A stretch of DNA of 64,000 bases, from NCBI RefSeq assembly GCF_011082085.1, contig NZ_CP041063.1, positions 1,550,001-1,614,000 of the forward strand, in the 5' to 3' direction. Origin of the DNA: Bacillus sp. Cs-700 (GTDB lineage: Bacteria > Bacillota > Bacilli > Bacillales > Guptibacillaceae). Positions within the stretch are counted from its first letter, which is position 1, and each line of letters starts with the position of its first letter. Of this stretch, positions 1 through 64,000 are shown in pieces. A program made the translations under genes and the position numbers. A model generated the notes under the pieces. It was not told the origin of the DNA. It did not search any database and worked only from the letters and a program-made list of their open reading frames with translations.

Positions 1-1845
1 GAGCGTATTAGTCGCTTACCAGGCGTCTCTCCACAAGACTCAGGTAGATTAACAGCAGGAACCTTTCACTCGATATTTCTGAAATTATTAAGAAGTCTCG
101 GCTATAATCAAAAAATATTGAATAGTGATCGTCACAAACAAATTATTATGAAAAGCATTTTAAAAAAAATGAAAAGTCCAGAAGCTTCTTTACCGGAAAT
201 TATGCTTTCATCCATTTCGTCTTGTAAAGTAAAGATGATGGAACCTAGCGATGTGCCCGATCATAAAGAAACGGAAGAACTGAAAAAAGCTTACACAGAA
301 TACGAAGAGTGGAAAACAGCTAATCACTATATGGACTTTGATGACATTCTTGTATTTATGTATCGAGAATTTAATCAAAACCCAGCTCTTCTTCAAAAAA
401 TGCAAAATCGATTTCAGTACATCTTAGTTGATGAATTTCAAGATACGAACCCAATTCAATACGAGTTGATTAAACAAATTGCTGCCCCGCAAAACAATCT
501 ATTTGTCGTCGGGGATGATGATCAGGTAATCTATTCCTTTAACGGAGCAAATAGTTCGATTATTTTAGAATTCGATCGCACTTATCCAGATGCGGCAGTT
601 GTTACGCTCGACACAAATTATCGATCAGCCCCTCCCATCGTAGGGCTAGGTAATCACGTGATTAAACATAACACGTATCGAAGGGCGAAGACGATGAATG
701 CAACAAACAAAGATGGAAAGCACCCTTTCTATCTCAGACCCGCAACAACAGAAGATGAAGCGGGATATGTTCTTCGTCATATTCGCGAGCAAAAAAGAGA
801 ATGGAAAGAGATCGCCATTCTGACAAGAACTTATACAAATGCTCGAGCCCTTTTCGAACAATTGATTGAGCAGGATATCCCTTTTAATGCACAAGGAATG
901 AAACAGGTCTTTTATGAACAATCCATCATCAAAGGCATGATGGAACATCTTCGTCTTGCGTATGAACATCAAAACCTTGACGCTACGGCCGCTATTCTTC
1001 CCTCTTTATTTATTAATCAAGAAGCTGGTATGCGTCATATCGAGATGGAAAACTTTGTTGACCCTGTTGATTTTCCTTTAGATCATTTAAAGTCATGGAA
1101 AACGCTTCGTGATTTCCAAAAGAAGTCGATTGATCGACGTATTCGTCTCATTCAGGAAGCAAAGCGTCACCAACCACAAAAGGCAATCCAATTATTACGC
1201 GATGATTATATGAAACACCTTGATAGCGCTAACGATGAAGCCTTAACGGTTCACAAAACTACCCTTAAAGAAATGATGGACGAGCTAGAATTCTCAAGTT
1301 CGCGCTTTGAGACAATTCCTGAATTTCTAGCTTATGTTGATCGCATCATCCAACGCTTTAATGAGCACAAACAAAAGGCAAGCGCTACGAACGGACTATC
1401 CCTGTTATCCATTCATCAGGCAAAAGGATTGGAGTTCCCTGTCGTTTACGTGATTGGCGCTTCAGAAACGATATTGCCACACGTCTCTGCACTTAACTCA
1501 ATGAAAGATAAAGAAGCTTCTCAGAAGGAGCTATATATGAAAAATCCAACGGCTGATCTTGAAGAGGAACGTCGGCTTTGTTACGTTGCGATTACACGGG
1601 CAAAAGAAGAGCTTTATATTTGTTCACCAGAAAAACACCTTGGAAAACAAACGCCAGTCTCACGTTTTTTAACAGATGCTTTTAAAAAGAAAATAAAGCA
1701 AGAAGGAAAATTAGTGAAAGCCTGGGTATGTAGCAGTGAATTCTGCAAAGGATGGATGAAGGTTGAAGGGAATAAGCAGCCTGATCAAAAGTCATGTCCT
1801 CTCTGCGAAAAGCCGATGGTTATGTCACAAAAGTCCGTTAAATAA
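1..1845 (+). CDS. UvrD/Rep-family ATP-dependent DNA helicase (YjcD-like), 5' end outside window
   Basis: Superfamily 1 DNA helicase that would unwind DNA with ATP in repair or recombination. The frame is open from base 1 with no upstream stop, and the first codons already carry the TFHSIF helicase motif, so the N-terminus with the Walker A loop lies before the window. Further motifs seen: DEFQDT (bases 430-447), GDDDQVIYSFNGA (about 511-550), NYRS (about 619), and the C-terminal CYVAITRAKEEL (about 1579). The last 45 residues hold two Cys pairs (CSSEFC and CPLC), a probable zinc ribbon of the kind found at the end of B. subtilis YjcD-like helicases. About 614 codons are present. Family is certain; the YjcD orthology is inferred from the tail. 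Confidence 0.93.
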   Translation, partial: ERISRLPGVSPQDSGRLTAGTFHSIFLKLLRSLGYNQKILNSDRHKQIIMKSILKKMKSPEASLPEIMLSSISSCKVKMMEPSDVPDHKETEELKKAYTEYEEWKTANHYMDFDDILVFMYREFNQNPALLQKMQNRFQYILVDEFQDTNPIQYELIKQIAAPQNNLFVVGDDDQVIYSFNGANSSIILEFDRTYPDAAVVTLDTNYRSAPPIVGLGNHVIKHNTYRRAKTMNATNKDGKHPFYLRPATTEDEAGYVLRHIREQKREWKEIAILTRTYTNARALFEQLIEQDIPFNAQGMKQVFYEQSIIKGMMEHLRLAYEHQNLDATAAILPSLFINQEAGMRHIEMENFVDPVDFPLDHLKSWKTLRDFQKKSIDRRIRLIQEAKRHQPQKAIQLLRDDYMKHLDSANDEALTVHKTTLKEMMDELEFSSSRFETIPEFLAYVDRIIQRFNEHKQKASATNGLSLLSIHQAKGLEFPVVYVIGASETILPHVSALNSMKDKEASQKELYMKNPTADLEEERRLCYVAITRAKEELYICSPEKHLGKQTPVSRFLTDAFKKKIKQEGKLVKAWVCSSEFCKGWMKVEGNKQPDQKSCPLCEKPMVMSQKSVK

Positions 1846-1974
1846 GTCTGAATGATGTCACCGTGTTAAGCATTGTTGCGCTTTGATTACAAATTATTTA
1901 AGAGACGTTTAACTTACGGTTTTCCCCCTTCAAACGTGCTATAGTAGAAAAAAACGCGCAACAGGAGGGCTCCG

Positions 1975-2163
1975 ATGAGCAGCATTCGTTACGAAACCAT
2001 CTTTCAGAAACAGCTTGGAAACGGTACGATTATCGGAATAATGGATTACCTTGAAGGCAAGCTGATCAGACTGAACTTAAATGACAAGGAGCCGGAGTAC
2101 CTTAACCCGGAGTTAAAGGAATTCTTTCAACAAGAGCGTATGAAAGTGAACCTTCATCAATAA
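1975..2163 (+). CDS. Hypothetical 62-aa protein
   Basis: A small soluble protein that I do not recognise. It starts at ATG 1975 behind a good AGGAGGG ribosome site and ends just before a strong hairpin terminator, which argues for a real single-gene unit. The sequence is mixed charged and hydrophobic (N-terminus MSSIRYETIFQKQLGNG), with no membrane segment, no cysteines and no signal peptide. It lies 130 bp behind the helicase gene; a TATAGT -10-like hexamer near 1940 may give it its own promoter. Confidence 0.7.
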   Translation: MSSIRYETIFQKQLGNGTIIGIMDYLEGKLIRLNLNDKEPEYLNPELKEFFQQERMKVNLHQ

Positions 2164-2180
2164 TAGTTACAATAAATCAA

Positions 2181-2217
2181 ACGGCTTCCCATGAATTATT
2201 TTGGGAGGCCGTTTTTG
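2181..2217 (+). terminator. Intrinsic terminator of the 62-aa gene
   Basis: Ten-base stem (ACGGCTTCCC / GGGAGGCCGT, one G-U pair) with a 12-base loop and a run of five T, 18 bases after the stop codon. Confidence 0.85.
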
Positions 2218-2316
2218 TATAGAAATGAAGGTCGATGACATCTTAATAACTAAGCAAACATTTCAGCACTTTCCCTATCTATCCTAGTCTTTTTTACCTA
2301 TTCTTCATAAAAAAAG

Positions 2317-2343
2317 GTTTGATATAAAAAGTGAAAAGGGTAT
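2317..2343 (+). promoter_or_regulatory. Sigma-B-like promoter of the small membrane protein genes
   Basis: GTTTGA (2317-2322), a 15-base spacer and GGGTAT (2338-2343) match the Bacillus general-stress sigma-B consensus (GTTTAA, 12-15 bases, GGGTAT) at 11 of 12 positions. The predicted start near 2350 lies just before the ribosome site of the 23-aa gene. Confidence 0.6.
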
Positions 2344-2389
2344 ACAAGTAGTAGCAAAGAACATTGCTATATTGAAGGAGGAAGTCATA

Positions 2390-2461
2390 ATGTTAAAACA
2401 AGTTCTAGTTATTGTCGGTATTGTTGTAGTCGTTGCATTTGTTGTCAGTGCTTTATTTTAG
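2390..2461 (+). CDS. 23-aa single-span membrane microprotein
   Basis: MLKQVLVIVGIVVVVAFVVS followed by ALF and a TAG stop: two charged or polar residues and then one hydrophobic helix, so a tiny bitopic membrane protein. It has a strong GAAGGAGG ribosome site nine bases upstream and lies behind a sigma-B-like promoter, which argues against chance. A second gene of the same design follows 59 bases later. Function is unknown; small membrane proteins of this kind often bind larger membrane complexes or appear under stress, but that is inference. Confidence 0.6.
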   Translation: MLKQVLVIVGIVVVVAFVVSALF

Positions 2462-2520
2462 AAGACAACATAATTAAAGCTATGGATGAACTAAATTGAC
2501 TTTATCAAGGAGGAATAGCA

Positions 2521-2589
2521 ATGGTACGCACAATTCTTATGATTATTGGCGCAGTCGCTGTTATCGCAGCAATCATTTCATTTATTTAA
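2521..2589 (+). CDS. 22-aa single-span membrane microprotein, paired with the preceding one
   Basis: MVRTILMIIGAVAVIAAIIS followed by FI and TAA. Like the 23-aa protein upstream it is a short positively charged start followed by one transmembrane helix. It has its own AAGGAGG ribosome site and lies on the same probable transcript, which ends in the 2645-2682 hairpin. The two proteins share design (M-x-[KR]-x-[IV]-L) more than sequence and may come from an old duplication. Function unknown. Confidence 0.6.
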   Translation: MVRTILMIIGAVAVIAAIISFI

Positions 2590-2644
2590 AACCTTACATT
2601 TTATGATTTATAAAGCAATTGAAATCTTACTATTACTTATAATT

Positions 2645-2682
2645 AAAAGAAGTCGAGCCCACAAGTGGCTCGACTTCTTTTT
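2645..2682. terminator. Bidirectional terminator between converging small genes
   Basis: A 16-base stem (AAAAGAAGTCGAGCC and its complement) around a short ACAA loop, with A-rich and T-rich flanks, so it works in both directions: it ends the microprotein transcript from the left and the 28-aa gene from the right. Confidence 0.85.
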
Positions 2683-2692
2683 AAGTTATCTA

Positions 2693-2779
2693 TTAATCAT
2701 TCTTTTTCATGTTTTTTTTGGCTTCATCAACTTTGGACTTTGGAATGTATATAAAGATCGCTTTTTTATTATTATTCAT
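2693..2779 (-). CDS. 28-aa basic microprotein
   Basis: On the minus strand, MNNNKKAIFIYIPKSKVDEA followed by KKNMKKND. A very good ribosome site (GAAGGAG, seven bases before ATG) and a terminator directly after the stop support a real gene. The product has a short beta-like core (AIFIYIP) and a lysine-rich tail, with no membrane helix. I do not recognise it. The rightward reading frame across the same bases (2546-2800) lacks a ribosome site and is judged to be a shadow. Confidence 0.5.
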   Translation of the reverse strand: MNNNKKAIFIYIPKSKVDEAKKNMKKND

Positions 2780-3062
2780 ATAAATCTCCTTCAGAGTTGA
2801 TTTAGTTTACCCTCATTCATTCTACTCGATAATGACGTCTATAAGCAATGATCCCTTCCAAAAGAAGTGAAAACACTGCGTTAGTACTAAATGTTCTGAC
2901 AATCGTGATGCCTTTTATCGAAACTCGTGACTAAAACTGTCAACAAATCGAGATAACTTCGACTTCTATTTTTGGACGAGGATTGATATACTGTTTGTAA
3001 ATTGTGTGATTCTGATCAATTAAAATGGGCCACAATAGCTTATTTAAAGGAGTGAACTCCAT

Positions 3063-3359
3063 TTGTTGAAACAACCATTAAAACTATTCAGAGGGGTCGG
3101 CTATGCGGAAGGAATTTCGTTTCTATTGCTACTAGGAATTGCGATGCCTCTTAAATACTTGATGGACATTCCGATGGCCGTCACGATTGTTGGAGCCTTA
3201 CACGGCGGATTATTTGTTCTCTATCTTGCCGTCATCCTTTACGTCACCATTGTCAAACGCTGGTCTTTTATTAAGGCGACGCTAGCCGTTGTATCTTCCG
3301 TCATTCCATTCGGACCATTTATCTTCGATGCACGTATTGTGAAAGATTCAGAAGCGTAA
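3063..3359 (+). CDS. DUF3817 family integral membrane protein (YdzA-like)
   Basis: 98 aa with three hydrophobic segments (about residues 12-30, 38-62 and 68-90) and the family pattern of an N-terminal FRGVGYAEGISFLLLLGIAMP, a central ALHGG and a C-terminal IPFGPFIFD. DUF3817 proteins are short membrane proteins of unknown function, sometimes found as a domain next to transporters. Translation starts at one of two adjacent TTG codons (3063 or 3066) behind AAAGGAG; no ATG is available in frame. It is a single gene with its own terminator. Confidence 0.85.
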   Translation: MLKQPLKLFRGVGYAEGISFLLLLGIAMPLKYLMDIPMAVTIVGALHGGLFVLYLAVILYVTIVKRWSFIKATLAVVSSVIPFGPFIFDARIVKDSEA

Positions 3360-3364
3360 ATGAA

Positions 3365-3396
3365 AGGCAGGACCTTTAACAGGTTCTGCCTTTTTG
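3365..3396 (+). terminator. Terminator after the DUF3817 gene
   Basis: AGGCAGGACCT / AGGTTCTGCCT stem with a five-base loop followed by TTTTT, placed between this gene and the 3' end of menC. Confidence 0.8.
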
Positions 3397-3403
3397 TATG
3401 AGC

Positions 3404-4504
3404 TTAATAAACCTCTTTCACAACTGTCACCCGTGATAGTTCTTTTCGGTTTAACTCGTACCCTATACCATTACCTTCTGGCACGTTAATGTATCCTTCC
3501 TCTACGGTCACTTCAGGATGAATGATATCCCGCTCCCAATATCGTGTAGAAGCCGAAATATCTCCTGGGATAACAAAATTAGATAAGCTAGAAAGAGCTA
3601 TATTATGCGCCCTTCCGATTCCTGATTCAAGCATACCACCGCACCAGACAGGGACACCGCGCTCATCGCATAAATCATGTATCATTTTACTAGCAGTTAA
3701 CCCGCCTACGCGACCAGGCTTAATATTTATCACCTGGCAGCTATTTAAATCTAGCGCTCGGCGCGCATCATCGAAAGAAGCAATACTTTCATCCAAACAA
3801 ATCGGTGTCTTTAATTCCCTTTGAAGTTTAGCATGGTCAACGATATCATCTGCCGCTAATGGTTGTTCAATCATCAAGAGATTAAAGCCATCCAACGCTT
3901 TCAATTGATCGATATCTTGAAGCGTATAGGCGGAATTAGCATCTGCCATTAAAGATAGGTTTGGATAGCGTTCTCTTATTGCTTTTAGAATGGATATATC
4001 TTGAGACGGCTTTATCTTAACCTTAATCCGCTCATATCCTTCCAAAATTCTGTCGCTTATTTCTTCTAACATCGTCTCCTGATCAGAAGCACCAACCGCA
4101 ACGCCTGCTTTAATTTTCTTTAAAGTTCCGCCTAATGCTTTTGATAAACTAATGCCTTCTTTTTTGGCGTATAAATCCCATATCGCCCCTTCAACCGCAT
4201 ACTTTGCCATTGGGTTTCTTCTAATACCTGACAACATGCCATTAACCTCAGACGGGTGTGCAATGAAACGTTTTTTTACTAGGGGGATCATGATATCTCT
4301 TAACATATGCCAGGACGTTTGGAGCGTTTCTTCAGTGTACCACGGGGTTGTAAATGCCACCCCTTCTCCCAAACCACTATTACCCTCAGCATCGTTGACC
4401 TCTACGATTATCAAATCTCGTTCAGACACCGTTTCAAGACTATTACCAAAAGGCGTTTTAAGGTTCATTTTAATATGATGGAGCGTTACCGACTCGATGA
4501 TCAT
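3404..4504 (-). CDS. menC: o-Succinylbenzoate synthase
   Basis: Dehydrates SHCHC to o-succinylbenzoate in menaquinone synthesis; also related to N-acylamino acid racemases. The 366-aa enolase-superfamily protein shows the catalytic KxK pair (KVKIK, about residues 162-166), the metal ligands in DANSAY, EQPL and DES (about 189, 214, 239) and the C-terminal CGGMLESGIGRAHN barrel motif. It is the last gene of the leftward operon and its ATG overlaps the menE stop by four bases (ATGA), so the two are translationally coupled. Length matches B. subtilis MenC. Confidence 0.95.
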   Translation of the reverse strand: MIIESVTLHHIKMNLKTPFGNSLETVSERDLIIVEVNDAEGNSGLGEGVAFTTPWYTEETLQTSWHMLRDIMIPLVKKRFIAHPSEVNGMLSGIRRNPMAKYAVEGAIWDLYAKKEGISLSKALGGTLKKIKAGVAVGASDQETMLEEISDRILEGYERIKVKIKPSQDISILKAIRERYPNLSLMADANSAYTLQDIDQLKALDGFNLLMIEQPLAADDIVDHAKLQRELKTPICLDESIASFDDARRALDLNSCQVINIKPGRVGGLTASKMIHDLCDERGVPVWCGGMLESGIGRAHNIALSSLSNFVIPGDISASTRYWERDIIHPEVTVEEGYINVPEGNGIGYELNRKELSRVTVVKEVY

Positions 4505-5961
4505 TCTGCTTCACTCGCTAACAAATTTCGCTGAAGTTTATTGGCTCCATTCCTTGGAAGAGCTTTAACAAAAGTAATCGACTTGGGCAATTTATACCGA
4601 GCCAGTCGATCTGATAGATAATCGAGTAACTGATGATCCGTTAACATTGGGTTCTTACTTACCACGAAAGCAGCGGGTACTTCTCCCCAATGTGGATCTT
4701 GGACACCTGTTACGCCTGCATCTTCAATATCTATATGTTCAAGGATAGCGGCTTCAATTTCTGCCGGATACACATTTTCTCCTCCAGAAAGAATCAGGTC
4801 TTTTCTTCGATCTAATACAAAGAGAAAACCATCTTCATCAACAAATCCGATATCACCCGTATGAAGCCATCCATCTTCAAATGCCTCACTCGTCGCTCCT
4901 TCACGTTTCCAATATCCTTTCGTCACCGTGGGGCCTTTCACAAGAATTTCGCCATGTTCTCGTGGTGAAAGTTCTTTATGATTATGGCTAATCTTTACTT
5001 CTGAAGGAAAAAGAGCTTTCCCAGCAGAACCCTGTTTATCAAGCATATACTCAGGTGAAAGCGTCACAATTTGTGATGCTGTTTCCGTCATTCCAAATGT
5101 TTGATAGACAGGAATTTGCTTTTCTTCACAAATCGTTAGGAGTGGATATGGAGCCGGGCCTCCGCCAAGCAGCATGCAGCGCAACGTTGCAGGATACTGA
5201 TCGTCTCCAAGGTCATCAAGCATTTTCTTTAGCATAGCGCTTACTACCGATACAATTGTAATGTTTTCTTTTTGAATCGATTGATTAACGGCATGCGGAT
5301 CGAATCGTTTTTGTATAACCATCGTAATCCCATAGATAACACTGCGTAACAAGATTGAAAGACCACTCATATGAAATAGCGGTACGGCACATAACCAGCG
5401 ATCATGCATTTCTAAACCTATATTAAGGCTCGAGCTAATCGCACTCCACCAGTGGTTTCCGTACGTTAACATCACGCCTTTTGGTTTCCCCGTCGTACCA
5501 GAAGTGTACATGATCGTATGAAGTTGGTTTAACTCAATTGAGGTTTGTAGACTCTCCAAACAATATGCTTCTGGACGAATATCCTCCCAAATAAAAAGGT
5601 CGATAGTTAGTAAACTTTCTCGAGCTTTATTCGCAAGAGATCGGTCCGTTATTACGTAAGAAAGCTCAGCATCATTTAATTGGAACGCTAACTCAGGACC
5701 TGTCAATCGATGGTTCAGCGGTACAATAATAGCCCCGATATACATGAGCGCATGCAAGCAGACTGCCGACTCTATTGCGTTCTCCATAAAAAAACCAATA
5801 TGCTTTCCTTTCGTAATGCCCTTTGCTTTTAGAGCATTCGCCATTTCAACTGCCCGTTCTTGCAATTGCTTATAAGTTAACTGATTATTCTTTTCAATCA
5901 GCGCCACTCGATCAGGCGTCATGAAAGCGCGTTTGTGTAACCAATTTGGCATCGTGTCCAT
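4501..5961 (-). CDS. menE: o-Succinylbenzoate--CoA ligase
   Basis: Adenylates o-succinylbenzoate and transfers it to CoA. ANL-superfamily enzyme with the phosphate loop MYTSGTTGKPKGVML, the adenine-binding YQTFGMTETA, the hinge TGDIG ... DRRKDLILSGGENVYPAEIE and the C-terminal catalytic lysine region LPRNGANKLQR. I take the ATG at 5961 (486 aa), because AAAGGA lies eight bases before it; the upstream ATG at 5970 would abut that ribosome site. A strong hairpin separates it from menB, so menE-menC may be expressed at a lower level than menF-D-H-B. Confidence 0.95.
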   Translation of the reverse strand: MDTMPNWLHKRAFMTPDRVALIEKNNQLTYKQLQERAVEMANALKAKGITKGKHIGFFMENAIESAVCLHALMYIGAIIVPLNHRLTGPELAFQLNDAELSYVITDRSLANKARESLLTIDLFIWEDIRPEAYCLESLQTSIELNQLHTIMYTSGTTGKPKGVMLTYGNHWWSAISSSLNIGLEMHDRWLCAVPLFHMSGLSILLRSVIYGITMVIQKRFDPHAVNQSIQKENITIVSVVSAMLKKMLDDLGDDQYPATLRCMLLGGGPAPYPLLTICEEKQIPVYQTFGMTETASQIVTLSPEYMLDKQGSAGKALFPSEVKISHNHKELSPREHGEILVKGPTVTKGYWKREGATSEAFEDGWLHTGDIGFVDEDGFLFVLDRRKDLILSGGENVYPAEIEAAILEHIDIEDAGVTGVQDPHWGEVPAAFVVSKNPMLTDHQLLDYLSDRLARYKLPKSITFVKALPRNGANKLQRNLLASEAE

Positions 5962-5985
5962 CTTTACCATCCTTTCTTTAGCCTG

Positions 5986-6021
5986 AAAAAACAGCTTGAT
6001 GGATATCCATCAAGCTGTTTT
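5986..6021 (-). terminator. Hairpin terminator/attenuator between menB and menE
   Basis: A perfect 34-base palindrome (5988-6021, centre GGATATCC) followed, in the direction of the men transcript, by a run of T. It lies 12 bases after the menB stop and only 25 bases before the menE start, inside the operon, so partial termination here would set the menB:menE ratio. Confidence 0.8.
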
Positions 6022-6033
6022 CGTGCAATCGAT

Positions 6034-6849
6034 TTATGGAAAACGTGGGAACTGTTTAAAGTCAGGTTTGCGTTTCTCTTTGAACGAATCGCGTCCTTCT
6101 TTCGCTTCTTCGGTTGTGTAATAAAGAAGCGTTGCATCTCCACCCATTTGTTGAAGTCCTGCAAGACCATCTGTGTCAGCATTAAGAGAAGCTTTAAGGA
6201 AACGTAAAGCAGTTGGTGACTTATCAAGCATTTCCTGCGCCCACTGAACGGTTTCAGCTTCAAGCTGCTCAAGAGGGACAACCGTGTTAACAAGACCCAT
6301 ATCAAGGGCTTCTTGAGCATTATATTGGCGGCAAAGGTACCAGATCTCACGAGCTTTCTTATGCCCTACGATACGAGCAAGGTATCCAGCGCCGTACCCA
6401 GCATCAAAACTCCCTACTTTAGGACCAGTTTGTCCAAAGATTGCATTGTCAGCAGCAATTGTAAGGTCACATACAACGTGTAGAACATGTCCTCCGCCAA
6501 TCGCATAACCAGATACCATTGCAATAACCGGTTTAGGGATGACGCGAATAAGACGTTGAAGATCTAATACGTTGAGACGAGGAATTTCATCGTCGCCGAC
6601 GTATCCACCATGCCCTCGAACACTTTGATCTCCGCCAGAACAAAATGCTTTGTCTCCAGCACCTGCAAGAACAATAACTCCAATATTAGAATCATCTCTT
6701 GCAAATGAAAAAGCGGTAATTAATTCATTAACCGTTCTCGGTGTAAATGCATTGCGCACCTCTGGACGGTTAATGGTAATCTTAGCAATCCCATCATACG
6801 TTTCATAAAGAATATCTTCAAATTCACGTTCAGTCTTCCATTGAATCAT
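6034..6849 (-). CDS. menB: 1,4-Dihydroxy-2-naphthoyl-CoA synthase
   Basis: Crotonase-fold enzyme that closes the naphthoquinol ring of menaquinone from o-succinylbenzoyl-CoA. 271 aa, the same length as B. subtilis MenB. Visible features: [11 protein letters not shown] near residue 28, the oxyanion-hole CSGGDQ (about 83-88), the [15 protein letters not shown] segment (about 131) and [13 protein letters not shown] (about 155), where the Asp/Gly pattern is typical of MenB. The C-terminus [11 protein letters not shown] is also diagnostic. It lies between menH and menE, 31 bases from menH. Confidence 0.97.
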
Positions 6850-6880
6850 TTAGAAATTCTCCTTTCCTATGTACCTAAAT

Positions 6881-7705
6881 TTACAGATTAGAATCTGCAT
6901 GCTTTTTTAGAAAAGCTACTACCATTTTAACAAAGATTTCAGGTTGTTCTACATGAATTGTATGCCCTGCGTCATTTATTTGCACAAAATCAGCTTGAGG
7001 GAGTAATTTTTCCATCTTCTTTCCAATAGAAACGAACTTTTGATCATGCTCACCTACTAAAAGAAGAACTGGAATTGACAAATCATCCAGCATTCCCCAA
7101 TAGGAACGCTGTGCCCCTGTCCCCATTCCAATAAGACTGTTAGCTAGTCCTCTTTCAGTATTGCTCAAACGCTGTTTTCTTATTTCCTCTTTCTTGCGTA
7201 AAGGAAGCTTTTTCTGAGTAGAGAACAAAGGAACGCTTTCCCAAAAATCTACAAAAGATGCCATGCCTTCCTGTTCAATCCGTCTAGCAAGGCGATGATC
7301 ATTTTGTATTCGTTCATCTCTTTCCTCTTTTGTGATAAGTCCTGGTGAACTACTCTCGAGGATGAGTGTTTTAACACAATCAGGATATTGTACAGTAAAC
7401 GATAAGGCAAAGCGACCACCCATTGAATAACCAAGTAAATGGATGCTATCAATTCGAAGAATCTGTAAGAGCTTTTTTAAAAAACTTCCCATTGCTTCCA
7501 TCGTATAGAGCGCGGGATCATCTGGTTTACCACTTGCGCCATGCCCGATTAAATCGATGGCGATTACCTTATAGAAATTTGATAGTTTTTTCATCAACGG
7601 CGTCCAACTTGCGCTTGACCCTGTAAAGCCGTGCAATAAAAGAAGAGGTTCCCCCTCACCTTCTATTTTAACGTAAAACGGTTGTCCTTCAATTGTGTAA
7701 ATCAT
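6881..7705 (-). CDS. menH: SHCHC synthase, alpha/beta hydrolase (MenH)
   Basis: Removes pyruvate from SEPHCHC to give SHCHC. 274-aa alpha/beta hydrolase with the oxyanion motif LHGFTGSSASW (about residue 24), nucleophile elbow GYSMGG (Ser about 94), acidic residue in LVGEHDQKF and the catalytic His in NDAGHTIHVEQP. Its ATG overlaps the menD stop by four bases. Position between menD and menB matches other bacilli, which settles the assignment against generic hydrolases. Confidence 0.92.
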   Translation of the reverse strand: MIYTIEGQPFYVKIEGEGEPLLLLHGFTGSSASWTPLMKKLSNFYKVIAIDLIGHGASGKPDDPALYTMEAMGSFLKKLLQILRIDSIHLLGYSMGGRFALSFTVQYPDCVKTLILESSSPGLITKEERDERIQNDHRLARRIEQEGMASFVDFWESVPLFSTQKKLPLRKKEEIRKQRLSNTERGLANSLIGMGTGAQRSYWGMLDDLSIPVLLLVGEHDQKFVSIGKKMEKLLPQADFVQINDAGHTIHVEQPEIFVKMVVAFLKKHADSNL

Positions 7706-9435
7706 GATTTTAGAGCCTTCGCTGTTTCGTGTGAAATCTTTGAGAATAACCTCCGATGGAGCATAAGATTTTCATCACGATTGGTCGGGACTTCAATAAT
7801 GCTTAGTCCTTTATGCTTCTTGCTTTTCTCAAAAGCTAAGCTAAACTCTTCCCAATTCTCTATGCGATCAAAACTTCCCCCGTAAAGCGCTGCGGCATGC
7901 TCGTAATCTAGTCCAAGCGGTGTTCCAAACAGTTGCTCGAAATGTTTCTCTTCCTGACGCTGCGGTAAAAAGGAGAAAATCCCCCCTCCATCATTGTTCA
8001 CAACAACAATGGTTAAATTGATTTCATATAACTTTGCTAGAAGGAGGCCGTTCATATCATGATAAAAAGAGAGATCACCGATAACCAAAACACCGGAAGA
8101 ATAATCAGTACTAGCACCAAGAGCAGTTGAAATAATCCCATCAATACCGTTCGCCCCGCGATTTCCCATTATGGTCGGTCGAGCTCCTTCAGGTAAAAAG
8201 AAGTTTTCCAAATCGCGTATCGGCATACTATTGCCTACAAACAAAAGATCGTCCTTATCCATTAATTGACCCAATTCTCTAAACACATATCCTTCAAAGA
8301 GTCCTTCTACTTCCAAATCCTCACGAAGCAGGTTAAGAGTGACCTCGTTTACCTCTTTCCACGCTTCTAGCCACTTGTTCTCACAATGTTCAAGCTGTTG
8401 TGAAGCAGGGAGAAGGCTCTTCACAAACTCTACTGGTGAAACATTTGGCATGTCAGAGCTTGAAAGAGTTGGGTCTCTCCATCCATTCTCATCTATTACG
8501 AGATGGAGAGGACTTTCCGCTTTATTAACAAAAAGCGTATAAGCTTTTGATACGGGCATTGCCCCAAAACGAATAATCACATCAGGATAAAGGGAGGAAT
8601 CAACTTCACCTCTTAAAAAAGCATCATATCCTTCAATTAAATTAGGAGAATTCACATGTCGACACATGGACAGAGAATCAGCAAGAACAGGATATCCTAG
8701 TGCTTCCGCAAGAGCATACAATGGCTCGGCTAATTCTTCATTTTCCTGTGGACCTACAACGATAATCCCCTTCTTATTAGCCAACTTTTCGACATAACGC
8801 TTTACTGCTTTATCGTCTAAAACGCGTGCATAATCAGTAGATTGTACCCAAGGCTCGTGATCCTCTCTGCCATCAGAAAAAAGACCTGAATATGAAAGAT
8901 CGGGTGTTAAAGGATCTCTAAACGGAAAATTAAGATGAACAGGTCCAGCTGGTATACTCGAAGAAACAGCAACGGCTCTTGAAGCGGCTGTCCTGATGTA
9001 TCGCGTCAGGGAGGAGGATGGAAGCGCCATTTCCATAAACCACTTTGCATAGTCTCCATATAGCTTAATTTGGTCAATCGCCTGTGGCGCGCCATTGTCA
9101 CGAAGCTCATGAGGACGATCGGCCGTTAATACAATCAACGGTACATTGGATTGAGCAGCTTCGATGACTGCAGGATAGTAATTCGCTCCCGCTGTGCCTG
9201 ATGAACAAAGGAGTGCGACCGGTTCATGATGTGACTTGGCCATGCCAAGCGCAAAAAAACCAGCAGATCGCTCATCGATATGCATCCAGACTTTCATTAA
9301 AGGGTGTTCTGCCATCATCATAGCAAGTGGGGTAGACCGCGATCCTGGACTAACCACAGCATGGTTTACGCCTGATCGCACAAGTTCATCTACAAACGAA
9401 CCAACGTAGCTTGATAATATTTCTTGATCAGTCAT
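7702..9435 (-). CDS. menD: SEPHCHC synthase, thiamine-diphosphate enzyme
   Basis: Adds a 2-oxoglutarate-derived unit to isochorismate, the first committed step to menaquinone. 577 aa with the ThDP glutamate in VSPGSRSTPLAMM (N-terminal PYR domain), SSGTAGANYYPAV, the central domain, and the ThDP/Mg motif IGDLSFYHDMNGLLLAKLYE in the C-terminal PP domain. I choose ATG 9435 (GGGGGT seven bases before it); the TTG at 9450 in the same frame has no ribosome site. The start overlaps the end of menF by eight bases, so the two are coupled. Confidence 0.95.
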   Translation of the reverse strand: MTDQEILSSYVGSFVDELVRSGVNHAVVSPGSRSTPLAMMMAEHPLMKVWMHIDERSAGFFALGMAKSHHEPVALLCSSGTAGANYYPAVIEAAQSNVPLIVLTADRPHELRDNGAPQAIDQIKLYGDYAKWFMEMALPSSSLTRYIRTAASRAVAVSSSIPAGPVHLNFPFRDPLTPDLSYSGLFSDGREDHEPWVQSTDYARVLDDKAVKRYVEKLANKKGIIVVGPQENEELAEPLYALAEALGYPVLADSLSMCRHVNSPNLIEGYDAFLRGEVDSSLYPDVIIRFGAMPVSKAYTLFVNKAESPLHLVIDENGWRDPTLSSSDMPNVSPVEFVKSLLPASQQLEHCENKWLEAWKEVNEVTLNLLREDLEVEGLFEGYVFRELGQLMDKDDLLFVGNSMPIRDLENFFLPEGARPTIMGNRGANGIDGIISTALGASTDYSSGVLVIGDLSFYHDMNGLLLAKLYEINLTIVVVNNDGGGIFSFLPQRQEEKHFEQLFGTPLGLDYEHAAALYGGSFDRIENWEEFSLAFEKSKKHKGLSIIEVPTNRDENLMLHRRLFSKISHETAKALKS

Positions 9436-10831
9436 ATTTTTTACCCCCAAGCGCCGTTAACATCGGTTTAAACTTCATTTTGGTTTCTTCGTATTCACTA
9501 TCGGGATCTGAATCTCCTACAATCCCGCACCCTGCATAGAGCGTTGCTTGATCGCCATTTAATAGACCTGAGCGAATCGCAACCGCAAATTCACCATTCC
9601 CCTGGAAATCAACCCAGCCAACAGGTCCAGCATACCAGCCGCGATCCAAATTTTCGATTCGCTTGATCTCATTAACCGCCTCTACTTGAGGATACCCACC
9701 AAGGGCTGGGGTAGGGTGTAACCGCTCAACCATCCGTAAAAGACTTGTTCTTTTGCTAGCTCTCGCTACAACAGGTGTAAACAAATGTTGAATATGCGGC
9801 GTTTTTAGAATTTCAGGCGTAGAGGGTACCTGAACAAATTCACACTCTTTTTCCATAGCGGTTCGAATCATCTGAACAACTAAATCGTGTTCGATTCGAT
9901 TTTTTTGATCATAAAGCAGTTCTTGTCCAAAAGCTTCATCTTCTTCTTCCGATACCCCTCGCTGAATCGAGCCAGCAAGACACGTTGAATAAACCTGTTG
10001 CCCTTCCCTTTTCACCAACCGTTCAGGTGAGGCACCAAGAAAACATTCCCCCCCGTATTCGAACGCAAATACGTAGCTATCGCTCTGCTGTTCTTTTAGA
10101 TTTGATAGCGTTCGTGTAGAAGAGAAAGGTTGACTAGATTTGAGCTTGATTTCTCTAGCAAGAACAACTTTATCCAGTTGTCCTTCTCGTATATTTTCGG
10201 CTGCACTTCTGACTGTTTCTTTCCATTGATCAGGGTTAATTTCTTTTATAGAAAAAGCTTCAACATCCGATGAATATACAGTCGTTATTTTATTTAAGAG
10301 GTTGGCATGTTGCTTTAGAAGTGCTTCGGAAAGTTTCTCTGGATCATCTTCTACATTCACGACAGCATTAATTGTTAACCATGCCTGATCAAGAGCGGAA
10401 GTTAACATGATTTCCGGAAGTACCATACCGCCTTCAGGAAATGAACTCCATTCACCGCTTTCTGGCGCAGAAGGGTCAAAAGAAAAGCCACCGAGCAACA
10501 CAGGTCCAACACCTGGACGAGATGGCGCCCCCTCTATAATGGCATCTTCAAGGAAACGCTGCCACTCTTCTTCTATTGTACGAAACCGATCGGAATTGGC
10601 CTGAAATTGGTTCATCCGTCCAAGCCCTACAATCGTCGTATCATTCTCTGGGTCAGACCAAAATGTTCGATCATTTTTATAAGTAGACGAACCTGCTGCA
10701 TAAAAGGAGAGAGGATCGACAGCAGCTACTGATAGCACCTGACTAACAAGTACAGACGTTCCCCGCTTTTCTGCCTTACTAACACCTTGATGAAGCAGGC
10801 TAAATAATTCTTGATGTTGTAATGTAGACAC
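9428..10831 (-). CDS. menF: Isochorismate synthase
   Basis: Converts chorismate to isochorismate, feeding menaquinone. 467-aa chorismate-binding enzyme; seen are KVVLAREIKL (about 223), CFLGASPERLV, STCLAGSIQRG, EHDLVVQMI, HLFTPV, LHPTPALGGYP and the C-terminal YAGCGIVGDSDPDSEYEETK, the standard series of metal and substrate residues. Translation starts at GTG 10831 behind GGGGGGAG. First gene of the leftward operon; a small hairpin in its leader (10862-10887) could attenuate it. Confidence 0.95.
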   Translation of the reverse strand: MSTLQHQELFSLLHQGVSKAEKRGTSVLVSQVLSVAAVDPLSFYAAGSSTYKNDRTFWSDPENDTTIVGLGRMNQFQANSDRFRTIEEEWQRFLEDAIIEGAPSRPGVGPVLLGGFSFDPSAPESGEWSSFPEGGMVLPEIMLTSALDQAWLTINAVVNVEDDPEKLSEALLKQHANLLNKITTVYSSDVEAFSIKEINPDQWKETVRSAAENIREGQLDKVVLAREIKLKSSQPFSSTRTLSNLKEQQSDSYVFAFEYGGECFLGASPERLVKREGQQVYSTCLAGSIQRGVSEEEDEAFGQELLYDQKNRIEHDLVVQMIRTAMEKECEFVQVPSTPEILKTPHIQHLFTPVVARASKRTSLLRMVERLHPTPALGGYPQVEAVNEIKRIENLDRGWYAGPVGWVDFQGNGEFAVAIRSGLLNGDQATLYAGCGIVGDSDPDSEYEETKMKFKPMLTALGGKKYD

Positions 10832-10861
10832 CGTCTTCTCCCCCCAACTTTCTGTCCATGC

Positions 10862-10887
10862 AAAAGCAGACCGAGTTAGCCTCGGCC
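10862..10887 (-). promoter_or_regulatory. Possible attenuator hairpin in the men operon leader
   Basis: GACCGAG / CTCGGCC seven-base stem with a TTAGC loop, followed in the men direction by four T, about 35 bases before the menF start. Weak as a terminator; listed because of its place in the 5' leader. Confidence 0.35.
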
Positions 10888-11105
10888 ACAGTTACTTAAA
10901 GGATACACCTGTGTAGCTAAGACTGTCAACGAAGCTGTTTTACCGTTTTTATCGCCTTCATATGTATAGATTCCCTATCTCCTCAAAAAAAACCATTTTA
11001 ATGCTCCGCAGATGCCCTTAGCAAAATAATTGATGAGCATACACTGATAAATGTAGACGACGGTGAATCGTTGTTTATACACTAAATGATAAGGGAGTGT
11101 CTCAC

Positions 11106-11384
11106 ATGTCCAGACACTATTATCATGGTGTTTGTCGTCAGCATATTGGACAATGTGTTGAAATCAAATGTCATGACGGTCAATTGCATAGAGGTCATAT
11201 TGAAGATGTTGATGATGAGTTCGTCTACATTCGTCCTTTAAATCGCAATTGTGATGGACCACAACATCCCGAGGGACCAGGAATGTTTTTCTTCGGCGCT
11301 TTTGCAGGCGGCTTTCTTGGAGGACTATTAGGCGTAGGTTTGGGAAGTATCGCGTTTTTTAGGCCATATCCGTACTATTACTAA
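11106..11384 (+). CDS. Small protein with Sm-like N-terminal part and glycine-rich hydrophobic tail
   Basis: 92 aa, family not named with certainty. Residues 1-45 (CRQHIGQCVEIKCHDGQLHRG then HIEDVDDEFVYIRPL) look like a small Sm-like beta barrel; residues 60-85 are a Gly/Phe/Leu-rich hydrophobic stretch, and the end is a tyrosine-rich PYPYYY. Similar architectures are annotated as hypothetical, sometimes spore-associated, proteins in bacilli. I take ATG 11106 (AAGGGAG eight bases before it) over GTG 11097, which directly abuts that site. Its own terminator follows; it divides the leftward men operon from rightward menA. Confidence 0.7.
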   Translation: MSRHYYHGVCRQHIGQCVEIKCHDGQLHRGHIEDVDDEFVYIRPLNRNCDGPQHPEGPGMFFFGAFAGGFLGGLLGVGLGSIAFFRPYPYYY

Positions 11385-11395
11385 TCACACAAATG

Positions 11396-11421
11396 CGATC
11401 ACTAAAAGGTGATCGTTTTTG
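11396..11421 (+). terminator. Terminator after the 92-aa gene
   Basis: CGATCAC / GTGATCG stem, six-base loop, TTTTT tail. Confidence 0.75.
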
Positions 11422-11530
11422 TTTTCACTACTCTTTCTCTCTACTTGAAAGAAATTAGGCAGATGTGAGGCGAAAGCATGTCATTCGACTTTTTTCTATT
11501 GACAGAGACTTCTTGATATTGACAAAAGGA

Positions 11531-11564
11531 TTGACACCCTTTATCCGTTTTTTTAAACTATAAT
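11531..11564 (+). promoter_or_regulatory. Probable sigma-A promoter of menA
   Basis: TTGACA at 11531, with TAAACT 17 bases later (11554-11559); a perfect TATAAT at 11559-11564 lies five bases too far for this -35. One of the two is the -10, with start about 45-55 bases before menA. Confidence 0.5.
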
Positions 11565-11617
11565 GGTTACAAGAGGATTTTTAAGAAGTTTATTATTTAA
11601 GGGAGAGACACTATTCT

Positions 11618-12562
11618 ATGGAAGAGCGTATGAACACCAGCAACGATAAGCTGAATAAAGTGACGCCTTCAAAACCAACATGGCAGGTGTGGTGGCGACT
11701 ATTAAGACCCCACACATTAACAGCTTCCTTCGTCCCGGTTTTTCTGGGCACAATGCTTGCCCTTCAAAGTCATACATTACATTTTGGATTGTTTATGGCG
11801 ATGATGATCGCTTCTATCCTTATTCAATCAGCAACAAATATGTTTAATGAATACTATGATTTCAAAAGGGGTCTTGATCACGCAGGTAGCGTAGGAATTG
11901 GTGGCGCCATCGTAAGAGATGGAGTTAGTGCAAGAACAGTATTGAATCTTGCTTTTATTTTCTTTGGAATTGCCATTCTGTTAGGCGTTTACATCTGTAT
12001 CCTGACGACATGGTGGATTGCGGTCATTGGTTCAATCTGTATGGCTGCAGGGTATTTCTATACTGGCGGCCCACACCCAATTGCCTATACACCATTTGGC
12101 GAAATTGCCGCTGGCGTCTTTATGGGACTCATTCTTGTCTTACTTTCTTTTTTCATTCAAACGGGAGTTATTACATTTGAAAGCATTCTTGTTTCGATCC
12201 CGATTTCCATTCTAGTTGGCGGTATCCTTATGGCGAACAATATCCGCGACCTAGAAGGCGACAAAGAAAAAGGACGAAAAACACTCGCAATACTTCTTGG
12301 ACACGATAAAGCTGTGGCCCTTTTAGAGTGGATGTTTATCGTTTCTTACCTTTGGGTGGTCGCACTCATCATTACAATTGATTTATCACTTTGGTTGCTG
12401 TTAATTATTCTAAGCATCCCTAAAGCATTCAAAGCCATTCGCTTATTTGAAGGGAAAACGCAGGCTGCTCAAATGATGCCCGCTATGCAAGCAACGGCTC
12501 AAATGCATACTCAATTTGGACTGCTCATGGCCATTGGTTTATTGCTCGCTTATTTTATTTAA
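11618..12562 (+). CDS. menA: 1,4-Dihydroxy-2-naphthoate polyprenyltransferase
   Basis: Membrane enzyme that attaches the polyprenyl chain to DHNA to give demethylmenaquinone. 314-aa UbiA-superfamily protein with about eight membrane segments and the two Asp-rich prenyl-diphosphate motifs: NMFNEYYDFKRGLD (about residues 74-87) and NNIRDLEGDKEKGRKT (about 208-223). Start ATG 11618 behind AAGGGAG; ATG 11630 is an alternative. In bacilli menA is usually separate from the men operon, as here; it stands alone with promoter and terminator. Confidence 0.95.
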   Translation: MEERMNTSNDKLNKVTPSKPTWQVWWRLLRPHTLTASFVPVFLGTMLALQSHTLHFGLFMAMMIASILIQSATNMFNEYYDFKRGLDHAGSVGIGGAIVRDGVSARTVLNLAFIFFGIAILLGVYICILTTWWIAVIGSICMAAGYFYTGGPHPIAYTPFGEIAAGVFMGLILVLLSFFIQTGVITFESILVSIPISILVGGILMANNIRDLEGDKEKGRKTLAILLGHDKAVALLEWMFIVSYLWVVALIITIDLSLWLLLIILSIPKAFKAIRLFEGKTQAAQMMPAMQATAQMHTQFGLLMAIGLLLAYFI

Positions 12563-12566
12563 TCTA

Positions 12567-12599
12567 GAGTCAGAGACGAATATAGTCTCTGACTTTTTT
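12567..12599 (+). terminator. Terminator of menA
   Basis: Perfect ten-base stem AGTCAGAGAC / GTCTCTGACT with a seven-base loop and six T. Confidence 0.9.
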
Positions 12600-12772
12600 G
12601 CGCCGCTTTAGAGAGGAAAAGCACTTCTTTTTACTCTATTAGTGGAATTAATTAGATTTTCGCGGAACTATAGCAAGAATCAGACATAAAAGGAAAAAAA
12701 GCGAGCTTTTTCCCTGCTAATTTTCCCTTTTTATAGCCAATTGCTCGTGTATACTGTAAATAAGTACATAGA

Positions 12773-12852
12773 AAAAAGCGGAAGCGTCCGATTAACCTTG
12801 TCCCGTCTTCATTTTTTTGATAAAAGAAGCGAGAGGTTAGACGCTGCAGCTG
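12773..12852 (+). repeat. Intergenic hairpin repeat, copy A, in the leader of the thioesterase gene
   Basis: Begins AAAAAAGCGGAAGCGTCCG and folds back on itself: GAAGCGTCCGATTAACC pairs imperfectly with GGTTAGACGC at 12834-12844, with an inner GTCTTC / GAAGCG pairing. The opening matches copies B and C downstream. It ends a few bases before the ribosome site (GGAGGAA) of the next gene, so it is part of that mRNA leader. The rest of the 12600-12867 gap is AT-rich with nothing else recognised. Confidence 0.5.
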
Positions 12853-12867
12853 AATTGGAGGAATAAG

Positions 12868-13248
12868 ATGGAATTCGCAAATACAATGCTAGAGGCACTC
12901 GGAATCAAAGCTATTACATTAACACCTGAAAAAGTCGTTCTTGAAATGCCAGTTGGACCGAGCACTCATCAGCCACTCGGCTTTCTTCACGGAGGTGCAT
13001 CCGTTGCACTTGCTGAATCAGCCGCAAGCATAGGTGGCACACTTAATCTTAACTCAGAAAACGAAGCCACATTTGGAATGGAGATCAACGCTAATCATCT
13101 ACGTAGCAAAAAAGACGGCGTTGTCCGAGCCATCGCTGAGCCCATCCACATCGGACGTAGAACAATGGTCTGGGAAATCAACATCGTCGACGAACAAGAA
13201 GAACTAATCTGCATATCGCGCTGCACCCTAGCCGTTAAAAGGTATTAA
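12868..13248 (+). CDS. menI: Hotdog-fold thioesterase, probable DHNA-CoA hydrolase (YuxO/MenI-like)
   Basis: 126-aa PaaI-type hotdog protein: HQPLGFLHGGASVALAES (about residues 35-52) carries the substrate-binding His and catalytic acid, followed by FGMEINANHLRS and GVVRAIAEPIHIGRRTMVWEI. The sequence closely follows B. subtilis YuxO, which is annotated as the hydrolase of 1,4-dihydroxy-2-naphthoyl-CoA. Location next to menA, and the absence of a thioesterase in the men operon, support the MenI role, which remains inference. Good ribosome site GGAGGAA. Confidence 0.8.
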   Translation: MEFANTMLEALGIKAITLTPEKVVLEMPVGPSTHQPLGFLHGGASVALAESAASIGGTLNLNSENEATFGMEINANHLRSKKDGVVRAIAEPIHIGRRTMVWEINIVDEQEELICISRCTLAVKRY

Positions 13249-13251
13249 GAA

Positions 13252-13366
13252 AAGCGGAGACGAGCGTTTAGAAACGGAGATATTGGAACTCTTGAACCAG
13301 AACACGCTTTTTGTGTTCTGGTTCAAGAGTGAAATATCGTAGTTTCTGCGAGTCACAGCTGGACAC
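13252..13366. repeat. Intergenic hairpin repeat, copy B, long inverted repeat
   Basis: Starts GAAAAGCGGAGACGAGCG. Its core is a perfect 18-base inverted repeat (13289-13306 and 13314-13331; ends ACTCTTGAACC... / ...GGTTCAAGAGT) around a seven-base loop, and the flanks (GATATT / AATATC, AGAAAC / GTTTCT) extend the pairing imperfectly to almost 100 bases. It begins three bases after the thioesterase stop and may act as its transcript end, but there is no T run. Confidence 0.65.
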
Positions 13367-13367
13367 G

Positions 13368-13450
13368 AAAAGCGGAAGCATCCGTTTAGCCTCGACAAGC
13401 GCTGGAGCCCATAAAAAGAACACGGTCTTTGTGTTTGAGTTATAGGATGA
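13368..13450. repeat. Intergenic hairpin repeat, copy C
   Basis: GAAAAGCGGAAGCATCCG, then TTTAGCCTCGACAAGCGC and TGGAGCCC, with an inner AACAC / GTGTT pairing. Blocks like GCGGAAGCGnCCGTTTAGC and GACAAGCGCTGGAGC recur between genes in many Bacillaceae genomes as a high-copy repeat; from memory this is the most canonical of the three copies here. Confidence 0.6.
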
Positions 13451-13516
13451 AGTGACCAAGTCTCTGCCAACTTGCAGTTAAACACCACTACTCTCACTAA
13501 ACCATAGAACCTAAAA

Positions 13517-13545
13517 AGAATCCCGTCACTATTGACGGGATTTCT
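13517..13545. terminator. Terminator at the end of the zinc-finger microprotein gene
   Basis: AATCCCGTCA / TGACGGGATT stem with a four-base loop. The minus-strand stop codon at 13529-13531 lies inside the hairpin. Confidence 0.7.
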
Positions 13546-13687
13546 GTTCTATTTTTCGTTCACCAATTTCTCGATAATCTTCATGATACGTGTCTGAAAT
13601 CGCATAATGACATTCATCGCACACCATCCTTCTTCTTTCCCACGGGAAGAGCAATTCTTTCTCACAGTAAATACATCCGTGATTCAA
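13529..13687 (-). CDS. 52-aa zinc-finger microprotein
   Basis: Minus-strand frame starting at TTG 13687 (an in-frame GTG lies three codons earlier), eight bases behind AGGGGGGTG. The product begins NHGCIYCEKELLFPWERRRM and continues with VCDECHY, giving two CxxC pairs 17 residues apart, a typical zinc ribbon, then a charged C-terminus (GERKIEQKSRQ). Zinc-ribbon microproteins of this size are common in bacilli and lack known function. Non-ATG start and small size would hide it from most gene callers. Confidence 0.6.
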   Translation of the reverse strand: MNHGCIYCEKELLFPWERRRMVCDECHYAISDTYHEDYREIGERKIEQKSRQ

Positions 13688-13761
13688 TTGGATCACCCCC
13701 CTTTTAGATTATGACGAATCAGTATGTCTAAGACCTAAAAGCCAGGAAAGGAGAACTTAAC

Positions 13762-14478
13762 ATGACACATAAACTAGTGCCTTACCTTTTTATCTTACTC
13801 TTTTTATCTGCCTGTTCTTTCAGCACTTCCAATAACGAAATTCCTGAAAACACAATTCCAGCAACAGTGGATCGGGTCGTAGATGGTGACACTCTAAAAG
13901 TAACACTTGAAGAGCGAGAAGAAACAATCAGACTTCTCCTTGTCGATACACCTGAAACGAAGCATCCTAGTAAACCTGTCCAACCATTTGGACCTGAAGC
14001 GTCAGATTTTGCGAAGGACCGGCTTGAAGGAGAGAAGGTTGGAATCGAGATCGATGTTTCAGAACGTGATAAGTACGGCAGACTTCTTGCATACGTCTGG
14101 ATCGGTGATCAAATGTTCAACGAAATGCTTCTTGAAGAAGGACTCGCGAGGGTCGCATACATATATCAGCCTAATGTAAAATATGTTGATCAATTTCAAG
14201 AAATACAGCGACAAGCTCAAGAAGAAGGGAAAGGGATTTGGAGCATAGAAGACTATGTTCAAGAAGAAGGGTTTGACGAAGAATCGGAAACAAATGATTC
14301 TCCTATTGAAGAAAAATTCGCTTCTGAGGAGTGCCAAATAAAAGGAAATATAAATTCAAAAGGCGAAAAAATTTATCATGTTCCTGAAGGATCCTACTAC
14401 GAAATGACCAAAGCAGAAGAAATGTTTTGTACGAAAAACGAAGCAGAAAAAGCTGGTTTCCGTCCATCTTCCAGGTAA
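13762..14478 (+). CDS. Thermonuclease-family lipoprotein with C-terminal sunset-type domain
   Basis: Secreted, membrane-anchored Ca-dependent nuclease. 238 aa: lipoprotein signal ending in the lipobox LSAC (Cys19), then a staphylococcal-nuclease fold at about residues 32-165 with VDGDTLKV, the catalytic RLLLVDTPETKHP (Arg, Asp), KYGRLLAYVW and an E-rich turn. The last 50 residues (CQIKGNINSKGEKIYHVPEG to FCTKNEAEKAGFR) form the short cysteine-containing domain often found after thermonucleases, called the sunset domain in NCBI annotation. B. subtilis YncB and YhcR are relatives. Likely role: degrading extracellular DNA for nutrients. Confidence 0.9.
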   Translation: MTHKLVPYLFILLFLSACSFSTSNNEIPENTIPATVDRVVDGDTLKVTLEEREETIRLLLVDTPETKHPSKPVQPFGPEASDFAKDRLEGEKVGIEIDVSERDKYGRLLAYVWIGDQMFNEMLLEEGLARVAYIYQPNVKYVDQFQEIQRQAQEEGKGIWSIEDYVQEEGFDEESETNDSPIEEKFASEECQIKGNINSKGEKIYHVPEGSYYEMTKAEEMFCTKNEAEKAGFRPSSR

Positions 14479-14563
14479 TCGTCTTGCATTACACTTTCTC
14501 TTTAGACAAACACATAATTTGTTACCTTCTGTACCATCATAGGCTAGAGGAGGTAGCGAAACG

Positions 14564-15118
14564 ATGAAAACAATTTTAAAATCAATGCTTGGCATTCTCC
14601 AATCTCACACTGATGGTGAGCCTAAATCCCCGTTACATGTCGGTGAAGTGATGAACTGTTGGACAGCTTTTGCGATTTTTAAAGAAGCTCAAGTTTTTTA
14701 TCGAATGGCATTAAATACAACCGAGGATGAACAATTAAAGAAAAAAACACAGGAGATTTTTGATGCGTCTGTTAAAGATCAAGATAAATTAAAACACTTT
14801 TTAATAAAAGAAGGTGTTCCACTCCCACCAACATCTCAAGCAAAGCCCGATTCATCCTCAGAAACGATTCCAATGGGGGTAAAGCTAACGGATGATGAAA
14901 TTGCTAACGGGATTTCATTGAAGCTCGCTTCAGTGAATATTCTCTGTGCAACGACCGTTTCTCAGTCCATTCGAACCGATGTCGGGTTAATGTTTCTTGA
15001 GTTTCAAACCCACATCCTTCTATTTGCTGCGGATTTTAAAACGTTAATGGAAAAGAGAGGATGGCTGAAATCTCCGCCACCTTATCTTCCACCTGGCGCT
15101 CCAACTCAAAAGCCGTAG
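14564..15118 (+). CDS. DUF3231 family protein
   Basis: 184 aa, helical, ferritin-like in pattern. Family features: PLHVGEVMNCWTAFAIF near residue 24, a long helical middle, and the ending GWLKSPPPYLPPGAP. DUF3231 proteins occur in spore-formers, often in several copies, with no proven function; some are seen in spore or stress data sets. Good ribosome site GGAGGTAG. The stop codon is inside the terminator hairpin shared with the converging exporter operon. Confidence 0.85.
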   Translation: MKTILKSMLGILQSHTDGEPKSPLHVGEVMNCWTAFAIFKEAQVFYRMALNTTEDEQLKKKTQEIFDASVKDQDKLKHFLIKEGVPLPPTSQAKPDSSSETIPMGVKLTDDEIANGISLKLASVNILCATTVSQSIRTDVGLMFLEFQTHILLFAADFKTLMEKRGWLKSPPPYLPPGAPTQKP

Positions 15119-15139
15119 CTCCAGAAGCTACGGCTTTTA
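15106..15139. terminator. Bidirectional terminator between DUF3231 gene and bmrD
   Basis: AAAAGCCGTAGCT / AGCTACGGCTTTT perfect stem with a five-base loop; A-run on the left and T-run on the right. Confidence 0.9.
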
Positions 15140-15147
15140 TCTTATTT

Positions 15148-17169
15148 CTACACGGCTTGCTCAATCTTTTTCCCTTGTTGAAGCTGATACATTTGAAAGT
15201 ACCTTCCTTTTTTCTTCATTAATTGATCATGATCGCCTCGCTCAACGATTTCTCCCTGATGAAGAACGAGAATTTGATCTGCCTCTCTTATTGTTGAAAG
15301 TCTGTGGGCAATGATAAATGTGGTACGCCCCTTTTTCAAAATATCGAGAGCGTTTTGAATAACCATTTCCGTCTCAGTATCAACATTTGAAGTCGCTTCA
15401 TCAAGTATAAGGACAGCAGGATCAAATGCTAACGCTCTTGCAAATGAGATAAGCTGTCTTTGCCCGGAAGAAAGCGTGCTTCCTTTTTCTATAACTGGCT
15501 CATCATATCCGTTTGGAAGCGAACGGAGCAGCTGATCTGCTCCAACATCATTTAAAGCTTTTTCTACTTTTTCTCTTGAAATAGAGGGGTCGTCAAGACT
15601 AACATTTGATGCAATTGTGCCTGTGAATAGAAATGGATCCTGAAGCACAATGGCCATATGCTGTCTCAGTTCTTGCTTTCTAATATCCTGAATGTTTTTC
15701 CCATCAATGGATATTGTCCCCTTCTGATTATCATAAAATCGAAATAACAAATTCATAATGGAGCTTTTTCCTGAGCCCGTGTGTCCAACGAGCGCAATAG
15801 TTTGACCTTTTTTCGCTTCAAAACAAAGATTCTTTAACACATATTCATCTTCTTTATAAGCAAAGGAAACATGATCAAAAGAAACATTCCCTTCATATCG
15901 CGGGAACATTCCATCGGCTACATCTTCTCCTTCTTCATCAAGAAGTTCAAAAACGCGGTCTGCAGCAACCAATGCCTGCTCTAGATTGGCAAGTTGATTG
16001 ACCATGTTTGTGACGGGTTGAAACAATCGATTTAAATAGTCGACGAAAGCATAGAGAACACCAAGACTTATCACCGCACCTGATGTAAGAGAAGCTCCTC
16101 CGAAATACCAAATCAATGCTACAAATGAGATATTCCTTAAAATGTTAACCAGGTTATGAGACATTAAAGAATTTAAATGTAAAAGCTTGTTTTGATACGT
16201 AAAGTGACTATCATTTAATTCTTCAAATTCTTGTTCTGTCATTTGCTGGCGTTTAAAAGCTCTTATGATTGACATTCCTTGAATGGACTCGTTAATCATA
16301 GCATTAATGTCACTCACTCTTGCTCGAATCACTTTATTAAATTTGGAAGCATATTTGCGATAAACAATGATCCAAACAACCAAAAGTGGAACAATGGTTA
16401 ATGTAATAAACGCAAGCTTTACATCCAATAAAAACAAGGCAATAAAGATGCCTGTCATATAAAAGATGCTTGTGAAAAAAGTTGCGAGTACGGTTACATA
16501 AAGCTCACGTATCGCCTCTGTATCATTCGTAATTCTTGCCACTACTTTTCCAGCTGGCAAATTATCGAAGTAGTTGATGTGCAAACGCTGAATTTGCGCA
16601 TAGACATCCGTTCTCATCTTCTGAATGATTCTGTTAGCTGAAGTTTGCAAAAGAAGTCCTTGCCCATATTCAAAAAATGAAGCGAAGACGAGAAGTCCGA
16701 AGTATAATGCAATGAGCCAGATCATCGGTTCAATCTGAGGTTGATAAAAAGCGAGCAGCTCTTCGTTGCTTATCTCTGATGCTCCGTAGGACTGTTGTTG
16801 CCCATCTTTTTCAATAGTGAGCGTATTTTCGTTAATTGATCTTTCACCGTCGAAAGCGATCGGTTCGTCAATGAAGTAATAATCACGTCCGATTTGAAGT
16901 ATTCTTGCCTCTTCTCCTTTTGCTTCATTATCAAAATGATCGCTTCGCTTATACCATGCACCATCATATTGAACAGCGTCTTCCCCTTGATCTGATTCAT
17001 ACCATGGATACTCAATTCCAAGTATATGAACGTCGATCATCCGTTTAGCAATGAAAGGACCAGATAGTTCCGCTGTTACGGCAACTGTTAAAAGTAGAAG
17101 TGCAATTAAAATATTTTTCTTAAATCCAAGTGCATACTTTACTAAACGCTTTCCTACATGTCGGTTCAT
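15148..17169 (-). CDS. bmrD: Heterodimeric ABC multidrug exporter, canonical subunit (BmrD/YheH-like)
   Basis: Half of a type IV ABC exporter that pumps drugs out with ATP. 673 aa, the length of B. subtilis BmrD, with the extra extracytoplasmic insertion (about residues 40-140) after the first helix that marks BmrD. Six membrane helices to about 380, then the ATPase: GHTGSGKSS Walker A, ATP-binding Q-loop VLQDPFLF, signature LSSGQRQ, and Walker B LILDEATS with the catalytic Glu intact. Starts one base after the bmrC stop, with GGAGGTGC as ribosome site. The partner carries Asp in place of the Glu, as in B. subtilis BmrCD. Confidence 0.92.
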   Translation of the reverse strand: MNRHVGKRLVKYALGFKKNILIALLLLTVAVTAELSGPFIAKRMIDVHILGIEYPWYESDQGEDAVQYDGAWYKRSDHFDNEAKGEEARILQIGRDYYFIDEPIAFDGERSINENTLTIEKDGQQQSYGASEISNEELLAFYQPQIEPMIWLIALYFGLLVFASFFEYGQGLLLQTSANRIIQKMRTDVYAQIQRLHINYFDNLPAGKVVARITNDTEAIRELYVTVLATFFTSIFYMTGIFIALFLLDVKLAFITLTIVPLLVVWIIVYRKYASKFNKVIRARVSDINAMINESIQGMSIIRAFKRQQMTEQEFEELNDSHFTYQNKLLHLNSLMSHNLVNILRNISFVALIWYFGGASLTSGAVISLGVLYAFVDYLNRLFQPVTNMVNQLANLEQALVAADRVFELLDEEGEDVADGMFPRYEGNVSFDHVSFAYKEDEYVLKNLCFEAKKGQTIALVGHTGSGKSSIMNLLFRFYDNQKGTISIDGKNIQDIRKQELRQHMAIVLQDPFLFTGTIASNVSLDDPSISREKVEKALNDVGADQLLRSLPNGYDEPVIEKGSTLSSGQRQLISFARALAFDPAVLILDEATSNVDTETEMVIQNALDILKKGRTTFIIAHRLSTIREADQILVLHQGEIVERGDHDQLMKKKGRYFQMYQLQQGKKIEQAV

Positions 17170-18921
17170 TTACAGCACCTCCTTTAGTGAATCTTCAAGT
17201 TGCTGTCTGTCATATTGCTCTCTGTACCAGCCTTTTTGGACAAGAAGCTCCTCATGTGTACCTTCTTCAATCACTTTGCCATCTTCTAGAACAAGAATAC
17301 GATCAGCATGCTTTACACCCGAAAGCCGATGTGTCGCAATAAGCGTCGTTTTACCAGCACGTTCACTTCTTATATTTGCAAGAATTTGTGCCTCTGTTTT
17401 CCCATCCACTGCTGACATCGCATCATCAAGAATAAGAATTTCCGGATCAATCATCAGAGCTCGAGCAATCGAAACCCGCTGCTTTTGCCCACCAGATAGG
17501 GCTACCCCCTTTTCTCCTACAAGTGTTTCAAGCCCTTGAGGAAGAAGATTGACATCTTTCTTAAAATCAGATAAACGGAGGACTTGATCGACATCTTGGT
17601 CAGTTCCATCTTTCTTACCAAAAAGCAGGTTTTCTCGCACTGTTCGAGAGAATAGCATTTGATCTTGCGGAACATACCCAATCCAGCTTTGAAGCGTTCC
17701 AAGCGAAAACTCTTCGATCGGTACATCAGAGATTTTTATTTTCCCTTCGCCTACTGGGTATTCTCTCAACAATTGCTTTAGCAAAGTGGTTTTTCCGCTA
17801 CCAGTTCGCCCAACGATACCGAGCGTTTGACCTTTTTCAAGCGTAAATGAAACATCATTTAAATTTGTAACTGAAGAAGTTGGATACGTAAACTGAACAT
17901 GTTCAAAGGAAATCGTACCAGGAGACTCGTGATGTTTCGGAGCGTGATGGTCCTTCACATCTTCTTCGTGAGATAACGTTTCCAATACCCGATTAAGTGA
18001 GGCGCTTCCACGCTGCATGACATTAATTAGCTCACCAACCGCAATCATCGGCCAAATCAGCATACCGAGATACACGTTAAATGACACGAGTTCCCCTAGT
18101 GTAAGTACATTGTGAAAAACAAGATATGCCCCATACCCTAGACCAATTAAATAACTCATCCCTACGAGAACTTTAATCGTTGGTTCAAATAGGACATCTA
18201 TCTTTGCTACATCAATGTTCTTTCTGTAAACATCTTCTGTTAAATTTTTAAATTTTTGCTGATCCGCTCTCTCTTGTACATAAGCACGCGTAACACGAAC
18301 GCCTGCGATCGATTCAAGTACTTGATCATTCATATGACCGAAAGAATCCTGCGCAGCGGTAAAGCGCTTATGAATAACCTTTCCATAACGGTTCATCGCA
18401 AGAGCCATTAATGGAAGAGGCAAAATAGCGGCAAGCGTTAGTTTCCAGCTAATCAAAACACCCATTGTAACCAATATAAGAAACATAAAGATCGTTGAAT
18501 CAACCAAAGTTAAAATACCGAAACCCGCTGTAAGCGACACGGCTTTTAAGTCGTTTGTTGCTCTTGCCATCAAGTCCCCAGTCCGATTTTTCTCGTAAAA
18601 AGACGGCGTCATTTTCAGAAGATGTTTCATGAATCTAGACCGAAGCATTCTCTCAACTAGAAATGCACCACCAAATAGTTGATACATCCATACATATGTG
18701 ACGAGATAAACGACAATTAATAACGCACCATAAAAAAATAGATAATTCCGTAAACTATCCCAAGTTAAACTTCCTACATTAATTTCATCAATTGCCATCC
18801 CAATTAGCTTCGGCGGAATAACCTCAAGGATCCCACCTAATATCAATAACCCAATTGCAATACTATAACGCTTCCAATGCTGCTTAAAAAACCAGCTTAG
18901 CTTCTGTAAAATCGAGAACAT
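17170..18921 (-). CDS. bmrC: Heterodimeric ABC multidrug exporter, degenerate-site subunit (BmrC/YheI-like)
   Basis: Partner of the downstream BmrD-type subunit. 583 aa: six membrane helices (about residues 15-300), then Walker A GRTGSGKTT, Q-loop YVPQDQMLF, signature LSGGQKQ, and Walker B ILILDDAMSAVD, where the catalytic Glu is Asp. That change is the known mark of the degenerate site in BmrC of B. subtilis. The gene is preceded by a 23-codon leader and two intrinsic terminators (19027-19200), so expression most likely depends on ribosome behaviour in the leader, as reported for bmrB-bmrCD. Confidence 0.92.
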   Translation of the reverse strand: MFSILQKLSWFFKQHWKRYSIAIGLLILGGILEVIPPKLIGMAIDEINVGSLTWDSLRNYLFFYGALLIVVYLVTYVWMYQLFGGAFLVERMLRSRFMKHLLKMTPSFYEKNRTGDLMARATNDLKAVSLTAGFGILTLVDSTIFMFLILVTMGVLISWKLTLAAILPLPLMALAMNRYGKVIHKRFTAAQDSFGHMNDQVLESIAGVRVTRAYVQERADQQKFKNLTEDVYRKNIDVAKIDVLFEPTIKVLVGMSYLIGLGYGAYLVFHNVLTLGELVSFNVYLGMLIWPMIAVGELINVMQRGSASLNRVLETLSHEEDVKDHHAPKHHESPGTISFEHVQFTYPTSSVTNLNDVSFTLEKGQTLGIVGRTGSGKTTLLKQLLREYPVGEGKIKISDVPIEEFSLGTLQSWIGYVPQDQMLFSRTVRENLLFGKKDGTDQDVDQVLRLSDFKKDVNLLPQGLETLVGEKGVALSGGQKQRVSIARALMIDPEILILDDAMSAVDGKTEAQILANIRSERAGKTTLIATHRLSGVKHADRILVLEDGKVIEEGTHEELLVQKGWYREQYDRQQLEDSLKEVL

Positions 18922-19026
18922 TCTTTTCCCTCCAATCTTTTTCCGACCATTGTTTCATTAATCAAAAGCAACCATCACTTCCACCACCCTCAATAGGTTA
19001 ATTCCTTTTCACCATATTTAGAAATT

Positions 19027-19057
19027 CAAAAAGACATAGCCGTATGCGGCTATGTCT
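19027..19057 (-). terminator. Second attenuator in the bmr leader
   Basis: AGACATAGCCG / CGGCTATGTCT perfect 11-base stem with a four-base loop and a run of five T in the bmr direction; about 105 bases before bmrC. Confidence 0.9.
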
Positions 19058-19074
19058 CATCCATTCATTGGACA

Positions 19075-19105
19075 TAAAAAAGGGCACACGTCTAAGACGC
19101 GTGCC
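19075..19105 (-). terminator. First attenuator in the bmr leader
   Basis: GGCACGCGTC / GACGTGTGCC (as read in the bmr direction; one G-U pair) with a three-base loop and six T. It begins 24 bases after the leader-peptide stop codon, close enough for a stalled ribosome to influence folding. Confidence 0.9.
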
Positions 19106-19128
19106 GATTCCTTTTTGTGACAAAGGGG

Positions 19129-19200
19129 TTACTTCCCTGGCAAAGTGCGTCTATGAGTACATGAAATTGGTTGAATTATACCTGTTAAAACATGTCTCAT
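19129..19200 (-). CDS. bmrB: Leader peptide controlling bmrCD (BmrB-like role)
   Basis: Reads MRHVLTGIIQPISCTHRRTL followed by PGK and stop (23 aa), with a strong AAAGGAGAG ribosome site nine bases ahead of ATG 19200 and a sigma-A promoter 40 bases upstream. The two terminators that follow would stop transcription before bmrC unless the leader alters the fold. In B. subtilis the same exporter is controlled by the leader gene bmrB through translation-coupled attenuation. This peptide is shorter than the 54-aa BmrB and not obviously similar in sequence, so the equivalence is by position and mechanism. The HRRTLPGK end is a candidate stall site. Confidence 0.75.
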   Translation of the reverse strand: MRHVLTGIIQPISCTHRRTLPGK

Positions 19201-19238
19201 CACACACACTCTCCTTTACCGTTATTTTTCACTTTGTC

Positions 19239-19268
19239 ATCGTAGCATAATTGTCACAATTTTGTCAA
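19239..19268 (-). promoter_or_regulatory. Sigma-A promoter of the bmr leader transcript
   Basis: On the minus strand TTGACA (19263-19268), 18-base spacer and TACGAT (19239-19244). The spacer contains a second TGTGACAA that partly mirrors the -35, a possible operator. Confidence 0.7.
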
Positions 19269-19273
19269 TATTA

Positions 19274-20320
19274 TTATTTACTTAATGGATTTACACTTTC
19301 TTCACCAGTTAATTCTGCAATCATCTCAACTAACAAATCAATTTCTTCCTGCATGTCTTTTAGACTAACCGTTTCAACTGGCGCATGCATATAGCGAAGC
19401 GGCAAAGATACGAGCGAGATCGGCACGCCGTATCCTGTTAAGCGGAGCTTATCAGCATCGGTTCCTGTCATTCTTGGTGTTAATTCATATTGAAGTTTTA
19501 GATCAAGCTTTTTTGCAGCCTTTTCGAGCAGCTGATTAATTTTAATATTAATAGGAGCACCTTTCGCAAGAACAGGGCCGTCCCCGAGATTAACCTCTGT
19601 GTGTTTTCTTGCATCAATCCCAGGATAATCAGAAGAAAATGTCACATCACAGGCAATGGCCATCGTTGGCTGAATTCCTGCACCAGCAAAGTATGCTCCA
19701 CCCATGTTGGTTTCTTCGTTCACTGTACTAACCGCATATACACCTACCTTAGGATTTCGCTTAGCGAGCTTTCGTAAAACCTCTGCAACAATAAACGAGC
19801 CAGTTCGATTATCTAGACCTCTACCACTAATTCTGTCATTCAATAAGTGCTCAACTTCACGTTTATAGACAGCCAGATCTCCGATTTGAATATACTTTTC
19901 GATCTCTTCTTTTGAAGTTGCACCACAGTCTATGTAAAGATCCTCGAAATTGAATTCTTTTGCTCCACCATGATGTTCAGCATTCACGCCAAATACCCCT
20001 GTTAATTTTCCATGCGTGCCAAGAATCGTTACTTTCATGCCGATAGCAGGTTTATGACTAATACCGCCTAACTTTTCCACACGAATGAAGCCGTCTTGAT
20101 CAATTTTCTTTACCATAAATCCTATTTCATCACAGTGGCCAGCAAGAAGAACTTTAAATTCTGCATTAGGATTAAGAACGCCAATGGCATTTCCTGCATT
20201 GTCTGTTTTTATTTCGTCAGCAAATTCCTTCACATAGTCCATCCATTTATGCTGAATCTCCATTTCAGCTCCCGATGGTGAAGCAGTTGATAACAATTCA
20301 AGTAAAAATTCCTGATTCAT
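19274..20320 (-). CDS. M42 family metallo-aminopeptidase
   Basis: Cytoplasmic di-metal peptidase of the glutamyl-aminopeptidase/endoglucanase-M group (YsdC, YtoP and FrvX relatives), usually forming tetrahedral 12-mers that trim peptides. 348 aa from ATG 20320, chosen because GGAGGTG lies nine bases before it; a longer frame to 20359 would place that site inside the gene. Metal and catalytic residues seen: His62 and Asp64 (AGHCDE), Asp170 (GRGLDNRTG), Glu202/Glu203 (NEET), Asp225 (CDVTF) and His312 (MHAPVE). Single gene, ending next to the bmr promoter. Confidence 0.92.
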   Translation of the reverse strand: MNQEFLLELLSTASPSGAEMEIQHKWMDYVKEFADEIKTDNAGNAIGVLNPNAEFKVLLAGHCDEIGFMVKKIDQDGFIRVEKLGGISHKPAIGMKVTILGTHGKLTGVFGVNAEHHGGAKEFNFEDLYIDCGATSKEEIEKYIQIGDLAVYKREVEHLLNDRISGRGLDNRTGSFIVAEVLRKLAKRNPKVGVYAVSTVNEETNMGGAYFAGAGIQPTMAIACDVTFSSDYPGIDARKHTEVNLGDGPVLAKGAPINIKINQLLEKAAKKLDLKLQYELTPRMTGTDADKLRLTGYGVPISLVSLPLRYMHAPVETVSLKDMQEEIDLLVEMIAELTGEESVNPLSK

Positions 20321-20407
20321 ACGAAGCACCTCCGAATAGTTGATTAGTTCCTTTTTCATTGTATCTTACAGCTAGTCTTCATTCTAGTTTTGGATGCAAG
20401 CTCAATA

Positions 20408-20439
20408 CAAAAAGGCACCCCGATTGAGACGGGGCACCT
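20408..20439 (-). terminator. Terminator of the sugar kinase gene
   Basis: Ten-base stem (AGGTGCCCCG / CGGGGTGCCT in the transcript, two G-U pairs), seven-base loop, then five T. Confidence 0.85.
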
Positions 20440-20441
20440 CA

Positions 20442-21398
20442 CTATTTCGATTCTTTCAATAAAATTTCTTCCACTTCTTCTTTCGTTGGCAGAGCTGTCA
20501 TAGCGCCTTTTGTTGCAGCTGCTAAAGCACCAGAAACGCTAGCAAATTGCGTCATTCGCTCGAGCTCTTCACGCGATAATTCTGAGAGAGAGCCAACATA
20601 CTCGTTAAAACCACGAAGAATGCCTGATACAAATGCATCGCCAGCACCTGTCGTATCAACCGCTTTTACTTTCATAGCAGGAACTCTGAGTGAATAGTTA
20701 GGAGTAAAAACAAGACTACCTTCTCCACCCATCGTAATGAAAATAACTGGTATACGATAGTGAGCCAACCTTTTAATTCCAGCTTCGACAGTTTCTTCAC
20801 CAGTAATAAACGTTAGTTCTTCTTCAGAAAGCTTAAGAATGTCAGCCTCAGATAGCATGGAAACAATCGTTTCTCTTGCTCGATCTTCACTCTCCCATAG
20901 ACCAAGTCGTAAGTTCGGATCATAGGAAATGAGCAGACCGTTCTCTTTTGCCTTTTCAACAGATTTTTTAGTAGCTGTTCTAGAAGGTTCACTAATCATA
21001 GAAATGGATCCAAAGTGGAGAATGCGATGACGCTCAAATAACTGATCGCTTATTTCTTCTTCACTTAAGAAACGATCTGCACTTGGATTTATGTAAAAGT
21101 CAAAGCTACGTTCACCATTTTCGGCATTGGTCACAAATACAACGCCTGTGCGTGCAGATTCAGTTAGAATCATCGTCGAAACATCTACACCGTAGTTCTT
21201 TAACGTTTCTTGAAGAAAACGTCCAAGCACATCATCGCCTACTTTTCCAAGAAAAGTGGAATTTACGCCTAGACGGGCAAGCCCTACTGCTACATTTGCC
21301 GGAGCTCCACCAGGGCTTTTTTGATACGTTAAATTGTCTTTGTCAAGAGGTATGAAATCAATTAATGCTTCCCCTAAACTAATGACACCTTTACTCAT
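20442..21398 (-). CDS. PfkB-family sugar kinase, probable fructokinase
   Basis: 318 aa ribokinase-fold enzyme that phosphorylates a sugar or sugar-like hydroxyl. PfkB signature 1 is GGAPANVAVGLARLG (about residues 30-44); signature 2 is DTTGAGDAFVSGIL (about 250-263) with the catalytic Asp. Also GKVGDDVLG and YDPNLR. The pattern is closest to bacterial fructokinases (ScrK/YdjE type), but substrate cannot be read from sequence and no sugar transporter is adjacent. It stands alone with a terminator. Confidence 0.85.
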   Translation of the reverse strand: MSKGVISLGEALIDFIPLDKDNLTYQKSPGGAPANVAVGLARLGVNSTFLGKVGDDVLGRFLQETLKNYGVDVSTMILTESARTGVVFVTNAENGERSFDFYINPSADRFLSEEEISDQLFERHRILHFGSISMISEPSRTATKKSVEKAKENGLLISYDPNLRLGLWESEDRARETIVSMLSEADILKLSEEELTFITGEETVEAGIKRLAHYRIPVIFITMGGEGSLVFTPNYSLRVPAMKVKAVDTTGAGDAFVSGILRGFNEYVGSLSELSREELERMTQFASVSGALAAATKGAMTALPTKEEVEEILLKESK

Positions 21399-21500
21399 AT
21401 CTACGTCCTCCTATGTCTATCAATTGTAGAGCTGCACCAAGGGTACAGCTTTTCCGTAATCATACCATGGCAAGGTAAAACACTAAAGAAGAAAACGCCA

Positions 21501-22871
21501 TTATCCCATGATCTTCTTGATGATTTTCAGCCCGTTTTTGGCTGAGGGGTATCTAAAGGCGAAATCAAACTTCGTTGTTTGTTTCACAATGCTCTTCTCA
21601 TGCGAGAAGGCTTTAAAGCTTGCTTTCCCATGATAACTCCCCGTACCACTTGACCCAACTCCACCAAAAGGCAAATAAGGAGAGACGATATGCATAAATG
21701 TGTCGTTCATACACCCTCCCCCAAATGAAATGGACGACGTTATTTCTTCTTGTTTTTCTTCGGATTCAGAGAAAAAGTAAAGTGCGAGCGGTTTGGGACG
21801 GCGACGAACTTCGTCAATAACCGTTTCAAGTTCTGTAAATTCAAGCACAGGTAAAATAGGACCAAAGATCTCCTCTTGCATTACTGGATCTTCCCATGAA
21901 ATATTGTCCATTATTGTTGGAGCAATAACCCGATCACTTGCTTTGTGCTGTCCACCAATTAATACGTCTCCATCGGCTAAAAAACGTTTTAATCGGTCAA
22001 AGTGACGATCACTTACAATATGACCGTATTTTTCATCTGATAGTGGATCTTCTCCGTAGAATTCAATCAGCACATTGTTCATTTGTTCGATCAATGCCAT
22101 TTTCACGTCACTGTGGACATACAAATAGTCAGGTGCGATACACGTTTGACCAGCGTTCGTGAATTTCCCCCACATAATTCGTTTTGCAGCTAGAGCTAAA
22201 TTAGCGTCTTTGTCAACAATCGCCGGACTCTTTCCTCCCAATTCAAGCGTAACTGGGATAAGTTGCTTTGCAGCCGCCTCCATCACAATCTTCCCTACAG
22301 CAACACTTCCTGTGAAAAAGATGTGATCAACCGGTTGTTTCAAAAGTTCAGTACTCGCTTCAACGCCACCTTCAATAACCACAATATACTTTTCAGGAAA
22401 AACTTCTCGAATCATTTTACTAATAAGAGTTGAGACAGCAGGTGTTAATTCTGAAGGTTTTAACACGGCACAGTTTCCCGATGCGATTGCTCCAATAAGT
22501 GGAGCTAACTGAAGTTGAAATGGATAGTTCCACGGCGCTATAATTAACGTTACCCCAAACGGCTCACGGTGAATGACGCTTTTAGAGCCAAAGTGAGTAA
22601 CAGGGGACTTTACTTTCTCCGGTGTCATCCACTCTTTTAGGTGTTTAAGTGTGAACTTAATTTCTTCTAGAAGGAAACCAATTTCAGTTGTATAAGCTTC
22701 CCATTCTGATTTATGCAGATCATCTTTAAGTGCTTGTAAGATCTCAGGTTCATATTCTTTTATCACGTCTCTTAACGTTTCAAGCTGTTTTTTTCTAAAC
22801 GAATAGGATTTTGTTTCCCCTGTATAAAAATATTCTTTTTGCAGGGTTACTTTATCAGCAATATTCTCCAT
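21501..22871 (-). CDS. Aldehyde dehydrogenase (YwdH-like)
   Basis: 456 aa NAD(P)-dependent class 3-type aldehyde dehydrogenase, the same length as B. subtilis YwdH. Seen: IIAPWNYPFQLQLAPLIGAI, KPSELTPAVS (cofactor), FTGSVAVGK, the general base in LELGGKSPAIV and the catalytic Cys in GQTCIAPDY. The C-terminus has the hydrophobic helix typical of fatty-aldehyde dehydrogenases (YPSAKNGLKIIKKIMG). Probably oxidises medium- or long-chain aldehydes near the membrane. A single gene with no operon partners. Confidence 0.9.
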   Translation of the reverse strand: MENIADKVTLQKEYFYTGETKSYSFRKKQLETLRDVIKEYEPEILQALKDDLHKSEWEAYTTEIGFLLEEIKFTLKHLKEWMTPEKVKSPVTHFGSKSVIHREPFGVTLIIAPWNYPFQLQLAPLIGAIASGNCAVLKPSELTPAVSTLISKMIREVFPEKYIVVIEGGVEASTELLKQPVDHIFFTGSVAVGKIVMEAAAKQLIPVTLELGGKSPAIVDKDANLALAAKRIMWGKFTNAGQTCIAPDYLYVHSDVKMALIEQMNNVLIEFYGEDPLSDEKYGHIVSDRHFDRLKRFLADGDVLIGGQHKASDRVIAPTIMDNISWEDPVMQEEIFGPILPVLEFTELETVIDEVRRRPKPLALYFFSESEEKQEEITSSISFGGGCMNDTFMHIVSPYLPFGGVGSSGTGSYHGKASFKAFSHEKSIVKQTTKFDFAFRYPSAKNGLKIIKKIMG

Positions 22872-23049
22872 CTTATACTCTCCTTTTAACGACTTTATTG
22901 TTCTTTAGTTTAAACATTTAAACATAATATGTCAATTTTAAAACTCTTATATAGGTTTATTTCTTCCTGTTTGGGGGGAAAACCTGCATAAAAGCAATTC
23001 CTGTAATCAACACTATACAAGGATGTAGTTAAGAAGGAGGCAATTTACT

Positions 23050-23442
23050 ATCGAAACGCTTGGTCATCATATCATCGCAGAGATGTGGAATTGTAACAAA
23101 GAAAAATTAAACGATTTAGTGTATATAGAAGAAACATTCGCTAGTGCGGCTCTTGAAGCTGGAGCAGAAATAAGAGATGTAGTTTTCCATCCATTTGAAC
23201 CTCAAGGTATAAGTGGGGCGGTTATTATCGCTGAGTCCCATCTAACCATCCACAGTTTCCCTGAACATGGCTATGCTTCTGTTGATGTCTATACATGCGG
23301 AGATAAGATTGATCCTTCCGAAGCAGCAAATGCGATCGCAAGGTCATTAGAAGCAAAAACCATTCACACAGTGAAAATCCCACGTGGTACAGGAGAAATT
23401 ACCGTAAAAGAAATTGAAAAAAGTGGTGTAGAATCACAATAA
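23050..23442 (+). CDS. speD: S-adenosylmethionine decarboxylase proenzyme, apparent ATC start
   Basis: Makes decarboxylated SAM for spermidine synthesis; it cleaves itself at a Glu-Ser bond to form a pyruvoyl cofactor. The cleavage and active-site block [20 protein letters not shown] and CGD is intact. The only in-frame ATG (23083) is too far inside: the conserved first strand aligned to the B. subtilis N-terminus METMGRHVISELW is coded upstream as [13 protein letters not shown], beginning with ATC at 23050, nine bases after a perfect AAGGAGG. So translation seems to start at ATC, giving 130 aa, or the base is a sequencing error for ATG. Confidence 0.88.
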
Positions 23443-23452
23443 TTGACTGTAA

Positions 23453-23475
23453 AGAGGCGGTATGGAACCGCCTCT
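23453..23475. terminator. Hairpin between converging speD and cyclase genes
   Basis: AGAGGCGGT / ACCGCCTCT nine-base stem with a five-base loop; no good T run on either side, so a weak terminator or processing site. Confidence 0.55.
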
Positions 23476-23487
23476 CAATTATTGCTT

Positions 23488-25308
23488 TTATTGTTGAAGT
23501 TGTAACTTTTTATAGTGTGAAAGCGCAAGTAGTGGCCATATCACTTCATAACTATGATATCTGATATAAAACCCTCCTGGTAATCCCGCCCCTGTTGGAT
23601 ACGTGCGTTCTTCCATATCAAATGATTTCTTGAGAAGGTAATCCACACCTCTATTTAATGAATCACCTGTTTCTTTACAAACGGATAAAGCATCAACGGC
23701 CCATGCTGTTTGTGATGGTGTGCTAACGTGTAAAGGCACGAATTTCTGTTGACTATCACTTTGACACGACTCTCCCCATCCTCCATCATTTCTCTGTATC
23801 TTCTTAAGAAACTGTATTCCTTTTCGAACAGGAGTAAAATCAGAAGGATAGCCAGCTGCCTTTAAAGCCGTTAACGCTGCCCATGTACCATAAATGTAGC
23901 AAATCCCCCATCTACCTCTCCAAGAACCATCGCTCTCTTGATTCTGAATCAACCAGTTTGTTCCCTTTCTAATGGAAGGATGATTACGGTTTAGTTCAGC
24001 ATAGTTACATAAAAACTCAACGGTTCTACCAGTTAAATCCGCCGATGAATCATCTGGAAAAGATGACCTTGCCCCGTCAATGGGTAAATCTTTTAATAGA
24101 AAAGCCTGACGATCCGGTTCGAAAGCTGGCCAACCTCCATCCTGATTTTGCATGGCTAGGAGCCAACTGACGCCGTCATGCCAACGGCTGGACTCATTTT
24201 TCATATCCTTCAACGCTCTTAACGCAACAGTTGTATCGTCTACATCTGGATGAGTGGTATTACCTTCAGAAAACCCCCATCCACCAGGGGCAATACCCTC
24301 TCTTGTAACTGCCCAATCCCCATACTTTGTCTGCTGATGTCTAACTAAATAATGATTAGCCGCTCTAGTTGAAGGTTCTGCATGAACTAAACCAGCTTCT
24401 TGTAACGAATAGGAGAGAAGGGCAGTATCCCAAATTGTTGAAGGTGAATTTTGAAGATGGGAATTAGAATGACAGAGCATTCCTTTCAGGCCATTAAAGG
24501 CACGTATAATAGAAGGAGCGTGTTTTTCATATCCTAGGGCCAACATCGCATAAATCATAAAAAATGTAGCCGTTGCATAGTTCATCAATGTCCCGTCTGA
24601 TTCAATTCTTTGAAGCATGTATTGTTCCGCTTTCTTTCTTGCTTTATATAGCTGGTTTGATGGAAATTGACTTATAGCAGTCCATGCTTGTTTAATATCT
24701 TCTTTCATGGACCGATCTTCCATACTTAAATGAGTGAGATTTGGCGTCCATTTTGTTTTAATGGAGTAACGAAGGTCCTGGCATAGAAGGATTGGGGCGA
24801 AATGCGCTCTTGCATAAGAACTTAAATCATAGAAAGAAACTGGTGAAGCCTTCGGGATAAGTAGAAAAAGCATCGGAATGTGGAATAAGCGAGGCCAATT
24901 TAGATGACCGTTTAAAGCGAGAAAAATGGACGTCATCGAATCAACCCTTTCGATCCCACCCCATTTTTTAATATAGTGCTCTGCTTTTTTCATCTCACTA
25001 TGTTTACAAGTTATCATTCCAGAATACAGAAGACTTTGGTAAGCCAGAACAGTAGCGGAAAGATCCCCTCTATCGTCTTCATATAATTTCCAGTATCCTT
25101 CTTTAGATTGTTTGTATAGAAGCCTTTTCACAAGAGCATCAAGCAATGATTTCTCTGGAAGATTAAGCATACGTATCAATACAATCATCATCGCATCTGT
25201 TAATAAACTATTCTCAAAACAAAAGTGAAAGGCACCATTCCCATGTTGATTCCTTAAAGCCTCACTTAATAGACCTTCTATTTTTTCATCTACTTCTTTT
25301 TCTAGCAT
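23488..25308 (-). CDS. sqhC: Squalene-hopene / tetraprenyl-beta-curcumene cyclase
   Basis: Class II terpene cyclase at the membrane face making hopanoid- or sesquarterpene-type triterpenes. 606 aa with the protonating Asp motif DVDDTTVAL (about residues 355-363) and several QW repeats (QNQDGGWPAF, QESDGSWRGRWG, QRNDGGWGES). B. subtilis SqhC cyclises tetraprenyl-beta-curcumene, while other bacilli make hopene; no squalene or curcumene synthase lies nearby, so the substrate is open. Slightly shorter than B. subtilis SqhC (632). Single gene with ribosome site GGAGGGAG; it converges on speD. Confidence 0.93.
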   Translation of the reverse strand: MLEKEVDEKIEGLLSEALRNQHGNGAFHFCFENSLLTDAMMIVLIRMLNLPEKSLLDALVKRLLYKQSKEGYWKLYEDDRGDLSATVLAYQSLLYSGMITCKHSEMKKAEHYIKKWGGIERVDSMTSIFLALNGHLNWPRLFHIPMLFLLIPKASPVSFYDLSSYARAHFAPILLCQDLRYSIKTKWTPNLTHLSMEDRSMKEDIKQAWTAISQFPSNQLYKARKKAEQYMLQRIESDGTLMNYATATFFMIYAMLALGYEKHAPSIIRAFNGLKGMLCHSNSHLQNSPSTIWDTALLSYSLQEAGLVHAEPSTRAANHYLVRHQQTKYGDWAVTREGIAPGGWGFSEGNTTHPDVDDTTVALRALKDMKNESSRWHDGVSWLLAMQNQDGGWPAFEPDRQAFLLKDLPIDGARSSFPDDSSADLTGRTVEFLCNYAELNRNHPSIRKGTNWLIQNQESDGSWRGRWGICYIYGTWAALTALKAAGYPSDFTPVRKGIQFLKKIQRNDGGWGESCQSDSQQKFVPLHVSTPSQTAWAVDALSVCKETGDSLNRGVDYLLKKSFDMEERTYPTGAGLPGGFYIRYHSYEVIWPLLALSHYKKLQLQQ

Positions 25309-25390
25309 GGCGCTCCCTCCTCAAGTAGGCTACCGTATTGTATTCACTCTACCTTTCGAAAATTCTCACTATTAACTATTGTAAATTTTT

Positions 25391-25416
25391 TGAAACTTGT
25401 GTAAAATTCAAACGTA
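25391..25416 (+). promoter_or_regulatory. ECF-sigma-type promoter (TGAAAC-N16-CGTA)
   Basis: TGAAAC (25391-25396), exactly 16 bases, CGTA (25413-25416): a perfect match to the B. subtilis sigma-W-type ECF consensus, with start predicted about 17 bases before the following gene. A related element (TGAAAC-N17-CGTC) precedes the ECF sigma gene at 41659. Confidence 0.65.
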
Positions 25417-25439
25417 TGTAAGGAACAAGGAGGAATAGA

Positions 25440-26942
25440 ATGAAAAAAATAGGATTTCCTATTCTCACTGGTTTGATCATTTTGCTTTTCGTTTATCTTC
25501 ATCAGCTCTCCATTCTTCAAGAAAAACCGGCAACGGATTGGAGCAGGTCAGTCAATCTTGACGTAGCTGCAGAAGATAGCGAGATGTTTGTTCAACGTGA
25601 GGAAGATAGCAGCACTCTATTTTTTAGCGGTGATCCCGTTCGAAAAGTGGTCGTGAACGAACAGTTGGATACAACGACAGAAAAACTCAGCTACTCCATT
25701 CCAGACGGTTATTCGTTTTATGTTGATGATCAGCAAGCGATTTACAAGAAGAATGATGAATTAATTTACGCAACAGATGGGAAAGAAACAAGCATTTTAA
25801 AGGAAATTGAAGGAATGAACGTATCAGAAAATGGCGTAATTGCGTGGTCACGGCACACCGCATACACCATTTCACCAGAAGGAAAAGTTAAATCAGAAAT
25901 CGAACTACCTCAATACATAAAAAGCGGCACTTTAACAGAAGAAGGTTTGGCATTTCTTTATGTTCAAACGGATGATGTGAACCAGTTTCTAACACTTGAA
26001 GCAGGTAAAGACCCGGTTGTTCTATATGAGACTCCTCTTACATCAGGAGAAATTTACAGCAATCTTCAAATGATTGAACTAGATAACAAACTTACGTTCA
26101 CCTATACCATTAGTGCAACGAGACAGGGTACACGAGTTGTAAATACGTACTTTGGAGAAAGTGTTGCTGGTAAGGAAGCTGAGGTTCAGCTTTTGAAAAT
26201 CCAAAATGCGGAAACTGGTAACAGGTTTGAGAAGCCAAACTACTTTTCATTAATTGAAAAAGACGGTGCGGCCCACCTTTTGTTTAGTTCGAACGGAGAA
26301 ATCTCGCCAAAACGTTCCGTGATTAGTATCTATGAAGCATCGCAACAGGACGGTGAGTGGCTTGCCTCTCGCCGGAGTACGACAGAAGAGTTATCTATCC
26401 GTCCCATTGCAATTACCGATCAGTCTATAGTCTGGATGGATCAAGAAAAAAACGAACTCGTCTTGCACGGCGCATCAACAGATCCTACCGTTGTGAAAAG
26501 CAGTAGCTCCATCTCGAGCGATGATTTAACGTATGCCCTTTACTATACGTTCACAGCAATTGTTGGTATGTTTGCGATGTTAGCCTTCTCGTTTGGTTTT
26601 CTTATCCTTCCTGCCGTCGCATTAATGTACTTCTATTTCGCCAATACAACAGCCATTGAACAAGACAAAAAATGGGTTGAATGGACGATCATTCTTTTAT
26701 GTGTCGCCTCTCAAATTATTTTCCTTCCATCTATTCTTGATGGACCTTTTCAATATCTCGCTCCATCTTACCTAACCTTTACAGGAGCTGCATACGTCTG
26801 GCCGCTAATTATCTTTGTTGTATCTTATATGATTAGCCGCGTTGCTCAGGATCAAGAATGGACCATTATGCAGCGAACCTCCTATCAGCTTGGATTAAAT
26901 CTCGGCATGCTAATTTTCCTATTAGGACCTTATATCCTCTAA
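25440..26942 (+). CDS. Envelope protein: N-terminal anchor, large external domain, four C-terminal membrane helices
   Basis: 500 aa, family not recognised. A signal anchor at residues 5-25 is followed by about 335 mostly beta-type residues outside the cell, with repeating strand-turn patterns resembling a propeller, and then four hydrophobic helices (about 363-385, 397-415, 426-448 and 475-498). Ribosome site AAGGAGGAA, ATG 25440. The ECF-type promoter directly upstream suggests induction by cell-envelope stress. No catalytic motif is visible. It is a single gene with a strong bidirectional terminator. Confidence 0.8.
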   Translation: MKKIGFPILTGLIILLFVYLHQLSILQEKPATDWSRSVNLDVAAEDSEMFVQREEDSSTLFFSGDPVRKVVVNEQLDTTTEKLSYSIPDGYSFYVDDQQAIYKKNDELIYATDGKETSILKEIEGMNVSENGVIAWSRHTAYTISPEGKVKSEIELPQYIKSGTLTEEGLAFLYVQTDDVNQFLTLEAGKDPVVLYETPLTSGEIYSNLQMIELDNKLTFTYTISATRQGTRVVNTYFGESVAGKEAEVQLLKIQNAETGNRFEKPNYFSLIEKDGAAHLLFSSNGEISPKRSVISIYEASQQDGEWLASRRSTTEELSIRPIAITDQSIVWMDQEKNELVLHGASTDPTVVKSSSSISSDDLTYALYYTFTAIVGMFAMLAFSFGFLILPAVALMYFYFANTTAIEQDKKWVEWTIILLCVASQIIFLPSILDGPFQYLAPSYLTFTGAAYVWPLIIFVVSYMISRVAQDQEWTIMQRTSYQLGLNLGMLIFLLGPYIL

Positions 26943-26948
26943 CAAATG

Positions 26949-26986
26949 AAAAAGCATGTCCTCTGGCCAGAGGACATGCTTTTTTT
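26949..26986. terminator. Bidirectional palindromic terminator
   Basis: A perfect 36-base palindrome (26949-26984, centre CTGGCCAG) with A- and T-runs at both ends; serves the envelope protein gene and proC. The proC stop codon lies at its right edge. Confidence 0.9.
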
Positions 26987-27782
26987 ACTTTGATTGTTCT
27001 AAAGCTTTATGATTTACTGCTAGTACCGCCTTATGCAAAAGTTGACTAAATTCAGCATTTTCTAGAACTTCAAGTCCTGCAGCTGTCGCGCCGCCTGGGG
27101 TAGTGACTTGATCACGAAGGTCTCCTGCCTTCCGCCCATCTTTAAGCATCGAAGCTGAACCAAAGATCATTTGCATCACGAGCTTTCTAGATACTTCCGA
27201 TGATAAACCATAGGATTGCGCCGTCTTTTCTAACGCCTCAGCGAATTGGTAAACAAAAGCAGGTGCACTTCCCGTAACCGCTGTTAAGTCATGAATCTGT
27301 TCTTCTGTTAACTCTTCGGATTCACCAATAGCATCTAAAATGGTTTGTAGCACTTCTCGATGTTCTTCCCTTACCTCATTCCCGCAAGCAAACAGTGACA
27401 TTGACTCGCCAATATCAGCTGCAGTGTTCGGCATAATCCACGCTGTTGGAACACCTGGCAAGGAAGCTTCTAAAATAGAAGGCCCAATCCCTGCAGCTAC
27501 CGTAATCACAAATTGCTCAGTTACTTTACTAGAAAGTTCCTTGAGAACATTAGGATGAGCTGCAGGAGGCATCGCTAATATCACAACATCATGTGTCGAA
27601 ATAACCTCTTGCCATATACCTGTTTCCACGTTATACGTTTCTTTCAAATGAGCCAATCTCGTTTGATCAGACTGATTTGAAATCGTAATTTTACCAATCG
27701 TATCTGACTGCTTAAGTCCAGAAAAAATAGCCTCGGCCATTCGTCCTGCACCAATAAACAAGATATTCGGTTTCTTCAACAT
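26985..27782 (-). CDS. proC: Pyrroline-5-carboxylate reductase
   Basis: Last step of proline synthesis, reducing P5C with NAD(P)H. 265 aa: Rossmann start ILFIGAGRMAEAIFSGL, PNTAADIGESM (MPNT motif), and the C-terminal dimer/active-site block AVTGSAPAFVYQFAEAL ... DLRDQVTTPGGATAAGLEVL. Bacilli carry several paralogs (ProI, ProG, ComER), so the exact ortholog is not fixed. The genes for the first two steps (proBA) are 18 kb away. Confidence 0.93.
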   Translation of the reverse strand: MLKKPNILFIGAGRMAEAIFSGLKQSDTIGKITISNQSDQTRLAHLKETYNVETGIWQEVISTHDVVILAMPPAAHPNVLKELSSKVTEQFVITVAAGIGPSILEASLPGVPTAWIMPNTAADIGESMSLFACGNEVREEHREVLQTILDAIGESEELTEEQIHDLTAVTGSAPAFVYQFAEALEKTAQSYGLSSEVSRKLVMQMIFGSASMLKDGRKAGDLRDQVTTPGGATAAGLEVLENAEFSQLLHKAVLAVNHKALEQSK

Positions 27783-27831
27783 AATCCCTCCTCAATTTCC
27801 TTCTTAACTATATCAAAAGGTGTCTAAATAG

Positions 27832-27858
27832 AAAAACACCGGCTGATCGCCGGCGTTT
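27832..27858 (-). terminator. Terminator of the ba3 oxidase operon
   Basis: AACGCCGGC / GCCGGTGTT stem (one G-U) with a five-base loop and five T in the oxidase direction, overlapping the end of the last gene. Confidence 0.85.
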
Positions 27859-29503
27859 ACCAGAACTTATATCCAGGAGAACCTGGGGGAGCGTGTTCAA
27901 TCATATGAATGACTGGTACGGTATAAGCTACAAGGATAAGCACAGTTGCGATGCCAAGCCACAGCCGCCAATTTTCTAAAATGACTGGTGTTTTTTCGGC
28001 CGCCTCCGCCACTTCTCCAATCGGAAAGTCTTCTTTGCCTTTTGGAGCGAAAAAAGCAAGATCAGTAATAATATACATTAAGAGTAAAATAGCAATAAAA
28101 AGAATGGAACCACCCACCGCCATTGTTACTTCATAAGGAATCCACCCTAATGCATCAGGATGCTCCTGGTATGTCGTATAAGCTGTTCGTCTCGGTGCAC
28201 CAAGCAAGCCAACTGTATGCATAGCCCCTGACATAAAGAACATGCCAATCGCCCATAGGATCGTTTGTAGATTTGCCATTTGATGCATTCTTCCTGTTAA
28301 TACGCGACCGGTAAGATGTGGGATAAGCCAATAGGCTATTCCAAAAAACGTAAGCGCCACACTCGAAGCAACAGTAAGATGGAAATGCCCTGTAACCCAC
28401 AACGTATTATGAACAATCTGGTTCATTTGGTTACTAGCATTAATGATTCCTCCCGCACCTGCAGGAATGAAGATGAGCATACCAACCATCGGTGCAAAGA
28501 ATCTTGCATCCTTCCATGGTAATGCACGAAACCAACCAAATAATCCTTTTGCTCCTTTTTTTCGTCCTGCTATTTCAAAACTAGCAAACAGTGAGAAGGC
28601 AGTCATCAGAGAAGGAACGATAACCATGAACGTTAACACAACCTGTAAATACTTCCAAAACGGAGAGATTCCTGATTCGAGTAACTGATGATGGAAGCCT
28701 ACAGGAATAGAAAACAGTAAGAAGAGCACGAAAGATAAACGAGCTAAAGAGTCACTGAAAATTTTCCCACCAATAATTTCTGGAATAATGACATACCAGC
28801 ACACATAGGCAGGTAAAAGCCAGAAGTACACGAGCGGGTGACCAAAATACCAGAAAAGCGTTCGACTTAGTAGAATGTTAATTTCATCAACCCATCCAAA
28901 TGACCACGGAATGAATTGAAAGATTACGGAAACGGCGACACCAATCGTAGCGACAAACCACAAAACCATTGTCATAACAGCCATAAAGCTGAACAAAGGA
29001 GATATCTTTTTATGAGTTACCTTTTTCCAAATGTAATATTGATGACACATCGCGCCGCCCGCTAACCAGGTACCAACAATAAATAACGTAAGACCAATAT
29101 AGAACCACGGGGAAGCTTTTAAAGGGGCATAAAAGGTATAAAGAACCGTACCTTCATTTAAAAGAACCATCACTGTTGTAAGCGCCGTTCCAATTGTCAT
29201 TACAATGTAACCAAGCCATCCCATCCGGTAAGGTTGGTCATAGAATTTCCCCATTGTTCTACTCATGCCGGCATAGAAAAAACCAATAATAAAATAAGTT
29301 GTAAATACAAGTGCAAGTAAAATACCATGAGCGGTTAACAGCTGATAATAACCTATCCCTGCTGGAAGTTGGATCGTCCCACTTCTAACAAGTGTTTGTA
29401 AAAGTCCTGCAATCCCACCTAATAGGACGGCTGCAAAAGCGATATACAAATGAGCCATACTAAGCTTTGCATCATATCGATCAACTACTAATTCGTTCTT
29501 CAT
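27857..29503 (-). CDS. cbaA: ba3-type cytochrome c oxidase subunit I
   Basis: Catalytic subunit of a B-family heme-copper oxidase, which reduces oxygen and pumps protons. 548 aa from ATG 29503, which overlaps the subunit II stop (ATGA) and lies behind GGAGGTGA; the longer frame to 29551 is not used. About 13 helices; visible are the low-spin heme His in YYQLLTAHGILLALVF, the CuB region WYFGHPLVYFWLLPAY (His, and Tyr in the cross-link position) and heme/CuB histidines in TGHFHLTVASSVALTF. The sequence pattern and tiny partner subunit are those of ba3 oxidases rather than aa3. High-affinity oxidases of this class suit low oxygen. Confidence 0.95.
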   Translation of the reverse strand: MKNELVVDRYDAKLSMAHLYIAFAAVLLGGIAGLLQTLVRSGTIQLPAGIGYYQLLTAHGILLALVFTTYFIIGFFYAGMSRTMGKFYDQPYRMGWLGYIVMTIGTALTTVMVLLNEGTVLYTFYAPLKASPWFYIGLTLFIVGTWLAGGAMCHQYYIWKKVTHKKISPLFSFMAVMTMVLWFVATIGVAVSVIFQFIPWSFGWVDEINILLSRTLFWYFGHPLVYFWLLPAYVCWYVIIPEIIGGKIFSDSLARLSFVLFLLFSIPVGFHHQLLESGISPFWKYLQVVLTFMVIVPSLMTAFSLFASFEIAGRKKGAKGLFGWFRALPWKDARFFAPMVGMLIFIPAGAGGIINASNQMNQIVHNTLWVTGHFHLTVASSVALTFFGIAYWLIPHLTGRVLTGRMHQMANLQTILWAIGMFFMSGAMHTVGLLGAPRRTAYTTYQEHPDALGWIPYEVTMAVGGSILFIAILLLMYIITDLAFFAPKGKEDFPIGEVAEAAEKTPVILENWRLWLGIATVLILVAYTVPVIHMIEHAPPGSPGYKFW

Positions 29504-29973
29504 TTTATCACCTCCAGTGGCACACCCATGGCCTGGTGACCAACTCCACAATATTCATTACATAAAATGAGAAACTGCCCTGCTTCATCAAACGTATGAG
29601 TAATGGTATTGATATGACCTGGTGTAATCATCATATTCACATTCGTTTTCGGAATTTGAAATCCATGTACCACATCTTTACTCGTTACTTTAAAATGGAC
29701 AGTTGCCCCTTCAGGTATTTTTATTTCATCTTTCGATTGAAATGTGAATGCTTGAGCAACTAGAACCAATTCATATTCATTCTCACCTATCTTTTTTAAG
29801 CCTGGATCATCGAAAGGTGCCGTTAAATCGACTTGAGTTGGATCAAGAATCTCATTATCACTTGGCGGTGTATGACCCATTGCGAAAGCGTTCACACCAA
29901 TTACCAATAAAAAAAGAATCAGTGCTCCACTTCCAATCATGAGCCACAGCCTTTCTAATTTATGCATGTGCAT
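29500..29973 (-). CDS. cbaB: ba3-type cytochrome c oxidase subunit II
   Basis: Accepts electrons from cytochrome c at the CuA centre. 157 aa: one N-terminal membrane anchor (about residues 9-30), then the cupredoxin domain with first ligand His in DVVHGFQIP and the CuA loop CNEYCGVGHQAM with both cysteines, His and Met. Ribosome site GGGGGAAG. Start ATG 29973, alternative ATG 29967. Lies between the 52-aa subunit and subunit I in one operon. Confidence 0.95.
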   Translation of the reverse strand: MHMHKLERLWLMIGSGALILFLLVIGVNAFAMGHTPPSDNEILDPTQVDLTAPFDDPGLKKIGENEYELVLVAQAFTFQSKDEIKIPEGATVHFKVTSKDVVHGFQIPKTNVNMMITPGHINTITHTFDEAGQFLILCNEYCGVGHQAMGVPLEVIK

Positions 29974-29988
29974 GCTACTTCCCCCTCT

Positions 29989-30147
29989 CTAAAGACGAAC
30001 CATATATAGCCAGTAGACGCTAAACCAGGACAGGACAATAAAACCCCCAAGCAACATGACAGCAATCATCGTTCCTTTCAAGTTTGGTCCTTCCTTTGTC
30101 GTAACGACTTTTCGCACCGTTTCTTTTTTCTCCTCAAGAACCCCCAT
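29989..30147 (-). CDS. ba3 oxidase small subunit (subunit 2A type)
   Basis: 52 aa: charged N-terminus (MGVLEEKKETVRKV), then a single membrane helix (about residues 26-48, MIAVMLLGGFIVLSWFSVYW). Very strong ribosome site AAAGGAGGAGG. It ends 15 bases before subunit II. In Thermus and Bacillus ba3 oxidases a one-helix subunit IIa fills the space of the first helix of ordinary subunit II; size, position and topology match. First gene of the operon and directly under the Fnr-box promoter. Confidence 0.85.
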   Translation of the reverse strand: MGVLEEKKETVRKVVTTKEGPNLKGTMIAVMLLGGFIVLSWFSVYWLYMVRL

Positions 30148-30181
30148 TGTTCCTCCTCCTTTGTATGCTCGGTATAGGTTT

Positions 30182-30224
30182 AGTTTAGGAGAATAAAAGG
30201 GTTCGTTCTGTGACTTTACTCACA
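30182..30224 (-). promoter_or_regulatory. Fnr-dependent promoter of the ba3 oxidase operon
   Basis: TGTGACTTTACTCACA (30209-30224) is a perfect Fnr/CRP palindrome (TGTGA-N6-TCACA). In the oxidase direction a TAAACT -10 (30182-30187) follows after 21 bases, which centres the box at about -41.5, the class II activator position. No good -35 is present, as expected for an activated promoter. Confidence 0.75.
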
Positions 30225-30301
30225 AAACTACGTGCTGTTTTGGGTTTCGCTAAAAAAAAATTGAAATTGGATAATATAGGTTTTTTTAGCCAATAAACCT
30301 C

Positions 30302-30336
30302 AAAAAAAGTTCAGGACATTTGCTCCTGAACTTTTT
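30302..30336 (-). terminator. Terminator of fnr
   Basis: AAAAAGTTCAGGA / TCCTGAACTTTTT 13-base stem with a seven-base loop, T-run on the fnr side. Confidence 0.9.
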
Positions 30337-31060
30337 ATAACCGACATATGTTTTTAGGACAGCCTTCACAATGACATATTGCTTTTAGCTGTTTAAGATC
30401 TTTAATCATGATGGTGCCATTTTCGTAAGCAATGATGTGATCCTTCTTTAATTGATTTAACATGCGATTGACCGTTTCGCGCGTGGCGCCAATTAAATCA
30501 GCAATTTCCGTATTCGTAAACTTTGTAGTCATTCGAATGGTATCCCCTTCTTCAATACCGTATGTGTTTGCGATTCGAATCAATGTTGAGGCAAGAGCTC
30601 CGTGCTTTCCAAAAAACATTAAATCACGCAGTTTCGTTTGCGTAAAACGCTGCATATACCCCATCCATTTCATAAATTCAACCGCCAGATCACCGTTTTG
30701 CCAGAGGATTGTTTCAAGGTCTTTTTGTTGAATGACGCCAAGACTGCAATCCGTCATGGCTTCTGCACTAAAGCTATTAAGAACGTGGCTATCATCTCCA
30801 ATTTCCCCAAAAAGATCGCCTGCCTGAAAGTGGTAGAGAACGAGGTCCTTACCCTCATCTGAACTTTTCGTAAGTTTCACTGCTCCGCTTTTTAAATAAT
30901 ATAGATGATTGCAGTCGTTTCCTTCCCAGTAGATCTTTTCACCACGTTTCACCTGCTGTTCATACATTAACTCTTCTAATTTCACAAAATTTTGATTAGA
31001 AAAAGACTGAGTATTGTAACTTCCATTATTCATCATCGCAACTGGACATGTAACCTTCAT
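30335..31060 (-). CDS. fnr: Oxygen-sensing Crp/Fnr-family regulator
   Basis: Activates low-oxygen genes by binding TGTGA-N6-TCACA. 241 aa from ATG 31060, preceded by AGGAGGG (the frame continues to 31108, but the ribosome site lies inside that extension). Cyclic-nucleotide-binding fold at about residues 30-140, helix-turn-helix NTEIADLIGATRETVNRML (about 187-205), and a C-terminal Cys cluster at Cys229, Cys231, Cys234 and Cys239. The C-terminal position is typical of Bacillus Fnr, where three Cys and an Asp hold the 4Fe-4S cluster. The gene has an Fnr box in its own promoter and lies upstream of the oxidase operon. Confidence 0.92.
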   Translation of the reverse strand: MKVTCPVAMMNNGSYNTQSFSNQNFVKLEELMYEQQVKRGEKIYWEGNDCNHLYYLKSGAVKLTKSSDEGKDLVLYHFQAGDLFGEIGDDSHVLNSFSAEAMTDCSLGVIQQKDLETILWQNGDLAVEFMKWMGYMQRFTQTKLRDLMFFGKHGALASTLIRIANTYGIEEGDTIRMTTKFTNTEIADLIGATRETVNRMLNQLKKDHIIAYENGTIMIKDLKQLKAICHCEGCPKNICRL

Positions 31061-31093
31061 CGATTTCCCTCCTAGAACCCTTCTGTTGCTTTC

Positions 31094-31136
31094 ATTATAT
31101 GAGTTCACTTCTCATTCAGGTGTGATAAACATCACA
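31094..31136 (-). promoter_or_regulatory. Autoregulatory Fnr-box promoter of fnr
   Basis: TGTGATAAACATCACA (31121-31136) followed in the fnr direction by TATAAT (31094-31099) with the same 21-base spacing as at the oxidase promoter. Predicts activation of fnr by its own product. Confidence 0.8.
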
Positions 31137-31235
31137 TCTCGCCCATTTTATTTAAAAAGATGTGACATTCCTTACAGTCTACTTTTCAAATACCGGTTAC
31201 ATTTAAACTAACAAACGAATTGGAAGGTGAAGAGC

Positions 31236-31769
31236 ATGCTAACAGGAGTTATTTTAGCCGGGGGGCCAAATGATTATGTCTACGGTCGCCACAGATCCCT
31301 TCTACCACATCATGGTGAAACGCTTATTCAGTTTCAGATTAAAGAAATGCGTAAAATTGTTGATGAAATGATTGTTGTAACGAATACACCTAGAGACTTA
31401 CTTCCCTTCGTGCCACCAGATACACGCATCATTACAGATTTTTTTCAAAACAAAGGTCCTCTAGGTGGTTTACATGCCGGGATTTCACTCGCTAGGACGG
31501 ATGTCGTATGGGTCATCGAATCAGATAATCTTGCCCCGTCTACTCGCATCGCAAGTAGATTGATAAAGAACGTATTGAAATTTGATGTAGAAGGTGCTCT
31601 TCCTGTTTTTAATGGGGTTCTAAAACCATTTGAAGGAGTTTATAGGACAAACACAAAAACACGCCTAACAGATTTGCTTCAAGCAGAAAATACCACCACT
31701 TCCACTTTTCTAAAAAGCATTAATACTTCTTCAGTAATCATTCAACCTGATATGCTCTCCCTCAAATAG
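31236..31769 (+). CDS. MobA-like NTP transferase, divergent from fnr
   Basis: 177 aa nucleotidyltransferase fold, nearest to molybdenum cofactor guanylyltransferase MobA. The opening GVILAGGPNDYVYGRHRSLL keeps LAGG but lacks the usual SxRMGxDK pattern: the catalytic lysine position reads Arg. GPLGGLHAGIS and WVIESDNLAP (normally a D-x-P/D metal site) are kept in altered form. It may be a moco enzyme with drifted motif or a different sugar/nucleotide transferase. Start ATG 31236 behind GGAAGGTGA; GTG 31227 lies too close. Neighbouring fnr fits a role in anaerobic metabolism, but no other moco gene is in view. Confidence 0.7.
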   Translation: MLTGVILAGGPNDYVYGRHRSLLPHHGETLIQFQIKEMRKIVDEMIVVTNTPRDLLPFVPPDTRIITDFFQNKGPLGGLHAGISLARTDVVWVIESDNLAPSTRIASRLIKNVLKFDVEGALPVFNGVLKPFEGVYRTNTKTRLTDLLQAENTTTSTFLKSINTSSVIIQPDMLSLK

Positions 31770-31796
31770 ACATGGTGAATTCACCATGTCTATTTG
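31763..31796. terminator. Perfect palindrome at the end of the MobA-like gene
   Basis: 34-base perfect palindrome (centre GGTGAATTCACC) that includes the stop codon. It lacks a T-run on either side, so it is either a weak terminator or a binding site. Confidence 0.5.
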
Positions 31797-31939
31797 AATC
31801 GATCCTTTCTCTTTTTCAATGACCCCTTTACACAAAGCGAATAGTCCTTTTTTCATCCACATGCTTTTCTTATGAAAAGGTGGTACGATAGCGATGATAA
31901 CGCTTTAAGAAAACTTACATATGGATATAGGTGAAAACA

Positions 31940-33067
31940 ATGAAAAGAAGGTCGCTATTACTCATCATTCTTTTGATTTCTGTTGGAGGTTTCGTCTTTT
32001 GGCTATCCAGTCAAAAGGAAGATCCAAAGAACACATCAGATCTCCTTGCTTATCGCAACCTAACACAATACTCTAATGATAGTACACTTGAAACTTCTTC
32101 TTTAACACTTGCAGCAATTGGAGATATTTTAATCCACGATCGCGTCTATGAAAAAGCAGTTGAGGCAGGGAAGTATAATTTTAATCCGATGCTTCAAAAC
32201 GTACAAAACCAATTGCAAGATGCAGACATAACCATTGCCAATCAAGAAACAGTAATAGGCGGAACCTCAATTGGCCTTTCTTCTTATCCTTCTTTTAACA
32301 GTCCTACCGAAGTTGGCGACGCCCTAAAAATGTCCGGAGTCGATATCGTCTCAATGGCGAACAATCATACATTAGACCGAGGAGAAAAGGCCATCCAAAA
32401 TGCGATTCAACATTGGAAAAAAATCGGTTTACTTTATACAGGAAGCTACTTATCCAAAGAAGATAGGAATCAAATTCGAACGATCGAACATAATGGCATT
32501 TCGTTAGCATTTCTTTCTTATACCTATGGAACGAACGGTATACGTCCTCCGGCTAATAAGCCGCACCTCGTTAACTACATTGATAAAAACGTGATGAGAC
32601 AAGATATACAAAATGCCAAAAAGCAAGCAGATGGTGTCGTTGTAAGCGTACATTTTGGAACTGAATATGAACGCTATCCAAATAAAACACAATTGAAGAT
32701 AAGTTCATTTCTAGCTGAGGCAGGAGCTGACCTTATTTTGGGCCACCACCCTCACGTGCTTCAACCACTAGAATGGATTGAAACAAAAGACAAACGAGAT
32801 GTACTCGTCGCTTATTCACTTGGTAACTTTTGGTCTGGCCAGAAGGATGATTACAAAGATATTGGTGGCATTTTGAAAGTGGAGTTTTCCAAAGAGCAAT
32901 TTAGAGGAAAAACGACGTTTTCAGTCACTTCTCCCTCTTTCACACCAACGTTTGTTGATCAGAACTATCACGTTCATCCTCTTATAGAAGCCAAGCCTGA
33001 GCGACTAGAGGAAATAAACAATCATATGAAAAAATGGATCCCAAGCCTAAAAGTCCCTAAACTCTAA
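31940..33067 (+). CDS. CapA-family poly-gamma-glutamate-type metallophosphatase, membrane anchored
   Basis: 375 aa: N-terminal anchor (residues 6-25), then a calcineurin-like domain of the CapA/PgsA kind, with AAIGDILIHDRV, NQETVIGG, SMANNHTLDRG, VSVHFGTEYER, ILGHHPHVLQPLEW and YSLGNF carrying the metal-binding Asp, His and Asn residues. In Bacillus PgsA/CapA takes part in poly-gamma-glutamate synthesis, but the pgsBC genes are absent here, so this lone homolog probably acts on another wall or surface polymer. ATG 31940 lies five bases after AGGTGA. Confidence 0.88.
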   Translation: MKRRSLLLIILLISVGGFVFWLSSQKEDPKNTSDLLAYRNLTQYSNDSTLETSSLTLAAIGDILIHDRVYEKAVEAGKYNFNPMLQNVQNQLQDADITIANQETVIGGTSIGLSSYPSFNSPTEVGDALKMSGVDIVSMANNHTLDRGEKAIQNAIQHWKKIGLLYTGSYLSKEDRNQIRTIEHNGISLAFLSYTYGTNGIRPPANKPHLVNYIDKNVMRQDIQNAKKQADGVVVSVHFGTEYERYPNKTQLKISSFLAEAGADLILGHHPHVLQPLEWIETKDKRDVLVAYSLGNFWSGQKDDYKDIGGILKVEFSKEQFRGKTTFSVTSPSFTPTFVDQNYHVHPLIEAKPERLEEINNHMKKWIPSLKVPKL

Positions 33068-33071
33068 AATA

Positions 33072-33108
33072 ATAGGACTACTCTCTTAACGAGAGTAGTC
33101 CTATTTTT
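33072..33108. terminator. Bidirectional terminator
   Basis: ATAGGACTACTCTC / GAGAGTAGTCCTAT perfect 14-base stem, five-base loop, T-run; ends capA-like gene and the leftward pseudogene. Confidence 0.9.
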
Positions 33109-33113
33109 GATTT

Positions 33114-33855
33114 TTACGATAGCGTGTACCCACCGTCTACGACGAGATTGTGCCCATTAATATAACTTGCATCCTCGCTAGATAAAAAGTATACGGCTTT
33201 GGCGATTTCAAGTGGTGATCCAAATGAACCCCTTGGATGCTGTTTGAAAGCTCTCTGAAATACTTCTTCCGAACCATATAACTTTCTTGCAAGAGGAGTA
33301 TCAATGGGGGCAGGAGAAATGACATTCACACGAATTTCTCGCTTCGCATAACGAATTGCCATTGATTTTGATAATGCTACTACCCCAGCTTTCGCAGCAC
33401 TATATGCCGGGAGGGCTGAAGGGTATTTGAGTGTTCCCTATAGCAGCATTGTTTACAATCGCTGAATTTTTATTAAAAAGTCTTTCGCAATGATTCACCA
33501 TATAATAGATTGACTTTAAGTTAGTCTGAAAAAGACGGTCCCATTCATCATCTGAAACACGACTCAGAGGTCCGATCGCGACATCTGCTACACCAGTATT
33601 ATTAAAGAGAACGTCTACTTTCTCATAGGTTGTCTTAAATTCTTTAAAGAACTTTCATACTTCGTTTTCTTTCCCTACATCGACTTGATAGAAGGTAATG
33701 GAGCCCAATAGCTCTTCGCTATTTCGCTCTAGCCTTTCACCACGTTCTTTTGAGCGTCCAAGCCCAAGAACACTAGCTCCTTTTTCTGCAAAATAGCGCG
33801 CTGTTTCTTGCCCAATTCCTGACGTTGCACCAGTAACAATCACAACTTTATCCAT
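33114..33855 (-). pseudogene. Short-chain dehydrogenase/reductase, broken by a stop codon and a frameshift
   Basis: A Rossmann-fold SDR once coded on the minus strand. The N-terminus MDKVVIVTGATSGIGQETAR (cofactor GxxxGxG) starts at 33855 behind GGGGTGG. A TGA at 33655-33657, where W is likely (NEV*KFFKEF), stops translation after 66 codons. Beyond it the frame continues (VDVLFNNTGVAD, DDEWDRLFQTNL) to about 33415, where one base is gained or lost just before the active-site segment SALPAYSAAKAGV; the rest continues to NGHNLVVDGGYTLS. The segment with the catalytic Ser is also short. Decayed gene rather than a programmed event. Confidence 0.85.
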
Positions 33856-33947
33856 ATGTACCACCCCTTCTTCCTTGCCTAAATTAATCGTAATTGAAGA
33901 AGAGCGCGGTCCTAGTTTGAATCGGTTTTTAATGTGTTTTAGAAAAT

Positions 33948-33978
33948 AATAGTCAGAAGTTGATAACTTCTGACTATT
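33948..33978 (-). terminator. Terminator of the 61-aa gene
   Basis: AATAGTCAGAAGTT / AACTTCTGACTATT perfect 14-base stem with a three-base loop; the 61-aa gene's stop is in the right arm. Confidence 0.8.
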
Positions 33979-34159
33979 CCGGAGCATCACTGCTATCAAC
34001 TATACCATTCATAAATCCTTCCATATCACACAACTGGATTACAGACGGAGAAAGGGCCAATTTCTCTAATACTCCCGCATAATACTCCTGGTTTGAATCA
34101 TCGATTAATGTGGCTAACGCAGAACGGATCACTTCGGCATCTCGGTGAGTAATGTTCAC
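33974..34159 (-). CDS. Hypothetical 61-aa protein
   Basis: Small acidic helical protein (ITHRDAEVIRSALATLIDDS and later LSPSVIQLCDMEGFMNGIVD), not recognised. I choose GTG 34159, seven bases after GAGGAGG, over the longer frame beginning at ATG 34201. It is divergent from yuiD; the starts are about 90 bases apart. A terminator follows directly, supporting a real unit. Confidence 0.6.
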   Translation of the reverse strand: MNITHRDAEVIRSALATLIDDSNQEYYAGVLEKLALSPSVIQLCDMEGFMNGIVDSSDAPE

Positions 34160-34251
34160 AGGCATTCCTCCTCTCATTGTTTTTCTTATTTTCTCCTTCA
34201 ATTATCATAATCATGTGGTTTTTTTGCCAGAATAACAATGAGGTGAAGAAA

Positions 34252-34707
34252 ATGAATAAAGGTATGAACCTGGCACTTTCAGCGATTGTTCTTGCACAGG
34301 GACTAAAAATACTGACACACAAAGCAACGTCAGGCAAGTGGGATTGGCGCCCTCTCTTTCAAACAGGAGGAATGCCAAGTTCTCATTCTGCAGGTGTGTC
34401 CGCACTAGCTACTTACACAGCTTTAAAAACAGGAAAAGAATCGATTGAGACTGCTCTTGCTGTTGTTTTTGGAGTCATTGTTATGTACGATGCTCAAGGA
34501 ATTAGACGACACACAGGTGAGATCGCTCGGCTTGTTAATGACCTTGATGAAGATTTTGAGCTCTTATCAGGACATTACCCCGATCTGTTTCATCCAAGGC
34601 GCGATGTAGAACTGAATGAATTACTTGGTCATCAGCCCGCAGAGGTAGGCGGGGGTGCCTTACTCGGCATAGCACTTGGATTTTTCGGGTATTTTTCAAA
34701 AAAATAA
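34252..34707 (+). CDS. yuiD: Divergent PAP2-family membrane protein (YuiD-like)
   Basis: 151 aa with four hydrophobic helices; PAP2-like phosphatase motifs in reduced form: RPLFQTGGMPSSHSAGVSAL (about residues 32-51) and YDAQGIRRHTGEIA (about 82-95), carrying the Ser-His and Arg-His pairs. Family members (DUF212) resemble phosphatidic acid phosphatases and occur across bacteria and plants; substrate unknown. ATG 34252 lies five bases after GAGGTGA; the frame upstream to 34177 is not used. Same length class as B. subtilis YuiD (158 aa). Confidence 0.88.
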   Translation: MNKGMNLALSAIVLAQGLKILTHKATSGKWDWRPLFQTGGMPSSHSAGVSALATYTALKTGKESIETALAVVFGVIVMYDAQGIRRHTGEIARLVNDLDEDFELLSGHYPDLFHPRRDVELNELLGHQPAEVGGGALLGIALGFFGYFSKK

Positions 34708-34718
34708 CAAAGTTACAT

Positions 34719-34746
34719 TTGACATATGTAATCTAGCGTGTATAAT
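34719..34746 (+). promoter_or_regulatory. Strong sigma-A promoter of an orphan transcription unit
   Basis: TTGACA (34719-34724), 16-base spacer, TATAAT (34741-34746): both hexamers perfect. Start expected near 34753. No annotated protein gene lies between it and the terminator at 35044. Confidence 0.8.
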
Positions 34747-34838
34747 ATGTAGTTGGGGTATCAATAAACCCGATATTAACAACTAGCTCCTTTAAAATAA
34801 GGAGAACTAAAATTCATAACTGGAAAGGTATGAACAGC

Positions 34839-34946
34839 ATGATTCTAATTGGCTTGTATCAAGTTAATGGCCATACTACAATTGCTGTTGATCCTCCTCA
34901 CTCACACTGGCGCGGCTTCGGAGCCGTAAGGATGGAAGAGAGGTAG
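34839..34946 (+). CDS. Possible 35-aa peptide inside the orphan transcript
   Basis: ATG 34839 lies ten bases after GGAAAGG and codes MILIGLYQVNGHTTIAVDPP followed by HSHWRGFGAVRMEER. The same frame is open further upstream, where AAGGAG is followed after seven bases by an ATT codon (34812). Not recognised; the coding frame overlaps two predicted hairpins, so coding and structure are alternative or joint readings. Confidence 0.25.
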   Translation: MILIGLYQVNGHTTIAVDPPHSHWRGFGAVRMEER

Positions 34947-35043
34947 GGCTTTCGTTGTTTGAGAGATCAACAGATCTCTATGGTATGTTTACCGCGGCAA
35001 TGAAGGAGTTACTGTTAATAAATAACGATCGTTATATATAATG

Positions 35044-35075
35044 AAAGAGCGCATCAAATCGATGCGCTCTTTGTC
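35044..35075. terminator. Bidirectional terminator of the orphan unit and the 82-aa gene
   Basis: AAAGAGCGCATC / GATGCGCTCTTT perfect 12-base stem with a five-base loop. Confidence 0.85.
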
Positions 35076-35079
35076 AATT

Positions 35080-35328
35080 TCATGGAGAAATTTTTTCGTT
35101 TTTTTGTGCGACGATATCCGCTATAACACCACCTGTATAAAGAATAGATGAAATGATGCCACTAATTCCAAATGCTCCGATTCCAATTAGCCAACGCATT
35201 GGATAAGGCTCTTCAATCGTAGCGTAATTCGGTAAGTTTTCTCCAAGCGTAATGCCAATAAAAAGCGCAGCGATGATTCCTGAAAGTAATGTATACACTG
35301 CCATTCTTCTAAGTAAGTATCCATTCAT
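35080..35328 (-). CDS. Hypothetical 82-aa two-helix membrane protein
   Basis: Two hydrophobic segments (about residues 8-29 and 46-70) with an acidic loop between (NYATIEEPYPMRW) and a charged end. Not recognised. Good ribosome site GGGAGGAA and ATG at 35328; the terminator follows five bases after the stop. Single gene. Confidence 0.7.
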   Translation of the reverse strand: MNGYLLRRMAVYTLLSGIIAALFIGITLGENLPNYATIEEPYPMRWLIGIGAFGISGIISSILYTGGVIADIVAQKNEKISP

Positions 35329-35542
35329 GTCCGATTCCTCCCTCTTGCTTGCTTATTCCCTCTCATGACCCAATAAAACATAAAGAGACGCAAGGAAAGA
35401 AGCAAACGAAAAAGAAATGGTTAGCGTCCTGAGAAAATGACGACTATGTTAAAATAGAGATAAGTTGATGAAATAGGCGTAGAAACCGAACATTTATCCT
35501 GCCTTGCAGGTTGAACGTATATGATAATAAAGGAGTAACAAT

Positions 35543-36664
35543 ATGACAATGTTTAATCAACACCCCTTTCTTTCGGAAAACTGGCAAGCTGCCGGCTTTA
35601 CAAATTTCTCAGATGTCCAAGAACAGGCAATTCCTCGTATCTTGAACGGTGAGGATTTACTTGTAGAAGCACCCACTGGTACCGGAAAGACGCTAGCTTA
35701 CCTTTTACCTATTATGCAAAAGCTTGATCCAACCAAGAAAAATACACAGGCGGTCGTACTTGCGCCAACTCGGGAACTTGCCATGCAAGTTTTTGAAGTC
35801 GCTCAAAAGTTTTTAAAAGGTAGTGAAATGACAGCTGCTTCGATGATCGGGGGAGCTGCGATTAAACGCCAATTAGACAAGCTCAAAAAACACCCGCAAC
35901 TCATCGTTGGGACGCCAAACCGAGTGGCTGAATTGATCGATATGAAGAAACTTAAGATGAATGAGGTTACCAGTATCGTAGCGGATGAAGCCGATCAGGT
36001 GCTACACCCTTCTACAATGGAAGATGTTTCTTACATCTGTCAATCTGCCCTTAGAGACTGTCAGCTTCTTTTCTTCTCAGCTACTCTTAGCGATAAAGTA
36101 CTCATGCAAGCGAAAAAGCTGTCTGATAATCCATCAGTATTAAGCATTAAAGCAACTGCTGAAGAGAAGAAAGCCATTGATCATAGTTATTACGTAACCA
36201 ACCGTCGTGAAAAACCAGAACTACTTCGAAAGCTAGCACGTAAAGATGGCGTTAAAGCTCTAGCCTTTGTTAACAATAGCAACTATCTTTCGCGTTTAAA
36301 GGACATTCTTGCAACGAAAAAAATTTCATTCGATGTATTGGATAGTTCCACAAACAAGACTGAAAGAAAAAATGTTCTAAATCGTTTTCGAAACGATCAG
36401 ATTCAACTTTTGTTAACGACTGACCTTGCTGCAAGAGGTTTGGATATTGATAACATTACCCATGTCTTCCACTACGATTTATCCGAGGACGCAAGAACTT
36501 ATCTTCATCGTTCAGGAAGAACAGGCCGAATGGGGAAAGAAGGATCGGTTGTCACTCTACTACTTCCTGGTGAAGAGAAATACCTCGAGAAAATCACCCA
36601 GAAACTAGATCTTGAATTAACAAGAAAGAATGCGCCAGCTCCTAAATCTCGCAAGCGTAAGTAA
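35543..36664 (+). CDS. yfmL: DEAD-box RNA helicase (YfmL-like)
   Basis: 373 aa, close to B. subtilis YfmL (376), which acts in ribosome assembly and cold growth. Motifs in order: Q-motif (GFTNFSDVQEQAI), Walker A APTGTGKT, PTRELA, GG, TPNR, the DEAD box in VADEADQVL, SAT in FFSATLS, TDLAARGLDID and HRSGRTGRMG. A short basic tail (KSRKRK) follows; there is no C-terminal RNA-binding domain as in DbpA or CshA. ATG 35543 behind AAAGGAG. The 75-base leader has a small CCTGC/GCAGG hairpin. Confidence 0.9.
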   Translation: MTMFNQHPFLSENWQAAGFTNFSDVQEQAIPRILNGEDLLVEAPTGTGKTLAYLLPIMQKLDPTKKNTQAVVLAPTRELAMQVFEVAQKFLKGSEMTAASMIGGAAIKRQLDKLKKHPQLIVGTPNRVAELIDMKKLKMNEVTSIVADEADQVLHPSTMEDVSYICQSALRDCQLLFFSATLSDKVLMQAKKLSDNPSVLSIKATAEEKKAIDHSYYVTNRREKPELLRKLARKDGVKALAFVNNSNYLSRLKDILATKKISFDVLDSSTNKTERKNVLNRFRNDQIQLLLTTDLAARGLDIDNITHVFHYDLSEDARTYLHRSGRTGRMGKEGSVVTLLLPGEEKYLEKITQKLDLELTRKNAPAPKSRKRK

Positions 36665-36683
36665 CGCTTTACTATGCAATCTA

Positions 36684-36728
36684 AAAAAGCTGCTCTTCAT
36701 CACCTATTGATGAAGAGCAGCTTTTTAG
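36684..36728. terminator. Bidirectional terminator after yfmL
   Basis: 19-base perfect stem (AAAAAGCTGCTCTTCATCA and complement) with a five-base loop. Confidence 0.92.
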
Positions 36729-36741
36729 AATACAAAGTTTC

Positions 36742-37533
36742 TCAATCTCCATTAAACATATCAAAGAGTCCTTTTGCCATACTACCTTCCCCTTTACTAC
36801 CACCTGGCGTTTGTGGCATTGCAGCAAACACGCGACTTGCTAAGCGACTAAATGGTAGGGATTGAACCCAAACCGTTCCTGGACCTCTAAGCGTTGCAAA
36901 AAACAAGCCTTCTCCACCAAACAAAGCCGTTTTCACCCCTTTTACAAATTCGATGTTATAATCCACATCGCCTGTCATGGCTACTAAACACCCTGTATCA
37001 AGACGGAGCGTTTCACCTGGTTGAAGTACTTTTTTATGTATGGTCCCTCCAGCATGAACGAAAGCTAAACCATCTCCTTCGAGCTTCTGCATTATAAACC
37101 CTTCTCCGCCAAAGAAACCTGTACCTAACTTCCTTTGAAGTTCAATTCCTACAGATACCCCTTTAGCTGCAGCAAGAAAAGCATCTTTTTGGCAAATGAT
37201 TTTTCCTTCCCATTCACTTAAATCCATTGGGATGATCTTGCCCGGATAAGGCGAAGCAAAAGATACGTGCTTTTTCACTTTTCCTTCATTCGTAAAAGCC
37301 GTCATAAAGAGACTCTCGCCTGTAAGTACTCGTTTTCCTGCACTAAACAACTTACCTACTAAGCCACTTTGTCGTTCACTTCCATCCCCAAAAATCGTTT
37401 CCATTTCAATATGATCTTCCATCATCATCAGGCTTCCCGCTTCGGCTACAACCGTCTCTCCTGGATCTAATTCTACTTCCACAAACTGCATATCATCCCC
37501 GTATAATTTAAAGTCAATTTCGTGATTATTCAT
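36742..37533 (-). CDS. TIGR00266 / AIM24-family protein
   Basis: 263 aa, double-stranded beta-helix fold with repeated GGEGF and GPGTVWVQ segments. Family pattern: GETVVAEAGSLMMM near residue 26, ELQRKLGTGFFGGEGFIMQK, VHAGGTIHKKVLQPGE, ALFGGEGLFFATLRGPGTVW and the end RLASRVFAAMPQTPGGS. The family is widespread and related to mitochondrial AIM24; no biochemical role is proven. Strong AAGGGGGG ribosome site. Single gene. Confidence 0.9.
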   Translation of the reverse strand: MNNHEIDFKLYGDDMQFVEVELDPGETVVAEAGSLMMMEDHIEMETIFGDGSERQSGLVGKLFSAGKRVLTGESLFMTAFTNEGKVKKHVSFASPYPGKIIPMDLSEWEGKIICQKDAFLAAAKGVSVGIELQRKLGTGFFGGEGFIMQKLEGDGLAFVHAGGTIHKKVLQPGETLRLDTGCLVAMTGDVDYNIEFVKGVKTALFGGEGLFFATLRGPGTVWVQSLPFSRLASRVFAAMPQTPGGSKGEGSMAKGLFDMFNGD

Positions 37534-37603
37534 TTCATAATCCCCCCTTATTAATCATTGATTAGGATACGGATTGCCGCTAAATAGGTTTGAAAATTGA
37601 TAG

Positions 37604-37632
37604 AAAAAAACCTGCTTTCTGAAGAAAGCAGG
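37604..37632 (-). terminator. Terminator of spo0F
   Basis: CCTGCTTTCT / AGAAAGCAGG stem with a minimal loop and seven T in the spo0F direction. Confidence 0.85.
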
Positions 37633-37640
37633 GGAAACAA

Positions 37641-38027
37641 TCATTTGGTGCGTGCCATTTCTTTTGTATCAAGTGGAACAACACGTTTAACGGTTCGACA
37701 TACTTCTTCTATGTCAAACGGTTTTGCAAAATGAGTGATCGCACCAAGCTTCATAAATTCTTGTACAAGCTGTAACTCACCATAAGCCGTCATAAAGATA
37801 ACTTGAACACCTTCATTAAGCTTCTTCAGGTTTTTAAATACTTCCAATCCGTCCATACCGGGCATTTTTAAATCGAGGATTACAAGGTCGGGACATTCTT
37901 GTTTCACAAGCTCAATGGCTGTCATACCGTTCGCAGCTTGGAGCGTTTGGTACCCTTCTTTCTTAAATAGTTCGCTTAACAACACGCGAATGCCATACTG
38001 GTCGTCCACAATTAATATTTTCTTCAT
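37641..38027 (-). CDS. spo0F: Sporulation initiation phosphotransferase Spo0F
   Basis: Relays phosphate from sensor kinases to Spo0B and then Spo0A at the start of sporulation. 128-aa lone receiver domain: acidic pocket Asp8/Asp9, phospho-acceptor Asp52 ([12 protein letters not shown]), Thr80 (MTAYGE) and Lys102 ([10 protein letters not shown]). [13 protein letters not shown] and [10 protein letters not shown] match B. subtilis Spo0F almost word for word. I use ATG 38027 behind AGGTGGG; the open frame to 38153 is not coding. A TTCGTCGAA at 38115-38123 resembles the Spo0A box (TGTCGAA), as expected for spo0F autoregulation through Spo0A. Confidence 0.95.
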
Positions 38028-38250
38028 CGTATGCCCACCTTTTTTGCGATATAGTCTCATATCATGCGACTTCTTATCATTATTGTGCACCATCTTATCC
38101 CGAAAGAAAATAACTTCGTCGAAACTAGTCATGAGATTACAAATCTCGCACATATTCGCCTCTCGAACTGTTCATTATTAAGAAATGTAAGCGTTTAATC
38201 AAAAACGAAGGTTCTTTTTTACCATTTTATAACTTTTTCACCTTTAAGCT

Positions 38251-38275
38251 GTTTTATCTTTTAAAAGTGGGGAAA
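38251..38275 (+). promoter_or_regulatory. Sigma-B-like promoter of the 42-aa gene
   Basis: GTTTTA (38251-38256), 13 bases, GGGAAA (38270-38275), placing the start about 20 bases before the ribosome site of the next gene. Confidence 0.45.
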
Positions 38276-38310
38276 AGATAACTAGATTAAAATTAGGAGG
38301 GTTTACCACA

Positions 38311-38439
38311 ATGACTGGTCCAACAATTCAGACCATTAAAGAAATCGAGAACAAAGCGAAGAAAGAGCAACTTGAAGCATCCAAAGCGAGAAGTGTTGTC
38401 CGAGAAGCGACAAAAGTTAACTCGATCCACCCGTCCTAA
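38311..38439 (+). CDS. 42-aa charged helical microprotein
   Basis: MTGPTIQTIKEIENKAKKEQ then LEASKARSVVREATKVNSIH and PS. Mostly one amphipathic, lysine/glutamate-rich helix. Strong TAGGAGGG ribosome site ten bases before ATG and a terminator right after, under a sigma-B-like promoter. Not recognised; the neighbouring ytxGH genes are also stress-type, which suggests but does not prove a stress role. Confidence 0.65.
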   Translation: MTGPTIQTIKEIENKAKKEQLEASKARSVVREATKVNSIHPS

Positions 38440-38458
38440 TTTCATATTCAGACAAAAT

Positions 38459-38486
38459 AAAAAACCGCCAAATGGCGGTTTTTTAT
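38459..38486. terminator. Bidirectional terminator
   Basis: AAAACCGCC / GGCGGTTTT nine-base stem with an AAAT loop, between the 42-aa gene and ytxH. Confidence 0.9.
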
Positions 38487-39124
38487 TTTGAATCTTTATT
38501 ATATGTTCTTTTTAACTCTAATTCAGCTGCTTCATCAAGTGTTTGAGGATGATCAGGATCTCTTTCAAGCGTACGTTCTACATCACGTTGAATCACATCG
38601 TTAAACGTCTCTGCACCTTCTGTTTCAACAATGATCTTTTCGATATCATGATTTACCACAGTTGAAGTTGGTACTTCTGTTTCATCAAGTTCAGCTGCTC
38701 GCTTGATTGAATAGCCGCTTACAAGTGCTTCTTCTTCTGGTTGTTCTGGTTGATTTGAATCATTTTTACGATTCTTTACTTTGCTCACAATATCATTCGA
38801 CTTTGTTTTGACCGATTGTGCAAATGCAGTGGATTTGTATTTCACATTACTAGACACTTCAACACTTTTATCCTTCGCTTTGGTAACGCCGCCGCTAATA
38901 TCATTCCTTAAGTCTTTCCCTGCTTTAGGAGCTAGCAATACGCCTGCAGCTGCCCCTACGACACTTCCAGCTAAAGCAGCAATCGCTGGGCCTTTAAATT
39001 GACTTTCTGACTTGATCGGATCGGAAGAATCAATGCGAATCACTTCTCTTGTTGAAGATGAATACCCTTCTGGTGCTGGTTCGTGTTCAACCTTTACATC
39101 ATGGCTTGATTTAGACTCTTTCAT
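38483..39124 (-). CDS. ytxH: YtxH-family stress protein
   Basis: 213 aa. A central hydrophobic glycine/alanine helix (AALAGSVVGAAAGVLLAPKAGKD, about residues 48-71, written in parts: AALAGSVVGAAAG and VLLAPKAGKDLR) is the YtxH signature; a helical region with regular spacing and an acidic C-terminal half follow. Longer than B. subtilis YtxH (151). ytxGHJ of B. subtilis belongs to the sigma-B general-stress and sigma-H regulons. The start overlaps the end of ytxG by 14 bases, so the two are coupled. Confidence 0.85.
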   Translation of the reverse strand: MKESKSSHDVKVEHEPAPEGYSSSTREVIRIDSSDPIKSESQFKGPAIAALAGSVVGAAAGVLLAPKAGKDLRNDISGGVTKAKDKSVEVSSNVKYKSTAFAQSVKTKSNDIVSKVKNRKNDSNQPEQPEEEALVSGYSIKRAAELDETEVPTSTVVNHDIEKIIVETEGAETFNDVIQRDVERTLERDPDHPQTLDEAAELELKRTYNKDSK

Positions 39125-39566
39125 ATTTACCTTCCTCCTTAACAGCTTGTATGTTTGATTTTTTGATGCGATACTTCTCCCATATACTCAAAGCAGTACT
39201 TCCCCAATTCGCCGCTTCAGCTGCTTTTCCCTGCCTGGCTTCGACGCCTTTCTCAACTGATTTGCTTAATTTGGAAAAAGAACGGGATAAGTTTTGTAGA
39301 GAGGCACCTGTTTCTTGAACAGATTTGAAAACGGGTGAGAATTGACCAACTTTTGATTGAACTTCATCTGCAAGTACATTTGTTTTGTGCAACATCATTG
39401 TTGTTTCTTTTGATAACCCATCAATTTGTCCCTGCAGAGAATCAATCATTTCTGCTGTGTTAGAAAGTGTTTTTTCGGTTGACTTTAACACTTTAATTAA
39501 AAAGATACTAAGTACTGCGAATACAATTGCGATAAGAGCCACTGCTAAATAAAGAATAAGTTCCAT
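39111..39566 (-). CDS. ytxG: DUF948 (YtxG-like) membrane-anchored coiled-coil protein
   Basis: 151 aa: one N-terminal membrane helix (residues 3-25, LILYLAVALIAIVFAVLSIF), then a long coiled coil (about 30-110) and a C-terminal tryptophan motif WGSTALSIWEKYR. Matches the DUF948/YtxG family. First gene of a two-gene stress operon with ytxH. Ribosome site GTAGGAGG. A sigma-B-like promoter lies 40-60 bases upstream. Confidence 0.87.
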   Translation of the reverse strand: MELILYLAVALIAIVFAVLSIFLIKVLKSTEKTLSNTAEMIDSLQGQIDGLSKETTMMLHKTNVLADEVQSKVGQFSPVFKSVQETGASLQNLSRSFSKLSKSVEKGVEARQGKAAEAANWGSTALSIWEKYRIKKSNIQAVKEEGKYERV

Positions 39567-39603
39567 TAATATACCTCCTACTTCTATTCGAATATAATTA
39601 CTA

Positions 39604-39628
39604 ATACCCCGAGGTAGGAAATGTAATC
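39604..39628 (-). promoter_or_regulatory. Sigma-B-like promoter of ytxGH
   Basis: Read leftward: GATTAC (39623-39628), 13 bases, GGGTAT (39604-39609). The -10 is perfect and the -35 matches four of six; known sigma-B control of ytxGH in B. subtilis supports it. Confidence 0.55.
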
Positions 39629-39651
39629 ATGAAATTCATATGACAAACGTT

Positions 39652-40209
39652 TCAACAATCCCCAAAAACTGTTTCAATCATTTCATTTAGCTTTAAAAAC
39701 AAAGGAAATTCCGCTTCTTTTGCTGTAAGACCAGCTAACAAACTTAGATAGATCGATTCATAATACCAGCGCTGCTTTTCTTTTCCACGATTAAATCGCT
39801 CCCAAATTCGTTCACCTTCTGTCTCGTAATCATAATTGATCGTCGTTAAGTTATGGAGTTTATCTGCACTAGCAATTTGTTTCACTTGGAACGAAGCTGT
39901 TCTTAACGTCTCTATCGTATGACTTTTTCTTTTTTCCCAACTAAGAGTTTTATCAGGCTCTGAGCACCCTTCAACTAATTCTGCGATGATTTCACCGAAC
40001 TCTTCTTTAACGATGTCATAAGTCATGGCGGTATCTTCCACCACATCATGGAGTATTCCCGCTGCAATGGCTTCTTCTGAGGCGCCTGACTCTATTAAAT
40101 AGAACCCTACTGTTACAGGGTGGGATAAGTATGGCAACGTGGAGCCTTTTCTATATTGTCCATCATGAGCGACTGCAGAAAATTCAATAGCTTTTTCAAT
40201 TTTTTTCAT
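39652..40209 (-). CDS. Small HD-domain hydrolase, (p)ppGpp-hydrolase-like
   Basis: 185 aa metal-dependent phosphohydrolase of the RelA/SpoT HD type. Seen: AHDGQYRKGSTLPYLSHPVTVG (His and HP pair, residues about 15-36, cited in parts), AAGILHDVVEDT with the HD pair, and ASADKLHNLTTI with the last Asp. There is no synthetase domain, so it resembles small alarmone hydrolases (Mesh1 type); activity on ppGpp is inference. ATG 40209 is six bases after AAGGAGG, and the gene overlaps the end of the upstream DUF418 gene by 14 bases. Confidence 0.82.
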   Translation of the reverse strand: MKKIEKAIEFSAVAHDGQYRKGSTLPYLSHPVTVGFYLIESGASEEAIAAGILHDVVEDTAMTYDIVKEEFGEIIAELVEGCSEPDKTLSWEKRKSHTIETLRTASFQVKQIASADKLHNLTTINYDYETEGERIWERFNRGKEKQRWYYESIYLSLLAGLTAKEAEFPLFLKLNEMIETVFGDC

Positions 40210-41386
40210 ATACAACCTCCTTTTCCTGATTTCTTTTTAAGAAAAAACGACGCCTATACGTCACCATTCGCCACACCCATTCAATCGGGCCGTAACGATA
40301 TTTCAAAAGCCACCATCGACTAAATGCGATCTGAAATAAGAAAATACCTAGTAATAATAGAATTCCTGTCTTTACCTCAACTTCTCCGTATAAACTCAGA
40401 CCATAGTTATAAAAAATGAGCGTGCTTACAATTGATTGGAACAAGTAATTTGTTAGCGCCATTTTCCCAACCCACTCAAGTGGCTTTAGCGTTTTTCCCG
40501 AATAGTAAATGAGAGCAATAGCCGCCATATAAAAAAGAGAAACCAGCGGTCCACCAAGACTATCTTGAAGATGGGAAAATGCATAAGAATCAAACAAAAA
40601 AGGCGAAATCTTTACAAAAAAGCCGATTGCTCCAATAAAAAACAATTTTCTCACCAATAACAAATTGTTCTGCTTCCCATTGAACCACTCTTCTTTCGCA
40701 AAAGCGGCACCTATTAGAAAGTAAGGGAAAACTGAAAACAAGAGAAACACACCATTTATCCCACCATTGACATAAGTCCAATCACTCACACGTTGATTTA
40801 AAATTTCCATATAGCTACCTGATCCATAAATAAGAAGTGACTGTTGAATCGCGTCAGGGTTATGCGATGTAAACTCATCTCCGTTAAATGGCAATAGTAA
40901 TAAAAAGAAAATAAGGGCATAAAACAGCCACATACCGATTCCAATTTGTAACAAATGCTTCCCCTTTAGTTTGATAAAAAGAAGTAATAAGAAGCCACAA
41001 AGACTATAGGTAAATAAAATATCGCCATGCCAAATCAATACGAAATGCACAACACCAAGGATAAACAGGAAAACCAATCGCCTAACTATAACCGTAAGAA
41101 ATCGGGTACTACGAGCAATCAAACGATTTTGTAGAATAATAAATCCATAACCAAACAAAAACGAAAATAAAGGATAGAAACTTGCTTGTGCGAGTACATC
41201 AATCACATTCATGGAGAATTGATTCCATTGATCACCCCAGTAGCTCAACTGATCGATGTACATCCATGGTGAATGGAAATCGATCATGTTCACAAAAAAG
41301 ATACCGAGTAAAGCGAGGCCTCGCATCGCATCAATGGATTGAATTCTTTCATTCGTAGGTGTGGGAACTGCGGTTAATTTAGTCAA
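40196..41386 (-). CDS. DUF418 family membrane protein
   Basis: 396 aa with about ten membrane helices. Family marks: an N-terminal RIQSIDAMRGLALLGIFFVNM (residues about 14-34, split RIQSIDAMRG and LALLGIFFVNM), a middle WHGDILFTYSL and a C-terminal block VGKMALTNYLFQSI and FQIAFSRWWLLKYRYGPIEW, typical of YeiB/YxaH-type proteins linked to acyltransferase-3 folds. Function unknown, perhaps transport or modification of an envelope molecule. Starts at TTG 41386 behind AGAGGAA. Coupled to the HD hydrolase gene. Confidence 0.88.
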   Translation of the reverse strand: MTKLTAVPTPTNERIQSIDAMRGLALLGIFFVNMIDFHSPWMYIDQLSYWGDQWNQFSMNVIDVLAQASFYPLFSFLFGYGFIILQNRLIARSTRFLTVIVRRLVFLFILGVVHFVLIWHGDILFTYSLCGFLLLLFIKLKGKHLLQIGIGMWLFYALIFFLLLLPFNGDEFTSHNPDAIQQSLLIYGSGSYMEILNQRVSDWTYVNGGINGVFLLFSVFPYFLIGAAFAKEEWFNGKQNNLLLVRKLFFIGAIGFFVKISPFLFDSYAFSHLQDSLGGPLVSLFYMAAIALIYYSGKTLKPLEWVGKMALTNYLFQSIVSTLIFYNYGLSLYGEVEVKTGILLLLGIFLFQIAFSRWWLLKYRYGPIEWVWRMVTYRRRFFLKRNQEKEVVYEKN

Positions 41387-41473
41387 CTTATTCCTCTTTT
41401 CATTCTAATGATATACCTCTAAAGAACTCGTTCCACATTAATCAAACTTAATCCTTCTTCAACCTTTCTATAA

Positions 41474-41489
41474 ACGAAGTCGACTTCGT
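41474..41489. repeat. Perfect 16-bp palindrome upstream of the DUF418 gene
   Basis: ACGAAGTCGACTTCGT, about 90 bases before the DUF418 start and 110 before the ECF promoter. Symmetric enough to be a dimeric repressor site; nothing else supports this. Confidence 0.35.
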
Positions 41490-41597
41490 CATGTATTTAC
41501 CACCGTACGTTATTTTTATATAATTCAAGGAAAATCTACCAAGTTTGGTTAAATCTATTCTATAATAGAAATAAACACAAATTATGGAAATTTAATA

Positions 41598-41624
41598 TGA
41601 AACCCTTCGCGCACGTTACTCGTC
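41598..41624 (+). promoter_or_regulatory. ECF-sigma promoter of the sigma/anti-sigma operon
   Basis: TGAAAC (41598-41603), 17 bases, CGTC (41621-41624): the sigma-M/X-type ECF consensus. It lies directly before an ECF sigma gene, which is the normal autoregulatory arrangement. Confidence 0.8.
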
Positions 41625-41658
41625 TTTTTTTGAAGGGCCGAAGGAGGAAGACGCAACC

Positions 41659-42189
41659 TTGGGGAACAAAGAACCAACCAATTACCTTGATCTTACCAAT
41701 AGGGAAGCGGTCCTTGAAACTATTATGGATGAATATGGCGATAGTGTTGTCTGGCTTGCTTTTAATTACTTAAAAGATAAAGATAAGGCAGAAGATATTG
41801 CTCAAGAAGTGTTTATTATTTGCTATACGAAACTAGACACTTTTAATATGGAATCTTCTCTTAAATCTTGGGTCCTAACCATTACCGCTAATAAATGCAA
41901 GGATGTTCTTAAGAGCTGGGCTTATCGTAACATCACCTTCGCTCAATCACTTTTAAGTACATTTAAACACTCGGCTTCTGAGCCTGACATGGTGCTCATT
42001 GGCTCAGAAGAGAATAATGAACTTGCATTAAACATCCTTAAGCTTCCTACTAAATATCGCGAGGTTATCTTTCTTCATTATTTTGAAGATTTGAAAGTAC
42101 AAGAAATCAGTGAACTGCTTTCCATTAATGAAAACTCCGTTAAAACTAGATTACGACGGGCAAGAATACTTCTTAAAGAAATGTACTAG
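41659..42189 (+). CDS. ECF-family RNA polymerase sigma factor
   Basis: 176 aa. Sigma-2 region at about residues 22-85 (DYDKAEDIAQEVFI-like block: KDKDKAEDIAQEVFIICYTK) for -10 recognition and sigma-4 at about 125-175 (LPTKYREVIFLHYFEDL, IQEISELLSINENSVKTRL-type helix-turn-helix) for -35 recognition. The two are joined by a linker without extra domains. Starts at TTG 41659 behind AAGGAGGA. It is followed 11 bases later by a single-pass membrane protein, the likely anti-sigma, and preceded by an ECF promoter it probably reads itself. Similar to SigV/SigM/SigX-type envelope-stress factors. Confidence 0.9.
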   Translation: MGNKEPTNYLDLTNREAVLETIMDEYGDSVVWLAFNYLKDKDKAEDIAQEVFIICYTKLDTFNMESSLKSWVLTITANKCKDVLKSWAYRNITFAQSLLSTFKHSASEPDMVLIGSEENNELALNILKLPTKYREVIFLHYFEDLKVQEISELLSINENSVKTRLRRARILLKEMY

Positions 42190-42200
42190 GGAGGGGCACG

Positions 42201-42800
42201 ATGGAGAAATATTTAAAGAACCTTCGCACTAGGTTGCTTGATACAAAGGCTGTTACTTTTACTCATTCCCATAAAGACAATGTTTGGAAAACAGTTAGGA
42301 AAGATACTCCTCCAATAAAGAAAAGTAGTTTAGCGTTACATCAAAAAGCCCCTGCTCTTCTTACTTATTTTACTCTTCTATTTCTGCTCGTGGGAACCGG
42401 ATTATTTGCCGCATATGAGATTGGCATTTTGCCAAAAAAGAATTCCGCTAACGTCCTCTCACTTACGGAAGAAGACTTATATAATGATGTCTTACACTCA
42501 GCATCTCTCATAAATAATGCCGATGATGAAGAAAAAATCCGCTCGATTGCCCTTTCTTACTTAGCTAACTATAATAATTGGAGAATCAGCAATCCAGAAG
42601 CTATCTATAAGGAACAGCCTGCAATTCTTGCTCAAGGTAGAATTACAGAAGGGTATTTTGAGAAAATGACGTTTAGTATATGGATCGAACCAGCTACGGG
42701 TCTTCCTCTCAATTTTGTTATTCGGAACCAACAAAGCAGCGTTCTTGAAGAGTTCACCTTACCAGGCGAAGCACTCGCACAGGTTGAGCTACAAAAATAA
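42201..42800 (+). CDS. Membrane-anchored anti-sigma factor partner
   Basis: 199 aa: about 50 cytoplasmic residues that would hold the sigma factor, one membrane helix (about 54-72, LLTYFTLLFLLVGTGLFAAY), then about 120 external residues with no known motif. No zinc-binding HxxxCxxC is present, so it is not a ZAS-type anti-sigma. Identification rests on operon position, GGGAGGGG ribosome site and topology. The external part may sense the envelope signal. Confidence 0.75.
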   Translation: MEKYLKNLRTRLLDTKAVTFTHSHKDNVWKTVRKDTPPIKKSSLALHQKAPALLTYFTLLFLLVGTGLFAAYEIGILPKKNSANVLSLTEEDLYNDVLHSASLINNADDEEKIRSIALSYLANYNNWRISNPEAIYKEQPAILAQGRITEGYFEKMTFSIWIEPATGLPLNFVIRNQQSSVLEEFTLPGEALAQVELQK

Positions 42801-42806
42801 AAAAAT

Positions 42807-42840
42807 AAAGGCATCCGATAATTTGCCGGATGCCTTTCTA
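42807..42840. terminator. Bidirectional terminator after the sigma/anti-sigma operon
   Basis: AAAGGCATCCG / CGGATGCCTTT perfect 11-base stem with a nine-base loop. Confidence 0.88.
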
Positions 42841-42842
42841 TG

Positions 42843-44135
42843 TTATTTACATACATCATTTAACACTTCTGAAGTATGGAGAAGAAACTCACGGTCAAGA
42901 TCTGGTAGGTCGTTGAGATCAATACTAGTTAATAAATATTGATGAAACCGCTGAACATCTGCTTTGATTTCCTTACGTTGTCCATCTGCGGTTAAAATGA
43001 GTGCATCAAGTATCCCATTTAACATGGATACATCATCTTTTCCATAATGACGTATTTGATAGAACGATTTATAAAGATATTGAAAAAACGGTTTTGGCGT
43101 TGATAGAACGCGAAGGTTTCTTTCTTTATCAAAAAAAGCTTCTTTTGGATCATAAGTATGGCCGATTTTTGAAAGGATCGTACCAATTCGGTTCGTACAG
43201 TTAACTGCTGTATGCGGGTCATTCACTGATGGCGATATCGCTCTAAGGGCGATATCCACGAGTTTTTGTATTGAAAACTCCAGGTCCTGTTCATTGATTC
43301 TTTCTGTTCCGATCGCAATCGAATTCAAGAAATTATCAGCAGAAAAAGTGGAAGAACCTTTTATCCATACCGTTGCGATTCTTGAACCATCCTTCACGTA
43401 ATTCCCTACATCAGAATCAAGTCGAATTATGCTTTCATTTTGAGTGGCGAGATCGACTAATTTCGAGTAGGGGATTTGCTGAATATAGCCCATCTTATGA
43501 CTATATATCGGCATACCATCTTCTTCTCTTAGTTCACTTTCTTCCCAGCGATCCCACTTCTCGAACGTTTCACCTTCGTAAAGCTCACTTTTCTTTTCAA
43601 CAATATAAAGGGATTTTCTTGTGATTTTTTCAATTAAGTTATTTACCTGAACAAACGTGGCCGAATGATGAATAAATAAGATGAAGAACAGTAAACAAGT
43701 AATCGCAAGAATAACCGTTAAAAGCGGTGATAGGATAATCCGACTGTCTTTACCTGTTAAAAGAAGCATGTTAACAAGTGCAAAATTGAATCCTGCAACG
43801 AAAACACCTAGTACATGTTGTGTAAAGCGATCGGATATAAAATCTTGTAAGGTTCTTGGCGAGAATTGTGATGAATATGTCGTCAGCACGACCATGATGG
43901 ATGAAAATGAAATTGTCGTCATTGTTAATATAGCCGTTACAAGCGGGCCATAGAGTGCCTGCGCAACTTTTTCAGTTGAGAGAAATAGCTTAGGTAACGT
44001 TCCATGAAGCTGAGAAATATACATGAGATCAATCCATGTACTTAATCCCACTACCACCAAAGAAATGAAGCCGTATACGACTGGCAAAAACCAGAAGCTA
44101 TTACGCAGGTTAATTAAGGTTTTGGAATAATTCAT
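42843..44135 (-). CDS. DUF2254 family membrane protein
   Basis: 430 aa: four membrane helices in the first 170 residues (with the conserved TTISFSSIMVVLTTYSSQFSP, split TTISFSSIMVV and LTTYSSQFSPR), then a cytoplasmic domain with IDIALRAISPSVNDPHTAVNC-type text (seen: DIALRAISPSVNDPHTAVNC). Family marks of DUF2254, predicted membrane proteins of unknown role found near ion or envelope genes. Terminator shared with the anti-sigma gene. Confidence 0.88.
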   Translation of the reverse strand: MNYSKTLINLRNSFWFLPVVYGFISLVVVGLSTWIDLMYISQLHGTLPKLFLSTEKVAQALYGPLVTAILTMTTISFSSIMVVLTTYSSQFSPRTLQDFISDRFTQHVLGVFVAGFNFALVNMLLLTGKDSRIILSPLLTVILAITCLLFFILFIHHSATFVQVNNLIEKITRKSLYIVEKKSELYEGETFEKWDRWEESELREEDGMPIYSHKMGYIQQIPYSKLVDLATQNESIIRLDSDVGNYVKDGSRIATVWIKGSSTFSADNFLNSIAIGTERINEQDLEFSIQKLVDIALRAISPSVNDPHTAVNCTNRIGTILSKIGHTYDPKEAFFDKERNLRVLSTPKPFFQYLYKSFYQIRHYGKDDVSMLNGILDALILTADGQRKEIKADVQRFHQYLLTSIDLNDLPDLDREFLLHTSEVLNDVCK

Positions 44136-44247
44136 TAATGTCCTCTTTCAGTATTATGTCATCTAATTCTTGTTCCCTCTTTCCAGCATCCTAATCCCTT
44201 TATATGAAGATGGAGAACTTTTCCACCGAGAAATCAAACTCTTCATA

Positions 44248-44808
44248 TTAGTAAATGAAAGGGATTAGTCGGTATCTTTCCTTTCCCCATTCGTGATAAG
44301 TTTCCCCAACAGAATCGAAGAGCATTCTTTCTTCGATTCGAATTCGATAAAGAAGAGCAGGAACAAGCAATAGAAATGATAATATCCCGCCTCCCCAGGT
44401 ACCTATGTAGATTGGCAACCCAACTAAAGTAAGAAGCAAGCCTGTGTATAAGGGATGACGCAATAAACGATAAGGACCTGAACTGACGAGGTCGACTTTT
44501 CGCTCCACGATCACGTTTCTCGAAAAAAAACGCCCTAGCTCTTGAATTCCCCAATACCTTAAACCAATTCCACTTCCATATAGAAGTACCCCTAGCAATT
44601 GAGTAAACGGTGATTCATTAAAGACGAAAAGATTACGTTCACTAAAGATAATGGAACCCACAATAGCTAAACTAATCATACAAAGAATCCAAACAAAAGA
44701 TCGCTTTTCAGAAGATGATGATTCCGTACTCTTTTTCCCTCGTTTCATCACAAACTCGCTAATCCATAAAACAGTCAATAAAACGAATAGTACATCGATT
44801 ATGAACAT
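44248..44808 (-). CDS. Isoprenylcysteine carboxyl methyltransferase-family protein
   Basis: 186 aa, four to five membrane helices. The C-terminal half has the ICMT/PEMT signature: VDLVSSGPYRLLRHPLYTG (about residues 113-131) and RIEERMLFDSVGETYHEWG (about 157-175), where SAM binds. Bacterial members methylate unknown membrane substrates. No operon partner; 112 bases separate it from the DUF2254 gene. Confidence 0.87.
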   Translation of the reverse strand: MFIIDVLFVLLTVLWISEFVMKRGKKSTESSSSEKRSFVWILCMISLAIVGSIIFSERNLFVFNESPFTQLLGVLLYGSGIGLRYWGIQELGRFFSRNVIVERKVDLVSSGPYRLLRHPLYTGLLLTLVGLPIYIGTWGGGILSFLLLVPALLYRIRIEERMLFDSVGETYHEWGKERYRLIPFIY

Positions 44809-45127
44809 GCCACCACCCTTTCAACATCCTTTTATCAGCAGTATACCAGAGTTCATTCCTTACTGACTGATCTGTGTCTGCTTCTTTTTGCATAAAGCTT
44901 AACTTTTATGCACACCACCCTTATGTAAGCCCTTACATGACGACGGATCTAATTAATCGTTTCATACAGCGAAACGCATAAAATGGATGTAATTGTAAAT
45001 TTATATTGTTTTACAGTCTTTATATACCGTGATAAGCCAGCCTCTCATCTTCTAAGCTTATGTGAAACGAGTTTAGAGCGAGCATCGTCCATATTCGTAG
45101 TTATTCTCCTTGTATTCGGACTATTTG
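44809..45127. other. Gene-free stretch before proB with several small inverted repeats
   Basis: Contains TGCATAAA/TTTATGCA (44889-44913 area), ATGTAAG-CCC-TTACAT (44924-44939 area) and CGTTTC/GAAACG (44959-44977 area), all AT-rich and modest. A 67-codon frame at 44983 lacks a ribosome site and is not counted. No T-box, riboswitch or RNA gene recognised. Confidence 0.4.
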
Positions 45128-45166
45128 GGCATGTCGTGTTGTCACGATATGTCCGTTTGTTATACT
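45128..45166 (+). promoter_or_regulatory. Sigma-A promoter of proBA with overlapping inverted repeat
   Basis: TTGTCA (45139-45144), 16 bases, TATACT (45161-45166). A 12-base inverted repeat (GGGCATGTCGTG / CACGATATGTCC, two G-T pairs, loop TTGT) covers the -35, suggesting an operator or a leader hairpin. Confidence 0.55.
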
Positions 45167-45228
45167 CATTACAGTCAATTGATTAAAGCAATCACACATT
45201 TAACGGCAAGTTATATAGGAGTGAAATA

Positions 45229-46371
45229 ATGAATCTAAACGACGGAAAAAAACGAATCGTAATTAAAATCGGAAGCAGCTCACTAACGAGCAGACTAGGT
45301 GACATTAGCCGAAGAAAACTAGAAAGACTAGTAGATGATATTGTCATGTTAAAAGATGAAGGCCATGAAGTTCTTCTTGTTTCATCAGGAGCAGTAGCCG
45401 CTGGTTACCGCCGTCTTGGATGCCTTGAACGGCCGACATCACTTTCAGAAAAACAGGCCGCTGCATCAATCGGTCAGGGACTGTTAATGGAAGCTTATTC
45501 AGAACGCTTCATATCTCACGGCTATACTGCTTCACAAATTCTGATTACGCGCAGTGACTTTTCTGATCGCAAAAGATACAACAACGCACGAAACACAATT
45601 AATGTTCTATTAGAAAGAGGAATTGTTCCAATTGTTAATGAAAATGACACTGTAACAGTAGAGCGTTTGAAATTTGGTGACAATGATACACTTTCAGCTA
45701 AAGTTGCTGCACTCGTAAGTGCCGATCAACTTATTATTCTTTCAGATATAGATGGGTTATATAGTGAAGATCCTAGAAAAAACCCGGATGCTAAACTATT
45801 AGAACATGTGACTGAAATTACACCAGAAATCGAAGAATCCGCCGGAGAACCTGGTAGTTCTGTCGGTACTGGTGGTATGAGATCCAAAATTGATGCTGTC
45901 AAAATTGCGATGGCTTCAGGTACACCTTCTTTCCTAGGTAACGCGACAACAAAAGGAATCATTTATAATGCGGTTCACCAAACCGCGACCGGAACGTACT
46001 TTACGCCAGAAGGTCAAGCTGAGCTTGATAATAAAAAACAATGGATTGCGTTTAATTCAGGTCCTGAAGGTGAAGTGATCGTGACAGATAAAGCAAGTTC
46101 TGAGATCTCTGAACATGAACGTAGCTTACAACCTGTAGGCGTGCATTATGTACACGGACACTTTAAACCAGGAGCTGTTGTAAAACTAACAGACATGGAT
46201 GGTGAAGAAATCGGTCTTGGTGTGACAAATTATTCTTCCAAGCATTTGAAAATGATTAAAGGACTTTCTACTGATGAAATTTCCGAGCTTATCGATATAT
46301 CAGTGAAAGAAGCCGTTCATATTAATGACTTTGTTTATCACGATCAGCTAGCTATTCCACTCGGCTCGTAA
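45229..46371 (+). CDS. proB: Glutamate 5-kinase
   Basis: Phosphorylates glutamate as the first step to proline; usually feedback-inhibited by proline. 380 aa: amino-acid-kinase domain at about 1-260 (IVIKIGSSSLTS, LVSSGAVAAGY, VNENDTV, FGDNDTLSAKVA, VGTGGMRSKIDAV) and a C-terminal PUA domain (about 277-370). ATG 45229 behind TAGGAG. Forms an operon with proA, 34 bases apart. Proline is also a compatible solute in bacilli, and the high-osmolarity paralog ProJ cannot be excluded from sequence alone. Confidence 0.95.
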   Translation: MNLNDGKKRIVIKIGSSSLTSRLGDISRRKLERLVDDIVMLKDEGHEVLLVSSGAVAAGYRRLGCLERPTSLSEKQAAASIGQGLLMEAYSERFISHGYTASQILITRSDFSDRKRYNNARNTINVLLERGIVPIVNENDTVTVERLKFGDNDTLSAKVAALVSADQLIILSDIDGLYSEDPRKNPDAKLLEHVTEITPEIEESAGEPGSSVGTGGMRSKIDAVKIAMASGTPSFLGNATTKGIIYNAVHQTATGTYFTPEGQAELDNKKQWIAFNSGPEGEVIVTDKASSEISEHERSLQPVGVHYVHGHFKPGAVVKLTDMDGEEIGLGVTNYSSKHLKMIKGLSTDEISELIDISVKEAVHINDFVYHDQLAIPLGS

Positions 46372-46405
46372 TAAAATAAGAATAAAAAATTATAGGAGGC
46401 GTTTG

Positions 46406-47671
46406 ATGACTACTCTAGATCCAATTCAAGTCAATGTAAAAGAACAAGCAAAGCAGGCACAGGGGGCTTCCAAAACCCTCTCCCTGCTAACAACCGAGGA
46501 AAAGAATCAAGCACTACTCATTATTGCAGACGAACTTGAGAAAGAAACGGACTATATTTTAAACGAAAATAAAAAAGATCTTGAGCGCGGAAAAGAAAAA
46601 GGATTTACAGAAGCTTTCATGGATCGCTTAAGTTTATCGAAAGAGCGTGTAAAAGACTTTGCGAACGGACTTCGTGAAGTAGCAGACCTTGAGGATCCAG
46701 TTGGAGAGGTTATTTCTGATTGGTCCCTTGATAACGGTATGCAAGTAGAACAAGTTCGCGTTCCACTGGGCGTTATCGGTATGATCTATGAAGCCCGACC
46801 AAACGTAACCGTTGATGCCACTGGTCTTGCACTCAAATCAGGAAATGCGATTGTACTAAAAGGTGGATCCAACGCTCTTAATTCAAATAAAGGAATTGTT
46901 CGCGTCATTCATGCAGCACTTCCAAAAACGAAAATTCCTGTTGAAGCCGTTCAATTAATTGCAACAACTGATCGCGAAGCAACGAGCCAGCTCTTTACGA
47001 TGAAAGAACACATTGATGTTCTCATTCCTCGAGGAGGTGGCGCCCTCATTAACACCGTGGTGAACAATGCAACGGTACCAGTCCTTGAGACGGGTGTCGG
47101 AAACTGCCACATCTATTTTGATCAGTCAGCAGAAGTTGACAAAGCGATTAATATTTTAATCAATGCGAAAACGGATCGTCCTGCGGTTTGTAATGCCGTA
47201 GAAACACTAATCGTTCACAAAAAGTGGCTTGAAGAAAATCAAGATGCTCTTGAAAAAGCATTAGCTGAAAATAACATTAAAATTCACGGTGATGACCATA
47301 TCGTAGTTACATTTAAAGATGCTGTCCTTGCTGACGAAGATGACTGGAGTAACGAATACCTTGGTCTTGAAATTGCAATCAAAACAGTCGAAAATACGCA
47401 AGAAGCGATCGATCATATTGAACAATATGGCACAAAACACTCTGAAGCGATTATTACAGAAGATGCAACATCAGCTTCTCTATTCCGCAATCTTGTAGAT
47501 GCAGCTGCTGTTTATCATAATGCATCAACTCGCTTTACAGATGGATCGGCTTTAGGCTTTGGTGCAGAAATCGGTATTTCAACACAAAAGCTACATGCAA
47601 GAGGTCCTATGGGACTACCAGCTTTAACTACGATTAAATATTGCATGACAGGTACTGGTCAAATTAGATAA
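46406..47671 (+). CDS. proA: Gamma-glutamyl phosphate reductase
   Basis: Reduces gamma-glutamyl phosphate to the semialdehyde with NADPH, the second step of proline synthesis. 421 aa of aldehyde dehydrogenase fold: LGVIGMIYEARPNVTVDATG-type block (seen from VPLGVIGMIYEARPNVT), KGGSNALNSN, VLIPRGGGALI, the catalytic Cys in DRPAVCNAVETL and the end ARGPMGLPALTTIKY. ATG 46406 is seven bases after AGGAGG; TTG 46403 directly before it is less likely. Coupled with proB by operon. Confidence 0.96.
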   Translation: MTTLDPIQVNVKEQAKQAQGASKTLSLLTTEEKNQALLIIADELEKETDYILNENKKDLERGKEKGFTEAFMDRLSLSKERVKDFANGLREVADLEDPVGEVISDWSLDNGMQVEQVRVPLGVIGMIYEARPNVTVDATGLALKSGNAIVLKGGSNALNSNKGIVRVIHAALPKTKIPVEAVQLIATTDREATSQLFTMKEHIDVLIPRGGGALINTVVNNATVPVLETGVGNCHIYFDQSAEVDKAINILINAKTDRPAVCNAVETLIVHKKWLEENQDALEKALAENNIKIHGDDHIVVTFKDAVLADEDDWSNEYLGLEIAIKTVENTQEAIDHIEQYGTKHSEAIITEDATSASLFRNLVDAAAVYHNASTRFTDGSALGFGAEIGISTQKLHARGPMGLPALTTIKYCMTGTGQIR

Positions 47672-47681
47672 TGTAACCTCC

Positions 47682-47712
47682 ACCACCCTTTCAATGAAAG
47701 GGTGGTTTTTTT
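47682..47712 (+). terminator. Terminator of proBA
   Basis: CCACCCTTTC / GAAAGGGTGG perfect ten-base stem, three-base loop, seven T. Confidence 0.92.
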
Positions 47713-47852
47713 AATGGTTGGCCATTAATCCCCTCTTCCTACTTAATAAATAGCTCACTGCGCATGCTACCCATTGAGCATAACTTTCGTTTATTCTATT
47801 GGTTGCCTTTATAATGATAACCATAAATGAGACCGTTGAAAGGATGACTGGA

Positions 47853-48962
47853 ATGAACCACAACAAATTATTTACTTCAGAAAAACTCGGAAAGCTTTCA
47901 CTAAAAAATCGGTTTATCGTCGCACCTATGACTCGCATTACCGCAACAGATGACGGAAGTGCCACCACGACTATGCGCGATTACTATGAACGTTTTGCGA
48001 AAGGAGGATTCAGTGCTGTTATCACTGAAGGCATCTATACAGATGAGCTTTACAGCCAGGGCTATTTAAATCAGCCTGGTTTAACCAACCATAATCACAT
48101 TGAAACGTGGAAAAACGTAACTTCATCCGTGCATGAATACGGAACTTCGATCATTGCTCAGCTGATGCATGCTGGGGGCCAAAGTCAGGGAAATGCCTAC
48201 ACAGATGTTACAGTAGCTCCTTCAACTATCCCACCAAAAGGAGAGCAGCTTGGGTTTTATGGAGGAACAGGATCTTTCAAAACACCGAAGTGTCTTTCTT
48301 TAGATGAAATAAAGGAAATAAGGCACTCATTTAAAAAAGCAGCTTGTCATGCGAGAGAAGCAGGATTTGATGGTGTTGAAATTCATGGTGCAAACGGCTA
48401 TTTGCTTGACCAATTTTTAACAGACTATTTAAATGAGCGTGAAGATGAATATGGTGGATCGCTTGAAAACCGACTTAATCTTTTAGCGGAAGTGATCGAA
48501 GATGTTCGAAATGAAGTTGGAAAGAACTTTACTATTGGCATTCGTTTATCTCAAATCAAAGTTGCTGACCCAGCCTATAAATGGCCTGAAGGAGAAAAAT
48601 CAGCAAAGCTCATCTTTTCAACGTTAGAAAAAGAACTTGATTATATTCACGTAACTGAGCCTGATGGCACTCAACCTGCTTTTGGTGACGGTACTAAATC
48701 ATTAGCTGCTGCTGCGAAAGCCTATAGCTCTATTCCTGTCATTGCCAATGGACAGCTGGGTGATCCTGATAAAGCAAGTAAGCTTATCGAAAAGCAAGAA
48801 GCTGATTTTGTTAGTCTTGGTACAAGCGCTCTCGCTAACCCTGATTACCCAAATCGCCTTTTAAACGGAAAAGAATTAAACGTGTTTGATTTTGAAAGTA
48901 CTCTCCTTCCTCTTGCTTATATAAAAGAACATGAAATTAAAGAGGATATTATAAGAGTCTAA
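47853..48962 (+). CDS. Old yellow enzyme-family NADH:flavin oxidoreductase
   Basis: 369 aa FMN-dependent ene-reductase that reduces alpha,beta-unsaturated carbonyls or related compounds. Features: RFIVAPMTRITATDDG at the start, QLMHAGGQSQGN (FMN/substrate His-type region), GFDGVEIHGANGYLLDQFL (about 170-190) and TDYLNEREDEYGGSLENRLN with the Arg/Tyr pattern, then VIANGQLGDPDKA. ATG 47853 is eight bases after AAAGGA; the frame back to 47799 is not used. Longer than YqjM (338) and closer to the class with HAGGQ. Physiological substrate unknown. Confidence 0.9.
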   Translation: MNHNKLFTSEKLGKLSLKNRFIVAPMTRITATDDGSATTTMRDYYERFAKGGFSAVITEGIYTDELYSQGYLNQPGLTNHNHIETWKNVTSSVHEYGTSIIAQLMHAGGQSQGNAYTDVTVAPSTIPPKGEQLGFYGGTGSFKTPKCLSLDEIKEIRHSFKKAACHAREAGFDGVEIHGANGYLLDQFLTDYLNEREDEYGGSLENRLNLLAEVIEDVRNEVGKNFTIGIRLSQIKVADPAYKWPEGEKSAKLIFSTLEKELDYIHVTEPDGTQPAFGDGTKSLAAAAKAYSSIPVIANGQLGDPDKASKLIEKQEADFVSLGTSALANPDYPNRLLNGKELNVFDFESTLLPLAYIKEHEIKEDIIRV

Positions 48963-48967
48963 TGACT

Positions 48968-49020
48968 AAGAGATCCTACTCCTTGCAATTGGAGTGGGGT
49001 CTCTTAAATTATTCTTTTTT
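48968..49020 (+). terminator. Terminator after the ene-reductase gene
   Basis: AAGAGATCCTACTCC / GGAGTGGGGTCTCTT 15-base stem with two G-U pairs and an eight-base loop; T-run follows at 49014-49020 after a short gap. Confidence 0.65.
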
Positions 49021-49157
49021 ATTCCACTTACAACAATAGAACGAATGATTGTCACTCGGCCTCCATACAAACCGAAATAGGGTTATAACCTCTTTTACTT
49101 TGTCCGGACCTTTAACTAAAGTACACTAGAATTATGACGAACAAAGGAGGAAGCAAC

Positions 49158-50498
49158 ATGACATCCGTCTCAACAGAACATATTAAAAACACAAGAAACT
49201 ATCTACGTAAACAAACGCTACAAATGATTATTGACCAATTTGATTCTACGTTAATGCAACTTACGAAATCTGAACGTAAAACGAAATATAGTAAGATGAG
49301 CGAAAATCCTTTTAGCTTCTTTCGTGGGAGCGCGTATTTGTATTATTATGATGTTACACAAATACCGTTTCATTACCATACACCAGATGATAAACCAACC
49401 TGGTTAATGGGAGATCTTCACTTTGACAACTTTAGTGCTTTTCGCAATGAAGATGGTGAGAATGTCTTTGATGTAGATGATTTTGATGAAGGCTATCTCG
49501 GTTCATATCTGTACGATTTACTTAGAATGACCGTTAGTGTTCGACTTTATGCGGAAGACTTAGGTTACTCAGAAAGCGACCAATCAAAGCTAGTCAGTAC
49601 GTATATTAAGAATTATGTGAAACAACTTCAAGCGTTCGAAAATGGAGAGGAAGAGCCTGTTGCGTTTCAATTCACAGACAAAAACACTAAAGGACCAATC
49701 AAGAAACGCCTAAAAAAACTTGAAGATCGTTCTCCTACGCACTCACTGAATAAACAAACTCATCTTAACAGTGATGGCGAACGAAAATTCATCCGTACCG
49801 GTACTAAATTAAATGCAATTGGTGAAGCCGAAAAAACCCAAGTAAGAAAAGCATGGGAAACATACACCAATACATTGAAAGATGAGATTGACGAAAGCTT
49901 GAGACACTATGAAATAAAAGATATCGTTGAGAAAAAAGGAGCGGGTATTGGCTCTACCGGGCTAAAACGCTACCTTATCCTCGTTCACGGCGAAAGTGCT
50001 GAGGACCATTTAACTGATCTTATCCTTGAAATCAAGGAAGCTCGCACACCGATTCCAGCTTATTTCTTCCCATATGACCAGGCATTTTGGGATACAAATA
50101 AACATGAAGGTTTGAGGGTAATTAAAACGCAACAAGCCATGCACCATAAACAAGACCCTCACCTTGGTTATGTGACAATTGGCGATAAAGAATTCTATGT
50201 AAGAGAAAAATCGCCTTATACAAAGGAAATCGAGCCAAAACATATAAAAGAATTCAAAGATCTTAATCAAACCGTTAAGACGATGGCTCAAATTTCTGCA
50301 AAAATTCATGCTCGAGCGGATTCTGACATTGATCACCATTATTTAACCTACCATAGTGAAACGGAAATTCTTAGCGTGATTGATGACTGGAAAAACCTAC
50401 GTAATGAAGTGGATGAATTGGCCACATTTTATCAAAAACGTGTAAAAAAAGACTATGATATTTTCATAGAATGGTGCAAAGAGAAAAACTATATTTAA
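49158..50498 (+). CDS. DUF2252 family protein
   Basis: 446 aa, kinase-like fold by family prediction. Family pattern: MSENPFSFFRGSAYLYYYD (about residues 50-68), WLMGDLHFDNFSAF (about 91-104) and FDVDDFDEGYLGSYLYDLLR (about 112-131), then a long C-terminal half with FYVREKSPYTKEI and AKIHARAD. DUF2252 proteins are uncharacterised and widespread in soil bacteria. ATG 49158 follows AAAGGAGG by eight bases. Stop codon shared with the palindromic terminator. Confidence 0.88.
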   Translation: MTSVSTEHIKNTRNYLRKQTLQMIIDQFDSTLMQLTKSERKTKYSKMSENPFSFFRGSAYLYYYDVTQIPFHYHTPDDKPTWLMGDLHFDNFSAFRNEDGENVFDVDDFDEGYLGSYLYDLLRMTVSVRLYAEDLGYSESDQSKLVSTYIKNYVKQLQAFENGEEEPVAFQFTDKNTKGPIKKRLKKLEDRSPTHSLNKQTHLNSDGERKFIRTGTKLNAIGEAEKTQVRKAWETYTNTLKDEIDESLRHYEIKDIVEKKGAGIGSTGLKRYLILVHGESAEDHLTDLILEIKEARTPIPAYFFPYDQAFWDTNKHEGLRVIKTQQAMHHKQDPHLGYVTIGDKEFYVREKSPYTKEIEPKHIKEFKDLNQTVKTMAQISAKIHARADSDIDHHYLTYHSETEILSVIDDWKNLRNEVDELATFYQKRVKKDYDIFIEWCKEKNYI

Positions 50499-50534
50499 CG
50501 AAAAGCCTGCCGAATTCGGCAGGCTTTTCGTTAA
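50495..50534. terminator. Perfect 40-base palindromic terminator containing both converging stop codons
   Basis: Centre GCCGAATTCGGC; arms run out to TTAACGAAAAGCC. The TAA of the DUF2252 gene (50496-50498) is in the left arm and the TAA of the yczE-like gene (50531-50533) in the right arm. Confidence 0.85.
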
Positions 50535-51169
50535 GCAGATTCATTTGAGGACATTGGCTTTTGATAAGTTAAAACAGTTTCTAGTAATGCTTTACATTGA
50601 GGCATCGAAAATTGTATTATTTTACCGAGCATAAAAGCAATGACAATGCTTCCAATCCCAACAGGCCCTCCAAGTAACCAACCAAAAAACAACACAGCGA
50701 TTTCAATCCCATTTCTTACCCAATCGATGCGCCAGCCCGTTTTTTCTACAATCAAGAGCATAATTCCATCTCGTGGTCCTGCCCCAAGACCAGAGGTTAC
50801 ATATAAACCAATACCATATCCGAGCACAACAATACCAACTATAAATACAATTCCCTGAGAAAGCAGCGTCACTGGATCTGGGAGAATATATAAGAAGAAA
50901 TCAATGAATAAACCGAGCAAAAGCATATTTAAAAAAGCTCCTAATTGCGGCATTGCTTTTGTGTACAGTGATGTGAATGCAAGTATAATAAATCCAGTAA
51001 TGATAGACCAGCTACCAATCGTTAAACCAAATTGCTTAAATAATCCATAATGAAAGACATCCCATGGACCAATTCCAAATGTTTTACCTTTAATTGTCAT
51101 GGCGATGCCTAGACCAAGTACGGCGAGACCTACGAAGAAAAATCCCCACCGAATGATTTTATTTCGCAC
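50531..51169 (-). CDS. YczE-family membrane protein
   Basis: 212 aa with about six membrane helices. YczE/YitT-type pattern: GFFFVGLAVLGLGIAMTIKG, GIGPWDVFHYGLFKQFGLTI (family core), LYVTSGLGAGPRDGIMLL and LLGGPVGIGSIVIAFMLGKI. B. subtilis YczE is needed for surfactin production in an unknown way; here no such operon is in view. Starts at GTG 51169, seven bases after GAGAGGGG. Single gene. Confidence 0.88.
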   Translation of the reverse strand: MRNKIIRWGFFFVGLAVLGLGIAMTIKGKTFGIGPWDVFHYGLFKQFGLTIGSWSIITGFIILAFTSLYTKAMPQLGAFLNMLLLGLFIDFFLYILPDPVTLLSQGIVFIVGIVVLGYGIGLYVTSGLGAGPRDGIMLLIVEKTGWRIDWVRNGIEIAVLFFGWLLGGPVGIGSIVIAFMLGKIIQFSMPQCKALLETVLTYQKPMSSNESA

Positions 51170-51335
51170 AAAAAAGCCCCTCTCAAACAGAACAATTTCA
51201 AACCTTTGAAACTATATCACAGGAACGAAAACATAAAAACCAATCGGTAAACTAGGGAATACTCCACTTAAATCTTTTCCATTACTCAAAGTGAAATGTA
51301 CGTTTCAACGAATAGAATTAAAATAGATTACAAGA

Positions 51336-51372
51336 CAAAAAAAACTGCCTGATGAAATCATCAGGCAGTTTT
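51336..51372 (-). terminator. Terminator of the 3D-domain gene
   Basis: AAAACTGCCTGATGA / TCATCAGGCAGTTTT perfect 15-base stem with a two-base loop; T-run in the gene's direction. Confidence 0.9.
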
Positions 51373-51386
51373 GATCTTCAATTAAA

Positions 51387-52325
51387 TTAGTCAAGTACTG
51401 TTACAGTAACTGTCTTACGACCAAAGTCTAGTGCATCTTGACGATCAGCCATGAATAAATCAACTCGGTTACCCTGGATTGCGCCGCCAGTATCTCCAGC
51501 AACTGCTTCTCCGTAACCTTCTACATGTACTTTAGAACCTAGTGGAATAACATCAGGGTCAACAGCAATTACTTTTTGATTTGGATTAGCTCTCAAATCA
51601 ATACCAGTAGCTGTTACACCAGAGCATCCTGTACAGAATGCAGTGTAAGCTGTTGCTTCCATTTGAATTTCTTGACCACTTGCCTGTGATGACTTACTTT
51701 CAGTGTTTGATTCTTTAGCAGGCGTGGAATTAGAAGTAGTAGATGTTTGAACTGCTTCCTTATTTGCAGCCTCTTTCTTAGCAGGTGCTTTTGGAGCAGG
51801 AGCACTACCACCGTTTAATACGGACCAAGTGTTCTTACCTGCAATACCGTCTACTGATAGACCGTTATCAGCCTGGAACGCACGAACAGCTTGTTCAGTG
51901 ATCGGCCCATAAATTCCGTCTACTGTATAGTTATAGTAACCACCAAGCTCTTCTTGTAGCGCTTGTACTTGATGACCGCGGTCACCTTGAACGAGCGTAC
52001 GCATAGCTTGTCCATTATTTACGCTTTGCATTGCTGAAAATGTATTTGGACCTGCGATGCCGTCAACTGCAAGACCGTGTTCTTTTTGGAATTGCTTTAC
52101 AGCACCTTCAGTAATTGATCCGTAGTATCCTGTAGATTCATCATAGTTGAAATACCCTTTGGCAGACAGTACATCCTGTAACTCGACAACGTCGCCGTGT
52201 TTTTCACCATAAGAAAGTGTTTGATCTCCTAGTGCCGCCTCTGAAACTACCGGACTAGCAAACATCATTCCAGCTAGTGCTGTGGATGTAACCACGTTTC
52301 TTACAATGTTTTTACGAGCTACCAT
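51387..52325 (-). CDS. Secreted wall protein: two peptidoglycan-binding domains and a C-terminal 3D domain
   Basis: 312 aa, likely a wall lytic transglycosylase-type or related factor. A signal peptide (residues 1-29, ending near VSEAA) is followed by PG-binding domain 1 (about 34-97, ELQDVLSAKGYF ... VDGIAGPNTF), PG-binding domain 2 (about 109-171, ALQEELGGYY ... VDGIAGKNTW), a Ser/Lys/Ala/Thr-rich linker (about 175-222), and the 3D domain (about 223-312), with conserved Asp in AVDPDVIPLGS, VAGDTGGAIQGNRVDLF. Same design as B. subtilis YocH. ATG 52325 lies after AGGAGGA. 3D domains cleave or sense glycan strands; activity is family inference. Confidence 0.92.
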   Translation of the reverse strand: MVARKNIVRNVVTSTALAGMMFASPVVSEAALGDQTLSYGEKHGDVVELQDVLSAKGYFNYDESTGYYGSITEGAVKQFQKEHGLAVDGIAGPNTFSAMQSVNNGQAMRTLVQGDRGHQVQALQEELGGYYNYTVDGIYGPITEQAVRAFQADNGLSVDGIAGKNTWSVLNGGSAPAPKAPAKKEAANKEAVQTSTTSNSTPAKESNTESKSSQASGQEIQMEATAYTAFCTGCSGVTATGIDLRANPNQKVIAVDPDVIPLGSKVHVEGYGEAVAGDTGGAIQGNRVDLFMADRQDALDFGRKTVTVTVLD

Positions 52326-52637
52326 GTATACATTCCTCCTGAGAGTTTTAATATTGGTGTTGTTTTTTGTTTCTCTCAATCACCCATGTCCCACATGATA
52401 ACAGGCAAATATAACACAACGATTTTAGTCCAATAACAAGTCGGTTACATAAATATGACAGATTAATACGGTTTTTATAAACTTTGCACAATATAGTACC
52501 ATATACCCATTTACGTCATGTCTTTATTACAAATATGTCAAAAAACCAGTAAAAACCCTATTTTCAGGTTCTTTACAAAGAACGAAACTCTATCTAATCT
52601 TTTAAAACAAACTATTGCATTCAAACGATTAGGTCTT

Positions 52638-53091
52638 TTAACCTATCATTTTTTCTGTTACATGAGAGTTCTTTAATTGAAAAGGAGCATCTAATTCATA
52701 AAGTCTTCTGTAGCGGTCGCTCGACATTAGCAGTTCATCATGCTTTCCTTCCATTACGATTTCACCATCTTCCATAAATGCAATATGGTCCATTCTTTTC
52801 ATCCCTACAAGATGATGCGTTACCCAAACGACCGTTTTCTTCTCAAGCACTTGAAAGATCGTAGAGAGCAAACCTTGCTCTGTTCGTGGGTCGAGCCCAA
52901 CTGTTGGTTCATCTAGTAAAACAACAGCTGTCTCTTGTATAAGAATATGAGCAAGGGCAATGCGCTGACGCTCTCCTCCTGAAAATCCCATACCCACTTC
53001 TTACATAGACGTTTGATAATCTTCAGGTAATGCAACAATAAAGTCATAGCTGCGGATTTGTCAGCAGAGTGATATTCATCTCAGCACGGAC
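52638..53091 (-). pseudogene. Remnant of a CydC/CydD-type ABC exporter gene
   Basis: Last ~150 codons of a cytochrome bd assembly ABC transporter ATPase. The readable part (from 52997) begins MGMGFSGGERQRIALAHILI with signature motif, followed by Walker B VVLLDEPTVGLD and H-loop WVTHHLVGMKRMDH, the wording of the last cyd gene of bacilli. Just upstream the frame has a TAA (LPEDYQTSM*EVGMG), and before that a one-base shift (NPQL / DFIVALPED). The N-terminal membrane part and Walker A are gone. Inactive. Confidence 0.85.
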
Positions 53092-53107
53092 ATTTCCGAA
53101 TCTCGAA

Positions 53108-53316
53108 TTACAAATCCCGGCCAAATGCATATAATGAAGTTTCTTTGCGATCCCATCCAGAAATCCATAGCCTAATAAACGTTGATTTCATTAAGAAGAC
53201 AAGCAACGCTTCAATCGCGAGCGAAGCTCCAAACACATCACCATTAAATCGAGAATACTCAGACCAGTTCATCCAAACTGAAATTCCTGGATAATTACCG
53301 TAACAACCCCAACAGC
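53108..53316 (-). pseudogene. Remnant of cydA (cytochrome bd subunit I)
   Basis: Reads AVGVVTVIIQEFQFG, then a one-base deletion (GGATGAAC where GGAATGAAC is expected) and MNWSEYSRFNGDVFGASLAI then EALLVFLMKSTFIRLWISGWDR before a stop. This is the strongly conserved helix pair of CydA (around GMNWSxYSRFVGDVFGAPLA). Only about 70 of some 450-470 codons are left, in the same direction as the exporter remnant, so a deletion removed most of cydA, all of cydB and cydC, and most of the last gene. Confidence 0.85.
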
Positions 53317-53724
53317 TTCAATTCTTTCAAGTGATTGTTCATACATGCACAAGAAAACTTTGTGTGAATAATCACGGTTTAGATAATTTCTTCTACAACA
53401 AAAGTCTCTTTCTGCTTCTTCGTTAGATTACATCAGGCGTTAAAAAGTGACGTCATGAATTTGAACGGTTATTGTCGGTCCTGTGTGCGGATTTCGACAG
53501 TTGAAACAGAAAGAAAAAGAACAGTGAGGGATGTCACAGACGGAAGGAAAAAGAGTAATAAATCGACAAAAAAAACATTATTCGGGTGGTGACAGGCACT
53601 TTTCCTCAATTAACCATTGCTTTATTGATCGTATCTAAGCTATATTTGAATTTGTGTTTTTCAATTCAAAAGCGCTTTCATCGAGATACAATAAAGCAAG
53701 AGTTTAACTGGAGGCAAACGTTCA
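53317..53724. other. Decayed stretch upstream of the cyd remnant
   Basis: No intact frame or RNA found. The leftward side may hold eroded 5' cyd sequence; a promoter for the EamA gene is not obvious. Confidence 0.3.
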
Positions 53725-54633
53725 ATGAAAATGTATTTATATCCGTTGCTAGTCATTATCGGGGCTAGCAGTTACGGTGTTGTTTCAACCATCATTAAAT
53801 TAGCAATGGGTAGTGGCTTTACAGCATCTGAAGCTGTTACGAGTCAATTCTTTATCGGCTTTTTGATTGCCGTGCTGATCTTTCTCATCACTAACCGACA
53901 AAAGCTAAGTTTCTCTGGAATTAAAATCCTAATTTTCGCCGGGGTTTTTACAGGCTTAACGAATATTCTCTATGGACAATCATTAAATTTTTTACCAGCA
54001 TCCCTCGCTGTCGTCTTGCTCTTTCAATTCACATGGATTGGCATGCTGATCTCAAGTATTTCAAAACGCCAGCTTCCAACCCGGATGGAGATGCTTTCAC
54101 TTATTATCTTAATTGGTGGAACGATTCCTGCTGCAGGACTCATTGATGCTGACTTATCAAATATCCCTTTGCAAGGCTGGTTATGGGGGCTTGGAGCAGC
54201 ACTTTGTTATTCACTCTTCCTCTATTTCAATGGGAAAGCAAACGCCAAAATGAATACATCAAACCGATTAGTCATCGTGTCGTTTTTTGCGTTTTTGATG
54301 TCAGCGGTTTTTCAATCTCCAGAAATTATTTGGAATGGTACATTGCTCGCAGAAGGACTTTGGGTCTACGGAATTGCACTTGGCTTATTTGGAATGATCA
54401 TTCCTGTTTTTCTATTTTCCATCGCGATTCCAAAGGTGGGCCTTGGAAAATCCTCCATCCTTAGTGCGATTGAACTTCCGATCGCTGTCATGGTTTCCGT
54501 CATCTTATTAAGTGAAACAGTATCCGTTCTGCAAGTCGCAGGTATTGTAATCATTATCATCGGAATGACGCTGCCAACTCTTTTCAGCGAAAACATAAGC
54601 CTCACACGGAAAAAAATAGTTGAACAACAATAG
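53725..54633 (+). CDS. EamA-family (DMT) transporter
   Basis: 302 aa with ten membrane helices in two five-helix halves, the drug/metabolite transporter fold. Seen: GASSYGVVSTIIKLAMGSGF at the start, an internal repeat near residue 150 (LQGWLWGLGAALCYSLFLYF), and the C-terminal SAIELPIAVMVSVILLSETV in the conserved last-but-one helix. Substrate is unknown. ATG 53725 lies nine bases after GGAGG. Single gene with terminator. Confidence 0.88.
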   Translation: MKMYLYPLLVIIGASSYGVVSTIIKLAMGSGFTASEAVTSQFFIGFLIAVLIFLITNRQKLSFSGIKILIFAGVFTGLTNILYGQSLNFLPASLAVVLLFQFTWIGMLISSISKRQLPTRMEMLSLIILIGGTIPAAGLIDADLSNIPLQGWLWGLGAALCYSLFLYFNGKANAKMNTSNRLVIVSFFAFLMSAVFQSPEIIWNGTLLAEGLWVYGIALGLFGMIIPVFLFSIAIPKVGLGKSSILSAIELPIAVMVSVILLSETVSVLQVAGIVIIIIGMTLPTLFSENISLTRKKIVEQQ

Positions 54634-54634
54634 C

Positions 54635-54669
54635 AAAAACACCTCTTCCTACTAGGATGAGGTGTTTTC
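54635..54669 (+). terminator. Terminator of the EamA gene
   Basis: AAAACACCTC / GAGGTGTTTT ten-base stem with an inner TCCTA/TAGGA pairing. Confidence 0.85.
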
Positions 54670-54679
54670 TCTTATTCTT

Positions 54680-54967
54680 CTATTTAAACTCCATTGGTCC
54701 AACATTCATTTCAAAGGATTCATCTTCATACAAAAGTGGCGATCGTTCCGTTCCACTTTTCGACTATTTCTCAACGTGACTAACGCTTATATCATCGCAA
54801 CCCAGCGTCACTGTTTGCCCCATTTGGTTATCAACAACAGCTTTTGCTTCCATAGATTTAAAGCTTCCAATTCCATTTGAAACTGCACTATACGCTGAAA
54901 AAAACACATATTTTAATTCAGAAGGTTTATGAACAATACCCGCTCCATGAGCAAAAAGAAAAAGCTT
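54680..54967 (-). pseudogene. Unrecognised gene remnant with an in-frame stop
   Basis: On the minus strand a frame reads AHGAGIVHKPSELKYVFFSA, then SNGIGSFKSMEAKAVV and TVTLGCDDISVSHVEK up to TAG at 54764-54766, and continues in the same frame through SPLLYEDESFEMNVGPMEFK to a second stop at 54680. There is no start codon or ribosome site at its left end. Composition looks like real protein, so it is probably the tail of a dead gene; family not identified. The rest of 54968-55036 is empty. Confidence 0.4.
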
Positions 54968-55036
54968 TCACCAAGAAACACATGTGAATACTTTCTATTG
55001 AACACGACTATACGTTCGACGACCTAACCTATAACA

Positions 55037-55267
55037 TTAAGACTCTTTCCCTTCATTTATCATTTCCACAATTGGGCGAATGGCAATAAACAGTCCTGCG
55101 ATAATGAGCCAGCCTAGCGATACATACGTCCAACCTTTAAAGAAACTTAAACTGTATTCATAGCCTGTAATGAACATAATTCCTGGGAAGATGATGATGA
55201 AAACAGCAGTTAACCCGATGGCCCACCTTACACAAAGTTTCGCATCCTTATCGAGCTGCTCGTTCAA
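55037..55267 (-). CDS. Small two-helix membrane subunit next to the symporter (DUF997/YhdT-like)
   Basis: 76 aa from TTG 55267, seven bases after GAGGAGGAG; the frame back to 55306 lies inside the symporter gene. Two membrane helices (about residues 13-33 and 45-66) after a short charged start (NEQLDKDAKLCVRWAIG). Position, size and topology are those of YhdT-type proteins that accompany sodium/solute symporters (for example beside panF). It overlaps the symporter end by 20 bases, so the two are translated together. Confidence 0.75.
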   Translation of the reverse strand: MNEQLDKDAKLCVRWAIGLTAVFIIIFPGIMFITGYEYSLSFFKGWTYVSLGWLIIAGLFIAIRPIVEMINEGKES

Positions 55268-56798
55268 GTCGAATCTCCTCCTCTTCTTCAAAGTCTTCGT
55301 CATCAAAGCTTTTAAATTTATCTTTCAATGTATCAAAATCAAATTCTTGATTAGCCATTAGTCCGTGTCCAACAGAAATAACACCACTTACGATAAACAC
55401 GGTAATATTCCCAAAGAACATCGATTCAAGCTGTCCGAGCGAACCAACACTCACTTCTCCAAACATTACATATGCGGACGTCATCCAGGCTGTTACTCCA
55501 AGAATAAATCCAGACAATGCTCCATAAAATGTTCCTTCATTCGTCGCTTTTTTCCACAATAACCCTAACGTTACAGGAATAACGGCTCCACTTACGAAGA
55601 TGCCCATTGCCATATACACAAACCCTAAACTTATCCCTACATAGAAAAGGAGAATAGACAGAAGCCCCATCATTAGTCCAAAGCTTAACGTTACTTTTCG
55701 GGATACTTTGAGTAATTTTTGGCTACTTGCTTTTGGATTGATCGAGTGACGGTAAATGTCTGTGACGACAATATTCGTAATAGCTGTTAATTCTGCTGCT
55801 CCAGTTGACATTACGGCCATAAATAGCATTGCGAGAAAAAGGATTGACCCTACACTACCAAGAAGATAGGAAGCCATTTCAGGCGCAACGGAATCTGGAG
55901 TACTAATCGGCACGCCAAGACCAGCTGCACTTACACCTAGGAAAGTGGCAATCGCAAAAGGAATAGAAAACCAGGCAATTCCGCCATATATGTATGCTCG
56001 TGAAGTTGCACTATCTTTACTAGCAATCGCTCGCTGCCAGTAGGCCTGATCAACGAAAACGGCACCGAAGTTACCAATAATATTAATCATACCGAAAAAT
56101 AGTCCAGGAATAGAAGCCATCGTAAGCATTGATGTAGAAGATGGAAGATCTTGAAGTCCTTCATAGATGGGGGTTGTTCCAAATTTCACGTAGATCGCTA
56201 CTGCGAAAATGGTAAGAATCAAAAAAATCATAATCGTATTGAAGTAATCAGCGACAAAGGAAGCTTTTAATCCGCCAATCATGGTGTAGATCGTGAAGGT
56301 AAGGGGGATGAGAAAGGCTGCTACAAACAAATTCATACCTGTTAGGGAATTTAGAGCAATGGCTCCGCCGAGAATAACCATCGCTGTCACTAAAATGTTG
56401 GTCATAAGAGCAAAGACCATAATCAGTCGGTGATTTTTCTTATCAAAACGCTGACCGATAAATTCTAGAAACGTATGGGCATTTGGTGCCCTACGCTTCA
56501 ATTGTATGGCTACAATCGCAAACAGCAAAACTTGAATACAAGCACCAGCAGCATACCAATAAGGTCCGCTTATCCCGTACTGATACCCAGTCGAAGAGGA
56601 CATCATTAAGGTAGCCGCCCACGTCCATGCTGCAATAATTGACGCGCTCGTTAACCCTACACCTACGCTACGACCAGCGGTACTATACTGCTCCGCCGTC
56701 ATCGCCTGTTTTCGTCTTCGCTGCATGAAAAACGTAATACCCGTAAAAAACACTCCAAAGACTAAAAGCAACAGATAACCAACACTGGATGATAACAT
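55248..56798 (-). CDS. Sodium:solute symporter (SSS family)
   Basis: 516 aa with 13 predicted membrane helices. N-terminal SSS block YSTAGRSVGVGLTSASIIAA then WTWAATLMMSSSTGYQYGIS (about residues 38-77), Na+-binding-type region MSTGAAELTAITNIVVTDIY (about 345-364), and an acidic C-terminal tail (DDEDFEEEEE). The WTWAATLMMSSSTG motif is like urea/short-chain solute members (DUR3-like) more than proline or pantothenate carriers. Substrate not provable. First gene of a two-gene unit with the small subunit. Confidence 0.88.
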   Translation of the reverse strand: MLSSSVGYLLLLVFGVFFTGITFFMQRRRKQAMTAEQYSTAGRSVGVGLTSASIIAAWTWAATLMMSSSTGYQYGISGPYWYAAGACIQVLLFAIVAIQLKRRAPNAHTFLEFIGQRFDKKNHRLIMVFALMTNILVTAMVILGGAIALNSLTGMNLFVAAFLIPLTFTIYTMIGGLKASFVADYFNTIMIFLILTIFAVAIYVKFGTTPIYEGLQDLPSSTSMLTMASIPGLFFGMINIIGNFGAVFVDQAYWQRAIASKDSATSRAYIYGGIAWFSIPFAIATFLGVSAAGLGVPISTPDSVAPEMASYLLGSVGSILFLAMLFMAVMSTGAAELTAITNIVVTDIYRHSINPKASSQKLLKVSRKVTLSFGLMMGLLSILLFYVGISLGFVYMAMGIFVSGAVIPVTLGLLWKKATNEGTFYGALSGFILGVTAWMTSAYVMFGEVSVGSLGQLESMFFGNITVFIVSGVISVGHGLMANQEFDFDTLKDKFKSFDDEDFEEEEEIRLERAAR

Positions 56799-57051
56799 AT
56801 GATTCCTCCAAATCGTTGAATTACGTCATACGTTAAAGCATTACAATGATCCTATCAACTGATTTGTTAAATTATGTAACACGATTTCGTCAACTAAAAA
56901 TATCAATGTCACTTTTCCTAACATCTCTATTTTTTAACTAACGAAAGCTGACTATATCAACTTCATCAATGTACATTGACTTTTTCTATAACTATTTTTA
57001 TACTTAATCAAGTAAATAGTATGTGTAGCAACTAAAAGGGAGAGTTCTTAC

Positions 57052-57486
57052 GTGAAGTTATCATTCCAAGAATATATTAGTATTCAAATTCATAAAACGG
57101 ATCTTAATCTAACTAGTTTTATTAAACAAAAGCTAGAAGGGTTTAACTTAGCACCTGAGCAAAATTTAATTATGTTGCTTCTATGGGAAAAGGACGGCTT
57201 AACTCAAAATCAAATAGCTCAAAAACTCGGTAAGGATAAAACGAATATCGCAAGGATGGCAACAAACCTTGAGAAAAAGGGATTTATCAAACGAGTCACC
57301 CCTTCCAACGACCGCCGTTCCCTAGAGCTTTACCTTACTTCTGCCGGTAAAGAGCTTGGAGAAACAGTCCTTCCCATTTCAGAGGAGTTCGATGAAATTG
57401 TATGCAAAGGACTATCAATTGAAGAACTCCGAGAATTTGAAAGAATTCTTTCAAAAATCAATGAGAATGTTCAAACATCCAGATAA
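57052..57486 (+). CDS. MarR-family transcriptional regulator
   Basis: 144 aa winged-helix regulator. The recognition helix is at about residues 53-76 (LTQNQIAQKLGKDKTNIARM) and the wing at KRVTPSNDRRSLELYLTSAG (about 87-106) with the conserved DRR. One Cys (about residue 122) is present, outside the N-terminus where redox-sensing YodB- or MhqR-type regulators keep theirs. GTG start 57052 behind AAGGGAG. It is 57 bases upstream of an azoreductase gene, so it probably controls it and itself; the inducer would be a quinone, dye or similar electrophile. Confidence 0.9.
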   Translation: MKLSFQEYISIQIHKTDLNLTSFIKQKLEGFNLAPEQNLIMLLLWEKDGLTQNQIAQKLGKDKTNIARMATNLEKKGFIKRVTPSNDRRSLELYLTSAGKELGETVLPISEEFDEIVCKGLSIEELREFERILSKINENVQTSR

Positions 57487-57497
57487 TCTGGATGTTT
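57473..57497 (+). promoter_or_regulatory. Hairpin with the MarR stop codon in its loop
   Basis: AAACATCCAGA / TCTGGATGTTT perfect 11-base stem around TAA. No T-run, so not a plain terminator; it could be a MarR operator for azoR or an RNA hairpin limiting read-through. Confidence 0.5.
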
Positions 57498-57542
57498 CTC
57501 CCTAATAGTTGCTACAACAACAAAAAATGGAGGTTTTACTTT

Positions 57543-58169
57543 ATGGCTAATGTTTTATTTATCAAAGCAAACTCTCGTCCAATTGATCAATCGGTGAGTG
57601 TAAAGCTTTATCATACTTTCTTAGAAAGCTATCAAAAGTCACATCCTAACGACACAATCACAGAACTTGATCTATTTAAAGAAAACTTACCTTATTATGA
57701 TATAAATCAAATTAATGGGATGTTTAAGTTATCTAAACAATTAGAGCTAACGGAAGAGGAAGTTGTTGCAACTGAACAAGTAAACCATTATTTAAATCAA
57801 TTTCTTGAAGCAGACAAAATCGTCATTGCATTTCCACTATGGAATTTCACTATTCCAGCTGTCCTGCATACGTATTTCGACTATTTGGGTCAGGCAGGTA
57901 AAACGTTCCGTTACACCGCTGAAGGTCCAGTCGGATTATTACCTGAGAAAAAAGTTGCCCTGCTAAATGCCAGAGGTGGTGTTTACTCTGAAGGTCCTGC
58001 TCAAGCGTCTGAAATGGCCGTTAATTATGTTAAAACGCTCATGAATTTCTGGGGCATTGAGGATACAACAAGTATCATTATAGAAGGGCATAACCAATAC
58101 CCTGATCGCGCTGAAGAAATTATTGAAGACGGTCTTGAAAAAGCAACATCACTAGCAGTAGGCTTTTAA
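57543..58169 (+). CDS. azoR: FMN-dependent NADH-azoreductase
   Basis: 208 aa flavodoxin-fold quinone/azo reductase, the length of B. subtilis AzoR1. Seen: ANVLFIKANSRPIDQSVSVK (FMN phosphate loop), FPLWNFTIPAVLHTYFDYLG (about 97-116, split FPLWNFTIP and AVLHTYFDYLG) and LNARGGVYSEGP (isoalloxazine loop). Two-electron reduction of quinones protects against redox cycling. ATG 57543 is nine bases after GGAGG; the frame back to 57492 is not used. Confidence 0.92.
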   Translation: MANVLFIKANSRPIDQSVSVKLYHTFLESYQKSHPNDTITELDLFKENLPYYDINQINGMFKLSKQLELTEEEVVATEQVNHYLNQFLEADKIVIAFPLWNFTIPAVLHTYFDYLGQAGKTFRYTAEGPVGLLPEKKVALLNARGGVYSEGPAQASEMAVNYVKTLMNFWGIEDTTSIIIEGHNQYPDRAEEIIEDGLEKATSLAVGF

Positions 58170-58183
58170 TCTTTCTACTAGAG

Positions 58184-58213
58184 AAGCCCCCTACCGAGAA
58201 CAGTAGGGGGCTT
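58184..58213. terminator. Bidirectional terminator between azoR and the pirin gene
   Basis: AAGCCCCCTAC / GTAGGGGGCTT perfect 11-base stem with an eight-base loop. Confidence 0.85.
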
Positions 58214-58229
58214 ATTATATTAAATTCGA

Positions 58230-59102
58230 TTAAACAGCAGGAGGCCCAAACTTCCCATTATGAAAATCACGGTATGCCTCTTTAATCTCTTCCATTGAAT
58301 TCATGACAAATGGTCCATATTGAACAATATCTTCTTTAATTGGTGCACCAGAATAGACTAAAATTCTAGTACGCCGACTTTTTGAGGTGATTGTCAGTTG
58401 ACTTGAATTATTTGCATTTCCTTCTTTTTCATAAGTTAACGTAGCAGCTCCATGTTTTTTCAGATTCACCTTCTCTGCTCCTAAGTCTACTTCACCGGAT
58501 AGAACGTAAAGAAAAGCATTATGATCTTCAGGAAGTTGATGCGTGTATGATGCTCCTTCTTCAAGGGTTATCTCCGCTAACGTAATTGGCACTAATGAGC
58601 GAAGCGGTCCTTCTTCACCCAAGAGATTACCTGAATAAATCTTTACATTTCCGCCCTCTACATTCACTAATGGCGCATCTTCCCCATACACATTTTGATA
58701 ACTTGATGTGGAGTACTTTAAATCCTTAGGTAAATTCAACCACAGCTGAAGCGTGTGAGCTATATCATCCTCTACGCCTTCTTCTGCATGTCTTGCTCCA
58801 CCTCCAGCATTCATATACTGAACATCACCAGGTTCAAGAATTTCTCGAGCCCCGTTATTATCAATGTGCTCCAACCTCCCATCAATGACATACGTAATCG
58901 TTTGAAAACCACGATGCGGATGATCAGAAAAAGTCCCTCTTTTAAACCAATCCTCTGCCATCAGAATAAACGGATCAAAATCAGCCGATCGATCAGGAGG
59001 GAGTACCCAACCTTTCTGAATAGCAGGAAATTGACCTTCTTCATATGACACATACCAGTGATCATTTACACTTCTTTGGAAAAGTTGATTGGATAAAGTC
59101 AA
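58230..59102 (-). CDS. Pirin family protein
   Basis: 290 aa bicupin. Metal-binding N-terminal cupin: FSDHPHRGFQTITYVIDGRL (about residues 58-77) and MNAGGGARHAEEG (about 97-109) with the His and Glu set; C-terminal cupin at about 170-285. Bacterial pirins such as YhhW can act as quercetin dioxygenases. Converges on the azoreductase gene, and both would handle quinone-like compounds. Starts at TTG 59102, seven bases after AAGGAGTG. Confidence 0.9.
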   Translation of the reverse strand: MTLSNQLFQRSVNDHWYVSYEEGQFPAIQKGWVLPPDRSADFDPFILMAEDWFKRGTFSDHPHRGFQTITYVIDGRLEHIDNNGAREILEPGDVQYMNAGGGARHAEEGVEDDIAHTLQLWLNLPKDLKYSTSSYQNVYGEDAPLVNVEGGNVKIYSGNLLGEEGPLRSLVPITLAEITLEEGASYTHQLPEDHNAFLYVLSGEVDLGAEKVNLKKHGAATLTYEKEGNANNSSQLTITSKSRRTRILVYSGAPIKEDIVQYGPFVMNSMEEIKEAYRDFHNGKFGPPAV

Positions 59103-59344
59103 TGTTCTACACTCCTTTTCTATTAATAGTGTAAGGATAACACTTTTTAGTTGCTATAGCATCTATTAACAACCTTATTCATTATTCAGGATGAAACTAC
59201 TCAACACATTCATCATTTTTCATGATAATCGTGAACTTTGCCACTTTGTCCTCTACATCTTGTCCAAAAAATCATACATATAAATATCCAGCAAAGTTCT
59301 TTAGCTGGTCACTAAAGATTTCATAAAAAAGGAGGTAGAAAAAG

Positions 59345-59542
59345 TTGAGTGAATTGAAAAGTGTTCTTTCTAATGGGTTAAAAAAAGAAAATAGAAATCC
59401 TTTGTTGGATCATCTTTTATCAGATGTACTAAAAAAGCACGGGGTATCAGAAAATCAATTAAATTTATCACTTGAACAAAAACAAAAAATCAAGGATATT
59501 TTTGCAACCATTCAGAAACAGGTTGACCAAATCACAAAATAA
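59345..59542 (+). CDS. 65-aa probable spore coat-associated protein
   Basis: Short helical, charged protein (ENRNPLLDHLLSDVLKKHGV in the middle, LEQKQKIKDIFATIQKQ at the end). It directly precedes a CotX-type gene (16 bases), like the small CotW-type genes in coat clusters. Strong AAGGAGG ribosome site and a TTG start. Coat role is inferred from position; the sequence resembles small proteins annotated near coat genes in other bacilli. Confidence 0.7.
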   Translation: MSELKSVLSNGLKKENRNPLLDHLLSDVLKKHGVSENQLNLSLEQKQKIKDIFATIQKQVDQITK

Positions 59543-59558
59543 AAAGGGAGTTTTTAAT

Positions 59559-60056
59559 ATGAGAGACGTTTGGGTACGCCGTGTTCACGGTGGAAAGCCG
59601 GTTAATACGATTACTAATAATACGACAGTTAATAGAAAATGGAGCGCACTTGATGCTTCTTCTTGTCATCCATCTTCCACAGAAAAAACAATTGAGCAGG
59701 AAGCAAAGGAAACTTCTAAAACAGTTCAGTATTCAGAGGAGTCAATTACAATCGTTGATTCATGTGATATTAATATTACTTCAACAGACTTACAAGCTGC
59801 TATTTCACTTCAAGTTGCTCTTCAAGTCGCAATTGGTTTAGTGTTAAGCATCTCACTTGCAGATAACGAGCAAGCTGACCAAATTGCTCAAGACCTGTTT
59901 CAAAAAATTTCAATAAAACAAATTAATCGTCAACACACGTTTATTGAAAATTCAAGGAATGTCACTATTTCTACGACAGACGCTGATCTAACAATTAACA
60001 TTCAAGTATTGCTTCAAGTATTAGTTGCCTTGCTAGTAAGACTGGATATTCTATAA
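59559..60056 (+). CDS. CotX/CotV-family spore coat protein, two-repeat type
   Basis: 165 aa insoluble-coat protein assembled on the spore surface. The CotX/CotV domain occurs twice: ITIVDSCDINITSTDLQAAI then SLQVALQVAIGLVLSI (about residues 64-100), and FIENSRNVTISTTDADLTIN then IQVLLQVLVALLV (about 129-162). N-terminal part has RKWSALDASSCHPSS, also typical. ATG 59559 behind AAAGGGAG; the frame back to 59472 overlaps the previous gene. Expected to be made late in the mother cell by sigma-K. Confidence 0.9.
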   Translation: MRDVWVRRVHGGKPVNTITNNTTVNRKWSALDASSCHPSSTEKTIEQEAKETSKTVQYSEESITIVDSCDINITSTDLQAAISLQVALQVAIGLVLSISLADNEQADQIAQDLFQKISIKQINRQHTFIENSRNVTISTTDADLTINIQVLLQVLVALLVRLDIL

Positions 60057-60376
60057 TTAGTATTCGTACCCTACACCCCATTACAGTGTTCGGGTATGAC
60101 GCCCCGGAATATAAGATATCAATTATTATTTACAATGATTCACTCTAATTAAAAGATCACTAGTTTATTTAGCTACGCTCAGATTTTTAAGTGCGTAGCT
60201 TTTATATTGTATTTTCCTCTAATTAAATAAGTTACTAGATATCAATTATTATTAATATCTAGTCCTTAAGTTACAAAAAAGCGCTTCCGCATGGTTTTCT
60301 TAAATTAAAATTAAGTCATAGAGAACATTGACTTATTCCATATCTTATAAAATTAATCCATAATTTACATTTTTAT
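60057..60376. other. AT-rich gap with a terminator and a duplicated segment
   Basis: Between the coat gene and the T7SS operon. Holds a hairpin terminator (60171-60206), two copies of AGATATCAATTATTATT (60114-60130 and 60237-60253) with CTCTAATTAAA repeated before each, and a perfect stem ACTAGATAT/ATATCTAGT (60234-60263). No coding frame seen. Confidence 0.5.
60171..60206 (+). terminator. Terminator downstream of the coat genes
   Basis: AGCTACGC / GCGTAGCT perfect eight-base stem, 14-base loop, TTTT. Confidence 0.7.
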
Positions 60377-60403
60377 GTTTATTAACTGGGAATTAAGGGG
60401 TAT
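60377..60403 (+). promoter_or_regulatory. Sigma-B-like promoter upstream of the T7SS operon
   Basis: GTTTAT (60377-60382), 15 bases, GGGTAT (60398-60403): 11 of 12 consensus positions. It would give a 5' leader of about 140 bases for yukE. Confidence 0.45.
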
Positions 60404-60430
60404 TATGTCATAGTATATAAGTTTCATTTT

Positions 60431-60528
60431 TTGACAATGTGTGCATTTAACCTATCAAGTTATTACAAATTATGCTAATTATATATAGGAAAGACTCATG
60501 CATTTTTATAGGTATAATGCACACATTA
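60431..60528 (+). promoter_or_regulatory. T7SS promoter region bracketed by a 12-bp inverted repeat
   Basis: AATGTGTGCATT (60436-60447) and AATGCACACATT (60516-60527) are exact complements 68 bases apart. The first directly follows TTGACA (60431-60436), and the second overlaps TATAAT (60513-60518). It could be a looped operator or a stem in the leader. Confidence 0.5.
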
Positions 60529-60552
60529 CTAATTTACGAGGAGTGATTGTGA

Positions 60553-60846
60553 ATGGCAGGTCAAATTCGCGTAACACCAGAAGAACTAGAAAGTATGTCT
60601 CACCGTTATTCAGCTGAATCTGACAAAGTTGGAGAACAAGTGAATAGCTTGAATGACATCATGGGCCAACTCAAAGCTATGTGGGAAGGTGAATCGAGCC
60701 GTGCTTTCGAAGAGCAATACGAAGCGCTTAAACCTTCATTTTATCAAATGCAACAATTATTAGAAGAAGTGTCTACACAGCTGAAGAGCACAGCTAGATC
60801 CCTTGATGAAGCTGATAATCAAATTGCTAACCAAATTCGCGGATAA
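60553..60846 (+). CDS. yukE: WXG100-family secreted protein YukE (EsxA)
   Basis: 97 aa helical-hairpin substrate of the type VII secretion system, the same length as B. subtilis YukE. The WXG turn is in LKAMWEGESSRAF (Trp about 44), with long helices on both sides and a C-terminal DEADNQIANQIRG carrying the YxxxD/E-like signal region in Bacillus form. It dimerises and is exported by YukB. GTG-less start: ATG 60553 after CGAGGAGTG. A hairpin follows the gene (60864-60890), so yukE RNA may outlast the downstream part. Confidence 0.95.
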   Translation: MAGQIRVTPEELESMSHRYSAESDKVGEQVNSLNDIMGQLKAMWEGESSRAFEEQYEALKPSFYQMQQLLEEVSTQLKSTARSLDEADNQIANQIRG

Positions 60847-60863
60847 GCGATAAAGAATTGATC

Positions 60864-60890
60864 AGGAGCGCTTAGGCGCTCCTTCCTTAT
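60864..60890 (+). terminator. Hairpin between yukE and yukD, partial terminator
   Basis: AGGAGCGC / GCGCTCCT perfect eight-base stem with a TTAG loop and a moderate TCCTTAT tail. It fits higher yield of the secreted YukE than of the membrane parts. Confidence 0.6.
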
Positions 60891-60902
60891 GAGGTGAATA
60901 CC

Positions 60903-61145
60903 ATGTACATTGAAGTAACTGTCGATCTCCATCATTATAAAAAAGGTCGTTTTCTTGACCTCAGGCTATCAAACTACCATTCTGTCAAAAAACTTATTGA
61001 AATTGTGTGCCAAACAGAACAAATCCCAATTCCTCCTGATCAAACGCAGTGGGTTCGGTTAGCGAATAAGCACAAAGTTGTAGCTGCTAATGAGCGTTTA
61101 ATTGATGCGGGGATTATGACAGGAGATCGCATTGAAATACTCTGA
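60903..61145 (+). CDS. yukD: Ubiquitin-like T7SS protein YukD (EsaB)
   Basis: 80 aa beta-grasp protein of the YukD family (B. subtilis YukD has 79). Opens MYIEVTVDLHHYKKGRFLDLR and ends DAGIMTGDRIEIL, the ubiquitin-like strand order. Essential for Yuk secretion in B. subtilis, without ubiquitin-type conjugation. ATG 60903 is five bases after GAGGTGA; the GTG at 60894 is part of that site. Confidence 0.93.
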   Translation: MYIEVTVDLHHYKKGRFLDLRLSNYHSVKKLIEIVCQTEQIPIPPDQTQWVRLANKHKVVAANERLIDAGIMTGDRIEIL

Positions 61146-61159
61146 AGGAGATCACAACC

Positions 61160-62422
61160 ATGGCAAATCAAGAGAAACCCTATCTTGAAACTCAAATAGA
61201 TGCAAAGATTATGAACGATAAAGAAACAATTACGTTTCTTTTTCAAAAAGAAAAAATCAAATTTGATGAGTTAACAGAAGTTCATTTTCTAAGTGAAATC
61301 GATACTGGCATCCCCAACACTATTGATATGAATGAAGATGAGATAAGAATACAGCACATGCTTCCACCTTCCGTTTCCGCTCTTCCAGTAATCCTTAAGG
61401 AGATGACTGAAAGCGAGCGTCTCGCTAGTGCTTATCAACTAGTGCAAAAAGTAAAGGATCATCGCTTCAAGCGTCTTAACTTAATTATTTGTCCTGATAA
61501 CCTTGTATTAGATCAAGGTTTGACGCCATATTTTTTACATTACGGTGTAAAGGAAAGTCTTCCACCGTACGAGGAAAATTCTGATCGTATTCTTGAGGAA
61601 ACACGAGCCACTGTCGCAGCTATGATGAATCCAGAGCAATCATTTGAACAATACCTTTATTACTCTGACACGCTCACACTGTCATCAGAACTAAAACAGG
61701 TGCTTCAAGCAAAAACACTTCTTGATCTTCAGCCAATTATTCATTCCCAAATGAAACATTTACATAAAAAAGAAGCTGAATTCATTAAAGTAAATAAAAA
61801 GAAGTGGAAGGTAAGTCGCTATGTTCTCCTCGGCGTTTCCATTTGTTTACTCCCAGCATTACTTTACTCCCTTTACTCTTTGTTTCTTCTTCAACCAAAA
61901 CAAGAGAATATTGTTCAGGCACAGGAGAACTTTTTAACAAATGAGTATAGTGAAGTGGTGAATTCGCTTCAATCTTATGAAATTGAAGATATTCCAAAAG
62001 TGACACAATATCAGCTCGCCCTCTCTTATATCATCAATGAGTCTCTTACAGATGACCAAAAAGAAAGCGTGCGTAACACGATCTCCCTTCAATCTGATCC
62101 AAGGTATTATGAATATTGGATCCATATTGGACGCGGTGAAGCAGAACAAGCACTCGAAATCGCACGTTATTTAGAAGATCGCGACTTGTTAATGTACGGC
62201 ATTTTAAAGCGTAAGGAACAGGTAAAAGCTGATTCTGAGCTAGAGAGCGAGAAGAAACAACAGATGATCAATGAGTTAGAGCAAGAATTTGAAGAATATG
62301 AGAGTGAAATAGAAGAACAGCAGAAAGAAGAGCAAGAGGAGCAAGAAGCCCAGCAGGAAACAACTACTGAAGAAAAGCCAGAAGAGAAGCAGCAAGATGA
62401 ACAGAAAAAAGAAGAAAAATAG
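61160..62422 (+). CDS. yukC: T7SS membrane pseudokinase YukC (EssB)
   Basis: 420 aa. Cytoplasmic pseudokinase domain (about residues 1-212), one membrane helix (about 217-240, YVLLGVSICLLPALLYSLYS), then an external helical domain (about 241-355) and a long Glu/Gln/Lys coiled tail (about 370-420, EQQKEEQEEQEAQQE). Family YukC/EssB, a core part that binds the YukB ATPase. ATG 61160 follows GAAGGAG. The acidic low-complexity tail is longer than in most family members known to me. Confidence 0.92.
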   Translation: MANQEKPYLETQIDAKIMNDKETITFLFQKEKIKFDELTEVHFLSEIDTGIPNTIDMNEDEIRIQHMLPPSVSALPVILKEMTESERLASAYQLVQKVKDHRFKRLNLIICPDNLVLDQGLTPYFLHYGVKESLPPYEENSDRILEETRATVAAMMNPEQSFEQYLYYSDTLTLSSELKQVLQAKTLLDLQPIIHSQMKHLHKKEAEFIKVNKKKWKVSRYVLLGVSICLLPALLYSLYSLFLLQPKQENIVQAQENFLTNEYSEVVNSLQSYEIEDIPKVTQYQLALSYIINESLTDDQKESVRNTISLQSDPRYYEYWIHIGRGEAEQALEIARYLEDRDLLMYGILKRKEQVKADSELESEKKQQMINELEQEFEEYESEIEEQQKEEQEEQEAQQETTTEEKPEEKQQDEQKKEEK

Positions 62423-62437
62423 ATCAGAGGTGAAATA

Positions 62438-64000
62438 ATGGAGCAATTATGGGTGTTCTTTCGAGATACGTATCAAACGAGTGAGCTTGATAAACAGTCT
62501 CTACCCATTACGATCGGAACAAGTATCAATCACTCTTTTACGATCCCTTCCTCTCATTCGGATGAAAACGTATTTTCAATAAAGCGTAAAGAACAACACT
62601 ACCAATTGTTTAAAAATGATGATGAGATCATGACAGTGTCTCTAAATAAACAATCCTCTTTTCAATTAGGTTCTGAAGAAGTTACTGTCATAATAACTTC
62701 TAAAGCAAAGAGGAACGTTTATTATGTTGGTAACCTGCAAGAAATAACTCTTTCCAAGGCCACATCAGATATTCAAATGAAACGTCTAGCTGATGGCGTT
62801 GGTTTAACCCTCGTTCGCAAGAAGAAACATTGGACAGTTACTGCTACCAGTCCAACAACCGTGTACCAAAATGGTTCGCTTTTACATAGAAAATCACCGC
62901 TCCAAATCGGAGATATGCTTTTCCTACCGATGATGACACTGACACTAATTGCAGAAGATATGATTGAGATAACAAGCCCAGAAACATTTGAAACCTCTCT
63001 ACCAGAAGCTACGATTGCGTCATCTGAGATGAAAAAGAAATACCCAAACTATCGTCGTACACAAAGGATGATGTATGAGTTACCTGAGGATAAAATCGAT
63101 CTTTCCTTTCCTACGCAAGAGTCCGATCGAAACAATCGAAGCCTATGGCTTATTATCCTACCACCTTTAATGATGCTAATCGTAATGGGACTAGTGGCAC
63201 TTCTTATTCCAAGGGGAATCTTTATCCTTATTTCTGTTGTGATGTTTGCGACAACGCTTGTTACATCAACAGTCCAATATTTCAAAGATAAAAGTTATCA
63301 AAAGAAATCAAAAGCACGTAAGAAAAGGATTTATAAAAGGTACCTTGAGGATAAACGACAAGAACTTCATGAATTGGCTCAAAAACAACGCAAAGTGCTA
63401 ACGTTCCACTACCCCAGCTTTGAGCGAATGAAATACTTAACAGAGCAAGTTTCAGATCGTTTATGGGAACGTAGCCTTGAGAGCCCTGACTTCCTTCAAT
63501 TTCGTTTGGGAACAGGATCGGTACCAGCAAGCTATAAGATTTCCGTCAATTCAGCTGACATGTCGACAAGAGAAATGGATGAGCTATTAGAAGAGTCACA
63601 GAACCTGAAGCAAGTTTACAATGAACTCCATCACCTCCCGATTACTGCAAACCTATTCCAGGGAGCAATCGGTCTAATTGGTAAAGAAGCGGTTGTGAAG
63701 AATGAGCTCCATCAAATCATTGGACAGCTCGCTTTCTTCCACAGCTATCACGACGTTCGATTTGTCTTCGTTTTTGATGAAGAAGAATATGCCAGTTGGG
63801 AATGGATGAAATGGTTACCTCATTTTCAAATGCCAGGTTCCTTTTCAAAAGGATTTATTTACAATGAACAAACACGAGATCAGCTCCTTTCTTCGATCTA
63901 TGAAATGATTCGAGAACGTGACCTTGAAGAAGATAAAGAAAAGCTACGTTTCGCACCACACTATGTGTTTATTGTTTCGAATCACAACTTAATCTCAGAC
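62438..64000 (+). CDS. yukB: T7SS motor ATPase YukB (EssC), 3' end outside window
   Basis: FtsK/SpoIIIE-type ATPase that drives export of WXG100 proteins. Only the first 521 codons are in view. ATG 62438 is six bases after GAGGTGA. Two N-terminal FHA-like domains (about residues 1-90 and 92-185) are seen, then two membrane helices (about 229-248 and 251-272, LWLIILPPLMMLIVMGLVAL and IFILISVVMFATTLV), then a helical domain before the ATPase modules. No Walker motif is reached. Order yukE-D-C-B matches B. subtilis; yueB, yueC and any toxins would be past the edge. Confidence 0.95.
   Translation, partial: MEQLWVFFRDTYQTSELDKQSLPITIGTSINHSFTIPSSHSDENVFSIKRKEQHYQLFKNDDEIMTVSLNKQSSFQLGSEEVTVIITSKAKRNVYYVGNLQEITLSKATSDIQMKRLADGVGLTLVRKKKHWTVTATSPTTVYQNGSLLHRKSPLQIGDMLFLPMMTLTLIAEDMIEITSPETFETSLPEATIASSEMKKKYPNYRRTQRMMYELPEDKIDLSFPTQESDRNNRSLWLIILPPLMMLIVMGLVALLIPRGIFILISVVMFATTLVTSTVQYFKDKSYQKKSKARKKRIYKRYLEDKRQELHELAQKQRKVLTFHYPSFERMKYLTEQVSDRLWERSLESPDFLQFRLGTGSVPASYKISVNSADMSTREMDELLEESQNLKQVYNELHHLPITANLFQGAIGLIGKEAVVKNELHQIIGQLAFFHSYHDVRFVFVFDEEEYASWEWMKWLPHFQMPGSFSKGFIYNEQTRDQLLSSIYEMIRERDLEEDKEKLRFAPHYVFIVSNHNLISD

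Follow-up and report, generated by a model that had tools for sequence, protein, structure and literature searches.

In trp-type leader peptide attenuation, transcription is controlled through alternating hairpins that are set by ribosome position, and leaders such as ErmCL and MsrDL encode drug-specific arrest peptides. The Rli59 system of Listeria was reportedly the subject of work by Dar et al. in 2016. The bmrB leader of B. subtilis is described, in the sections of Reilman et al. 2014 drawn on here (PMC4191407), as a GTG-started ORF of 53 aa with the regulating terminator inside it, this terminator having been shown by changes at C136 and C140. According to the same sections, bmrCD is induced by lincomycin, erythromycin and chloramphenicol, not by kanamycin or gentamicin, and induction works through the terminator and needs translation of the leader. 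The bmrCD leader has also been used as a reporter of slowed translation (PMC8670375, excerpt). In Listeria, Rli59 lies upstream of lmo1652, which encodes a BmrC homologue (PMC7828314, excerpt), and a review postulates a mechanism in which a small ORF is combined with antibiotic-relieved termination (PMC8079631, excerpt). ErmB has two leader peptides before the resistance gene, a methylase gene that is under translational attenuation (PMC8274638, excerpt).

Here we describe the leader of a BmrCD-type exporter in Bacillus sp. Cs-700. Attenuators that act through the ribosome in front of multidrug ABC exporters are a known kind of element, to which this leader probably belongs. What is new is the comparative picture, which suggests, as far as sequence comparison can tell, that a two-terminator design is the commonest, that bmrB has been misread and that there is a second conserved small ORF (uORF2). 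No mention of a reframed bmrB, of tandem bmrCD terminators or of uORF2 was found in the article excerpts consulted, drawn from a collection with few subscription journals.

The window (the whole stretch of DNA analysed, 64,000 nt) sits in a 4.298-Mb, one-contig genome. The leader element lies between an M42 peptidase gene and a bmrC-like gene, all on the minus strand, and directly upstream of the exporter pair. The features of the locus are as follows.

19274-20359, minus strand: M42 peptidase or aminopeptidase-like gene, upstream of the leader and co-directional with it
19239..19268, minus strand: sigma-A type promoter, with TTGACA at 19268-19263, TACGAT at 19244-19239 and TG before the -10 element
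19201..19217, minus strand: region 1, ribosome site AAAGGAG (19217-19211) and GUGUGUGUG tract, able to pair with region 2
19129..19200, minus strand: leader ORF (uORF1), ATG, 23 codons and TAA; ORF in 14/14 loci of the genus
19139..19152, minus strand: region 2, AGACGCACTTTGCC, spanning codons 17-21; can pair with either region 1 or the T1 5' arm
19083..19105, minus strand: terminator T1, stem-loop of 10 pairs, U-run at 19081-19076
19071..19076, minus strand: UAUGUC after the T1 U-run, weak candidate for a T2 antiterminator strand, pairing with GACAUA at 19056-19051
19031..19058, minus strand: terminator T2, stem-loop of 12 pairs, energy -18.7, U-run to 19028
18958..18975, minus strand: five-codon ORF MVAFD at the place of uORF2 in other families, without the [ED]-x-G ending
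17170..18921, minus strand: bmrC-like ABC half-transporter, 583 aa (PDB 8t1p, YheI, E 4.3e-255)
15148..17169, minus strand: bmrD-like ABC half-transporter, 673 aa (PDB 7m33, YheH, E 1.6e-279)

The preliminary description of this DNA had named a promoter, a ribosome site, a 23-codon leader ORF, two terminators and bmrC, and all of these are present on the minus strand. It had also called the exporter BmrCD-type, which is borne out by the best solved relatives of the pair, YheI (BmrC-like) and YheH (BmrD-like), and by the 65% identity of the window BmrC to the B. subtilis BmrC chain. The distances need slight correction: T1 begins 23 nt after the leader stop codon by measurement (24 claimed), and 106 nt separate the end of the T2 U-run from bmrC (105 claimed). 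The promoter has the form TTGACA-18-TACGAT with 10/12 matches. Promoter-like sites in 1.2 kb were at chance level (3 vs 3.1 in shuffles), so that the call relies not on the scan but on position, the TG and the recurrence of a similar sequence in orthologues of the genus. Terminator-like sites in the same length numbered 4 against 0.6 +/- 0.8 in shuffles, with T1 and T2 having the most pairs among the four. The T1 energy is -16.5 for the core and -19.5 with an A/U extension. The 212-nt leader as a whole folds at -75.3 kcal/mol (z -6.8; 0/200 shuffles as stable).

Like the bmrB leader (PMC4191407, sections used here), the window leader has a small ORF with a ribosome site between promoter and exporter, the same downstream genes and place in the operon, and a terminator with an alternative antiterminator and anti-antiterminator. 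The two differ in that one regulated terminator is described for bmrB and two intrinsic terminators lie between leader start and bmrC here, and in that the 53-aa GTG ORF encloses its terminator, whereas the 23-codon ATG ORF of the window ends before both T1 and T2. Since the terminator-inside-ORF feature of annotated bmrB probably reflects the annotated frame, we file the window leader as a variant working like the BmrB system and not as annotated BmrB. By its description, Rli59 resembles it in the small ORF and in antibiotic-relieved termination before a BmrC homologue. Trp-type attenuation, which PMC4191407 mentions as well, shares the alternation of hairpins by ribosome position, but it senses shortage of one amino acid, whereas the window leader would sense slowed ribosomes and has two terminators. 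The pair of ErmB leader peptides recalls the relatives outside the genus that carry uORF1 and uORF2; it differs from bmrCD leaders in acting by translational attenuation, and the genus of the window is without uORF2.

Region 2 (AGACGCACUUUGCC, 19152-19139) lies in the last third of the leader ORF and has two possible partners. Pairing with region 1 gives a leader hairpin that hides the ribosome site (1:2, -26.3 kcal/mol), and pairing with region 3, the T1 5' arm at 19105-19095, gives an antiterminator that shares a strand with T1 (2:3, about -16.7 kcal/mol). In stall modelling, the front of the ribosome was set 15 nt ahead of the first base in the P-site. The 2:3 pairing then reaches -16.7 to -18.9 kcal/mol with the stall at codons 1-11, -16.3 at codon 12, -10.6 at codon 13 and -6.3 at codon 16, so that the antiterminator is fully available as long as the P-site has not passed codon 11, and little of it is left at codon 16. 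Judged by the size of the ribosome footprint, the 23-nt gap between stop codon and T1 means that a terminating ribosome would cover region 2 and leave T1 free. Equilibrium folding does not account for the switch and was rejected as a model: wherever the ribosome stalls, T1 wins, with P(T1) of 0.99 or more. The switch would therefore have to be kinetic, with the choice made during RNA synthesis.

The leader is probably a transcription attenuator of the bmrCD kind that works through the ribosome and carries two terminators; the attenuator reading of the preliminary description is the best one, in that the competing pairings exist and 2:3 is locus-specific across the order (below). Its parts, energies, conservation and locus-specific 2:3 pairing were computed here; we infer translation of the leader, a kinetic switch, T2 coupling and induction by ribosome-targeting drugs. 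Six segments would pair in two registers: the ribosome site (1), the end of the leader ORF (2), the T1 arms (3 and 4) and the T2 arms (5 and 6). In the off state, 1:2, 3:4 (T1) and 5:6 (T2) would form. A ribosome finishing the leader would cover segment 2, so that T1 forms and transcription stops, and with no ribosome 1:2 would form and T1 as well. In the on state, a ribosome slowed or stalled in about the first 12 codons would cover segment 1 or have passed it, leaving segment 2 free to pair with segment 3 as the latter emerges; T1 would then fail and the polymerase continue. T2 would act as a second lock, which the freed T1 3' arm plus the spacer may open by pairing with the T2 5' arm (4:5), a release mechanism that is partly supported. 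Most likely the leader responds to slow elongation of any kind and does not work through an arrest peptide specific to one drug.

The comparison covered 210 bmrC upstream regions. A bmrC match was present in 271/397 genomes of the order, from which 130 upstream regions were chosen by similarity (14 of the genus, 16 further and 100 further order regions), and 80 named loci were kept of at least 566 candidates. By their last 350 nt, 184/210 regions are unique, and in all 184 the terminators and ORFs were picked by one set of custom scripts. A leader ORF with two terminators is the commonest state, at 125/184, a count that keeps some doubtful T1 or T2 picks (e.g. L036, L040, L067, L075, L183 and L191, also kept in the 55 loci below) and places L147 among the two-terminator regions despite a T1 without a proper U-run. 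A leader ORF with one terminator was found in 42/184 and neither in 17/184. Two terminators, put forward earlier as a special feature of this leader, are thus the usual arrangement. In other orders of the class, a bmrC match was present in 100/161 genomes, and among the 20 regions examined several have two consecutive terminators, with a leader-like ORF (e.g. L236, L239, L249 and L250) or, by the criterion used, without one (L238 and L240).

Across 55 dissimilar two-terminator loci, region 2 fits the T1 5' arm of its own locus (z -9.0, 0/5000 permutations); the control partners, i.e. the T1 3' arm and both T2 arms, gave z 0.9, 1.5 and 2.4. Against dinucleotide-preserving shuffles, 2:3 reaches z -17.3 (49/55 loci). 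The 1:2 ribosome-site hairpin stands at z -10.6 against mononucleotide shuffles and z -10.8 against permutations.

Within the genus (n=14 loci, that of the window included), the leader ORF is present throughout and both hairpins score as terminators in 11/14. The remaining L009, L013 and L014, where the T1 U-run is poor, score for T2 only, and the T2 U-run is kept in 14/14. Four of the ten T1 pairs are lost in two sequences, L013 and L014 as read from the alignment. For T2, 11 cells are changed on both sides (0/500 shuffles), while the number of T2 pairs with changes on both sides, 2, was reached by 333/500 shuffles. Pairing was kept in 92.9% of cells for T1, 93.6% for 2:3 and 90.8% for 1:2, none of them above shuffles, and in 97.6% for 4:5, with 184/500 shuffles as high; the columns are nearly invariant, and within-genus covariation was dropped as support for T1, 2:3, 1:2 and 4:5. 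L013 and L014 keep 13/14 bases of region 2, whereas gaps upstream place them in another frame with other residues, which indicates that these bases are kept as RNA and not as residues.

The B. subtilis group allows bmrB itself to be read again. In B. spizizenii (L150) there is a GTG ORF of exactly 162 nt with C at 136 and 140, and these two bases fall in the 3' arm of the T2-equivalent hairpin; judged by this comparison, the terminator validated in 2014 is the T2 counterpart. The GTG lies 16 nt inside a 23-codon ATG ORF that has an AAGGAGG site and a different frame. In B. tequilensis, B. mojavensis and B. halotolerans, an ATG ORF of 23, 26 and 26 codons, respectively, occurs without the long GTG frame. 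By the criterion used, 14/14 Bacillus loci (L147-L160) have the ATG leader ORF, whereas ORFs in another frame that begin within it and extend beyond the last terminator occur with a GTG start in 2/14 (L150 and L152) and with any start codon in 5/14. The textbook leader peptide bmrB may therefore have been read in the wrong frame. The statement that the window leader is shorter than BmrB and unlike it is not supported: four B. subtilis relatives carry an ATG ORF of 23 or 26 codons in this place, annotated bmrB is a different and poorly conserved frame, and the difference in length looks like an artefact of annotation. Several results in the sections of PMC4191407 used here fit the other frame without proving it. 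A chromosomal BmrB-GFP fusion gave no signal, the start-codon mutant of bmrB also had 5'UTR changes that removed alternative starts or ribosome sites, and codon optimisation of bmrB lowered expression and retained two-fold lincomycin control. Expression was also lower from an untranslated bmrB leader (PMC4191407), as expected if 1:2 forms. Should the 23-codon ORF in the other frame prove to be the working peptide, mutants and recoded constructs in the literature would have to be interpreted anew, and the sensor would become open to direct tests.

T1 and T2 might instead be the ordinary terminators of the upstream M42 peptidase gene, with the leader ORF a product of chance, since that gene is read in the same direction and stops about 170 nt upstream of T1. 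We regard this as very improbable. A promoter-like site stands between the gene and the hairpins, and region 2 shows specific complementarity to the T1 5' arm. Moreover, 46 named loci were scored that combine a leader and one or more terminators with an ORF of >=90 codons within 600 nt upstream (ORFs called mechanically); in 19 of them the nearest such ORF points the other way, and 15 of these 19 have two terminators, so that T1 and T2 are not simply terminators of an upstream gene. That the leader is a ligand-binding riboswitch or is bound by a protein, as its strong structure might suggest, is scarcely to be credited: the switch strand lies inside an ORF that is kept with its ribosome site in 14/14 genus loci, the orthologous bmrCD system needs leader translation (PMC4191407, sections used here), and no Rfam family matches the element. 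The Rfam scan of the whole window at gathering scores gave no match at the leader, and in seven loci searched with E up to 1 three sub-threshold matches appeared, none regarded as related; Rfam kinship of the leader was dropped. Elsewhere in the window, the scan returned a BsrC sRNA match at 34882-34968 on the minus strand (80.3 bits). A search of the genome for a second leader copy found none, the sole non-self match with E < 1 being the opposite strand of T2. A sizeable possibility, on balance improbable, is that T1 alone is regulated and that T2 is a leaky unregulated terminator which just lowers basal expression. In the window, 4:5 amounts to -8.6 with the T1 3' arm and -6.2 with the spacer alone against -18.7 for T2 (GACAUA lying within the T2 5' arm), and some leaders, such as those of Rossellomorea, score for a terminator at the T1 place alone. 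Permutation between loci gave no locus-specific 4:5 signal, with z at -0.1 for the T1 3' arm by itself, at -1.3 once 10 further bases were included and at -1.5 for the spacer. Against dinucleotide shuffles, however, the T1 3' arm and spacer pair with the T2 5' arm at z -7.8 (47/55 loci), with z -3.7 (30/55) for the T1 3' arm alone, z -4.7 (33/54) for the spacer alone and z -0.9 to 0.3 for five control pairings. The coupling is kept as possible because shuffles support it, and the evidence for a second antiterminator that would release T2 is mixed. The steeper switch suggested in the preliminary description would require T2 to be switched as well, and it is unsupported. Against regulation at T1 alone there are also the published regulated terminator, which maps to T2 in B. 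spizizenii (PMC4191407, sections used here), and the three genus loci that score for T2 only.

A further alternative is a drug-specific arrest peptide whose response is tuned to a single class of antibiotic. The argument for it comes from the comparison across families, where the tripeptide [QN][LF][NIV], a class chosen after the peptides were seen, stands 4-5 codons before the antiterminator strand in 33/87 dissimilar loci (1.1 +/- 1.0 in shuffles) and, after the strictest thinning, in 14/44 (0.5 expected). Loci whose duplex was weaker than -9 kcal/mol (18/167) or started after the ORF had been dropped before thinning. The tripeptide is spelled by 13 different codon combinations, and synonymous codons vary; QLN occurs with six different Leu codons. 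A distance of 4-5 codons is about that from the P-site to the front of the ribosome, so that a pause there would just free the antiterminator strand. The window leader, however, does not match the motif (QPI at codons 10-12), and over codons 2-13, where a useful stall would sit, pN/pS is 1.16 among the 11 of 14 genus members with 23 codons. In addition, bmrCD of B. subtilis is inducible by three 50S drugs that differ from one another (PMC4191407, sections used here). We consider an arrest peptide unlikely and, within the genus, where purifying selection on the peptide is lacking, rejected it; the proposal that this leader may sense different drugs is for the same reason unsupported there. For all leader codons in the ATG frame pN/pS is 1.03, and in the other two frames, which are broken by stops in some members, 0.83 and 0.63. 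The substitution pattern of the genus leaders does not mark the ATG frame as coding, and the frame is called from the start codon, the ribosome site and the open frame, not from substitutions.

Outside the genus, the second small ORF, uORF2, occurs just before bmrC in 148/170 unique regions, about 90 to 20 nt before bmrC in, for instance, L032, L045 and L154. It was picked without use of its ending, and the counts keep picks that look spurious, e.g. L107, L126, L150 and L181; a GTG-started frame ending EGG at the uORF2 place of L147, seen by eye, was left out. Its length is 18 or 19 codons in 110/148, and it ends mostly in [ED]-[GS]-G, with Gly last in 137/148 and E or D two residues earlier in 125/148. 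The last Gly codon is unconstrained at its wobble base, with 0.07 bits across 84 dissimilar loci. The stop codon is TAG in 124/148 uORF2 against 27/167 leader ORFs. A role for uORF2 in hiding the bmrC ribosome site was rejected, there being no specific pairing (z +2.1). In the genus of the window uORF2 is missing or eroded, and the MVAFD ORF is possibly, on weak grounds, a remnant of it. An ORF with so conserved an end poses a clean, testable question in many Bacillales.

Taken together, the comparisons allow a fuller picture, which we offer tentatively and, as one joint proposal, at somewhat less than an even chance. The ancestral bmrCD leader of Bacillales would have been a domino switch of six segments that couples two terminators and carries two leader peptides, in which uORF1 provides the pause 4-5 codons before the antiterminator strand (by the [QN][LF][NIV] motif in many lineages) and uORF2 a second, translation-coupled step. 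The lineage of the window would have lost the second stage while retaining the first. Within the B. subtilis group, T2 would be the terminator, T1 mainly a switching hairpin and annotated BmrB the wrong frame.

In L010 and L041, insert-like stretches with inverted ends of the GGCTCTTTTC / GGTTCTTTTCGTA type, seen by eye, lie between T2 and bmrC. These stretches resemble small mobile repeats placed between the attenuator and bmrC.
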